In this document: one piece after another, positions 1 through 37,829 of the stretch
Layout of the letters: the number at the start of each line of letters is the position of its first letter
How positions within the stretch are numbered: position 1 is the stretch's first letter
Origin: Methanobacteriota archaeon
Lineage (GTDB): Archaea > Thermoplasmatota > Thermoplasmata > RBG-16-68-12 > SOIM01
Assembly: GCA_020345725.1 (NCBI GenBank)
Contig: CP070767.1
Span: 1,359,107-1,396,935 of the forward strand
Length of the DNA stretch: 37,829 bases
Reading direction: 5' to 3'
Translations under genes and position numbers: made by a program
Notes under the pieces: generated by a model
Told to the model about the DNA's origin: nothing
Seen by the model: the letters and a program-made list of their open reading frames with translations, nothing else
Databases searched by the model: none

Positions 1-2
1 CA

Positions 3-1157
3 GCAATCTCGACCGAGGGGGAGTTCGAAGGATTTCCTGTGAAGATTCCAGTTGTTGATGTCGGAGGAATTGGAGCAGGGGGCGGAAGTATTGCCTGGCT
101 GGACGTCGGTGGTATCCTCAATGTAGGTCCACAAAGCGCTGGTTCCGATCCAGGGCCTTCCTGCTATTCCCTTGGTGGCACCAAACCCACGGTTACAGAT
201 GCCAACCTCGTCCTCGGAAGACTGAATCCAGACTACTTCCTGGGAGGGGGGATGGGCTTAGACCTCAAACTTGCAAAGAAAGCAATCCAGAAACACATCT
301 CGAAAGAGCTTGGATGGAGCGTTGAAGAGGCTGCAAGCGGGATAATCAGGGTCGTGAATGCCAACATGGTCAAGGGAATCAGCGTGAGTTCCACAGAGAA
401 AGGCTATGATGTGAGGGACTTTGGGCTGGTTGCTTTCGGCGGTGCTGGACCTCTCCATGCTGTTCAGCTGGCGAGGGAGATCGGAATCCCGAGGGTCGTC
501 ATACCCATGCTTCCTGGTAACTTCTCAGCTTTCGGTCTATTGATTACGGATACAAGGCACGATTATAGGAGAACATACAAGCAGTCCATGTCAGACCTTG
601 AGCCCAAGACGCTGGCAAAGGAATTCCTCAAGTTGGAGAGAAGGGCAAGAAGGCAATTGAAGGCCGAGGGAGTGAGCGAGAAGCAATCCAAGATCCTCTG
701 GACGGCGGATATGAGATACCACGGCCAGTCTTATGAATTGAACATCCCGATCAAGAGAAGCGAGGATATGACCGCCAAGCAAATGGAGAAAGTGGCCAAG
801 GACTTCAACAAACTACACCAGGAGGTCTATCAGTACAGTTCTCCGGACGAGAAGATTGAGATCGTGAACATTCGGTTGAGGGCTATCGGCAAGTCTCCCA
901 AGCTCAAGATGCCGAAGATGAAGAAATCAACAAAGGATGCCAAACAAGCATTGAAAGGAAAGAGAAAGGTCTTCTTTGACGAGACTGGCTACAAGGATAC
1001 AAACATCTACAACAGGTCAATGCTCAGGTACGGCAACGTTCTGAGGGGTCCGTGTATTGTTGAAGAGAGAATGTCCACTTCCGTCCTGATTCCAGGTTCG
1101 ACTGGAGAGGTGGATGCGTACGGAAATATCCTCGTGAAGGTGGGGGGTGGTCGGTGA
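3..1157 (+). CDS. hyuA: Hydantoinase/oxoprolinase family HyuA subunit, 5'-truncated by window edge
   Basis: C-terminal 384 residues of a HyuA-type subunit (ATP-dependent 5-oxoprolinase / N-methylhydantoinase / acetone carboxylase alpha family). The frame is open from base 3, so the GTG at 39 is internal and the real start lies left of the window. The diagnostic block GAGGGSIAW, followed by GPQSAGSDPGPSCY and TVTDANLVLGRLNP, is clear, as is the later AFGGAGPLHA segment. Family members bind ATP and a cyclic amide or ketone and work as a heteromer with HyuB, which follows at once with a TGATG stop/start overlap. The substrate cannot be read from sequence; hydantoins, 5-oxoproline or a ketone are all possible. 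It is presumably cytoplasmic. Confidence 0.93.
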   Translation, partial: AISTEGEFEGFPVKIPVVDVGGIGAGGGSIAWLDVGGILNVGPQSAGSDPGPSCYSLGGTKPTVTDANLVLGRLNPDYFLGGGMGLDLKLAKKAIQKHISKELGWSVEEAASGIIRVVNANMVKGISVSSTEKGYDVRDFGLVAFGGAGPLHAVQLAREIGIPRVVIPMLPGNFSAFGLLITDTRHDYRRTYKQSMSDLEPKTLAKEFLKLERRARRQLKAEGVSEKQSKILWTADMRYHGQSYELNIPIKRSEDMTAKQMEKVAKDFNKLHQEVYQYSSPDEKIEIVNIRLRAIGKSPKLKMPKMKKSTKDAKQALKGKRKVFFDETGYKDTNIYNRSMLRYGNVLRGPCIVEERMSTSVLIPGSTGEVDAYGNILVKVGGGR

Positions 1158-2833
1158 TGGCCAAGAAGATGAAGTACACGGCTGACCCGATCACCATGCA
1201 GGTCATACGCTTCGCGATGGAGCAGATCGCGGACGAGATGGGCTACACTCTTGTCAGAACAGCCAGGTCCCCTATCATCAAGGAGATTATGGACATCACT
1301 TGTGCTATCTTTGATGACAAAGGGGATACCATTGCACAGGCCCACCACGCACCAATGCTACTAACTGGTTTTGAGCTTACAATGAAAACACTGGCAAGCC
1401 ACTTCGATCCAAAAGATCTCCATCCAGGCGATGTGATAATCTCGAATGATCCGTACATGGGCGGTCAGCACATAATGGATGTTCAGACCTTTGCTCCTGC
1501 TCATTATGGAAGGAATTTGGTCGGTTTCGTGGGTACGATTGGCCATCAATCAGACATGGGTGGCATGGTCCCTGGCGGAGTAGCTGGGGGTATGACCGAG
1601 ATCTACCAGGAAGGACTGCGGATCCCAATGGTCAAGCTCTACAAGAGGTACAAGGAGAATGATGACATATTCGCGATTATTAGAAACAACATCAGGGTGC
1701 CGGACAACACGATTGGAGACATCAAGGCTCAGGTCGCTTCAAACTATGTTGGGATAAAGAAGATTCAGAACATCTACAGGAAGTACGGTGTGGAGGTCGT
1801 ACACAAGTGCGTCAGGCGATTGCTGAATTATTCAGAGACAAGGATGAGGGAAGGACTAAGGAATCTGCCAGACGGCAAGTACAGTGGAAGGTCATATATC
1901 GACAACGATGGTGTGACAGATGATTTGATTCCTGTACAGGTCAACATCCACATCAAGGATGACAAGGCAAAGGTGGATTTCAAGGGAACCAGCAAGCAGG
2001 TCACCGGGAACATCAACTGTCCGATTGCCACCACTCACGCTGCCGTGTTCTACACCATGATCGCTGTTGCTGATCCTCACGTGCCTCCAAACTCAGGTTG
2101 TTATAGGCCAGTAGAGATAGATGCCCAAGAAGGGTTGATTGTCAATCCAAGCCTCCCAGCTGCAGTGGCCGCCAGGACGAACTGTTCCCAGAAGATTGTG
2201 GAAGCTATGCTTCAGGCATTATCAAAAGCCGCGCCCGACAAGGCAATGGCCGGAAGTCATGGACAGATTTCCACCTGCGGGTTCAGCGGTTACTACGAAG
2301 GCAAGAGATGGGTGTATACCGACATACAGGGTGGCGGAGCTGGTGCTCTGCCGACAATAGATGGAAAGGACGGACAAGATTCTCATCTGGCCAGGTTCAT
2401 GAACACTCCCATCGAGGCCATAGAACTCGAATATCCGGTGAGAATAGAGCGGTTCGAACTCATCCAGGACAGCGGTGGACCAGGCAAGTACAGGGGTGCA
2501 ATGGGTCTGAGAAGGGACATCATGTTCCTGGTTGATAACGTGTCATGGGCAAGATACGGAGATACCCAAGAAAGAGCTCCATTCGGACTGTTCGGTGGAA
2601 AGGAAGGTACCAAAGGAAGGTTCTATCTGATCGACAACAAGGGCGAAAGGAGGGCCAAGTCAAAGGGAGTGAGCTTCCTCAACAAGTGGGACATCGTGAG
2701 CCTCAGGTTGCCGGGCGGAGGAGGGTTAGGAAACCCACGCAAGAGAGACAGAGAACTGGTGGAAAAAGACCTTCTGGATGGCAAGATCTCCCTGAGAAAC
2801 GCCAAGCGGGAATACGGGTATTCCAAAAAGTAG
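1157..2833 (+). CDS. hyuB: Hydantoinase/oxoprolinase family HyuB subunit
   Basis: HyuB-type subunit of 558 residues, a normal family length, partner of the upstream HyuA. The ATG at 1157 overlaps the hyuA stop (TGATG), implying translational coupling; an in-frame GTG at 1154 is a weaker choice. Family features include the opening DPITMQVIRFAMEQIADEMG, the SNDPYMGGQH motif, the internal NCPIATTHAA segment and the C-terminal GGGGLGNP. In the metal/substrate region the usual His-His-Ala-Asp-Ile-Gly-Gly appears as GHQSDMGG, so one His is replaced by Gln while the Asp is kept; this may mark a distinct substrate subgroup. The complex hydrolyses or carboxylates a small amide or ketone at the expense of ATP. 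The exact reaction is unknown. Confidence 0.93.
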   Translation: MAKKMKYTADPITMQVIRFAMEQIADEMGYTLVRTARSPIIKEIMDITCAIFDDKGDTIAQAHHAPMLLTGFELTMKTLASHFDPKDLHPGDVIISNDPYMGGQHIMDVQTFAPAHYGRNLVGFVGTIGHQSDMGGMVPGGVAGGMTEIYQEGLRIPMVKLYKRYKENDDIFAIIRNNIRVPDNTIGDIKAQVASNYVGIKKIQNIYRKYGVEVVHKCVRRLLNYSETRMREGLRNLPDGKYSGRSYIDNDGVTDDLIPVQVNIHIKDDKAKVDFKGTSKQVTGNINCPIATTHAAVFYTMIAVADPHVPPNSGCYRPVEIDAQEGLIVNPSLPAAVAARTNCSQKIVEAMLQALSKAAPDKAMAGSHGQISTCGFSGYYEGKRWVYTDIQGGGAGALPTIDGKDGQDSHLARFMNTPIEAIELEYPVRIERFELIQDSGGPGKYRGAMGLRRDIMFLVDNVSWARYGDTQERAPFGLFGGKEGTKGRFYLIDNKGERRAKSKGVSFLNKWDIVSLRLPGGGGLGNPRKRDRELVEKDLLDGKISLRNAKREYGYSKK

Positions 2834-2839
2834 AACGCT

Positions 2840-3352
2840 CTATTTCATTCTCTTTATTACGAACCTGCAGACTTCATCGCCTTTTGCGACGCACATCTCC
2901 TCTATAGATCTCACATCAGATTTAAGAACAGTCTTCCCCAGCCCAGCCAGCACTCCTTCTATCATGTGGCAAATGGCATTCTCTGATGGTCCATACTTCT
3001 CTGCAAAAGCTGAGTTATGAACGTCCACGACCAAGCTGTCCTCGGTAAGCTCGACAAGTTGAAATCTACCCCAACCAAGCTGAGATCCCATGCTGCACAT
3101 GAAATCAACCACTTCCTCATCACTGAGGCTGAACTTCTCCTTGTAGGCACTTGTCGAGAGCGAACCACCTTCATACCCACCGCTGGACATGGCAAAAGAG
3201 GTTCTCTCACCCATTGCCTTCTCCACTTCTTTCTGGAATTGCACGATTGTTTCCGGTCTTATGAGCATGTATCTAATATCATTGAAAGAAAGCTCTCCTT
3301 TCTCAGGGTCAAAACGAAGATCCTCGGATATGTTCTTGCCCTTCTCCATCAT
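2840..3352 (-). CDS. V4R (4-vinyl reductase) domain protein
   Basis: A 170-residue protein. The open frame continues upstream, but the start is placed at ATG 3352 because AGGGG lies 4 bases ahead of it; a second ATG follows at 3349. The C-terminal half resembles the V4R small-molecule-binding domain: a predicted helical/strand body with a conserved late segment holding several cysteines (EEMCVAKGDEVCRFVIKR), typical of V4R proteins related to bacteriochlorophyll 4-vinyl reductase and to ligand-sensing domains of regulators. No DNA-binding domain is visible. Single-domain archaeal V4R proteins are thought to bind hydrophobic or metal-containing ligands. It is divergent from the NifB-like gene and the two share a TATA region, so co-expression is possible. 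The role is unknown. Confidence 0.75.
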   Translation of the reverse strand: MMEKGKNISEDLRFDPEKGELSFNDIRYMLIRPETIVQFQKEVEKAMGERTSFAMSSGGYEGGSLSTSAYKEKFSLSDEEVVDFMCSMGSQLGWGRFQLVELTEDSLVVDVHNSAFAEKYGPSENAICHMIEGVLAGLGKTVLKSDVRSIEEMCVAKGDEVCRFVIKRMK

Positions 3353-3379
3353 CAATCCCCTGCTCTGGTAAGCCTTCGA

Positions 3380-3392
3380 AATATAAATAGTT
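3380..3392. promoter_or_regulatory. AT-rich TATA element shared by two divergent genes
   Basis: The sequence around AAATATAAATAG reads as a TATA box on both strands. On the plus strand it lies about 50 bases before the NifB-like start at 3437. On the minus strand it lies about 30 bases before the V4R start at 3352. One element may serve both divergent genes. This is read by eye and not tested. Confidence 0.5.
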
Positions 3393-3436
3393 CCCAAAAC
3401 AAAAAGCAAATAAGGGAAATTATATCTGATATCCCT

Positions 3437-4303
3437 ATGAGCGAGGGGACCCCGCAGGAAGATAGTTCTCATACTCTGCCCGATTGGGCTTCAAATCATC
3501 CTTGTTACAACCACCAAGCTTCCTGCAAGTTTGCAAGAATACATCTGCCAGTAGCCCCCAACTGCAACATTCAATGCAAATACTGCAACAGGAAGTTCGA
3601 CTGTCCAAATGAGAACAGACCTGGGGTTGCCTCCGAAATTCTGAGTCCTTTGGACGCGGTCAGAAGGGTCAGGTTTGCCAGGAATAAGATAGAGAACTTG
3701 TCAGTGGTGGGCATAGCTGGCCCTGGAGAACCCTTGGCGAACGAAGAGACGTTCGAGACCCTGAAGATGGTCAGGAGAATTCATCCAGATCTGCACCTCT
3801 GTCTCGCCACGAATGGACTTCTTGCACCAGTCTACATCGACAGGCTCAACGAACTTGGATTGGAGTTTGCAACTGTTTCGATTGCCGCAATGGATCCGTA
3901 TGTTGGGAAGAAGATATATGACTGGGTCCGCTGGAATGGTAATGTGTTCAAGGGGGAATTCGCTTTCAAAGTTCTATCTCAGAACCAATGGCAGGCAGTG
4001 GAACTGTTCGTCAATTCGGGCATTCTAGTCAAGATCAATACTGTTTTCATACCGGGTGTCAACGACGATCAGATAGGGAAGATAGCGAAGAAGGCTGCTG
4101 ATATGGGCGCTCATATGTTGAACGTTATGCCTCTCATTCCTGTCGAGGGTTCTGGGTTCGAGGGACACAGGTCTCCGACCAACAAGGAAGTCAAACTGGT
4201 GAGAGACTATTGTGAAACTTCAATTCCTCAGATGAGGCACTGCGCCAAATGCAAGGCAGATGCAGTGGGTCTTCTTGGAGAGGATATTTCTTTTTGTTTG
4301 TAG
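3437..4303 (+). CDS. nifB: NifB-domain radical SAM protein (nitrogenase cofactor maturase-like)
   Basis: A 288-residue protein starting at ATG 3437; the longer open frame upstream runs antisense through the V4R gene and is rejected. It carries the NifB signature set: H21-P-C23-Y, the radical SAM cluster C43-x3-C47-x2-C50 in NCNIQCKYCNRKFDC, RPGVASE, and near the end H268-C269-x2-C272 followed by KADAVGLLGED. In characterised NifB these N- and C-terminal His/Cys positions hold the two 4Fe-4S units that are fused with a SAM-derived carbon into the 8Fe core of the nitrogenase cofactor. It has the short form without a NifX-like C-terminal domain, as in methanogen NifB. No nifHDK genes are in the window, so it may serve a distant nitrogenase or another 8Fe cofactor. 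Confidence 0.88.
   Translation: MSEGTPQEDSSHTLPDWASNHPCYNHQASCKFARIHLPVAPNCNIQCKYCNRKFDCPNENRPGVASEILSPLDAVRRVRFARNKIENLSVVGIAGPGEPLANEETFETLKMVRRIHPDLHLCLATNGLLAPVYIDRLNELGLEFATVSIAAMDPYVGKKIYDWVRWNGNVFKGEFAFKVLSQNQWQAVELFVNSGILVKINTVFIPGVNDDQIGKIAKKAADMGAHMLNVMPLIPVEGSGFEGHRSPTNKEVKLVRDYCETSIPQMRHCAKCKADAVGLLGEDISFCL
4286..4300 (+). terminator. T-rich tract at the 3' end of the NifB-like gene
   Basis: The last codons and stop of the NifB-like gene fall in a pyrimidine-rich run (ATTTCTTTTTGTTTG). Archaeal RNA polymerase terminates at oligo-T tracts without needing a hairpin, so this is a reasonable terminator placed right at the gene end. Inference only. Confidence 0.4.
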
Positions 4304-4331
4304 TAAGAGCAATAGCCAGAACTCCTTTTTC

Positions 4332-4471
4332 GAGTTAACCTTAGACAAGGTTAACTCCTGAGAAATCAACTGCTGGCTACGGTATGAAAAGTCAACCTTA
4401 AACAAGGTTAACCCCTCAGAAGGGACCACTCATTACACTCAGAAGAAGTTAACCTTAAACAAGGTTAACTC
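4332..4471. repeat. Three palindromic repeats at exact 57-bp spacing
   Basis: Three near-identical interrupted palindromes lie between two convergent genes. Unit 1 (4332-4357) has perfect 11-base arms GAGTTAACCTT and AAGGTTAACTC around AGAC. Unit 2 (4391-4412) has GTCAACCTT and AAGGTTAAC around AAAC, with one arm mismatch. Unit 3 (4447-4470) has 10-base arms AGTTAACCTT and AAGGTTAACT around AAAC. Centres are at 4344.5, 4401.5 and 4458.5, exactly 57 bases apart. Bases just after units 1 and 2 (CCT-AGAA) are also similar, while the middle of each interval is unrelated. Function unknown: protein-binding array, RNA hairpins or a degenerate tandem repeat are possible. No further copy was noticed in the window. 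Confidence 0.9.
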
Positions 4472-4513
4472 AACTTGATTACACCGAACGAAAACCCTTA
4501 GGACCGAACCAAG

Positions 4514-4963
4514 CTACTCGGATCTCTCCATATCCAGCTTCTCGACAGGTATATTAGCCTGATTCAGCAAATCCAGCCCCATCTTTTCTGGATACCCATC
4601 GAGATACACAACTCTCTTTATTCCTGCATTGATAATCATCTTGGCGCACGTATTGCATGGCACAATCGTGGTGTACAGAACCGCACCTTTCGACCCTTTG
4701 CCAGCTTGCAGCAAGGCGTTCTGTTCCGCATGAACAGCTGTGCAAACCTCCATCCTCTCCCCCGAAGGTATCTCCTGCTCGTCCCTGATGCAACCGATCT
4801 CATCACAATGTGGTAGACCGCGAGGATTCCCGTTATACCCAGTGCTCTTTATCTCGTCTCCATTGACCACAACGGACCCTATTTGCCTCCGCGTGCAAGT
4901 TGCCCTTTTGGAAACATCAATGGCTATGTTCATGTAGTACTCGTCGCGCGGAATCCTCTTCAT
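4514..4963 (-). CDS. dCMP deaminase family protein
   Basis: Cytidine/deoxycytidylate deaminase family member of 149 residues, the normal length for archaeal and bacterial dCMP deaminases. The zinc site is intact: H78-A-E80 in VHAEQNALL and P102-C103-x2-C106 in VPCNTCAK, with E80 the proton shuttle. An early substrate-loop region (IGSVVVNGDEIKSTGYNGNP) also matches. It should convert dCMP to dUMP, feeding thymidylate synthesis in the cytoplasm. The ATG at 4963 has a purine-rich GGACGG ahead of it and a TATA-like GTTTAATAG near 5000. It stands alone and converges on the NifB-like gene, with the palindrome cluster between them. Confidence 0.9.
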   Translation of the reverse strand: MKRIPRDEYYMNIAIDVSKRATCTRRQIGSVVVNGDEIKSTGYNGNPRGLPHCDEIGCIRDEQEIPSGERMEVCTAVHAEQNALLQAGKGSKGAVLYTTIVPCNTCAKMIINAGIKRVVYLDGYPEKMGLDLLNQANIPVEKLDMERSE

Positions 4964-5023
4964 ACTTACCGTCCTGAATGAGAAAAAGCGAGACGGCTAT
5001 TAAACCTTTGTCGGGCAGAATGG

Positions 5024-5974
5024 CTAGACCTTGTAGTAGGTGAGCCCTTCCTTCTCCTTCGTTTCAACCGCCTTATCTTCAGCGAGTATTTCCAAATGTC
5101 CCAGTATCTCTCCCAGCCCCATCAGGACCTGTTCTATTGACATTATTCCGAAGACCCTGTTCATGAGTTCAAATGCTGTGAGCTCTTCTTTCTCAAGATA
5201 GTCCAATATTGTTTGCTTCCTGGATTCATATGCTTTCTTCATTCCCTCTATCTTCTCGTTGACCTTCTCAAATGGTTCTCCGTGTCCAGGATACGCCTTC
5301 TTCGCTTCAAGCTTAGAGAGCTTCTCCATGGATTCCAGGAAGTCGTCCAGTCCCACGGATTTCTTGTCCGCTCCTCCAAACACAGAACAGGGAGAGTTCT
5401 CCACTAGCAGTGCATCCCCACTGAAAAGCACATCTTCTGAGTGAAGGCTTATTGATCCAGATGAGTGTCCAGGAGTGTACAGAACCTCAAAGGCTCCGCT
5501 CTCGAACTCAATCTTGTCCTTGTCCTTGAGCGTCTTCGTGACTTTGCATGGATGGGTAAGGGAATCCAAGAAATCCAGGAATTCTCGAATGACTTGAAAC
5601 GTCTGAGGGGGTGCCCCAGTGCTGCTGAGCAAATCGCTGCATTCCATAAACCTCTTCTCTATCGCTCCACCAAAATCCTCTATCGTGTCCCTGTCCTTCT
5701 CATGTGCAAGAATCTCTGGGTTGCAGATATTAGCGAATTCGTGAGCAAGTCCACAATGATCCACATGTCCGTGAGTGAGAACGATCCTCTCCACGTCCTT
5801 CATCTCCAGACCAATCTTACCCAACCCTATCTGGAGGTCTGCTCTTGTGGTCTCTGTATCGGGCCCGGTGTCAATCAAGGTGTAGGGTTTCTCCTCTATC
5901 AAATAGACATTCGTTCCTCCCAATGGGAGAGGTGTGGGCACGACTATTCTCTGGACGTTCCCCTCCACGTCCAT
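5024..5974 (-). CDS. Metallo-beta-lactamase fold hydrolase
   Basis: A 316-residue protein with the MBL-fold metal motif T67-H68-G69-H70-V-D72-H73 and downstream metal-ligand regions around TPGHSSGS and YPGHGEP. About 70 C-terminal residues look like a small helical/winged domain, as in LACTB2-like hydrolases. The open frame extends to a TTG at 5995, but a TATA box (ATATTTATTAAG) lies only about 30 bases before ATG 5974, which makes a near-leaderless start at 5974 the better choice. Family members hydrolyse thioesters, phosphodiesters or glyoxalase-type substrates. The exact substrate cannot be told, and neighbours give no pathway hint. Confidence 0.87.
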   Translation of the reverse strand: MDVEGNVQRIVVPTPLPLGGTNVYLIEEKPYTLIDTGPDTETTRADLQIGLGKIGLEMKDVERIVLTHGHVDHCGLAHEFANICNPEILAHEKDRDTIEDFGGAIEKRFMECSDLLSSTGAPPQTFQVIREFLDFLDSLTHPCKVTKTLKDKDKIEFESGAFEVLYTPGHSSGSISLHSEDVLFSGDALLVENSPCSVFGGADKKSVGLDDFLESMEKLSKLEAKKAYPGHGEPFEKVNEKIEGMKKAYESRKQTILDYLEKEELTAFELMNRVFGIMSIEQVLMGLGEILGHLEILAEDKAVETKEKEGLTYYKV

Positions 5975-6042
5975 GCCCCAAAATATGGAATTCAACTACT
6001 TAATAAATATTCCGATAGAATCTGGTCTTCGAAAGACCCGGA

Positions 6043-6273
6043 CTACATCACTGTCATTACTTTCTTAATCTCGGGGATTTCCTGTCTCAGGATTCTCTCA
6101 ACAACTGTCAGGCTGGTCATCTGGGAAAGCGGACATCCAGCGCAGGCTCCTTGCAGTCTTACCTTCACTTCGCCCGCGTCTTCGTTGACCTCCACGAGCT
6201 CGATGTCTCCTCCGTCCGCTCTAAGAGCCGGTCTTATGTTCTTCTCCAGGACCTCTTCAACCTTGTCTCGCAT
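6043..6273 (-). CDS. NifU-like iron-sulfur scaffold protein (C-terminal NifU domain)
   Basis: A 76-residue single-domain NifU C-terminal (Nfu) protein. It has the usual helical opening, the LRADGGDIELV segment and the cluster-binding C44-x2-C47 in GACAGCPLSQMT. Such proteins hold or transfer a 4Fe-4S cluster to apo-enzymes; the many Fe-S enzymes nearby (NifB-like, isomerase, ferredoxin oxidoreductase) are plausible clients. The start ATG at 6273 has AGGTG ahead of it, and a TATA-like GATATTTATG about 35-40 bases upstream on the minus strand. It is separated from the MBL gene by 68 bases and may be co-transcribed with it. Confidence 0.92.
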   Translation of the reverse strand: MRDKVEEVLEKNIRPALRADGGDIELVEVNEDAGEVKVRLQGACAGCPLSQMTSLTVVERILRQEIPEIKKVMTVM

Positions 6274-6373
6274 TCAGGGCACCTGTCATACAAATTGTGC
6301 ATTCAGCATAAATATCTTTTCTTGTAACTCTCTGGACTGACACTTACGAAAGAAATATTATGGTTGAGCGGGA

Positions 6374-8323
6374 ATGTTGGATATTGTGGAAATGAGGAGA
6401 GGAGGCCTGATCGTATTCATTCTTCTATTGTTCGGCATGTTCAATCTCACGTTCACTGTTCTTCCTGAAAACACTGTGGCAACCACCCTTTTTGTAGGTG
6501 GAGGTGGACCAAGCAACTACACTGACATTCGAAGCGCTGTTAGGAACGCAACGGATGGTGACACTGTATATGTCTTCAGCGGGACCTATGTTGAACAGAT
6601 ATTCATCGACTCAACCATTAGCATGATTGGGGAAGACAGAAACACAACGATAATCGATGTTGTGGCCTATGATTCCATAATCTTTGTAGATGCCGATTGG
6701 GTGAATATCTCAGGATTCACAATTAGGGGCAAGGTGAATCCCAACAGCACTGAAGAATTCATTAATGGAATCGAGATGGAGAATCACAGGAACTGCAGCT
6801 TCACAGACACATTCTTCGAGACTGAGGGCAACGGCATACAACTCATCAACTCGACTGGCAATACCATCATGCACAACACATTCTACAATAACTCGTACGG
6901 AATATTATTCTCCCACTCCTACAACAGTGTGATTGCCGAAAACAATTTCACCTCAAACAAAGGGAATTCCATTCATCTGGCTTACTCCCGGGACAATGTA
7001 ATAGCTCTCAACAATTTCTCTTCGAACGAGGAGGACGACATTCACCTATTTTCCTCGAGCTCCATCACGGTCTATCACAACAACCTGAACAGCACCTTGG
7101 GATCATGGGATGACGGTTTCAACTATTGGGACAGCGACTATCCGTCTGGAGGCAATCATTGGAAGGATTACTCCGACCTTGATGAGAAGAGCGGACCGTT
7201 CCAGGATCAACCAGGAAGTGATGGGTTTGGGGACATGCCAGTAGGTCTCATTGGTGGTTCAAGCAAGGACCGCTACCCATTTATGAACGCCACTTTCGCA
7301 CCCTCTCCCCCCTCTCCTCCGCGACGCCTCATCGGAATTGACGGTGACGAGATGGTTCTTCTTTCTTGGGATCGTCCGCTGTTCGATGGCTTCTCACCCA
7401 TTACCAACTATGGCATTTACAGGTCAACTGCACCTGGACAAGAGACCTTCTTGACTCAGATAGGAAATGTACTGAACTACACGGACTGGAATCTGGTAAA
7501 TGGACAAGCATACTACTATCGGGTCACGGCGATCAATGCTGTGGGGGAAAGCGTTGGATCGAACGAAATCAGCCTTATTCCATTTACCAAAGCGGGACCG
7601 CCTTTGAACCTGACGGCACAGGCCGGAATCGAGCAAATCACATTGACCTGGTCTGCACCTGTGAATGATGGGGGACGCCCAGTCGATGGCTATGTAATAT
7701 ATCGGGAAAACTCCACTGGCGGAGAGACAAGTCTTGTTATTGTCGGAAATGTTCTCACGCGAACAGACATTGGGTTGATTGGAGGCCACACCTATTTCTA
7801 CAAGGTGGCTGCCGTCACATTGGCTGGGTGGGGAGAATACTCAACGGAAGTGAGTGCAACGGCTCTTGCGCCACCTAACGTGCCTCCCACTTGCGAAATA
7901 ACGTACCCGTTACCAGATATCATCGTTGAAGGGATTGTCACAATCACTGGCACTGCATCAGATACAGACGGAAATGTACAGATAGTGGAGATAAAGATAA
8001 ATGAGACCGCCTGGATGCCTGCAACTGGGACTGTTTCATGGGTCTATGAATGGAACACGACCGAGCTACCGGATGAGAACTACACGATTTCAGCGCGGTG
8101 TTTTGATGGAGAAGACTACTCAGGGATTTTGGGTTTGATTGTGACGGTCTATAATCCTCCACCAGCTCCCGAAGAAGTAGATGACAGCTATTGGCTGTGG
8201 ATGGCATTCGCAATGACAATTCTTGTAGTGGTCCTCTTGTTAGCTGCCCTTATCTTTGCAAGAAGAACTGGAAAGAAGGGCGAATCAGATGACCACTCTG
8301 AAGAACCTCAAGAAGAGCTTTAA
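6374..8323 (+). CDS. Secreted NosD-type beta-helix protein with FN3 and Ig-like domains and a C-terminal anchor
   Basis: A 649-residue cell-surface protein. A hydrophobic signal segment (about residues 10-38) leads into a right-handed beta-helix region (about 45-260) rich in Asn-Asn-Thr and I-x-L-x-x-S-x-x-N repeats (PbH1/NosD type). Two fibronectin type III domains follow (about 310-400 and 405-500, each with a WxxP-x-x-x-G strand pattern), then an Ig-like domain (about 505-600), and one membrane helix near 610-632 followed by a basic/acidic tail. The short linker YWDSDYPSGGNHWKDY is typical of archaeal NosD-like surface proteins. Start uncertain: a TATA-like AAATATTA at 6353 would favour ATG 6392 over 6374. 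The next gene is a tandem paralog. Probably carbohydrate or surface binding, but activity is unknown. Confidence 0.85.
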   Translation: MLDIVEMRRGGLIVFILLLFGMFNLTFTVLPENTVATTLFVGGGGPSNYTDIRSAVRNATDGDTVYVFSGTYVEQIFIDSTISMIGEDRNTTIIDVVAYDSIIFVDADWVNISGFTIRGKVNPNSTEEFINGIEMENHRNCSFTDTFFETEGNGIQLINSTGNTIMHNTFYNNSYGILFSHSYNSVIAENNFTSNKGNSIHLAYSRDNVIALNNFSSNEEDDIHLFSSSSITVYHNNLNSTLGSWDDGFNYWDSDYPSGGNHWKDYSDLDEKSGPFQDQPGSDGFGDMPVGLIGGSSKDRYPFMNATFAPSPPSPPRRLIGIDGDEMVLLSWDRPLFDGFSPITNYGIYRSTAPGQETFLTQIGNVLNYTDWNLVNGQAYYYRVTAINAVGESVGSNEISLIPFTKAGPPLNLTAQAGIEQITLTWSAPVNDGGRPVDGYVIYRENSTGGETSLVIVGNVLTRTDIGLIGGHTYFYKVAAVTLAGWGEYSTEVSATALAPPNVPPTCEITYPLPDIIVEGIVTITGTASDTDGNVQIVEIKINETAWMPATGTVSWVYEWNTTELPDENYTISARCFDGEDYSGILGLIVTVYNPPPAPEEVDDSYWLWMAFAMTILVVVLLLAALIFARRTGKKGESDDHSEEPQEEL

Positions 8324-8332
8324 GTGCTGACG

Positions 8333-8361
8333 GAATATATGTGGTGAGGGTCCTGTTTAGA
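8333..8361 (+). promoter_or_regulatory. Promoter implying a leaderless transcript for the second NosD-like gene
   Basis: AATATAT at 8334-8340 is centred about 24 bases before the ATG at 8361, which is the TATA-to-start distance in archaea. The message would begin at or next to its start codon. Read by eye. Confidence 0.45.
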
Positions 8362-10142
8362 TGAAGATTGAGAAAGCCAGCTGGATCATGACCGTCATTC
8401 TCTTCTTCAGCATGTTTCACATCGTGCTAATAGTCGTGCCGAACAACGTGACGGCTTCAACCTTCTTTGTCGGTGGTTCGGGCCCTGGGAACTACACAAG
8501 CATTCAGGAAGCAATCGATGATGCAAGCCCTGGCTCAACTGTCTTTGTGTATGAGGGAACATACTATGAGGGTATCGATATCACTAAGGCAATCTCCCTA
8601 ATAGGCGAAAACCGAGATACAACTGTTTTGGATAACAGTGGAATGACGGCTGCAGTCGATATCAATTCAGATTGGGTGAATGTCTCTGGATTGACCCTGA
8701 TGAGTTCTGGCTCCGCTGCGCGATCAGTCGTGGAATTTTGGCGCTCTGAGAACTGTTCTATTGTCCATAACGATGTTATCTCAGGCTCAACGGACATCTA
8801 TGCTAGTCTGTCTCTGTATTTCTCCAATGGCATTACTATTGCGTACAACACATTTACGGACAGTGCGACAGCCATCAGACTCGACAATTCTAACGACAAC
8901 ACGATTGTGAGCAATGTGATTACGAACAATACCTGGGAGGGAATTGAACTTAGGGATTCAAATAGTAATGCGATTCAGAATAACACCATCGCAACTATTC
9001 AAGATGTGGGTATCCGTCTATTCTTCTCAGACAGCAATGTCATTGGGGACAATGATATCGACTCAAGTCGATGGCATGGGATTCATCTCTACGAGTCCAG
9101 GCACTGTGTTGTTTTCGGGAATGCGATGGAAAGAGTAGGATTGCTGATATCTGGCGATTCGATAGAGCATTGGATTACACATGTAATCGATGACTCAAAT
9201 ACCGTAGGTGGAGATCCAATATACTTCTTGAAGAACGTTAGTGGTGGCACGGTTCCATCTGATGGTGGGCAGGTCATACTTGTCAACGGCACTGGCATAA
9301 CCATTGAAGGCATGGGTGCAAACAACATTTTCAGGGAGATCTCTCTCGCGTTTTCATCCGGCAATACAATCGTCAATAACAAAGTCACTGATAGCCGTGT
9401 TGGAACCGCACTCATCCAATCAGACAACAACTACATCGCGAACAACACGATTTCATGTATTCATGAATCCGGAATCTCATCTTCTGCTGGGGGAATAGCA
9501 CTCTATTCCTCTGTTAACAATACAGTCGCCAACAACGCAGTCAGGGATTGTGAAACCGGGATAGTCATGGGGTCCTCTTCCAACGAGAATGTGATAACTG
9601 GCAACGTTGTTTCGGGCAACATAGGTGCAGTAGGAATACTTGTCCAATCCTCTAACGACTCTCTTATAGTTGGCAACAAGATTTCAATGAACTACTATGG
9701 AATCGCTATAAGCAATTCTGGGGGCAACAAGATCTATCACAACAATTTCGTTGACAACTTCAATCATTCCTACGACGAATCCAATGGAAACGAGTGGGAC
9801 AATGGATATCCATCCGGAGGCAACTACTGGAGCGACTACCAAGGTTCTGATTGGTTCTCTGGTCCTGGCCAAAACTTATCTGGACAAGACGGAATAGGGG
9901 ACGTTCCGTACGACATTCCAGGAGGTACGAGTCAGGATCGATATCCTCTGCTTCGGCCTTTCGGGGAGAAATCGATTTTCGAAGATATCTGGTTCTGGGT
10001 TTTGGCGGCAGTCATTATGGTTGTTGTCATATCGTCGATATTTCTAATCTTGTACAAGAGAAGGAAAGGGAGAGCTGAAGAAGGACAACCTGCCAATGAA
10101 TCTCTGTCAATAATGGAAGGAGAAGATGAGCGATTGGATTGA
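8361..10142 (+). CDS. Secreted NosD-type beta-helix protein with C-terminal membrane anchor
   Basis: A 593-residue paralog of the preceding surface protein. It has an N-terminal hydrophobic signal segment (about residues 8-30), the same entry sequence into the fold (FFVGGSGPGNYTSIQEAI), then a long run of beta-helix rungs with Asn-rich turns (residues about 40-500; CASH/PbH1 type). The shared linker EWDNGYPSGGNYWSDY follows, then one membrane helix (about 535-560) with a basic stop-transfer KRRKGR. Unlike its neighbour it has no FN3 or Ig domains, so the two differ by domain gain or loss. NosD-type proteins bind or modify carbohydrates, and one relative acts in copper loading of nitrous oxide reductase; no nos genes are present here. 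Function otherwise unknown. Confidence 0.87.
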   Translation: MKIEKASWIMTVILFFSMFHIVLIVVPNNVTASTFFVGGSGPGNYTSIQEAIDDASPGSTVFVYEGTYYEGIDITKAISLIGENRDTTVLDNSGMTAAVDINSDWVNVSGLTLMSSGSAARSVVEFWRSENCSIVHNDVISGSTDIYASLSLYFSNGITIAYNTFTDSATAIRLDNSNDNTIVSNVITNNTWEGIELRDSNSNAIQNNTIATIQDVGIRLFFSDSNVIGDNDIDSSRWHGIHLYESRHCVVFGNAMERVGLLISGDSIEHWITHVIDDSNTVGGDPIYFLKNVSGGTVPSDGGQVILVNGTGITIEGMGANNIFREISLAFSSGNTIVNNKVTDSRVGTALIQSDNNYIANNTISCIHESGISSSAGGIALYSSVNNTVANNAVRDCETGIVMGSSSNENVITGNVVSGNIGAVGILVQSSNDSLIVGNKISMNYYGIAISNSGGNKIYHNNFVDNFNHSYDESNGNEWDNGYPSGGNYWSDYQGSDWFSGPGQNLSGQDGIGDVPYDIPGGTSQDRYPLLRPFGEKSIFEDIWFWVLAAVIMVVVISSIFLILYKRRKGRAEEGQPANESLSIMEGEDERLD

Positions 10143-10298
10143 TTTCTACTTGTTTCGTGCAGGCCTGCTTCTCTGAAGCGGAAGAGTTCTGTGTCGAAGA
10201 CTTGATTCTAGATTGTCCCAAACAATGACATAACTTCTCACATCAGATTTAATAACAAATAGTCCATTTCGCAACCAACCTCCAAAGGGGGGCGGATT

Positions 10299-11546
10299 AT
10301 GGAGGAGGAAGACCTCGTACGAAATTATGTCCTGGAGAAGGAAATCATAAAAGGACTCCCTGAGAAAGTTGTGTTCTGGGAGGAGACTCTGAGAGACGGC
10401 GAGCAGACCCCTGGTGTTTTCTTCACTGTCGATGAGAAGCTCAAGATCGCCAAGATGCTGGACGATATGGGTGTAGGCATTATGGATGTGGGTATCCCGG
10501 TCGTCTCAAAGGAGGAGTTCAAGGCTGTGAAAGCGATCGCGAACGAAGGACTGAAGGCGACCGTAATAGGTGCTGCAAGAACTGTGATATCGGACATTGA
10601 TTCATGTGTAGAAGCGGGCGTGGATGAGACTAGCATATTTGTGGCCTGTAGTGATCTACATTTGAAATACAAGTTGCAGAAGACAAGGGAGGAAGTTCTG
10701 GATATCTCGGTGGAATCGGTCCAGTATGCCAGAGACCACGGTCTAGAGGTTTCCTTTGTAACGGAAGACACAGTCAGAGCCGACTTGGACTATGTCACCC
10801 AACTCTATAATGCCTGTACTGAAGCAGGTGCTCGAAGAGCTGTTCTGTGCGACACTGTGGGCGTGATGACACCTTCAGCCATGAGGTGGTGGATTGGGGA
10901 AATCAAGAAGAGATTCAAGCCCGTCCAGTTGTCCATTCACTGTCATAACGATCTGGGGATGGCTGTTGCGAACTCATTAGCTGCAGTAGAGTGCGGGGCC
11001 GAGGTTCCTCATACGACCGTGAACGGAATTGGGGAGAGAAGCGGAAACGCCTCTTTCGAAGAACTGGTCCTTGGATTGGAGATGCTATATGATTATCGAA
11101 CTGGCATAGACATTGGCAGGATTTATGAGCTTTCCACTATGGTCGAGGAGATAACAGGAATTCCGTTGGCAATCAACAAGCCGATTGTTGGCTATAACGC
11201 GTTCTCGCATGAGTCTGGCATTCACGCGGACGGTGTTCTCAAGAAGACATTGACCTACGAGCCCATAGATTGCGAGGCGATAGGCAGAACAAGGAAATTC
11301 ATATTCGGTAAACATACAGGGCATGCTGCTGTCGCGGACAAATTGAACAAAGCTGGCCTCAGCGCAACCCCAGAGCAAATCACAAAGATCGTTGAAGGTA
11401 TCAAGGAGACAGCAGAGCACAAGGAGAAGAGTGAACAGGTCGAATTCATCAAGATGTTCAGGCAAAGGGAAGATGAGAGGCGAGGCATTTCAGACAGAGA
11501 GTTTTGGGAGATAGCGAAGGGCGCTGGTTTGGAACCTCCGAAATAG
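10299..11546 (+). CDS. 2-oxoacid chain-elongating synthase (isopropylmalate / homocitrate / citramalate synthase family)
   Basis: A 415-residue DRE-TIM enzyme that condenses acetyl-CoA with a 2-oxoacid. Visible motifs are E29-T30-L31-R32-D33-G34-E35-Q36-T-P-G, the metal site H214-x-H216-N-D218, NGIGERSGN, and HESGIHADGVLK followed by FGKHTG. It lacks the roughly 120-residue C-terminal regulatory domain of classical LeuA, matching NifV / LysS / AksA-like length. It heads a cluster with isomerase and dehydrogenase genes, so the four enzymes make a full one-carbon elongation of a 2-oxoacid. The substrate may be 2-oxoisovalerate (leucine), 2-oxoglutarate (homocitrate) or pyruvate (citramalate). 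The start ATG is preceded by AGGGGGGC and by a TATA-like ATTTAATAAC around 10247. Confidence 0.85.
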   Translation: MEEEDLVRNYVLEKEIIKGLPEKVVFWEETLRDGEQTPGVFFTVDEKLKIAKMLDDMGVGIMDVGIPVVSKEEFKAVKAIANEGLKATVIGAARTVISDIDSCVEAGVDETSIFVACSDLHLKYKLQKTREEVLDISVESVQYARDHGLEVSFVTEDTVRADLDYVTQLYNACTEAGARRAVLCDTVGVMTPSAMRWWIGEIKKRFKPVQLSIHCHNDLGMAVANSLAAVECGAEVPHTTVNGIGERSGNASFEELVLGLEMLYDYRTGIDIGRIYELSTMVEEITGIPLAINKPIVGYNAFSHESGIHADGVLKKTLTYEPIDCEAIGRTRKFIFGKHTGHAAVADKLNKAGLSATPEQITKIVEGIKETAEHKEKSEQVEFIKMFRQREDERRGISDREFWEIAKGAGLEPPK

Positions 11547-11561
11547 AATGAAGGCATCAAC

Positions 11562-12815
11562 ATGGGAATGACCCTTTCAGAGAAGATACTCGCAAGAGCA
11601 AGCGGAAAGGAATCAGTGAAGCCAGGAGATGTCGTGGATGCGAAAGTGGATCTGGCAATGAGCCATGAGGCTTGCTGTTTCGTTATTACGGCATTCGAAA
11701 AGATGGGCGCAAAGAAGGTCTGGGACAAGGACAAGATGGTCATCATTTTGGATCACTGGGTTCCATCATCAGACGTAAGAAGTGCTAGTCTTCACAAGAC
11801 GATAAGAGAATTCGTAAAGGAGCAGGGAATCGACAATTTCTTGGATGTGGGAAGAGGAGGCATCGCTCACCAGATCCTTGCTGAGGGTGGCTGGGTGTTA
11901 CCCGGAATGCTTGTCGTTGGAACTGATTCTCACACTCCCACTGCGGGTGCGTTGGGTGCATTTGCTACCGGAATTGGATTCACGGAGATGGCCGCTGTCT
12001 TCGCTCTGGGAGAGCTCTGGATGAGAGTTCCCGAGAATGTGAAGGTAGTTGTGAACGGACCATTGGGCAATAGAATGGATGGTAAGGATATTATTCTGAA
12101 GATTGTTGGCGACTTCAAGGTGGAAGGAGCTATCTACAAGGCTGTAGAGTATGCTGGCTCAACCATTGATTCTATTGGAATGTCCCACCGACTAGCTATA
12201 TGTAACATGACAACTGAGATGGGGGCAAAGACTGGGATAATCGCACCGGACGACAAAACCAAAGAATATCTGGCTTGGACCGGGAAAGAATACGAACCCA
12301 TTGTATCTGATGAGGATGCAGTCTACCAGGAAGAGAGGACATTTGATGTAACCGATCTGGAACCGCAAGTGGCCTGTCCCCCCAACGTGGATAATGTGAA
12401 GGGTGTTGGCGAGCTCAAGAACGTGAAGATTCATCAATCATTTCTGGGTTCTTGTACCAATGGAAGGATAGAAGATCTCAGAGCAGCGGCAGAGATCCTC
12501 AAAGGGGAGAAGGTCCACAAAGATGTCAGGATGATTGTCATGCCAGCTTCTCAGAGCATTTACATGCAGGCGATGGAAGAAGGGCTGTTTGACATATTCC
12601 TTGAGTCGAATGCAACGATATGCGCACCCAGTTGCGGACCCTGCTTCGGAGGACATGGCGGTCTGCTTGCTGCGGGAGAAGCGTGTATCAGCTCAACCAA
12701 CAGGAACTTCGTGGCAAGAATGGGCAGTCCCGGATCATTCGTTTACTTGGCCTCACCCTGGACGGTGGCCGCCTCCGCTTTGTATGGCGAAATAACGGAT
12801 CCAAGGAGCGTGTAG
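11562..12815 (+). CDS. leuC: 3-isopropylmalate / homoaconitate isomerase, large subunit
   Basis: A 417-residue aconitase-superfamily large subunit, the archaeal two-subunit form. The 4Fe-4S ligands are C298 (SCTNG), C358 and C361 (CAPSCGPC). The substrate-binding block GTDSHTPTAGALGAFATGIG and the C-terminal SPWTVAASALYGEI are also typical. It dehydrates and rehydrates a 2-alkylmalate (or homocitrate) to shift the hydroxyl group. It follows the synthase by 15 bases, and the small subunit starts one base after its stop, so the order synthase-large-small-dehydrogenase is an operon. The same fold serves leucine, lysine or longer 2-oxoacid pathways, so the substrate is set mostly by the small subunit. 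Confidence 0.88.
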   Translation: MGMTLSEKILARASGKESVKPGDVVDAKVDLAMSHEACCFVITAFEKMGAKKVWDKDKMVIILDHWVPSSDVRSASLHKTIREFVKEQGIDNFLDVGRGGIAHQILAEGGWVLPGMLVVGTDSHTPTAGALGAFATGIGFTEMAAVFALGELWMRVPENVKVVVNGPLGNRMDGKDIILKIVGDFKVEGAIYKAVEYAGSTIDSIGMSHRLAICNMTTEMGAKTGIIAPDDKTKEYLAWTGKEYEPIVSDEDAVYQEERTFDVTDLEPQVACPPNVDNVKGVGELKNVKIHQSFLGSCTNGRIEDLRAAAEILKGEKVHKDVRMIVMPASQSIYMQAMEEGLFDIFLESNATICAPSCGPCFGGHGGLLAAGEACISSTNRNFVARMGSPGSFVYLASPWTVAASALYGEITDPRSV

Positions 12816-12816
12816 A

Positions 12817-13320
12817 ATGGAAACGACATTCTCTGGCAAGGTCTGGAAGTTCGGAGACAATATCAATACGGATGACATCACACCTAGTCCCTACCTGACA
12901 ATCCAAAGCCCGGAAGAACTCGCAAAGCACGTACTGGAGAACGAGAATCCAGATTTCCCAAAGAACGTTCAGAAAGGCGACATCTTAGTGGCTGGCAAGA
13001 ACTTCGGATGCGGTTCAAGCAGGGAACACGCTCCTGTGGCTCTCAAGGCTGCTGGTGTTGCTCTCATCGTGGCAAAATCCTTCGCCAGGATATTCTTCAG
13101 GAACGCGATTAACGTTGGTATTTCAGTTCTGGAGAGCGATGAGCTGTTGGATGCCGTGGAAGAGGGGGAAATGATCAAGGTCAACTTGGAAAAGGGCGAA
13201 ATCGAGACATCTTCAGGAAACATTATTAAAACGAACCCACTACCTGAAAACGTACTTGGAATATTGGAAGCGGGAGGCCTTGTTGAGAAGGTCAAGATGA
13301 TATTGGGGGAAAGAGGATGA
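12817..13320 (+). CDS. leuD: 3-isopropylmalate / homoaconitate isomerase, small subunit
   Basis: A 167-residue swivelling subunit that pairs with the upstream large subunit. It has the N-terminal FGDNINTDDITP entry and the conserved GKNFGCGSSREHAP turn. The specificity loop after TDDITPSP reads Y26-L27-T28-I29. In studied methanogen enzymes this loop carries an Arg (YLRT) in homoaconitase and a hydrophobic residue in isopropylmalate isomerase, as I recall it. The lack of Arg here favours an isopropylmalate- or citramalate-type substrate over homocitrate. This is inference from one loop. It overlaps the next gene by ATGA. Confidence 0.87.
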   Translation: METTFSGKVWKFGDNINTDDITPSPYLTIQSPEELAKHVLENENPDFPKNVQKGDILVAGKNFGCGSSREHAPVALKAAGVALIVAKSFARIFFRNAINVGISVLESDELLDAVEEGEMIKVNLEKGEIETSSGNIIKTNPLPENVLGILEAGGLVEKVKMILGERG

Positions 13321-14441
13321 GCAAATACAAGCTAGTTGTCCTTCCTGGGGATGGGATAGGTAAAGAGGTCATTTGGGAAGCCATCAAGGTCTTGGAGGCT
13401 ATAGAAGAGGTCTTCCCATTGGACTTCGAGAGGCTGACATATCCCTGCGGAGGGGAGTACTATCTTGAGAGCGGGGAGGAATGGCCCGAGGAAGCCTTCG
13501 AGGTTTGTAAGAAGGAAGCAGATGCGATACTTCTTGGAGCCATCGGTCATCCAGATGCTATTCTACCAAACGGCGACCTAGCTGGAACCGCTGTCGTATT
13601 CGGTTTGAGATTCGGACTGGATTTGTACGCTAACGTCCGCCCAACCAAGCTCTATCCCAATGTGAGACAGAAGATTTCGAACGAGTTCAGGAATGTATGG
13701 AAACCTGGAAAGGTTGATTTTGTAACGGTCAGAGAGAATACGGAAGGCGCCTATACTCCAACACGTGGATATCTGGACAGAGGTGGAGAACAGGAACTGG
13801 CTGTGGATTCAAGGGTCATCACTCGGAAAGGCTCAGAGAGGGTGATCAAATTCGCATTCGAGCTGGCGATGAGAAGAGAAGGGGCCCCGCACGATGGAAA
13901 GAAGAGAGTTACGTGCGTGGACAAAAGCAATGTGATGGCTGGATGTAGGCTGTTCAGATTTATTTACGATGAAATTGCGGCGAAGTATCCAGAGGTCAGC
14001 AAGGACTACGCGTACATTGATGCGTTCACGCAGTGGATAATCAGAAACCCTGAGTGGTATGACGTAGCGGTTTGTCCCAACATGTTCGGAGATATCGCGA
14101 CGGATCTGGCTAGCGTTCTTGAAGGAGGGATGGGTATGGCGGCAGGTGGCAACGTGGGAGACTATCACGCTATGTTCGAACCTATCCACGGTAGCGCACC
14201 AAGACATGCTGGGAAGGATAAGATAAACCCCATCGCAGCAATATCTGCGACGAAGATGATGCTCGAATGGATCGGTATACGGAAGAACGACCACAATCTC
14301 CTGGCCGCATCCGAGAAGGTCGAGAAGTCCATCGTGGAGGTCTTGGAGGAGGGCAAGGTCCTAACCTACGATTTGGGCGGGACATCGAAATGCAGTGAGG
14401 TTGGGAGTGCGATTGCTTTGAAGATAAAGGAAACCGGTTAG
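13317..14441 (+). CDS. leuB: 3-isopropylmalate / homoisocitrate family NAD-dependent dehydrogenase
   Basis: A 374-residue member of the isocitrate/isopropylmalate dehydrogenase family, completing the elongation cluster by oxidative decarboxylation to the longer 2-oxoacid. Motifs include LPGDGIGKEV, LYANVRPTKLYP (substrate arginine), ENTEGAY, DKSNVM (catalytic Lys), NMFGDIATD (metal Asp) and EPIHGSAPRHAGKDKINPIA. The segment before the substrate arginine (VVFGLRFGLDLYANVRP) differs from textbook LeuB and resembles a subgroup that also contains tartrate/malate-type enzymes, so the substrate remains open. The last gene of the cluster; ATGA overlap with the small subunit gene. Confidence 0.88.
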   Translation: MSKYKLVVLPGDGIGKEVIWEAIKVLEAIEEVFPLDFERLTYPCGGEYYLESGEEWPEEAFEVCKKEADAILLGAIGHPDAILPNGDLAGTAVVFGLRFGLDLYANVRPTKLYPNVRQKISNEFRNVWKPGKVDFVTVRENTEGAYTPTRGYLDRGGEQELAVDSRVITRKGSERVIKFAFELAMRREGAPHDGKKRVTCVDKSNVMAGCRLFRFIYDEIAAKYPEVSKDYAYIDAFTQWIIRNPEWYDVAVCPNMFGDIATDLASVLEGGMGMAAGGNVGDYHAMFEPIHGSAPRHAGKDKINPIAAISATKMMLEWIGIRKNDHNLLAASEKVEKSIVEVLEEGKVLTYDLGGTSKCSEVGSAIALKIKETG

Positions 14442-14518
14442 TTGCGGTTTCCTGACCCTCGCTGCGTTCAATAGCGTTAATATACCAGATTTCTTTTACA
14501 AGCCAAGGGAGGCCATTC

Positions 14519-16453
14519 ATGCCTGATATTGTCTGGGAACCTTCGGGGAGGTACGTGGACGGTTCTAACATCAAGCGCTTCATGTACAAGCATGGGATCA
14601 AGGACTATGACGAGCTGATTAAGCGCTCTGCCGAGGAACTGGAGTGGTTTTGGGACGCGATTATGGAGGATTTAAAGATCGAGTGGTTCGAACCCTACCA
14701 GCAAGTCTTGGACACCTCGGAGGGGATTCAGTTCGCCAAATGGTACCTCGGTGGAAAAGTGAACGTGGTCCACAACTGCATTGACAAACATGCCGACTCC
14801 GACCTCAAGAACCATACTGCACTGGTTTGGGAAGGGGAGGATGGAGAGATTCGGAAGCTGACCTATCATGAGATGTACGAACAGGTGAACAAATGCGCCA
14901 ACGCTCTAAAGGCTGAAGGGATCAGAAAAGGGGACACTGTTGGCATTTACATGCCCATGACCTTGGAGATTGTGATTGCCTTCTATGCGGTGATGAAGAT
15001 TGGTGCTGTTGTCATTCCGATATTCTCTGGCTATGGTGGGGACGCACTTTCTTCTCGTCTGGCAAATGCAGAATCAAAGGTGCTCTTTACGGCTGATGGC
15101 TCTTATCGCAGGGGCAAGCAGATTTCTATCAAACCCGAAGCGGACAGGGCATTGGAGAACGTACCAAGTGTTGACAGGGTTGTGGTCCTGAAGAGACTGG
15201 GGATTGATACTCCGTGGAATGAAGATAGAGATGTATGGTGGGACGATTTCCTGGAGAACCAGCCAATTGATTGCCCGACCGAGAGGATGGATTCTGAGGA
15301 TTTTGCACTGCTGATTTACACTTCCGGCACGACTGGGAAACCAAAAGGGGCTGTCCACACTCACGGTGGTTGCCTTGCACAAATCGTGAAGGAACTGGGC
15401 TATTTCTTCGATGTAAAACACGATACGATGTTCTTCTGGCTTAGCGATATTGGTTGGATGATGGGTCCATGGGAGAGTATTGGGGTGCACTCTCTGGGCG
15501 GTAGCCTATTCATCTTTGAAGGCGCTCCGAACTATCCAGAACCAGACAGATTGTGGGACATGATTGAAAGGCATAAGATTACACACCTCGGTATTTCACC
15601 AACTGCCATCCGCATGCTCATGAGATTTGGAGACGAGTGGGTCACCAAACACGACTTGAGTAGTCTGCAATACCTTGGTTCCACTGGAGAGCCGTGGGAT
15701 CCAGAGTCTTGGAACTGGTTCTTTGATGTAGTAGGAAAGAAGAAGATACCGATAATCAACATCTCAGGGGGTACAGAAATCGTAGGTTGCTTCCTCTCAC
15801 CTCTACCTATCACGGCGTTGAAACCTTGCACGCTCAGGGGGCCAGGTCTGGGTATGGCTATCGATTGCTTCGACGATGATGGAAAACCTGTAAGGCAACA
15901 GATGGGGCATTTAGTTGCTCTCAAACCCGCGCCTTCAATGACTAGAGGATTCTGGAAGGATCCTGACAGGTACTTGGAGACTTATTGGGCCGAATGGCCA
16001 GATGTCTGGTATCACGGTGATTGGGCCTATGTGGACGAGGACGGATTTTGGTCTCTGCACGGAAGGTCGGACGATGTAATTAAGGTGGCTGGGAGAAGAA
16101 CTGGCCCTGCTGAAGTGGAATCCGCTTTGATCGACCATGCTGCTGTTTCAGAAGCTGCTGCCATAGGTGTTCCTCATGATATCAAAGGAGAAGCTGTGAT
16201 TACCTTCGTTGTACTGAAACCGGACTTCTCGCCGAGCGATGAACTAAGAGAAGAGCTGAGAACCCAGGTCGCTAACAAGCTTGGTAAACCTCTTAGACCA
16301 GATGAATTGAAGTTCGTGAAAGATCTCCCCAAGACCAGATCAGCAAAGATAGTCAGAAGAATAATCAGAGCCAAATACCTGGGTGAGGAACTAGGGGACC
16401 TATCTTCGGTTGAAAATCCCGATGCGATTGAAGGAATTGGAAAGGCAATCTAG
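14519..16453 (+). CDS. acs: AMP-forming acyl-CoA synthetase (acetyl-CoA synthetase-like)
   Basis: A 644-residue adenylate-forming enzyme close in length to acetyl-CoA synthetase. It has an N-terminal Acs cap region (residues about 1-110), the P-loop-like YTSGTTGKPKGAVHTHGG, a GGTE motif (ISGGTEIVG), the YHGDWAYVDEDGFW hinge region with GRSDDVIKVAGRR, and the C-terminal catalytic Lys region KTRSAKIVRR. It activates acetate or a short acid with ATP and CoA. A clear TATA (TTAATATAC at 14478) and GGGAGG before ATG 14519 support its own promoter. It is followed by the pyruvate:ferredoxin oxidoreductase genes, so the pair could link acetate, acetyl-CoA and pyruvate. Substrate preference (acetate, propionate or a branched acid) is not determined by what I can see. 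Confidence 0.87.
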   Translation: MPDIVWEPSGRYVDGSNIKRFMYKHGIKDYDELIKRSAEELEWFWDAIMEDLKIEWFEPYQQVLDTSEGIQFAKWYLGGKVNVVHNCIDKHADSDLKNHTALVWEGEDGEIRKLTYHEMYEQVNKCANALKAEGIRKGDTVGIYMPMTLEIVIAFYAVMKIGAVVIPIFSGYGGDALSSRLANAESKVLFTADGSYRRGKQISIKPEADRALENVPSVDRVVVLKRLGIDTPWNEDRDVWWDDFLENQPIDCPTERMDSEDFALLIYTSGTTGKPKGAVHTHGGCLAQIVKELGYFFDVKHDTMFFWLSDIGWMMGPWESIGVHSLGGSLFIFEGAPNYPEPDRLWDMIERHKITHLGISPTAIRMLMRFGDEWVTKHDLSSLQYLGSTGEPWDPESWNWFFDVVGKKKIPIINISGGTEIVGCFLSPLPITALKPCTLRGPGLGMAIDCFDDDGKPVRQQMGHLVALKPAPSMTRGFWKDPDRYLETYWAEWPDVWYHGDWAYVDEDGFWSLHGRSDDVIKVAGRRTGPAEVESALIDHAAVSEAAAIGVPHDIKGEAVITFVVLKPDFSPSDELREELRTQVANKLGKPLRPDELKFVKDLPKTRSAKIVRRIIRAKYLGEELGDLSSVENPDAIEGIGKAI

Positions 16454-16467
16454 CCTACCCAACAAAC

Positions 16468-16496
16468 CTTAAATATACTCATCGAAGTTTATCAGA
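16468..16496 (+). promoter_or_regulatory. TATA box for the por operon, leaderless start
   Basis: CCTTAAATATAC (16467-16478) is centred about 23 bases before ATG 16496, so transcription should begin at or just beside the start codon. This supports the first ATG over the internal one at 16505. Read by eye. Confidence 0.5.
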
Positions 16497-17089
16497 TGGC
16501 TGTCATGGAGAAGCTTCACGAGATCAAATTGTTCGGCAGAGGAGGGCAGGGAATCGTCACGGCTGGCAACCTTCTGTCAGAGGCTGCTGCTTATGGAGGA
16601 CAGTACGCTCAATCCATCCCAACCTTCGGTCCTGAGAGGAGAGGCGGTCCTTCTATTTGTTCGCTGAGGATATCCGACAAACCCATCCTTCTGAGATGTG
16701 CCGTCACAAGCCCCGAGACGCTGTGCGTATTTGATCCCACGATTTGGCATTATGTCAACATTCTCCTTGGTTTCGAAGACAATGGAAAGATGATGTTCAA
16801 CACTCAACTGTCTCCCGAGGAAGTCGAGAAAGTCCTCAAGGAAGGGAAGTATGGATACGAATTGAAAGGCAACGGGTACGAGATTTGGACTGTGGACGCG
16901 ACCGAGATTTCGACGCGGATTCTGGGCAGGCCGATAACGAATACCACCATGCTCGGAGCATTCTCAAGGGCAACTGGTATGGTCGAAATGGAGAACGTGA
17001 GAAAGGCGATAGAGAAGAGGTTCCCAGATACATCCGAGGAGAACTTCAAGGCAGCGAAGGAAGCGTTTGATAGAATCAAGAAACTGTAG
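16496..17089 (+). CDS. porC: Pyruvate/2-oxoacid:ferredoxin oxidoreductase, gamma subunit
   Basis: A 197-residue gamma subunit. It opens with the family motif LFGRGGQGIVTAGNLLSEAA and continues with SIPTFGPERRGGPSICSLRIS, both standard for PorC/PorG. In the complex this subunit contributes to the CoA-binding domain. The por genes run gamma-delta-alpha-beta with spacings of 8 bases, an overlap and 9 bases, as in many archaea. The operon converts pyruvate (or another 2-oxoacid), CoA and oxidised ferredoxin to acyl-CoA, CO2 and reduced ferredoxin. Confidence 0.92.
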   Translation: MAVMEKLHEIKLFGRGGQGIVTAGNLLSEAAAYGGQYAQSIPTFGPERRGGPSICSLRISDKPILLRCAVTSPETLCVFDPTIWHYVNILLGFEDNGKMMFNTQLSPEEVEKVLKEGKYGYELKGNGYEIWTVDATEISTRILGRPITNTTMLGAFSRATGMVEMENVRKAIEKRFPDTSEENFKAAKEAFDRIKKL

Positions 17090-17097
17090 GTAATGAC

Positions 17098-17388
17098 ATG
17101 GGTCTGGAAAAGCACGAGAAGTTCATAATGAAGGCCAAGAGCACCCTGGTGTTCGAACCTGGATGGAGCGAGGACAATCTCACAGGTGCGTGGAGAAGCG
17201 AGAGACCTGAAGTGGATGAAGAGAAGTGCACCAACTGCGACATCTGCTGGCTCGTCTGTCCGGACGCGTGCATAAAGAGGGAAGGGGGCAAGATAGAGAT
17301 CAATCTGAAGTATTGTAAGGGCTGTGGAATTTGTGCAGAGGAATGTCCTGTCAAAGCGATAATCATGGTGAGGGAAGAGAGTGACTGA
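17098..17388 (+). CDS. porD: Pyruvate/2-oxoacid:ferredoxin oxidoreductase, delta (ferredoxin) subunit
   Basis: A 96-residue ferredoxin-like subunit with two 4Fe-4S motifs, CTNCDICWLVCPDAC and CKGCGICAEECP, after a roughly 45-residue N-terminal extension typical of PorD. It carries electrons from the thiamine-diphosphate site to ferredoxin. Its end overlaps the alpha subunit start by 8 bases (GTGACTGA), so the two are translationally coupled. Confidence 0.94.
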   Translation: MGLEKHEKFIMKAKSTLVFEPGWSEDNLTGAWRSERPEVDEEKCTNCDICWLVCPDACIKREGGKIEINLKYCKGCGICAEECPVKAIIMVREESD

Positions 17389-18562
17389 GGAGTTCTTCAC
17401 TGGTAATAGGGCGGCAGCGGAAGCGGCAAAGCTCTCGAGAACCCAGGTAGTGGCAGCCTACCCCATAACCCCCCAGACTTCTGCTGTGGAGTACATCTCC
17501 CAGTTCATTAACAACGGAGAAATGAAAGCCAACATGATCAGGGTGGAAAGCGAGCACAGTGCCATGTCGGCTTGTGTCGGGGCGTCCCTCGCGGGGGCCA
17601 GGACCTTCACGGCCAGTTCTTCTCAAGGTTTGCAGTTGATGTCAGAGGTCTTGTACTTCGCTTCAGGGATGAGGGTACCTACGGTAATGGGTATTGCCAA
17701 CAGGACTCTCTCAATGCCAGTGAACATATGGGCGGACCATCAGGACAGCATGGTGAACAGGGACAGTGGATGGATTCAATTCTACTGTGCGAACGCCCAG
17801 GAAGTGCTGGATAACATCATTCAGGCTTACAAGATTTGCGAGAACGAGAAGGTTCTACTGCCCGCAATGGTCTGCTATGACGGTTTCATCATTTCTCACG
17901 TGGCGGAGAGGATGGATGTTCTCACTCAAGAGCAGGCGGACATGTTCCTGCCTGAACCCAATGGTTCCAATAGACCGCTTTTGGATCCGAAAGAGCCTCT
18001 TCAGTTCGGGGAGGTCGTCTATCCAGACTGGTATCCTGACTTCGAATACAAGAAGCACAAGGCTCTTCTGGAATCCAGAGAGACAATTCTGGAGGTAGCG
18101 AGAGAATACAACGAACTGTTTGACCGTTCGTATGGCTTGGTTGAGAACTACCTGACGGAAGATGCCGACATAGTCTTCATGGGGCTAGGGTCCCTCACAA
18201 GTACAACACACTGGGTCGTGAATGAGCTCAGAGAGAAACGCGAGAAGGTTGGGGTGCTGAAACTGAGAGTCTACAGACCATTCCCGGACAAGGAAGTAAT
18301 AGAGACCTGCAGGAACGCCAAGGTTGTTGCCATTATTGACAGGGACATCGGATACGGAACCACTGGCATGCTTTATCCCGATGTAACTAGGGCGTTGTAC
18401 CCTTTAGATGAGAGACCGAAATGCCTGAACTTCATAGTCGGTCTGGGCGGAAAGGACGTGACTCCTGAGACGATAATGAACATCTACAAGATTTCAGAGA
18501 GAGCTCTCAAAGGAGAGGAAGTGGACACGGTCAACTGGCCGGATGCCAGGATATATGATTGA
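17381..18562 (+). CDS. porA: Pyruvate/2-oxoacid:ferredoxin oxidoreductase, alpha subunit
   Basis: A 393-residue alpha subunit starting at GTG 17381 inside the porD end. It contains the pyrimidine-binding domain (TGNRAAAEAAKLSRTQVVAAYPITPQTS is the family opening, split here over residues 6-33), the ESEHSAMSACVGASLAGARTFTA block, and the C-terminal VGVLKLRVYRPFP segment. Together with beta it forms the thiamine-diphosphate catalytic core. The family includes pyruvate, 2-oxoisovalerate and 2-oxoglutarate enzymes; length and gene order fit pyruvate or branched-chain types. I favour pyruvate because the beta subunit matches that group best. Confidence 0.92.
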   Translation: MTEEFFTGNRAAAEAAKLSRTQVVAAYPITPQTSAVEYISQFINNGEMKANMIRVESEHSAMSACVGASLAGARTFTASSSQGLQLMSEVLYFASGMRVPTVMGIANRTLSMPVNIWADHQDSMVNRDSGWIQFYCANAQEVLDNIIQAYKICENEKVLLPAMVCYDGFIISHVAERMDVLTQEQADMFLPEPNGSNRPLLDPKEPLQFGEVVYPDWYPDFEYKKHKALLESRETILEVAREYNELFDRSYGLVENYLTEDADIVFMGLGSLTSTTHWVVNELREKREKVGVLKLRVYRPFPDKEVIETCRNAKVVAIIDRDIGYGTTGMLYPDVTRALYPLDERPKCLNFIVGLGGKDVTPETIMNIYKISERALKGEEVDTVNWPDARIYD

Positions 18563-18571
18563 GGTGCCGAA

Positions 18572-19468
18572 ATGACAAAGAAGACCAAGATCAAGGACCT
18601 CACGGACGAGGAATTCCTGCATTACGGCAGTCTCTCCTGCGCGGGCTGCGGAGCGATACTCGCCTTCCGGCATGTTCTCAAGGCACTGGGGGAGAATACG
18701 ATAGTCATCAACTCAACTGGGTGTATGGCGGTCGTTATGCAGATGGCCGTGCCGAAGATTCCATATTTCCACGTACTATTCGAGAATGGACCTGCTGTTA
18801 TGTCGGGTGTTGAGCAAGCCCTTGACATTCTTGGAAAGAGAGATGATGCAAACCTTCTGGTCGTTGCTGGAGACGGCGGTACTGCTGATATCGGGATGGG
18901 TTCACTTTCGGGTGCGGTGGAGAGAGGTCACGATTTCATCTATTTGTGCTACGACAACGAGAGCTACATGAATACTGGTGGCCAGAGGAGTGGAACGACA
19001 CCTTTCGGAGCTGCTACGAGCACCACGCCAGTTGGGAGTGTTATCAAAGGTGAGAACAGGCCGATGGAGATGAGGAAGGACGTGCCTGAGATCATGATAG
19101 CTCACAATACTCCTTATGTTGCAACCGCATCGATAGGTTATCCTTTGGATCTTATAGACAAGGTGAAGAAGGCTGCTACCATTAGAGGTCCGAGTTACAT
19201 TCACGTGTTTTCTTCCTGTCCTGCTGGATGGCGATCAGAGCCCAAGGATTCGGTGAAGTTGGCGAAGCTGGCTGTTCAGACCGGGTTCATTGTTCTATTT
19301 GAGCATGAGGATGGAAAGAGGACGTTTCAGCATTTGCCTAAGAAGAGGAAGCCGGTGAAGGATTATTTGGAGTTGCAGGGGAGATTCCAGCATCTGCTGG
19401 AGGATAGGGAAACGATTGAGAAGATGGAGGAGTTTGTGGAGAAGAGGCTTGAGTGGATTCAGAGATAA
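18572..19468 (+). CDS. porB: Pyruvate/2-oxoacid:ferredoxin oxidoreductase, beta subunit (ThDP-binding)
   Basis: A 298-residue beta subunit. It has the cysteine pair CAGCGA near residue 25 and further cysteines (NSTGCM, SSCPAG) that match the four-Cys proximal 4Fe-4S cluster of archaeal PorB. The thiamine-diphosphate/Mg site is GDGGTADIG with the downstream YDNESYMNTGGQRSG. HVLFENGPAVMSGVEQA is also typical of pyruvate enzymes. It is the last gene of the operon and starts 9 bases after porA. Confidence 0.93.
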   Translation: MTKKTKIKDLTDEEFLHYGSLSCAGCGAILAFRHVLKALGENTIVINSTGCMAVVMQMAVPKIPYFHVLFENGPAVMSGVEQALDILGKRDDANLLVVAGDGGTADIGMGSLSGAVERGHDFIYLCYDNESYMNTGGQRSGTTPFGAATSTTPVGSVIKGENRPMEMRKDVPEIMIAHNTPYVATASIGYPLDLIDKVKKAATIRGPSYIHVFSSCPAGWRSEPKDSVKLAKLAVQTGFIVLFEHEDGKRTFQHLPKKRKPVKDYLELQGRFQHLLEDRETIEKMEEFVEKRLEWIQR

Positions 19469-19579
19469 TGCACAATCTGACTCTTTGAAAGACACTATCA
19501 TGAACAGTCGTAAGATTCTTATAATACACAAAAAGAAGTACAAATCAGTATATGTGCAATCACCCGATATCTTTCTTCA

Positions 19580-20134
19580 ATGAGGCTTCAATTCGTTGTG
19601 GAAAGGAAGCTGTACTACTACGGTTTCACATTCGGCCTGAGCATCATATTGGTCCTTCTCGATTATATGAATCCATTCGTGAACTTCTTTGAGACCTGGA
19701 ATATGCGCTATGTGATCAACAATCTGGGATGGTTCATGATCTTTCTCATTCCGATTTTCTTCTCTCTGGGCGTTATCGCACAATGGGATGGCATGTCCGA
19801 CCTCTTCTTCGCATGTGTCTTGATACCAATCTACTATTTTCTTCTGAAGGGCTTGTTGTTCCTCTTCCTCATTGCCCAGGATCCCAATCTAACCTACGTA
19901 ATCGGATCTTGGTTCGGTGGATATATCCTTGATTGGCGAGACTTCTCAATCATCTACTTGTTCAGTCTTCCCCTTTTCATGGCATTTGTCTGGCGTTATT
20001 GCTTGGGTTTCTTGGTTCTGGGCTATATTGCGAGTCACTTTCTTGGCAAGCACGTTCGCAACTTCGCAAGGGCCGTCTTTTCGCGATTGTCTGGGAAGTC
20101 CGAGGGTGGATTGGTGAAAGATGTCTTTGTCTGA
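19580..20134 (+). CDS. Unrecognised multi-pass membrane protein
   Basis: A 184-residue protein with about five hydrophobic segments (near residues 12-30, 45-66, 72-98, 118-134 and 138-156) and a basic C-terminal tail (HVRNFARAVFSRLSGK). It is rich in Phe, Leu, Trp and Tyr. No family was recognised. It resembles small archaeal membrane proteins of unknown function, perhaps Yip1-like, but I cannot support a name. A TATA-like TTATAATAC lies near 19517, about 60 bases before the ATG. It stands apart from porB (111 bases) and from the convergent gene downstream. Confidence 0.65.
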   Translation: MRLQFVVERKLYYYGFTFGLSIILVLLDYMNPFVNFFETWNMRYVINNLGWFMIFLIPIFFSLGVIAQWDGMSDLFFACVLIPIYYFLLKGLLFLFLIAQDPNLTYVIGSWFGGYILDWRDFSIIYLFSLPLFMAFVWRYCLGFLVLGYIASHFLGKHVRNFARAVFSRLSGKSEGGLVKDVFV

Positions 20135-20294
20135 CGCGTGGTGGGATTTGCCTGCTAGAAGATGATTCTCCAATCAAGTTCCCTGTTTTCCTCTGAGAGA
20201 ATCCATCAATCGATATCATCTTGATTTCTTGCTAATCACACTTTAGCCAGCATATCTTTTGTCGTTTCTTGTGATTCTTGGGAATTGTGTATAG

Positions 20295-20729
20295 CTACCA
20301 CTTCTTCGAATACCTCCAACCGCCCTCAAAAGACTCCAACATGCACTTCACGCACGAACTGTACTCCAAAGCGGAAATCTGCAGTATCTCATCTCCAAGC
20401 CAAATGATGTTGTAAATCAGACTCGGAAACGCCACCGACCCAGTGTTCACTTCTTGTCCCCCAAACTCAGCGTATATCTTCGCCTTCGTTGTGCCCACAT
20501 CACATAGCTCTTTCAAGTCCTTAGAAGGCTTCTCACCCAAAGGCAGTATGATTTTCAGGTCTTTCTTCTCAAGAAGTGGCTTTAGTTCATCCAGTAATCC
20601 CATCGGTATTCCGTTTATCCGGATTTTCCTAGACTTATTGATTCTCTTCTTGATCTCATCTATTCCGTCTTCCGGTGTCTCAAACGTTGTCGAAATCTTC
20701 GCCTCATATCTTCCATCAACTATAGGCAT
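20295..20729 (-). CDS. Stand-alone copy of a TrmB-type sensor domain (hypothetical)
   Basis: A 144-residue protein with no DNA-binding domain. Its start is coupled to the upstream TrmB-like regulator by a TGATG overlap. Residues about 30-140 align without large gaps to the C-terminal effector region of that regulator. The end motif is shared position by position: Y123-x2-C126-x2-C129-x2-E-S-F-x2-GW here and Y217-x2-C220-x2-C223-x2-E-W-Y-x2-GW in the regulator. This suggests duplication of the sensing domain. It may form heterodimers with the regulator, or bind the same ligand or metal. No other match was recognised. Confidence 0.75.
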   Translation of the reverse strand: MPIVDGRYEAKISTTFETPEDGIDEIKKRINKSRKIRINGIPMGLLDELKPLLEKKDLKIILPLGEKPSKDLKELCDVGTTKAKIYAEFGGQEVNTGSVAFPSLIYNIIWLGDEILQISALEYSSCVKCMLESFEGGWRYSKKW

Positions 20730-21448
20730 CAGCTCGCCTCCTCATCCGCATTCCAACCCAGATTATACCATTCCATGAAGCATTGGGAACACTCGTCGTA
20801 GAGCATCTCGTCCACCCTGTACTTGTCTGATACTGGGTCTTTGCGTACCGTGAAGGTCCTATCTTCCTCAAGTATGACTGACACGGAGGGGACCTCCTTG
20901 TTCTTGATTATGGACACTATCTTGACCTCCGCTTCTTTCACCACGAAGTTCTCGTTCTTGGGCGCTCTCTCTCCCGGATACATCAATACTCTAACCTCAG
21001 CATCGTCCCTGAAAGCACCATCCAACTTCTTCATCAATTCCTCAGTCGCATTGCTTATCCACACCGTCTTTGCCTTCCCAACCTCTTCCTTCAAGCTGGA
21101 AAGCCCGACATCCGATTTCATTATCACGAACTTATCTCTCATCTCGGTCGCCTCCGTGTTCAGGGTCTTCTGAATCGATTCAAGAAAATCGCCAAAGTTA
21201 TCCCTGATCCTTCCAATGACCTCGTCCGGTTTGGTTGCTTGGAACAGCAGCGGTGCTCCGGAATAGACTCGAATCCAACGCTTTTCCTTCAACGATTCCA
21301 GAACCGCGTAGATCTTGGTTCTGGGAACTCCCGATTTCTCGGAAAGCTTCGAAGCACTGTTCACGTTGTCCGAAAGCAGGCTCAGATAGGCCTTCGCCTC
21401 GTACTCCGTTAGTCCCACTTTCTGCAGTTTCTCAACGAGGTCTTCCAT
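20729..21448 (-). CDS. TrmB-family transcriptional regulator
   Basis: A 239-residue protein with an N-terminal TrmB winged helix (residues 1-75: LQKVGLTEYEAKAYLSLL, then SKLSEKSGVPRTKIYAVLESL and a basic wing with PDEV-type TKPDEVIGRI linker). A short coiled-coil stretch (80-105) follows, then an alpha/beta effector domain (110-215) ending in CSQCFMEW. The C-terminal C220/C223 pair could bind metal or sense redox state. TrmB regulators respond to sugars or other metabolites and can activate or repress. It is divergent from the ubiquitin-like operon, with 154 bases between the start codons, which makes that operon a natural candidate target. ATG 21448 has AAGG before it and a TATA-like AAATACTTAT upstream. 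Confidence 0.9.
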   Translation of the reverse strand: MEDLVEKLQKVGLTEYEAKAYLSLLSDNVNSASKLSEKSGVPRTKIYAVLESLKEKRWIRVYSGAPLLFQATKPDEVIGRIRDNFGDFLESIQKTLNTEATEMRDKFVIMKSDVGLSSLKEEVGKAKTVWISNATEELMKKLDGAFRDDAEVRVLMYPGERAPKNENFVVKEAEVKIVSIIKNKEVPSVSVILEEDRTFTVRKDPVSDKYRVDEMLYDECSQCFMEWYNLGWNADEEAS

Positions 21449-21532
21449 CCTTGTTCGACCTTGATAGGGACTGTGAGAATAAGTATTTGATGTAACTGGT
21501 TTCGGTTAATCGGGGGTCATCAAGTAACACAA

Positions 21533-21599
21533 GCTTACTCCAATTTCCTGATGGAACTCTTAAATATCAGAAACCGCAATTTCTTGCCTGGAGGTTGGT
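21533..21599 (+). promoter_or_regulatory. Promoter and ribosome binding site of the ubiquitin-like operon (copy A of a duplicated control region)
   Basis: It contains an upstream box GCTTACTCCAATTTCCTG (21533-21550), TATA box TTAAATAT (21560-21567) and ribosome site GGAGGT (21590-21595) 7 bases ahead of the TTG start at 21603. The region aligns without gaps to 25131-25197 with 48 of 67 identical positions by hand count. The upstream box sits where archaeal activators usually bind, just outside the BRE/TATA. A shared regulator is likely, but its identity is not shown by sequence. Confidence 0.7.
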
Positions 21600-21602
21600 A
21601 CT

Positions 21603-21842
21603 TTGCCTTTGAAGAGGATTACCGCTAAGGTTGTTGGCACGCACAAAAGCAAGGTGTACACAATCGATATTGAGGGGGGAACGACGCCCAAGGACATCAA
21701 GAAGCAGATGAACGTACCCAAGTCTTATCGGACCTTTAGGAGGAAGACGAGGGAATTCCTTTCTGACGCGGATGATCTGGGCTCAATCCTCGAAACAGGA
21801 GAGAGTATCGAGTTCTCCCCCGAGGCCAAGTTCGGAAGATAG
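21603..21842 (+). CDS. Ubiquitin-like modifier protein (beta-grasp)
   Basis: A 79-residue protein starting with TTG, supported by GGAGGT 7 bases upstream. The pattern fits a ubiquitin-like beta-grasp: two N-terminal strands (KRITAKVVG and KVYTIDIEG), a helix (TPKDIKKQM), and late strands ending in GESIEFSPEAKFGR, which matches the placing of the last strand and tail of ubiquitin. The tail is Gly78-Arg79, not Gly-Gly, so removal of one Arg by the operon's JAB protease would expose a C-terminal glycine ready for activation. Sequence alone would be weak evidence; the E2-like, JAB and E1 genes that follow make the assignment strong. First gene of the operon; the next start is 3 bases after its stop. 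Confidence 0.78.
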   Translation: MPLKRITAKVVGTHKSKVYTIDIEGGTTPKDIKKQMNVPKSYRTFRRKTREFLSDADDLGSILETGESIEFSPEAKFGR

Positions 21843-21844
21843 GA

Positions 21845-22330
21845 TTGAGGAGGATGACCTTTCGGAGAAGAATAACCTCACTATTCACTTCATTTCGAAG
21901 ACGGAAGAAGGTCAGGATAAGGCATGTTGTCGAGATTCATGAAGCGCCGGTAAAGGTCAAGCCATTACCTGCTCGCAAGAGACTTCTGAAGACGGTGAAG
22001 GCCTATCCCCGAGTTGTAGGGACACAGTCAATCGATCATGAGAAACATCTGCTGGCTTTGGGCTGGGAGCAGGTCAAGAACGGATTCCGGGGATACCTGG
22101 ACTATAATGGGCGACCCATCAGAGCACTGTTGAAAAGGAGATATGGAAGGGAATATCAGATTTTCCTCTTCAGACCTCCCATGGAGGCGTTTGACGATCA
22201 TGATGAGCAGTGCCTGAACTACAGCGGAAGAGGCTGGTTCTACGTACATATGGAGAAGGGTAAGGAAGGCAATGGCAACCCCATCGCTTTGATCAACTGT
22301 GTGCAGGACAAGCTGAGCAATGACAACTGA
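21845..22330 (+). CDS. E2-like ubiquitin-conjugating protein (predicted)
   Basis: A 161-residue protein. A strongly basic N-terminus (residues 1-30, with RRR and RRRKK clusters) precedes a compact domain from about residue 60. The core segment has H119-x3-C123-L followed by G130-W131-F-Y-V-H, placed after predicted beta strands (YQIFLFRPP). This recalls the E2 active site, where a His lies just before the catalytic Cys and a Trp follows a few residues later. Two cysteines exist; C123 is the better candidate and C152 lies in the last helix. Start TTG 21845 or ATG 21854 are both possible. I assign E2 from these residues plus its position between Ubl and JAB genes; overall similarity to eukaryotic E2s is low. 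Confidence 0.62.
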   Translation: MRRMTFRRRITSLFTSFRRRKKVRIRHVVEIHEAPVKVKPLPARKRLLKTVKAYPRVVGTQSIDHEKHLLALGWEQVKNGFRGYLDYNGRPIRALLKRRYGREYQIFLFRPPMEAFDDHDEQCLNYSGRGWFYVHMEKGKEGNGNPIALINCVQDKLSNDN

Positions 22331-22338
22331 GAGGGATT

Positions 22339-23112
22339 GTGGTATCAGTGAGCCAGAAATCCAAAGAGGGACAATCGCCAAAATATCAGGCAGGCCCAGA
22401 TGGGTTCGTCAAAGGCCTGATAGCTATCTCGGTTGTCGTCGTCATCATGGCAGTTCTGTACATCACATCCTATCAATGGAGTCTCTTCTCGACAGACGTT
22501 CTCGCTATCATGCCATACATTCTGCTTCTGCTGACAATGGTACTTCTAGCTTATGTCATAGTTGAGGCTTTGAGACCTGCGACTCCTCAGCGGAGAGTAC
22601 CTAAGAGGGTAGGTTTTGCTCGCGATGTTCCGACCTACGTCATATCCTCCATGATGCTCGAAGAGTGGCATAGCTATCTGGTAAGCCAGAATGATGGACA
22701 AGTTGGGGAAACCATGTGCTTCGCATGCGGGGTAATTGACCCGAACGCCAACACAATAACGCCCTGCGGTTTGCTTACGCCAAAGATGTCTGAGAGAAGC
22801 TGGAGTGGAGTCGTTGGAGACCCAGAGTCCGTTCACGAGGCCTTGAGCAAGATTGATAGACACCTACCCAACCATGCCCTGGCGCTCACCTGCCACCTTC
22901 ACCCTGGTCACGGACCTAACTCGGTTCTACCATCCATGACAGATAGGAAGACCCACAGGGACATGGAGAAAGGAGGCTACCCCGTCATCGGAGCGATATT
23001 CTCGGAAGATGGCTTCGTGCATTTCTATAGCGGTGACAGCAAATTCAATCTAATGGTAACAGGAGGAGGTGTGGAAGACGTTGGAAACAGGACCTATCGT
23101 ATCCATTCCTAG
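22339..23112 (+). CDS. Membrane-anchored JAB/JAMM-type deubiquitinase-like protease
   Basis: A 257-residue protein with two N-terminal membrane helices (about residues 27-45 and 54-77), a basic linker (RRVPKR), and a C-terminal JAB/MPN domain (about 97-257). Zinc and catalytic residues fit JAMM: E124 in VGETMCFACGVID, H186-L-H188-P-G, and S199-M-T-D202 eleven residues after the second His (the classical gap is eight). The late strand GAIFSEDGFVHFYS is typical of archaeal/prokaryotic JAB domains. Expected role: trimming the C-terminal Arg of the modifier and removing it from targets. With two helices the catalytic domain probably faces the cytoplasm. It starts at GTG 22339 (or 22348), 8 bases after the E2-like gene; its end overlaps the E1 frame. 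Confidence 0.85.
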   Translation: MVSVSQKSKEGQSPKYQAGPDGFVKGLIAISVVVVIMAVLYITSYQWSLFSTDVLAIMPYILLLLTMVLLAYVIVEALRPATPQRRVPKRVGFARDVPTYVISSMMLEEWHSYLVSQNDGQVGETMCFACGVIDPNANTITPCGLLTPKMSERSWSGVVGDPESVHEALSKIDRHLPNHALALTCHLHPGHGPNSVLPSMTDRKTHRDMEKGGYPVIGAIFSEDGFVHFYSGDSKFNLMVTGGGVEDVGNRTYRIHS

Positions 23113-23938
23113 AGTGCGCTTCACAAGCAAGGAACTTAAATCCGAAACAGAGGGCGAGAAGGGCGTTTTTGACAGGCAGATTAGAATCCCTGGATGGGAC
23201 CAAAAGAAGGTGGAGAAGGCGAGGATCGCTTGCATAGGCGCTGGCGGTCTGGGTGGTCACGCACTTCAGAATTTGGCGAGAACTGGTGTGAAATCAATCA
23301 AGGTCTGTGACGCTGACCATGTGGAGCTTAGCAACCTGAACAGGCAGTTCTTCTACCACGAACAACTGTACAAGAACAAGGCGTTGAGCTTGGCGGAGAA
23401 TCTGGCGAAAGAGTGTACCGGGGAGACAACCATCGAAGGTTTCTCAATGGACTTCCAGGACGTGGTTCAAGAGTTCCCAGAAGCCTTTGAGGATTCCGAT
23501 TTGCTGTTGTGTCTGGTTGACAACGAGGAGTCAAGGTACGATGCCTCCCGATGGGGTTTCCTGCATGGCATCCCAGTTGTGTTCGCGGCCGTCTCAGACA
23601 GCGCAATGAACGGGTACGTGTTCTTGCAGGATAACGAATCTGGATGCTATTCCTGTCTATGGCACTCTGAGAAGGACCAAGATGACTCGGAGAAGAGGCA
23701 TTGCGTTGCACCCAGTGTCATTTACGTTCACTCAATAATCATCGGTTTGGTAGTCTATCAAGCCCTGTCAGTCATCATGGATTGGCGGGAAGCATGGAGA
23801 TACTACGAGTTCTTCCTTGACGGAAGCACCAGAGCTTTTACGCCCGGGAAGGTGTCGGAATGCCCGGTTTGCGGAACTCCAACAACCGCTGCCAAACCTA
23901 TCATCAAGGTGGAGGCCCCAGGTGAAAAGGAACCATGA
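23069..23938 (+). CDS. E1-like (ThiF/MoeB/HesA family) ubiquitin-like-protein activating enzyme
   Basis: A 289-residue adenylating enzyme. It has the nucleotide loop G57-A-G-G-L-G62 with preceding RIACIGA, the D83-x2-E86-x-S-N-L-N-R92-Q block, catalytic Asp in CLVDNEESR (D151), a zinc site from C193-x2-C196 and C265-x2-C268, and C212 in KRHCVAPSVIYVH, aligned with the thioester-forming cysteine of MoeB/Uba4-type E1s. It should adenylate the modifier's C-terminal glycine and pass it as a thioester to the E2-like protein. Start uncertain: GTG 23069 lies only 2 bases after AGGAGG and overlaps the JAB gene; GTG 23114 is an alternative. No ThiS/MoaD partner or thiamine/molybdopterin genes are near. 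Confidence 0.9.
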   Translation: MWKTLETGPIVSIPRVRFTSKELKSETEGEKGVFDRQIRIPGWDQKKVEKARIACIGAGGLGGHALQNLARTGVKSIKVCDADHVELSNLNRQFFYHEQLYKNKALSLAENLAKECTGETTIEGFSMDFQDVVQEFPEAFEDSDLLLCLVDNEESRYDASRWGFLHGIPVVFAAVSDSAMNGYVFLQDNESGCYSCLWHSEKDQDDSEKRHCVAPSVIYVHSIIIGLVVYQALSVIMDWREAWRYYEFFLDGSTRAFTPGKVSECPVCGTPTTAAKPIIKVEAPGEKEP

Positions 23939-23954
23939 AACCCTTGGACCCAGA

Positions 23955-24695
23955 ATGTCGAATCTGACAAGAGATGAGAAAGGATGCCTCATCATCTGGC
24001 TAACCAAGGTCATGCCACCTCATTCCTTGAAGATTTTTGAGGCTTTCATATCGATTGAAGAACCCTACTTGGGGAATAGGAAGATCGTGAGATCCAGAGT
24101 ACCAACAGGAGAGCAAAACAGATTCGATATGGGGGAGATGACCTATACTGAGATTAAGAAGACCATACCTGGCATTTCGGACGGGTCCCTTCGCGAGGGT
24201 TTGAGATTTCTGGAGCAGAAGGGTTTTCTCATACATGAGAGGAAGCTGTACAGGATTTCCGACGATCCTAATCTGCATGCAGCTCTGCGCAATATAGCCC
24301 AGCTGGCAACCAAGCTCTACGGAATCGAAGACGAAGAGTTTCCCACGATTGAGTTCTATCCAATCATTATCGAGGATGAAGTTGTCAGACTCACCACCAA
24401 GTATGTTTCTCTTGAAAGGGGATTGGCACAATACAGTGCAACACTTGCCAGGGGCAACACCGTCATTGGGCGGATTTGGAACCTATCCAAGGAGCAGGAG
24501 GACTCTGGAAAGCTCGGCTTCAGTGATGATGACAATAGTCGCACATTGAGTGCAAGAGACACCTTCTTCTCACTTGCTTTGGATCCAGGACCCTATAGAC
24601 TGGACATCATTTTCAAAGGTGATGAGATAGCCTCGGTCGAATGGAGTCTGGATCAAGAAGGTCTGAAGAACGAACCAGAAGAGATAGAGGATTAG
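23955..24695 (+). CDS. Winged-helix protein of unknown function, last gene of the ubiquitin-like operon
   Basis: A 246-residue protein beginning at ATG 23955, 17 bases after the E1 stop; a longer upstream frame overlaps E1 and is rejected. Residues about 5-115 form a helix-rich winged-helix unit (MTYTEIKKTIPGISDGSLREGLRFLEQKGF, read in two parts) with strong similarity to the convergent 127-residue protein. Residues about 125-235 form a separate, mostly beta region (SLALDPGPYRLDIIFKGDE) followed by an acidic tail. It could be a regulator of the operon, a substrate adaptor or a target. No known family was recognised. Its stop overlaps the stop of the convergent gene. Confidence 0.75.
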   Translation: MSNLTRDEKGCLIIWLTKVMPPHSLKIFEAFISIEEPYLGNRKIVRSRVPTGEQNRFDMGEMTYTEIKKTIPGISDGSLREGLRFLEQKGFLIHERKLYRISDDPNLHAALRNIAQLATKLYGIEDEEFPTIEFYPIIIEDEVVRLTTKYVSLERGLAQYSATLARGNTVIGRIWNLSKEQEDSGKLGFSDDDNSRTLSARDTFFSLALDPGPYRLDIIFKGDEIASVEWSLDQEGLKNEPEEIED

Positions 24696-25075
24696 TCTGA
24701 TTTCATTTCTTTCTGCCAGTGGCTCTCTGCAAAAGATGCCAACCTTTGTATAAGCTCTTCAAAAAGCGGGTCATCGTTGAGCTTGAATGTCTCCTCTCCT
24801 TCTGCTCCTTCCTTCGTAACCACAAAACCCGTTTCGATGAGACTTCGCAGACCGATTGCTATGTCGGCAGAGCTCATTCCAGTTATCTGTTCTATCTCCT
24901 CGAAGGACATCAACCTAGCCGAGGGCTTTCCCTTGCTTTCGGCCGCCAATGATTTCTCGTCCAAGAATACTTTCAGGACTTTCACCATCGCTGAGTTCTC
25001 ATCGCTCAGTCCCTGCAACCAGCGGTAGAGAAGACCCTTTGCCTGCGGTTCCATCTCATCGATTTTGCTCGGCAT
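24692..25075 (-). CDS. Small winged-helix protein, paralog of the operon's last gene
   Basis: A 127-residue protein aligned over most of its length with the N-terminal half of the 246-residue gene it converges on: shared opening (KGLLYRWLQ against KGCLIIWLT), MSFEEIEQITGMSSADIAIGLR against MTYTEIKKTIPGISDGSLREGLR (each read in parts), and a wing with a DDP[LN] turn. It lacks the beta-rich C-terminal region. It is likely a DNA-binding regulator. A TATA-like CCATTAATAGG lies about 30 bases before ATG 25075. Its promoter lies back to back with copy B of the duplicated control region, which places it as a candidate regulator of that region. Confidence 0.75.
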   Translation of the reverse strand: MPSKIDEMEPQAKGLLYRWLQGLSDENSAMVKVLKVFLDEKSLAAESKGKPSARLMSFEEIEQITGMSSADIAIGLRSLIETGFVVTKEGAEGEETFKLNDDPLFEELIQRLASFAESHWQKEMKSD

Positions 25076-25130
25076 CGCAATGAAGAAAATGCGTTCTTCT
25101 CCTATTAATGGCTTGCTACAAGGTGTTTGG

Positions 25131-25197
25131 GCTTACTCCAAATTCCTGGTGTAATCGTTTAATAGCGGATTTGGCAATCCTGAGCCAGGAGGTTGGT
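25131..25197 (+). promoter_or_regulatory. Copy B of the duplicated control region
   Basis: It contains GCTTACTCCAAATTCCTG (25131-25148), TATA TTTAATAG (25158-25165) and GGAGGT (25188-25193), all at the same spacing as copy A ahead of the ubiquitin-like gene; the distance from the upstream box to the ribosome site is 57 bases in both. The similarity continues into the first codons (CCTTT) after a one-base shift. It drives a short ORF and the beta-propeller gene. Confidence 0.7.
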
Positions 25198-25199
25198 GT

Positions 25200-25262
25200 G
25201 TGCCTTTTCGCAACTTACGGCCTCGTTTGAGTGAGGGAGAGAATAGGAGGGGAGAAGATTGA
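25200..25262 (+). CDS. Short leader ORF (20 codons) upstream of the propeller gene
   Basis: GTG at 25200 follows GGAGGT by 6 bases and opens a 20-codon frame (MPFRNLRPRLSEGENRRGED) ending with TGA at 25260, which overlaps the TTG start of the next gene. Its first residues (MPF-R) echo the start of the ubiquitin-like protein (MPL-K), as expected if the duplicated region included the start codon. It may be a translated leader that couples to the downstream gene, or a remnant of a lost gene copy. Not established as a protein. Confidence 0.4.
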   Translation: MPFRNLRPRLSEGENRRGED

Positions 25263-27298
25263 GGAAAGAGACTGCCGGAACTATGATTGGGAACCTTTCA
25301 AAGATTGTGGTATCACTCAATATCGTCCTGTCACTTTCAGTGATGGCTGTGCCACAGATTCTGGATTCTGAACCAGCTCTAGCGGGCGATTGGAGAATCG
25401 AGATTGTAGATTCTCCTGGTAATGTCGGCATGTATCCTTATTTGGCTCTCGACAGCAACGACCATCCACATATCAGCTATCACGACCATACCAATGAGGA
25501 CCTCAAGTATGCAAGATGGGACGGAAGCTCATGGAATCTTGAGGCCGTCGACACGGAAGGGGAAACTGGCCAGCGTACATCTATAGACATCGATGGGAAT
25601 GACCACCCTCATATTGCCTATCATGATGAGGATGATGGAGATCTCAAATACGCCAAGTGGACGGGAACCAACTGGAGCATCGAGATTGTGGATTCCAATG
25701 GTACTACTGGCTTTGACAAAACGATAGTCCTCGACAGCAACGAACATCCCCACATAGCATATCACGATTATATTAATGCAGACCTCAAATACGCCAAGTG
25801 GACGGGAACCAACTGGAGCATCGAGACGGTCGATTCCGAGGGCAGGGTCGGCGAATGGTCTTCAATGGCTCTTGACAGCAACGACTATCCTCACATAAGT
25901 TACGACGCTCGCCACAAATTCAGCTATGCAAGATGGACGGGTAGCAGCTGGAACATTGAGACAGTTGACTTGAATGCCGTCTGGACTTCCATAGCCCTTG
26001 ACAGCAATGACTTCCCACATGTAAGCTACTTCGACTCTCTCAATATCAGCCTCAAGTATGCGAAATGGACGGGAAGCGGGTGGAATATCGAGACTGTGGA
26101 CAGCTCAGGTCAGAGCGTTGGCTGGTGGTCTTCAATTGCTCTTGATAGTCACGATTGTCCGCGCATAGCATATTATACTGAAGTACCCCACCTCCTCAGA
26201 TATGCAAAATGGACAGGAAGTAACTGGACATTCGAGATAGTGGATGATGAGTATGAAGCGAGTTGGTGGCCATCCCTGGCACTTGACAATAATAACAATC
26301 CTCATATAGCCTATCTTCACGCCGGTATTGCGTGGGATTTGAGATATGCTACGAAGACTGTTGTGATCGAAAACATGCCTCCAGTTGCCATTGCCGAGAT
26401 TGACGAGGAAGGAGAAGAAGGATCACCAACTAGGTTCAATGGAAGTGGGTCATACGATCCTGAAGGTGGCATTCTTGCGTACTCGTGGGATTTCGATGCT
26501 TCGGTGGATAGTGATGGAGATGGGAACTACACAAATGATATGGATGCGACTGGAGCAACTCCCACCCACATATATAGCGACAACGCCACTTACACCATAA
26601 CTCTAAGGGTAATCGACGACACAGGACAATGGGATATCGACACTTGTGTTGCAACGGTGCTCAATGTCCCACCAACTGTGGAACTAAGAGTTCTGCCAAT
26701 ACAAGCGAACGTGTCTCTGAGAATAGCAGGAGAGAAATGGCATGATGTCTCAGTGGAATTGTATGAGGATGACATACTCGTGGCGGAAGGAACTCTCACT
26801 CGATATCCTGGAAGCCCGAATGATCAAACGCTCGATCTCACGCAACTTCTGGTGGGAATCTCAAATGGATACTCAGCATTCATCCGCTATACTCCTGAAG
26901 ACGATCCTGTCAACGGTCAACCAAACGGAGCCAATCCATGCTGGATAATTATGAGATTCACTGACCAAGAAGAGGTCCGTTTGCACCATACATTCAACGT
27001 TCAACATCCAGAAACATACGTCTGGGAAGTTGACCTGACGCTGGCAATTCTTCCTAACTCTCTGACTTTTGAGGGCGTAGTATTTGACCCTGGAGCTGAT
27101 CACCTCTTGTTTCATTGGGACTTCGGGGATGGAACAGGCTTCCACAAGTTCCATCGAAACAACGGGACCTTTCCAGTGCATATCGAGGAGACAAGATCTC
27201 ACTTATATCCAGGAAGCGGGACATACATTGTGACGCTTACCGTCGAGGACGATGATGGTGGATCTGGACATGACACAATCAGCATAGTGATCCCATAG
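25259..27298 (+). CDS. Secreted seven-bladed beta-propeller protein with PKD domains
   Basis: A 679-residue exported protein. TTG 25259 has GGAGG 7 bases ahead; ATG 25283 is an alternative and would give a tidier signal peptide (about residues 9-45). Seven repeats of about 47 residues follow (residues 46-375). Each has a W-x-I/L-E-x-V-D strand, an L-D-x-N-x-x-P-H-I-[SA]-Y strand and an L-[KR]-Y-A-[KR]-W strand, enough for one closed propeller. A PKD domain (about 380-470, ending in YSDNATYTITLRVID), a mixed region, and a second PKD-like domain (about 590-679, with WDFGDGTG) complete it. There is no C-terminal anchor. It shares its promoter type with the ubiquitin-like operon. Function unknown; probably surface or extracellular binding. 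Confidence 0.85.
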   Translation: MRKETAGTMIGNLSKIVVSLNIVLSLSVMAVPQILDSEPALAGDWRIEIVDSPGNVGMYPYLALDSNDHPHISYHDHTNEDLKYARWDGSSWNLEAVDTEGETGQRTSIDIDGNDHPHIAYHDEDDGDLKYAKWTGTNWSIEIVDSNGTTGFDKTIVLDSNEHPHIAYHDYINADLKYAKWTGTNWSIETVDSEGRVGEWSSMALDSNDYPHISYDARHKFSYARWTGSSWNIETVDLNAVWTSIALDSNDFPHVSYFDSLNISLKYAKWTGSGWNIETVDSSGQSVGWWSSIALDSHDCPRIAYYTEVPHLLRYAKWTGSNWTFEIVDDEYEASWWPSLALDNNNNPHIAYLHAGIAWDLRYATKTVVIENMPPVAIAEIDEEGEEGSPTRFNGSGSYDPEGGILAYSWDFDASVDSDGDGNYTNDMDATGATPTHIYSDNATYTITLRVIDDTGQWDIDTCVATVLNVPPTVELRVLPIQANVSLRIAGEKWHDVSVELYEDDILVAEGTLTRYPGSPNDQTLDLTQLLVGISNGYSAFIRYTPEDDPVNGQPNGANPCWIIMRFTDQEEVRLHHTFNVQHPETYVWEVDLTLAILPNSLTFEGVVFDPGADHLLFHWDFGDGTGFHKFHRNNGTFPVHIEETRSHLYPGSGTYIVTLTVEDDDGGSGHDTISIVIP

Positions 27299-27374
27299 CT
27301 AGATGTTGGAATTGCATGGAAGAATCTCATTGGGATGTCAGCCGATTTCTGCAATCCTCTTCAATGTTACCTTC

Positions 27375-27399
27375 GAGAGGATACACCTAAAATCCTCTC
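27375..27399. promoter_or_regulatory. Inverted repeat upstream of the DNA ligase promoter
   Basis: GAGAGGAT (27375-27382) and ATCCTCTC (27392-27399) form perfect 8-base arms around a 9-base loop. A TATA-like AGTTTATTG follows at about 27408, and the ligase ATG is at 27457. The position just upstream of the TATA box suits an operator; a 3' hairpin for the propeller transcript is also possible. Confidence 0.4.
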
Positions 27400-27456
27400 A
27401 TCTGCGAAAGTTTATTGTTGTTGTATCCTGATTGAACAGACCCCGAAGGACTTGCC

Positions 27457-29046
27457 ATGCCTGAGACTCCGCTTTCCTCGCTTGTATCAGTCTGCCAATC
27501 CCTTGCATCAACTAGAAAGAGACTGGAAAAACGAGAGATGATATCTTCTTTTCTCAAGAATCTGGAACCGGAAGAGATTGGTCCAGCTGTCCTTCTCATT
27601 GTGGGCAGGATATTCCCCGAAACCGAATCTAAAGCTCTGAACATCGGCTACCGAACCATCCAGAAGGCGTACGGCAAGACGAAGCAGGCCATTCTGACGG
27701 AAGAACCACTGACAATCCTCAGTCTCCAAAAGGTCTTCAAAGATATCCAGAACATCACAGGCAAGGACTCTGTCAGGAAGAAAACGCACATGCTGGAGGC
27801 TCTCATTGGTAGAGCGAACGAGTCCGAACAGGAGATAATCCTCAAGAACATCTACGGGGAGATGCAGCACGGTGTCAGTGAGGGGGTTATGCTCGATTCC
27901 ATTGCTGATGCTTCAAACGCAGATCCGGAGGTTGTGAGGAGAGCCAATATGCTCACGGGAGACATGGCCAATGTGGCAACAATTGCCCTGACCAAGGGAG
28001 AGGAATCGCTCAAGAAGATAGGTCTGAACCTTTTCACACCTGTAAAACCGATGCTCGCGGAACTGGCGGAGGATTTTGAGGACGTGTTCAAGTATCACGA
28101 AGGCAAAAGCTCCTTGGAGTTCAAGTTCGATGGGGCGCGTATCCAGATTCACAAGAAGAGGGACGAGATAAGGATATTCAGCCGAAGGTTGTCGGATGTA
28201 ACCGGTAGCCTTCCAGACATCACAGCGCTTGCCGGCGGTTTCAATGCGGACGAGTTGTTGGTCGATGGAGAGGTCGTAGCAGTTGACAAGAGTGGTAGGC
28301 CATTGCCATTCCAGGACTTGATGCGCAGGTTCAGGAGAGTTCATGATGTTGAGGAGTTGGTCAAAGAGATCCCACTGAAGTTATACCTCTTCGATTTGCT
28401 TTATCTGGACGGAGAACTACTGATTGACTTACCCTATGAAGAGAGGCGGAACAGACTCTCCGAGGTATGCCAAGAAGAACTGCTGGCCAACAGGGTCACG
28501 ACTGACAAGACAGAGGAAGCTGAGAGCTTCTTGAAGGAAGCAATAGAGAAAGGTCACGAGGGTCTCATGGCCAAGTCATTGAGCAGCGATTATGCTCCTG
28601 GCAAGAGAGGGAAGAAGTGGTTCAAGATCAAACCCGCAGACTATCTGGATGTAGTAATCATCGCAGCGGACTGGGGGTATGGAAGGAGAGAAGGTTGGCT
28701 TAGCAACTATCATCTCGCGGTGAAGGACGTTGAGACCGACGAGTACCATATGATTGGAAAGACATTCAAGGGCCTCACAGACAAGGAGTTCGAATGGATG
28801 ACAGCCAGGCTTCAAGAGCTGAAGACAAGAGAGTCAGAATACACGGTCTATGTAAGACCTGAAATTGTGGTGGAGGTTGCTTACAACGAGATACAGAAGA
28901 GTCCAAAGTACGAGTCTGGCTTTGCCTTGAGATTTGCACGGATCAAAAGGATAAGGGAGGACAAATCCGCACGTGATGTGGATTCAATCGTCAGAGTGAA
29001 CGAGTTGTACCAAAAGCAATTCGAGAAGAAAGGAGTCTTGGGATAG
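27457..29046 (+). CDS. lig: ATP-dependent DNA ligase
   Basis: A 529-residue archaeal-type ligase. An N-terminal helical DNA-binding domain (about 1-195) leads to the adenylation domain with the nucleotidyl Lys K223 in EFKFDGAR, then DGEVVAV, LFDLLYLDG, EGLMAKSL and KWFKIKP, followed by the OB-fold domain (about 410-529). Slightly shorter than most archaeal ligases (about 550-600) but all motifs are present. It seals nicks in replication and repair using ATP. The start ATG lies about 40 bases after a TATA-like AGTTTATTG. It converges on the TPR gene with 8 bases between stops. Confidence 0.95.
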   Translation: MPETPLSSLVSVCQSLASTRKRLEKREMISSFLKNLEPEEIGPAVLLIVGRIFPETESKALNIGYRTIQKAYGKTKQAILTEEPLTILSLQKVFKDIQNITGKDSVRKKTHMLEALIGRANESEQEIILKNIYGEMQHGVSEGVMLDSIADASNADPEVVRRANMLTGDMANVATIALTKGEESLKKIGLNLFTPVKPMLAELAEDFEDVFKYHEGKSSLEFKFDGARIQIHKKRDEIRIFSRRLSDVTGSLPDITALAGGFNADELLVDGEVVAVDKSGRPLPFQDLMRRFRRVHDVEELVKEIPLKLYLFDLLYLDGELLIDLPYEERRNRLSEVCQEELLANRVTTDKTEEAESFLKEAIEKGHEGLMAKSLSSDYAPGKRGKKWFKIKPADYLDVVIIAADWGYGRREGWLSNYHLAVKDVETDEYHMIGKTFKGLTDKEFEWMTARLQELKTRESEYTVYVRPEIVVEVAYNEIQKSPKYESGFALRFARIKRIREDKSARDVDSIVRVNELYQKQFEKKGVLG

Positions 29047-29054
29047 CTTCTTGC

Positions 29055-29348
29055 TCAGACCTCGCCCAGAGCCAGTGCCCTCTCGTAGCACTCCCTCGAT
29101 TTCTCTTCGTCACCTTTTAACTGGTGGAGCTTGGCCAGCAGCCTCAATCCTCCTGGATATGCTGGATTGACCGCAAGAAGACCTTCTATCATATCAATGG
29201 CCAAATCAATATCCCCAAGCCTCGCCATAGCTGCAGCCAATGTGAACATGGCATCCAGATCAAAAGGATTCCTCTCCAGTTTCTCTTCACATTTCTTCTT
29301 TATCCTCTTGATTTCAGCAAGTACGGACGGAGATAGCGGTTCGAACAA
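29055..29348 (-). CDS. Small TPR-repeat protein
   Basis: A 97-residue helical protein with two to three tetratricopeptide units: NPFDLDAMFTLAAAMARLGD, IDLAIDMIEGLLAVNPAYPG and GLRLLAKLHQLKGDEEKSRE, with the expected small and aromatic positions. TPR proteins are protein-binding adaptors; the partner is unknown. It is likely cytoplasmic, with no signal sequence. It converges on the ligase gene. Confidence 0.82.
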   Translation of the reverse strand: MFEPLSPSVLAEIKRIKKKCEEKLERNPFDLDAMFTLAAAMARLGDIDLAIDMIEGLLAVNPAYPGGLRLLAKLHQLKGDEEKSRECYERALALGEV

Positions 29349-29458
29349 GTCACTGACCGACGATAATTACGACTAGGTTGGCTTTTGAATTAACTATCAA
29401 ATAATCAATTGTGATAAGTATGGCTAGTCCTCAAATACCCTGGTGAGTGAAAGGTGTT

Positions 29459-30907
29459 CTAGGCTAGGTCGTACTCATCACTGGTCTCGACGTTGAGAGT
29501 GGGATCGTATATCCAGTCTGCCTTTGTTACGTCCGTCACTGTGGCAATGTAGTGTCCGCTTTCTGCGTCCCTGTATCTGAAAGAGACTACTCCATCCGCC
29601 TCAGTTGTCCCATCTCCCACAAGCGTCCCATGAAGCGGAGTCTCCAGTTCCAAGTAGACCCTTGCTGTCTCCACTGGATTGTCGTTATCATCCACTATTT
29701 CCACATGAACCAGCAAATCCCTATGAGATGGACCTCTGTTCTTCTCTGTGAACCATATGGAATTTACGTGCATCGTTCCGCCTTGAGGCTCTTGGGTAGC
29801 CTTCCTCGCATCAACCAGTCCATATCCATACTTCGAGTCTCTGCCAGCGTCTCCAAGGTCCCTTGCCGAGCTCGCTAGTTTCTGTCTTACCTGAGAAGCC
29901 GTCATGGATGGATATTCAATCATGACTAGTGCTGCTGTACCTGAGACATGGGGTGTTGACATAGAGGTTCCGCTGTAGTAGTCGTAGTCATTGTTTGGAA
30001 CTGTTGAGTAGACACTTACCCCAGGGGCTGCAAGTTCAACTGAGGGACCCTTGCTTGACCAAGATGGAACTTTGTTCCTGGAATCTGTCGCAGAAACGGC
30101 GATCACAGAAGCGTATCTTGCCGGATAATCCACGGTGTCCAGTTTCCCTCTGCCATCATTTCCGGCCGCTGCAACCACAATTATGCCGTTGTCAATGTAG
30201 GCTCTGTCGCAAGCGTCTTCGAGACTCTGGTAGTGCACCTGATATCCAAGGCTCATCGAGATGATATCAGCACCGTTTGTGATTGCCCAATCTATGCCTT
30301 GAACGAGGTCAGCAACTGGAACATGACCAATAGCGTCGGAGACCTTGCCTATGTACAAATCGGCTTCAGGGGCCACTCCGACCACTCCGAAATCGTTGTC
30401 CTCTGCTGCCACAGTTCCAGCTACATGTGTTCCATGGCCGTTCTCATCCATCGGGTCATCATCATCACTACCGTAGAAATCGTAGCCTGCAACATAGTTG
30501 TCATTCAGGTCTGGATGGTTGTAATCCATCCCGCTGTCCAGTATCGCGATCTTGATGCCAGTTCCCTTGTTCGGATCCGCCCACACCAACTCTGCATCTA
30601 TTTTGTCTACTCCCCATGGAAGTGTCTGGGCAGTAATTTGTCCAATGCCATTCTCTTCAACATACTCTATCTGGTGGTTGTGTGAAAGAGCTGCTATCCT
30701 GTTCTCAGGAATAGTCGCCAGTACAATTGGGAGATTGTCATAGACATACTCTACCCGTCCACCGTAGGATTCTATCAACTCAACGTTCACATGGCTATCA
30801 AAACCTACCAGAACCTGAACTTCAGCATTGTCCTGCGCAATTACCATGCTCATGCCTGACAAAACTAGGAGTCCAAATACTGCCTGCGCAAATATCATTC
30901 TTCTCAT
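29459..30907 (-). CDS. Secreted subtilisin-like serine protease (S8 family)
   Basis: A 482-residue exported protease. ATG 30907 follows GGAGGT by 6 bases, clearly better than upstream starts in the open frame. A signal peptide (about 1-25) and an I9-like prodomain (about 28-95) precede the S8 catalytic domain with D124 (ILDSGMD), H158 (NGHGTHVAG), oxyanion N250 (AAAGNDG) and S315 (GTSMSTPH). About 90 C-terminal residues form an Ig-like domain (VHVEIVDDNDNPVETARVYL). Acidic surface loops (GSDDDDPMDE) may bind calcium. It should degrade extracellular protein, consistent with a heterotrophic life style. Divergent from the thiolase gene. Confidence 0.93.
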   Translation of the reverse strand: MRRMIFAQAVFGLLVLSGMSMVIAQDNAEVQVLVGFDSHVNVELIESYGGRVEYVYDNLPIVLATIPENRIAALSHNHQIEYVEENGIGQITAQTLPWGVDKIDAELVWADPNKGTGIKIAILDSGMDYNHPDLNDNYVAGYDFYGSDDDDPMDENGHGTHVAGTVAAEDNDFGVVGVAPEADLYIGKVSDAIGHVPVADLVQGIDWAITNGADIISMSLGYQVHYQSLEDACDRAYIDNGIIVVAAAGNDGRGKLDTVDYPARYASVIAVSATDSRNKVPSWSSKGPSVELAAPGVSVYSTVPNNDYDYYSGTSMSTPHVSGTAALVMIEYPSMTASQVRQKLASSARDLGDAGRDSKYGYGLVDARKATQEPQGGTMHVNSIWFTEKNRGPSHRDLLVHVEIVDDNDNPVETARVYLELETPLHGTLVGDGTTEADGVVSFRYRDAESGHYIATVTDVTKADWIYDPTLNVETSDEYDLA

Positions 30908-31076
30908 TCCGTAACCTCCATCCAAGTAGGTGATCTCACCCCACTCCTTGCAGTGCAAATATACAGTCGCCTTAAGAACTTTCGCCTGGCAGGACAACTA
31001 ATTGAACGGAATTGAATACCATATCATAGAGATTATATACGGCTCATCCAATGACCGAAGGAAAGGGGGTATCGAG

Positions 31077-32243
31077 GTGAGAAAAGTCGCAATTGTACGA
31101 GGAGGACTTGCCAAGTTTGGTGTTAGGAAGGCTACTTACAAGGAACTTGCACAAGAGGCTGGCAATGCGGTCTTTGATGACATCCCGAATCTGGACAAGA
31201 AGGATGTAGACAGTCTTTTCCTGGGATCGGCGGGGCCGGACAGGTTCGCTTTCCAATGTTATCCGGCTCCTTTGGTGGCAGAACAGGTTGGAGTACAGCC
31301 ACGCAATCTAATAATGAGGACCGAGTTGGCTTGTGCTTCGGGGCAGGCTGCTATGAGGGCCGCCTATGCTTCAATAGCCGCTGGGCTCAGTGACATCGCC
31401 TTGGTCATGGGCGTGGAGAAGATGAACACCCCCAACCTGGCCGAAGCTCAGACCACAATGGCTGCAGTAATGGACAGGGAATGGGACGGCGTGAACGGCA
31501 TGTCGGCTCCACCTTTCTTCGCCATGATAATGCAGAGGCATATGTACGAATATGGCACGACCAGAGAACAGATCGCAAAGGTATCTGTCAAGAATCACGA
31601 TAATTCAGCCAGCAATCCTTTCGCTCAGTTCCAGCAGAGGTTTACGATTGACGATGTCATCAAATCTGTCGAGATATCCAAACCCATTAGACTTCTCGAT
31701 TGCTCAGGCATAACAGATGGTGCTGCAGGGATTGTGATGACGACTGAGGAGAAGGCAAAAGAATTCACTGATACTCCCGTATATATCGAGGGACTGGGCC
31801 AATGCAATATGGGAAGCTTGGTTTCGAACCTACCTAGCCTGACAACGTGGGAATCATTGAAGGTGGCGTTCAGAAACGCACTGGATATGGCAGGCAAGGG
31901 AATCATGGACATGAGCTTCGCTGAAGTTCACGATTGTTTCACCATATCAGAGATTGTGATTTATGAAGACAGTGGGATGTGCGAGAAAGGGCAAGGCGGA
32001 AAACACATCGAGGACGGCAATCCGTACGTGGGCGGGAAACTACCAGTCAATACCCATGGAGGTCTTTTGGGAACAGGTCACCCGCTCGGTGCGACATCCA
32101 TTGCTCAGACGGTTGAGGTCATCGAACAGTTCAGAGGAGAGGTTCCTGAAGAGAGATACGTGGGTGGAGAATGGGCGCTCACACACAACTTGAGCGGCAA
32201 CGCTAATGTTCATAGTGTTCTTGTTATGAGGAGGGGTGGATAA
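31077..32243 (+). CDS. Thiolase (acetyl-CoA C-acetyltransferase family)
   Basis: A 388-residue thiolase of the archaeal/SCP2-like subgroup, starting at GTG 31077 with GGGGGT 7 bases ahead; residues encoded before that in the open frame are unlike the family. Catalytic features: C in ELACASGQAAMRAA, the EVHDCFTISE segment, and NTHGGLLGTGHPLGATS. A TATA-like TTATATAC lies at 31034. It overlaps the following DUF35 gene by TAATG, a pairing seen in many archaea where the DUF35 protein binds the thiolase. It condenses or cleaves acyl-CoA in beta-oxidation or mevalonate synthesis; the neighbouring genes favour beta-oxidation, while the DUF35 pairing also occurs with mevalonate enzymes. Confidence 0.9.
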   Translation: MRKVAIVRGGLAKFGVRKATYKELAQEAGNAVFDDIPNLDKKDVDSLFLGSAGPDRFAFQCYPAPLVAEQVGVQPRNLIMRTELACASGQAAMRAAYASIAAGLSDIALVMGVEKMNTPNLAEAQTTMAAVMDREWDGVNGMSAPPFFAMIMQRHMYEYGTTREQIAKVSVKNHDNSASNPFAQFQQRFTIDDVIKSVEISKPIRLLDCSGITDGAAGIVMTTEEKAKEFTDTPVYIEGLGQCNMGSLVSNLPSLTTWESLKVAFRNALDMAGKGIMDMSFAEVHDCFTISEIVIYEDSGMCEKGQGGKHIEDGNPYVGGKLPVNTHGGLLGTGHPLGATSIAQTVEVIEQFRGEVPEERYVGGEWALTHNLSGNANVHSVLVMRRGG

Positions 32244-32680
32244 TGGCCAAGATAGAGTTGCCCTATCTGCTGGATTTCTGTACTCTCCAGACCGAAGACT
32301 TCACTCGGATTCACACATTCTTCGACAATCTGAAAGAGGGAAGGCTGACCACGACCAAATGCATGAAATGCGGTGAGATCCTCTGGCAACCGAGAACCGT
32401 TTGTCCGCACTGCAACGCAGATGAGATGGAGTGGATAGATCTCCCTCAAGAAGGGAAGCTGTTCGCCTTCACTGAAGTGATATATGGTGCCCCGCTCGGA
32501 ATGGAACAGGACGCTCCTTTCTCAATAGGACTTGTCGAGTTGGAGAACCAGCCCATGAGCGTGCTTGCAAGGATAGATGACGCACATTATGAGGACCTCG
32601 AAGTAGGCCAGGAAATGAAGCTGAAGATAATCACTCTAGAAGATGGCAGGGTATGGTTCCGTTGGGTCCATAAGAAATAG
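32243..32680 (+). CDS. DUF35 / OB-fold zinc-ribbon acyl-CoA-associated protein
   Basis: A 145-residue protein with a rubredoxin-like zinc ribbon (C-M-K-C at about residues 38-41 and C-P-H-C near 54-57) followed by an OB-fold (GKLFAFTEVIYGAP through MKLKIITLEDGRVWFRW). This is the archaeal acyl-CoA-associated DUF35 family that forms a complex with thiolase and can channel CoA intermediates. The start ATG overlaps the thiolase stop, so the two are produced together. Confidence 0.9.
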   Translation: MAKIELPYLLDFCTLQTEDFTRIHTFFDNLKEGRLTTTKCMKCGEILWQPRTVCPHCNADEMEWIDLPQEGKLFAFTEVIYGAPLGMEQDAPFSIGLVELENQPMSVLARIDDAHYEDLEVGQEMKLKIITLEDGRVWFRWVHKK

Positions 32681-32772
32681 TCTACCAGTCAGCAGGATGA
32701 TGTCTCTGTTCAAAAGAAACAATTATATTGCTTTCACTCATTCCCGATTCGCCGTTTAAAAGAGGGGAGGAT

Positions 32773-33639
32773 ATGAGGTTAGAGGATGTAAAGAAAGTAT
32801 GTGTTTTGGGCGCTGGCACAATGGGGGCTGGCATTGCTCAGACTTGCTCGGTTGCTGGCTACGAAGTGTCCATGAGAGACATTGAAGAGAGATTCGTCCA
32901 AGGTGGCTTTGAAAGGATAAAGGGTCCTCTTCAGAAGAGAGTGGAAAAGGGGAAGATGGCCCAGGAGGATGTGGACGCGATCGTCTCCAAGATTCACGGA
33001 ACGGTGGATCTCAGGGAAGCTCTGGAAGGTTCCCAACTGGTAATCGAGGCCGTGATAGAGGATATGGATCTGAAGAAGACGGTGTTCAAGGAAGCGGACG
33101 AGGTATGTCCACCAGATGTCGTGTTCGCCAGCAATACTTCTTCTTTGAGCGTGACTGAGATCGGCTCTGCCACATCCAGATCGGACAAGTTCGTGGGAAT
33201 GCACTTCTTCAACCCAGCTCCTGTGATGAAGCTGATTGAGGTCATTCGTGGCTCGGAGACTTCGGATGAGACATTACAATTCGCAAAGGAGTTCAGCACC
33301 AAACTGGGCAAGGAGCCGGTCGAGGTGAAGGAATCTCCAGGTTTCGTGGTCAACAGGCTTCTGGTTCCCATGATGAACGAGGCGTTCAACCTCCTGATGG
33401 AAGGGGCGGCAAGCCCGGAAGACATCGACAAGGCCATGAAACTGGGTACGAACATGCCCATGGGACCGCTGGAACTGGCGGACTATACCGGCTTGGAGAT
33501 TGGTCTCTTCGTCATGGAAGTCCTATACAAGGAGACGGGAGATCCGAAGTTCAGACCCTCACCATTGCTCAGAAAATACGTGAGAGCAGGAAGACTTGGC
33601 AGAAAGACTGGCAAAGGCGTGTATGATTACAGCAGGTGA
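32773..33639 (+). CDS. 3-hydroxyacyl-CoA dehydrogenase
   Basis: A 288-residue NAD-dependent dehydrogenase. The start is placed at ATG 32773 (GGGGAGG just ahead), not the earlier in-frame ATG at 32728, because the Rossmann motif [14 protein letters not shown] then falls at the expected position. Other motifs: [29 protein letters not shown] (catalytic His), [17 protein letters not shown] and [13 protein letters not shown]. It oxidises 3-hydroxyacyl-CoA to 3-oxoacyl-CoA, the step before thiolase. A TATA-like CAATTATATTG sits near 32721. Its stop overlaps the next gene region. Confidence 0.93.
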
Positions 33640-33644
33640 TTGCA

Positions 33645-34424
33645 ATGAGCGATGTCGTAACATTGGAGAAAGATGGTAAGATTGCAGTCGTAACGGTCAA
33701 CCGACCCGAAGCGCTGAATGCATTGAACTCAGAAGTTCTCACAGGATTGAAGGAAGCGGGTGAAGCTGCCCTGCAGGATGAGGACGTACTTGTTGTCATT
33801 GTGACGGGTGCGGGAGAAAAGGCGTTCGTTGCAGGAGCCGATATCAAAGAAATGACAGGGAAAACGCCGTTGCAGATGAGAGAATTCACAGTGCTGGGTC
33901 ATCATGTCATGTCATTGTTCGCAAAGATGGAAAAACCCACGATTGCAGCGGTGAACGGGTTTGCGCTGGGGGGAGGTTGCGAGCTGGCAATCGCCTGCGA
34001 CATAAGACTGGCTTCGGACAATGCGAAGTTAGGCGTTCCCGAGGTTGGTTTGGGGATATTCCCAGGATTTGGTGGAACCCAAAGGCTTACAAGACTTCTC
34101 GGAAAGGGTAGGGCGTGTGAGCTGATATTCACTGGCAAGATGATCGGTGCTGAGGATGCGGAGAAAATAGGTCTGGTAAACAAGGTTGTGCCTCAGGCGG
34201 ATTTGATGAAGGAGGCAAAAGCTCTGGCTGAGGAAATATCAAGTAAGGGTCCATTGGCCTTGGGGCTTGCCAAATCTGCTGTGAACGGGGCATTGGAAGC
34301 TGGGTTGGATCAAGGTCTAGCCCTAGAGAGGGAGCTCGTGAGTCTAGCTTTCTCAACCCAGGACAAGGAGGAAGGTTTGAAAGCCTTCATTGAGAAGAGG
34401 CCTCCAGAATTCAAAGGCAAGTAG
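33645..34424 (+). CDS. Enoyl-CoA hydratase/isomerase (crotonase) family protein
   Basis: A 259-residue crotonase. ATG 33645 is preceded by AGGTGAT with good spacing; the GTG at 33636 that overlaps the previous stop is less likely. It carries the oxyanion motifs FVAGADIKEM and NGFALGGGCELAIACDIRLAS, and both glutamates expected for hydratase activity (CELA and VPEVGLG). It hydrates 2-enoyl-CoA to 3-hydroxyacyl-CoA and feeds the adjacent dehydrogenase. Together with thiolase these form beta-oxidation (or the reverse, butanoyl-CoA-forming) steps; no acyl-CoA dehydrogenase is in the window. Confidence 0.93.
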   Translation: MSDVVTLEKDGKIAVVTVNRPEALNALNSEVLTGLKEAGEAALQDEDVLVVIVTGAGEKAFVAGADIKEMTGKTPLQMREFTVLGHHVMSLFAKMEKPTIAAVNGFALGGGCELAIACDIRLASDNAKLGVPEVGLGIFPGFGGTQRLTRLLGKGRACELIFTGKMIGAEDAEKIGLVNKVVPQADLMKEAKALAEEISSKGPLALGLAKSAVNGALEAGLDQGLALERELVSLAFSTQDKEEGLKAFIEKRPPEFKGK

Positions 34425-34468
34425 ACAATTCATCCACAATATGGATTCAGTTTGCAGGAGTCGGTATT

Positions 34469-35599
34469 ATGACAACTAAGTTCGAGACAACGGTAAAGCT
34501 CGATAGCAGGATAAAGAGAGCAGCCAGCATCGCAATGAAAGATGTGATGGCCCTCAAGCCCAAGGAGAGAGTTCTGATAATCACCAATCCGGACGAGGAT
34601 GTCCTGACAATTTCGCATGCACTATACGATGCAGTACTCAGTTCCAAAGGCACCCCAACCCTGGTGGTCCAGCCGACGAAGTCCCAGCATGATTTCGCTG
34701 AAGACTCTGTCATCAAGGCCATCCGATCTAACCCAGATATCGTCATCTCCATAAGCCACAAAAAACTTGGAAAGGACAGGTTCGGCCTAAAGAAGCTCTA
34801 CTCAGGAACAGAAAAGGACTATGACCACATCTTCAGATACCTTCTGGAAGAGAAGAAGATACGATCCTTCTGGTCCCCAAGTGTAAGTCTGGAGATGTTC
34901 AAGAGAACTGTACCCATAAACTACCAGGATTTGCGAAGGAGGGTTGCCAAACTCAAGAGAGTGCTGGATGTATCAGAGTATCTCAAAGCTGAGACTGCAG
35001 CGGGTATGGACGTTAAGATCGGCCTTGAAGGAAGGAAAGCGCGAAGAGACGATGGAGACTTCAGAAAACCCGGTCTGGGCGGTAACCTTCCGTCCGGCGA
35101 GGTCTACGTCTCTCCAGAACTTGGCAATTCGGAGGGAACGATCGTGTTCGACGGAAGCATGGCAACAGGAAATGGTGAACTTATCATCCAGGATCCAGTG
35201 GAAGTCGAAGTGGATGGGGGCTTCGCAACTAAGATGAAAGGCAAGAAAGAGGCCAGGGTTCTCAGGAAAGCGGTGAAGAAGGGAGAGCAGGCTGCAATGT
35301 CGATGGTGGAAACAGGTGAGTTCACAAAGGTCAAGGCAACCCAGTACGCCAGGAATGCAAGTAATCTGGGCGAGTTCGGTATCGGACTCAATCCAAAAGC
35401 GAAAATCGTTGGGAACATCCTGGAGGACGAGAAAGTCTTCGGGACGTGTCACATAGCATTGGGCTCGAATTATGACGAAGATGCAAAAGCAATGATCCAT
35501 CTGGACGGAATTATCTATAAACCCACAATAACCGCCTATAAAGGGGGTAAGCCAACAATTCTAATGAAAAGAGGCAAGTTGGAGAAAAGGTTCCTCTGA
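34469..35599 (+). CDS. M29-family aminopeptidase-like protein
   Basis: A 376-residue protein resembling the M29 (aminopeptidase T/S) metallopeptidases: an N-terminal alpha/beta region (about 1-165) and a C-terminal catalytic region with GGNLPSGEVYVSPELGNSEG, FGIGLNPKA and FGTCHIALGSNY, followed by MIHLDGII. These positions carry the two-metal ligands of the family (Glu, Glu, His, His, Asp). It should release N-terminal amino acids from peptides in the cytoplasm, fitting with the secreted subtilisin nearby. ATG 34469 has GGAG ahead. Some archaeal members of this group are only annotated as leucyl aminopeptidase-like; activity not certain. Confidence 0.87.
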   Translation: MTTKFETTVKLDSRIKRAASIAMKDVMALKPKERVLIITNPDEDVLTISHALYDAVLSSKGTPTLVVQPTKSQHDFAEDSVIKAIRSNPDIVISISHKKLGKDRFGLKKLYSGTEKDYDHIFRYLLEEKKIRSFWSPSVSLEMFKRTVPINYQDLRRRVAKLKRVLDVSEYLKAETAAGMDVKIGLEGRKARRDDGDFRKPGLGGNLPSGEVYVSPELGNSEGTIVFDGSMATGNGELIIQDPVEVEVDGGFATKMKGKKEARVLRKAVKKGEQAAMSMVETGEFTKVKATQYARNASNLGEFGIGLNPKAKIVGNILEDEKVFGTCHIALGSNYDEDAKAMIHLDGIIYKPTITAYKGGKPTILMKRGKLEKRFL

Positions 35600-35767
35600 T
35601 CATCCAGTGGACTCGAATTCTTCCTGCAAATCGATGATGACCTGCTCCAGAACCTCTTCGAATGTACTGCTTCGGTACTCCCTCAGTCCACCAAGTTCGC
35701 TCTGCACTCTAGCGAGATATGTCGAAGCCTTCTTCAAGAACTCGATGTTGCACAAAGATTCTTCCAT
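35600..35767 (-). CDS. Small hypothetical protein (55 residues)
   Basis: This 55-residue frame begins at ATG 35767 with GGGAG 6 bases ahead on the minus strand and ends one base from the stop of the convergent aminopeptidase gene. The predicted product (opening MEESLCNIEFLKKASTYLAR) is acidic and helical, with heptad-like Leu/Ile spacing (LGGLREYRSSTFEEVLEQVI). The tight packing against the neighbour and the good ribosome site support a real gene. No family was recognised; location next to rps17e may be informative. Confidence 0.6.
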   Translation of the reverse strand: MEESLCNIEFLKKASTYLARVQSELGGLREYRSSTFEEVLEQVIIDLQEEFESTG

Positions 35768-36045
35768 TCTTACTCCCACTTTGAGGTCTGGCCAAGGAAG
35801 GAAGGGTTTCCTACCATGTCCGCATTTTTCCCGAATAAAGGGTCATATATTTGAAGGTTATGGTTTCCTGTCCAAGAATCGGTGGAAATTGCATTCTGAG
35901 GGGGATTCGAGCCTCTTTTCCAGGTCCTCTGCGGAACTTCTTTGGGAAAAACACGCTTCTTTCAGTCAGTGTCCAGCAATGGCAACCTTTATTAGTGTCG
36001 CTCGTATTGGGTTGGCTTTGCGACATCCTATATGGAGCGATAAAT
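35768..36045. other. Intergenic stretch before rps17e, no gene seen
   Basis: In these 278 bases neither strand has an ORF that looks like a protein gene; longer frames are read-through from rps17e or antisense. It holds TATA-like AAATATATG (minus strand, near 35850) and CCTTTATTAG (35987-35996), the latter about 55 bases before rps17e and its likely promoter. Confidence 0.5.
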
Positions 36046-36237
36046 GTGGGAAGCATAAGACCGACGTACATCAAACGGGTGGCAATTGAGCTAGTGAAAA
36101 GGTTCCCCGAGGAGTTCACGGACGACTACGAACACAACAAGCAGAAGGTTCAAGAGCTCACGAACGTGAAAACTCCCATGATGAGAAATAGGATCGCTGG
36201 ATACGTCACACGCTTCCGCAAATACTACGAGGCTTAG
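36046..36237 (+). CDS. rps17e: 30S ribosomal protein S17e
   Basis: A 63-residue archaeal/eukaryal-type small-subunit ribosomal protein beginning with GTG at 36046 (GGAG about 9 bases ahead). The family core [28 protein letters not shown] and [14 protein letters not shown] is intact and the length is normal. It has no bacterial counterpart, so it fixes the archaeal origin of this DNA. The upstream codons in the same frame do not resemble the family. Confidence 0.95.
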
Positions 36238-36248
36238 CTCCCCTCAAG

Positions 36249-36279
36249 TCTTTTTGGCTTGCACGGGGAAAAACCCCGT
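36249..36279 (+). terminator. T-tract and GC hairpin after rps17e
   Basis: A CTTTTT tract (36250-36255) follows rps17e and is a likely archaeal terminator. Just downstream ACGGGG (36263-36268) and CCCCGT (36274-36279) form a 6-base hairpin with an AAAAA loop, ending about 27 bases before the ABC gene start. The hairpin may be part of termination or of the next gene's leader. Confidence 0.45.
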
Positions 36280-36305
36280 AGCAGGCGGTCGATGTGGTGA
36301 AGAAG

Positions 36306-37316
36306 ATGGCTTACGCTGTAGAGACGAAAGACCTTGGCAGGATCTTCAAACGGAAGAAACGCCTGAAACGCAAAGAGCGGAAGCAAGACCCCGGAAAGAG
36401 AAAGAAGGATGTGGTGGCGCTCAAGGATGTTAACATCCAGGTGAATGAGGGCGAACTATTCGGATTGCTCGGTCCCAACGGGGCTGGGAAGACCACTCTC
36501 ATCAAGATACTTGCCACGCTTCTCCTGCCTTCAGAAGGAGATGCCTGGGTAGCCGGGTACAACGTCGCAAAGGACCCCTTCGAGATCAGGACAAGGATCA
36601 ACATGGTCTCTGGAGGTGAGACATCTGGGTATGGACTTCTCACGGCACGGGAGAACGTCTGGATGTTCTCTCAGTTCTATGGAGTACCTTCCAAGCTCGC
36701 CAAAGAAAGAGCGGATGGGCTCTTCAAGGAATTCGGACTTTGGGAGAAGAGGAACCAGAAGCTCAGGACCCTCTCAAGCGGTGAGAGGCAGAAGATGAGC
36801 ATGATCCGAGCCTTCACCACCGACCCACAAATAATCTTTCTGGACGAGCCAACGCTTGGTCTGGACGTGAATGCCAGCAGGGTGATTCGCAAGTTTGTGA
36901 TGGATTGGGCTAAGGAGAATGAGAATAAGACCGTTCTTCTGACGACTCACTACATGATGGAAGCGGACGAGATGTGCGACCGTGTCGCCATCATTGACAA
37001 GGGAAAGGTCCTGGTCTGTGACACCCCGGAGAACCTGAAGAGGATGGTCAGAAGATCATCCACTCTCAAACTGGAAGTGGACCCCCTGAAGGATTACTCT
37101 AGGTTCCGTGACATCCAGGGCATTAGGAATTTCTCCAAGAAAGAGAATCCAGAGACGCAGATGGCACAGTTGGTCTTCATCGTTGATGACGAAGCAGCCG
37201 TCTCTGATGTTGTTTCCGAAATCATGAGTCAAGGGAAGAGAATTCACGAGCTTCAGAAGACGGAACCGACTCTGGAAGATGTCTTCGTTAGTCTGGTGGG
37301 AAGGGCTCTGGAATGA
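36306..37316 (+). CDS. ABC transporter ATP-binding protein (ABC-2 / drug-exporter type)
   Basis: A 336-residue ATPase. It has Walker A GPNGAGKTT, Q-loop replaced by a GGETSGYG segment (the usual Gln is not obvious), signature LSSGERQK, Walker B IIFLDEPTLGLD and the switch His in LLTTHYMMEADE. An unusually basic insert (residues about 14-36, KRKKRLKRKERK) lies near the start, before VVALKDVNI. The C-terminal about 90 residues match the accessory domain of DrrA/CcmA-like exporters. The start is ATG 36306 (GGTGA ahead); GTG at 36294/36297 is possible. Overlaps its permease by ATGA. Confidence 0.92.
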   Translation: MAYAVETKDLGRIFKRKKRLKRKERKQDPGKRKKDVVALKDVNIQVNEGELFGLLGPNGAGKTTLIKILATLLLPSEGDAWVAGYNVAKDPFEIRTRINMVSGGETSGYGLLTARENVWMFSQFYGVPSKLAKERADGLFKEFGLWEKRNQKLRTLSSGERQKMSMIRAFTTDPQIIFLDEPTLGLDVNASRVIRKFVMDWAKENENKTVLLTTHYMMEADEMCDRVAIIDKGKVLVCDTPENLKRMVRRSSTLKLEVDPLKDYSRFRDIQGIRNFSKKENPETQMAQLVFIVDDEAAVSDVVSEIMSQGKRIHELQKTEPTLEDVFVSLVGRALE

Positions 37317-37829
37317 ATCTCCATCTGAAGCTGAACGTAAGGGCCCTGCTTGGCCGAGCATACCCCAGGATCATAGGAGCGCAGAGAGAACCCAGCTGGA
37401 TGTTCTTCGAGATATTTCTCCCTGTTCTTAGCATAGCCGCCTATGTCTTCATCTACTACGCTCTGAAGGCTCCTCCCGAATTCGTGGGGTTCGTGATACT
37501 CGGCGGTGCGATGACAGCCTTCTGGTTGAACGTGCTCTGGAGCATGGCTGCCCAGCTCTACTGGGAGAAGGAGATTGGGAACCTGCAACTGTATATGATA
37601 GCCCCCATGTCACGTATGTCTCTTCTTGGCGGAATGGCGGTCGGTGGGATTTTCATGTCCTCCACGCGTGCAGCTGCAACGATAGTCGTGGGTGTCATTC
37701 TGTTCAAAGGGGCCAGCCCTGTCTTTCCTCTGATGCTGATTCCAGTGTTCTTGGTGACTCTCATTGCCTTGTATGGAATGGGCATGATGTTCGCTTCACT
37801 CTATCTTATGTGGGGCAGGGAAGCCTGGC
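37313..37829 (+). CDS. ABC-2 type transporter permease, 3'-truncated by window edge
   Basis: First 172 residues of a permease starting at ATG 37313, overlapping the ATPase stop by ATGA. A cytoplasmic amphipathic N-terminus (LKLNVRALLGRAYPRIIGAQREPSW, read in parts) is followed by hydrophobic segments FFEIFLPVLSIAAYVFIYYAL, FVGFVILGGAMTAFWLNVLW and, after the YWEKEIGNLQLYMIAP loop typical of ABC-2 permeases, further membrane helices up to the edge. With the ATPase it forms an exporter for an unknown lipid, drug or polysaccharide-like substrate. Confidence 0.88.
   Translation, partial: MNLHLKLNVRALLGRAYPRIIGAQREPSWMFFEIFLPVLSIAAYVFIYYALKAPPEFVGFVILGGAMTAFWLNVLWSMAAQLYWEKEIGNLQLYMIAPMSRMSLLGGMAVGGIFMSSTRAAATIVVGVILFKGASPVFPLMLIPVFLVTLIALYGMGMMFASLYLMWGREAW

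What the first reader, a model, noticed from the sequence alone, without database searches (positions are those of the whole stretch)
21603..24695. Archaeal ubiquitin-like conjugation operon in the order Ubl, E2-like, JAB protease, E1, winged-helix
Four consecutive tightly spaced genes encode a beta-grasp modifier, a protein with an E2-like His/Cys/Trp core, a JAMM protease and an E1/ThiF enzyme with a thioester-type cysteine. The order matches bacterial ISG15-like (Bil, A-B-C-D) antiviral operons. Known archaeal systems are either SAMP-type without an E2 or Caldiarchaeum/Asgard systems with a RING E3. A compact four-part set in a Thermoplasmatota-like genome, with an extra winged-helix gene, looks like a distinct lineage. 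Whether it defends against viruses or does housekeeping modification is unknown.
Basis: partly seen in the sequence, partly recalled or inferred. Interest (0 to 1): 0.92.

Follow-up and report, generated by a model that had tools for sequence, protein, structure and literature searches.

The report
Archaeal ubiquitin-like protein-tagging operon
A rare, patchily distributed gene cluster in an archaeon appears to encode a compact ubiquitin-like tagging system (tag, activating enzyme, probable E2-type carrier, membrane-bound tag-removing protease and its own switches); it resembles bacterial antiviral tagging operons but is not the same as any of them, and its job in the cell is not yet known.

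Summary
Window 21603-24695 carries five overlapping or abutting genes: a ubiquitin-like protein, a small protein with an invariant C/W/H core, a JAMM protease, a ThiF-type E1 and a winged-helix protein. The host is archaeal by 16S. The same operon is in two of four family relatives. Two other families of the class carry three divergent loci in which Ubl and E2-like protein are fused in one ORF, followed by JAMM and E1. Only 5 of 400 class genomes have it. The Ubl fold is firm (Foldseek top hit Caldiarchaeum ubiquitin); E1 and JAMM active sites are intact; the E2 assignment is probable but unproven (AF2/Foldseek inconclusive). Gene order matches Bil, but membership fails: single not tandem Ubl, E1 without inactive adenylation or Cys domain, no CEHH motif. 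New: a convergent winged-helix gene that co-occurs with the operon; a promoter element found only at the operon and one secreted-protein gene in two genera; a two-helix membrane anchor fused to JAMM here, separate genes elsewhere; in one relative, two operons running on into HerA-type ATPases. Most likely a JAMM-matured Ubl conjugation system, possibly defensive. New variant of a known kind.

The parts
21533..21599 (+). promoter region with a shared element (TTACTCCAATTTCCTGATGGAA) just upstream of a TATA-like TTAAATAT, ahead of the Ubl gene
   Evidence: 72% identical over 67 nt to 25131-25197; 22-nt core found at only two places in G000 and two in G033; core conserved before the Ubl gene in G033 and G035; 2 in window against 0.01 expected
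21603..21842 (+). ubiquitin-like modifier, 79 aa, TTG start, ends ...KFGR; glycine 78 (21834-21836) is the conserved tail glycine
   Evidence: beta-grasp order and pLDDT about 90 in the model of the G047 relative; Foldseek to ubiquitins, prob 1.00
21845..22330 (+). E2-like protein, 161 aa (ATG 21854 is the start that matches relatives); C123 = 22211-22213, W131, H135
   Evidence: hhalign puts PP-C123-W131 on PP-C85-W93 of UBE2D2; fold search inconclusive
22339..23112 (+). JAMM/JAB metalloprotease, 257 aa, with two predicted transmembrane helices (residues 24-42 and 57-75) before the catalytic domain; H186-x-H188-x10-S199-x2-D202 at 22894-22944
   Evidence: Prok-JAB weakly matched by 3 of 6 family members (best E 0.0093)
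23069..23938 (+). ThiF/MoeB-type E1, 289 aa (TTG 23081 is the start that matches relatives); C212 = 23702-23704; no rhodanese domain, no added Cys domain
   Evidence: Pfam ThiF 5.5e-39; alignment to MoeB, ThiF, UBA5; invariant residues
23922..24695 (+). winged-helix protein, 257 aa from GTG 23922, with a C-terminal region of unknown fold; last gene of the operon in this family
   Evidence: weak HxlR match (E 0.002); orthologues in G033 and G035; dN/dS 0.11
24692..25075 (-). convergent 127-aa winged-helix protein, distantly alike to the operon's own winged-helix protein
   Evidence: present only in the three family genomes that carry the operon; similarity E 5e-06
25131..25197 (+). second copy of the promoter element, ahead of the secreted-protein gene
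25259..27298 (+). secreted repeat/PKD-domain protein, 679 aa; proposed co-regulated partner
   Evidence: PKD domains; 69% identical orthologue in G033 with the same element upstream, about 3.3 kb before the operon

Best explanation
An accessory, patchily inherited ubiquitin-like conjugation and deconjugation system. Proposed cycle: the membrane-anchored JAMM protease trims the Ubl precursor behind its conserved tail glycine (one residue, R or A, in this family; the whole E2 domain in the relatives with a fused Ubl-E2 ORF); the E1 adenylates the glycine and takes it as a thioester on C212; the E2-like protein takes it over on C123, with H135 near the active site; it is then linked to a target and later removed by the JAMM. 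The two winged-helix proteins probably control the operon and one secreted-protein gene through the shared promoter element. Shown: genes, conservation, Ubl fold of a relative, intact E1 and JAMM motifs, co-inheritance, shared element. Inferred: every chemical step, the E2 function, the targets, the regulators' sites. Role: an inducible response to viruses or mobile elements is the likeliest single role (about 0.45).
For: Ubl: predicted ubiquitin fold, top Foldseek hit Caldiarchaeum ubiquitin. Tail glycine kept in all Ubls that lie in complete operons, followed by 1 residue, by QAQ in a stray G058 copy, or by a linker and the E2 domain: the pattern expected of a processed precursor. E1: ThiF family, 5.5e-39, with invariant ATP-site residues and C212 at the E. 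coli ThiF/MoeB cysteine position (position from general knowledge). JAMM: invariant E, HxH, S, D. E2-like: invariant C, W at +8 as in eukaryotic E2s, H at +12; hhalign places PP, C and W on the UBE2D2 active-site stretch, 7 of 400 column shuffles match both score and register. Fusion of Ubl to the E2-like domain in three loci ties the two functionally. Patchy: 3 of 5 family genomes, 5 of 400 class genomes. Defence hints: in G047 two divergent copies run on into two small membrane-protein genes and a HerA-type ATPase, one beside a DNA methylase, HEF_HK and Response_reg_2 genes; G058's copy lies beside an integrase; G035's near HSDR_N.
Against: No Pfam, PADLOC, NCBIfam or PHROG family claims the Ubl, E2-like or JAMM proteins of the window at a firm score. 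AF2 of the E2-like protein is of low confidence (pLDDT 65) and Foldseek found no E2. hhalign score alone is not significant (67 of 400 shuffles reach it). The Ubl ends in GR, not GG. In the window the operon sits among metabolic genes, not a defence island, and the Ubl is the best conserved protein (79% between genera), which fits housekeeping as well as defence.
Confidence: 0.6

Rival explanations
1. Surface or envelope modification system rather than defence: the membrane-bound JAMM and co-regulated secreted PKD protein mean that conjugation acts at the cell envelope, for instance on membrane or export proteins.
For: Two-helix anchor on the JAMM in this family and separate two-helix genes in G047 and G058; shared promoter element only at the operon and the secreted-protein gene in G000 and G033; Ubl strongly conserved.
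Against: Patchy distribution within one family; HerA and restriction-type neighbours in relatives; the secreted-protein family is large and its G035 orthologue was not found next to the operon.
Confidence: 0.25
2. The 161-aa protein is not an E2: it is a Ubl-binding partner or adaptor, and conjugation (if any) runs from E1 directly, as in SAMP systems.
For: No significant sequence or fold match to any E2; region between the PP motif and the cysteine is 9 residues shorter than in UBE2D2.
Against: Invariant C, W(+8), H(+12) in six loci with little else conserved; register with UBE2D2 and with multi-ubiquitin E2/UBC proteins over 63 columns, neither significant by score; fused to Ubl in three loci.
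Confidence: 0.2
3. Sulfur-carrier or tRNA-thiolation system of the SAMP/Urm1/ThiS kind.
For: E1 is nearest to ThiF/MoeB in profile scores, C212 at the ThiF cysteine position.
Against: No rhodanese, thiamine or molybdopterin gene in the operon; extra E2-like and JAMM genes; rare, patchy distribution; the genome has three other ThiF-type genes for such work.
Confidence: 0.08
4. A true archaeal Bil system.
For: Same order Ubl, E2, JAMM, E1.
Against: Single Ubl, E1 without inactive adenylation domain or Cys domain, no CEHH motif.
Confidence: 0.03

Closest known systems
Bil (BilABCD, ISG15-like) bacterial antiphage operons
   Same: Gene order Ubl, E2, JAMM, E1; separate genes; Ubl (there shown, here inferred) trimmed by the JAMM to bare its glycine
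   Different: BilA has two Ubl domains, BilD has inactive and active adenylation domains plus a Cys domain, BilB has the CEHH motif (PMC11354881); here none of these, JAMM is membrane-anchored, winged-helix genes added
Iyer et al. 2006 operon type 6d (Ubl, JAB, E1, E2-like, helical protein)
   Same: Stand-alone Ubl with a conserved glycine at the C-terminus; E2-like protein with Cys and a conserved His C-terminal to it instead of the usual E2 His
   Different: No helical enzyme-like protein; JAB there has an alpha+beta N-terminal domain, here a membrane hairpin; reported only in bacteria (PMC1779556)
Iyer type 6e / multi-ubiquitin operons (multiubiquitin, E2/UBC, ThiF, DUF6527)
   Same: Ubl sometimes fused to the E2-like domain, as in G047 and G058; E2-like proteins align over 63 columns incl. 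the GW..H stretch
   Different: There the E2 lacks the Cys and is called inactive, E1 carries an N-terminal JAB or X domain, Ubl is repeated (PMC1779556)
Caldiarchaeum / Asgard ubiquitin systems
   Same: Archaeal Ubl, E1, E2-type and JAMM genes; predicted Ubl fold closest to Caldiarchaeum ubiquitin
   Different: Those have a RING E3, eukaryote-like E2 and E1 with a Cys domain (PMC5654768, PMC11354881); Heimdall loci fetched here hold a Ubl and an E1 of another kind
SAMP / UbaA of haloarchaea
   Same: Archaeal Ubl and ThiF/MoeB-type E1 without Cys domain; JAMM proteases
   Different: No E2; not in such an operon (general knowledge; PMC11354881)
Type II CBASS (Cap2/Cap3)
   Same: E1, E2 and JAB in a defence operon
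   Different: Cap2 fuses E2 and E1, and the tagged protein is a cyclase; no cyclase here

Membership tests
Bil (BilABCD) | order Ubl, E2, JAMM, E1 in one operon | tested here: met
   (E2 identity probable)
Bil (BilABCD) | BilA with two consecutive Ubl domains | tested here: not met
   79-aa single domain; relatives have single domains too
Bil (BilABCD) | BilD with inactive plus active adenylation domains and a helical Cys domain | tested here: not met
   289 aa, one ThiF domain 35-241
Bil (BilABCD) | BilB CEHH motif (Cys, Glu +6, His +8, His +13) | tested here: not met
   residues at +6 vary, +8 is Trp, His is at +12 in six loci (motif from PMC11354881)
Bil (BilABCD) | antiphage activity | not testable with these tools
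   needs a virus-host experiment
E2/UBC superfamily | UBC fold | tested here: inconclusive
   AF2 pLDDT 65, no E2 among the listed Foldseek matches; element order alpha, strands, Cys, Trp, alpha is compatible
E2/UBC superfamily | catalytic Cys with the C-x7-W signature | tested here: met
   C123 and W131 invariant; register with UBE2D2 C85/W93
E2/UBC superfamily | significant profile match to a known E2 family | tested here: not met
   no Prok-E2 hit at E up to 5 for any of six members; hhalign scores not significant
Ubiquitin-like beta-grasp modifiers | ubiquitin fold | tested here: met
   model of the 43%-identical G047 domain; Foldseek prob 1.00
Ubiquitin-like beta-grasp modifiers | C-terminal glycine free or exposable | tested here: inconclusive
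   conserved Gly at penultimate position or before the E2 domain; exposure by cleavage is not testable here
JAMM/MPN+ metalloproteases | Glu, HxH, Ser, Asp catalytic set | tested here: met
   invariant in six loci, but HxH to Ser spacing is 10, not 7
ThiF/E1 superfamily | Rossmann ATP site plus catalytic Cys | tested here: met
Caldiarchaeum/Asgard ubiquitin system | RING E3 in the cluster | tested here: not met
   no RING or other E3 candidate among 21603-27298
SAMP system | no E2 partner | tested here: inconclusive
   an E2-like gene lies in the operon; its E2 nature is unproven

The most novel reading that the evidence does not exclude
A distinct archaeal class of membrane-linked ubiquitin-like systems in which the ancestral form is a Ubl-E2 precursor cut by its own JAMM to yield tag and carrier in equal amounts, coupled to a membrane hairpin and, in some genomes, to a HerA-type ATPase with a nuclease-like tail, acting as antiviral or anti-plasmid immunity.
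Probability: 0.25. Interest if true: 0.86.

Novelty: new variant of a known kind. Interest (0 to 1): 0.64.

Why it matters
Four-part ubiquitin-like operons with E2-type proteins have been described in bacteria (Iyer 2006; Bil; Bub), and E2-bearing archaeal systems in the Caldiarchaeum/Asgard lineages. If real, this is a third arrangement: an archaeal operon with an E1 as simple as ThiF, a putative E2 and no E3. The fused Ubl-E2 relatives suggest how tag maturation and E2 supply could be coupled, and make it testable with four small proteins. The membrane anchor and HerA coupling hint at a function that, as far as I know, no characterised Ubl system has been shown to have.

Tried and rejected
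Pfam, PADLOC, NCBIfam, PHROGs for the Ubl, E2-like and JAMM proteins: nothing firm. PDB sequence searches with single sequences and profiles of Ubl, E2-like and JAMM: only chance hits. Viral contigs with E2-like and JAMM profiles: no relatives. Plasmids with the E2-like and JAMM proteins: none; with the E1: ThiF, MoeB, Cap2 and multi-ubiquitin E1s and the like, only distantly. The genome-contig scan with the E1 brought only Heimdall E1s of the eukaryote-like system. An att-like direct repeat around the module was considered: the 67-nt repeat is better read as a shared promoter, because it lies before start codons and recurs before the orthologous genes in G033. Finding the empty site in G034/G036 by flanking genes failed; no close orthologue of the flanking genes tested was found there. 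Bil membership was tested and rejected.
Full report
OBSERVATION. Window 21603-24695 holds five same-strand ORFs that abut or overlap: Ubl (79 aa), E2-like (161 aa, or 158 from ATG 21854), JAMM (257 aa), E1 (289 aa, or 285 from TTG 23081) and winged-helix (257 aa from GTG 23922). The alternative starts are those that match the relatives. The genome is one 1.99 Mb contig and its 16S fragment scores best with Rfam's archaeal SSU model.

REALITY OF THE GENES. The same five-gene operon occurs in G033 and G035 of a second genus of the family, and not in G034 or in the congener G036. Between G033 and G035 dN/dS is 0.00 (Ubl), 0.12 (E2-like), 0.10 (JAMM), 0.06 (E1) and 0.11 (winged-helix). Between genera the Ubl is the most conserved protein (79% identity) and the E2-like and JAMM proteins the least (56%).

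DISTANT RELATIVES. A Ubl search of the class found G047 and G058, in two other families. In three loci there (L022, L023, L024) Ubl and E2-like domains form one ORF, followed by JAMM and E1. A profile of Ubl plus E2-like protein found the system in 5 of 400 class genomes and 4 of 390 genomes drawn from the phylum. Nothing turned up in viral contigs or plasmids.

COMPONENTS. Ubl: no sequence hit, but AF2 of the G047 fusion protein gives a beta-grasp domain at pLDDT about 90 and Foldseek returns ubiquitins with probability 1.00, Caldiarchaeum ubiquitin first. The tail glycine is kept: KFGR and KFGA here, LG followed by linker and E2 domain in the fusions, RVGQAQ in stray G058 copies. A second Ubl copy in L022 lacks it. 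E1: ThiF family at 5.5e-39, one domain, invariant ATP-site residues, four zinc-type cysteines, and C212 in the stretch that corresponds to the ThiF/MoeB cysteine (correspondence from general knowledge of ThiF). JAMM: invariant E124, H186, H188, S199, D202, with three extra residues between HxH and S compared with the classical motif; Prok-JAB is hit weakly by three members. Two transmembrane helices precede the catalytic domain in the window and in G033/G035 but not in G047 or G058.

THE E2 QUESTION. Ten positions are invariant across the six loci, among them C123, W131 (+8) and H135 (+12). In eukaryotic E2s the active Cys is also followed at +8 by Trp (UBE2D2, RAD6, UBE2N). hhalign of the core against four eukaryotic E2s (sequences entered from memory) aligned exactly PP, C123 and W131 with PP, C85 and W93 of UBE2D2. 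The score alone is unremarkable (67 of 400 column shuffles reach it); score and register together occurred in 7 of 400. Against 11 E2/UBC proteins of bacterial multi-ubiquitin operons the alignment runs over 63 columns to the last helix, again not significant by score (45 of 300). For scale, those E2-like proteins, an accepted relationship, reach only 19.5 (P 0.02) against the same eukaryotic set. AF2 of the window protein was poor (pLDDT 65) and Foldseek listed no E2. The E2 label is therefore probable, not shown.

MODULE BEYOND THE FINDING. (a) A convergent 127-aa winged-helix gene (24692-25075) is present in exactly the three family genomes with the operon and absent from the two without. 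(b) A 22-nt element upstream of the Ubl TATA-like box occurs at only two places in G000 and two in G033, within two mismatches: before the operon, and before a secreted PKD protein whose two copies are 69% identical over the full length. G035 has it before its operon; one two-mismatch match in G036 is unexplained. (c) In both G047 loci E1 is followed by two small membrane-protein genes and a HerA-type ATPase gene, tightly packed; the two ATPases are only 23% identical and the first membrane proteins 51%, so the order has been kept over much divergence. G058 has a two-helix gene after E1 as well. So a membrane hairpin is a recurrent part, fused to the JAMM in this family. (d) Around the relatives: DNA methylase, HEF_HK and Response_reg_2 genes (L022), integrase (L024), HSDR_N and UDG (L021). 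The HerA C-termini share a D...E-x-E pattern that I read as nuclease-like; no profile confirms this.

MECHANISM. Trimming by JAMM, activation on E1 C212, transfer to E2-like C123, conjugation, removal by JAMM; all steps inferred from families and motifs. The fused precursors suggest that JAMM cleavage behind the glycine frees tag and E2 together; in this family the fusion has been split (or the fusion arose later) and a single residue remains behind the glycine. Patchy inheritance, winged-helix control and the company in relatives favour an inducible defence role (about 0.45); membrane anchor, secreted co-regulated protein and metabolic surroundings keep an envelope role open (about 0.25).

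COMPARISON. Iyer et al. 2006 (PMC1779556) describe five bacterial operon types; type 6d has a stand-alone Ubl with C-terminal glycine and an E2-like protein whose conserved His lies after the Cys, as here; type 6e has Ubl fused to an E2-like domain without Cys. Bil is defined by tandem-Ubl BilA, two-domain BilD with Cys domain and CEHH BilB (PMC11354881); all three fail here. Bub operons are often controlled by linked transcription regulators, including a winged-helix one, and have not been shown to act against phage (PMC13373217). Makarova and Koonin 2010 state that no E2-like proteins had been detected in archaea (PMC2948915); the Caldiarchaeum E1-E2-RING system was reconstructed later (PMC5654768). 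I found no report of this arrangement in the held papers; these are open-access only, so prior description in a subscription paper cannot be excluded.

VERDICT. A real, conserved, rare operon; new variant of the known prokaryotic Ubl-E2-JAB-E1 kind, in an archaeal lineage, with an unproven E2 and unknown targets.

Noticed in passing
L022:7780-7992: A second Ubl-like ORF just before the fused Ubl-E2 gene in G047 ends in SPPFML without the tail glycine and has no ATG start; decayed copy or non-conjugable Ubl.
   Followed up: partly
L032:110-436 and L034:50-370: Two G058 contig ends (C4, C39) each stop just behind an almost identical Ubl gene ending RVGQAQ, as if a repeated element (further operon copies) broke the assembly.
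   Followed up: partly
L024:233-1482: In G058 the JAMM C-terminus and E1 N-terminus are both missing at their junction, as if about 200 bp were deleted; the copy may be defective.
   Followed up: no
L023:8807-9391: 194-aa protein next to the second G047 operon with an RNKIMH stretch that resembles the HEPN RNase motif; no Pfam or PADLOC hit.
   Followed up: partly
L022:112-5224: HEF_HK/HATPase protein and Response_reg_2 protein next to a C5 DNA methylase C-terminus, probably another conflict system.
   Followed up: partly
L056:1501-1522 (G036:C30:181171-181192): One two-mismatch match to the promoter element in the congener that lacks the operon, with no obvious gene behind it.
   Followed up: partly
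L072/L073 (G000:C1:647212-647893): The 16S of the window's genome matches the archaeal model only at positions 4-496 and 528-692; the rest was not found in this search (intron, fragmentation or masking).
   Followed up: no
window 25259-27298: The secreted repeat/PKD protein belongs to a very large family, about 50 matches per genome in this lineage.
   Followed up: partly
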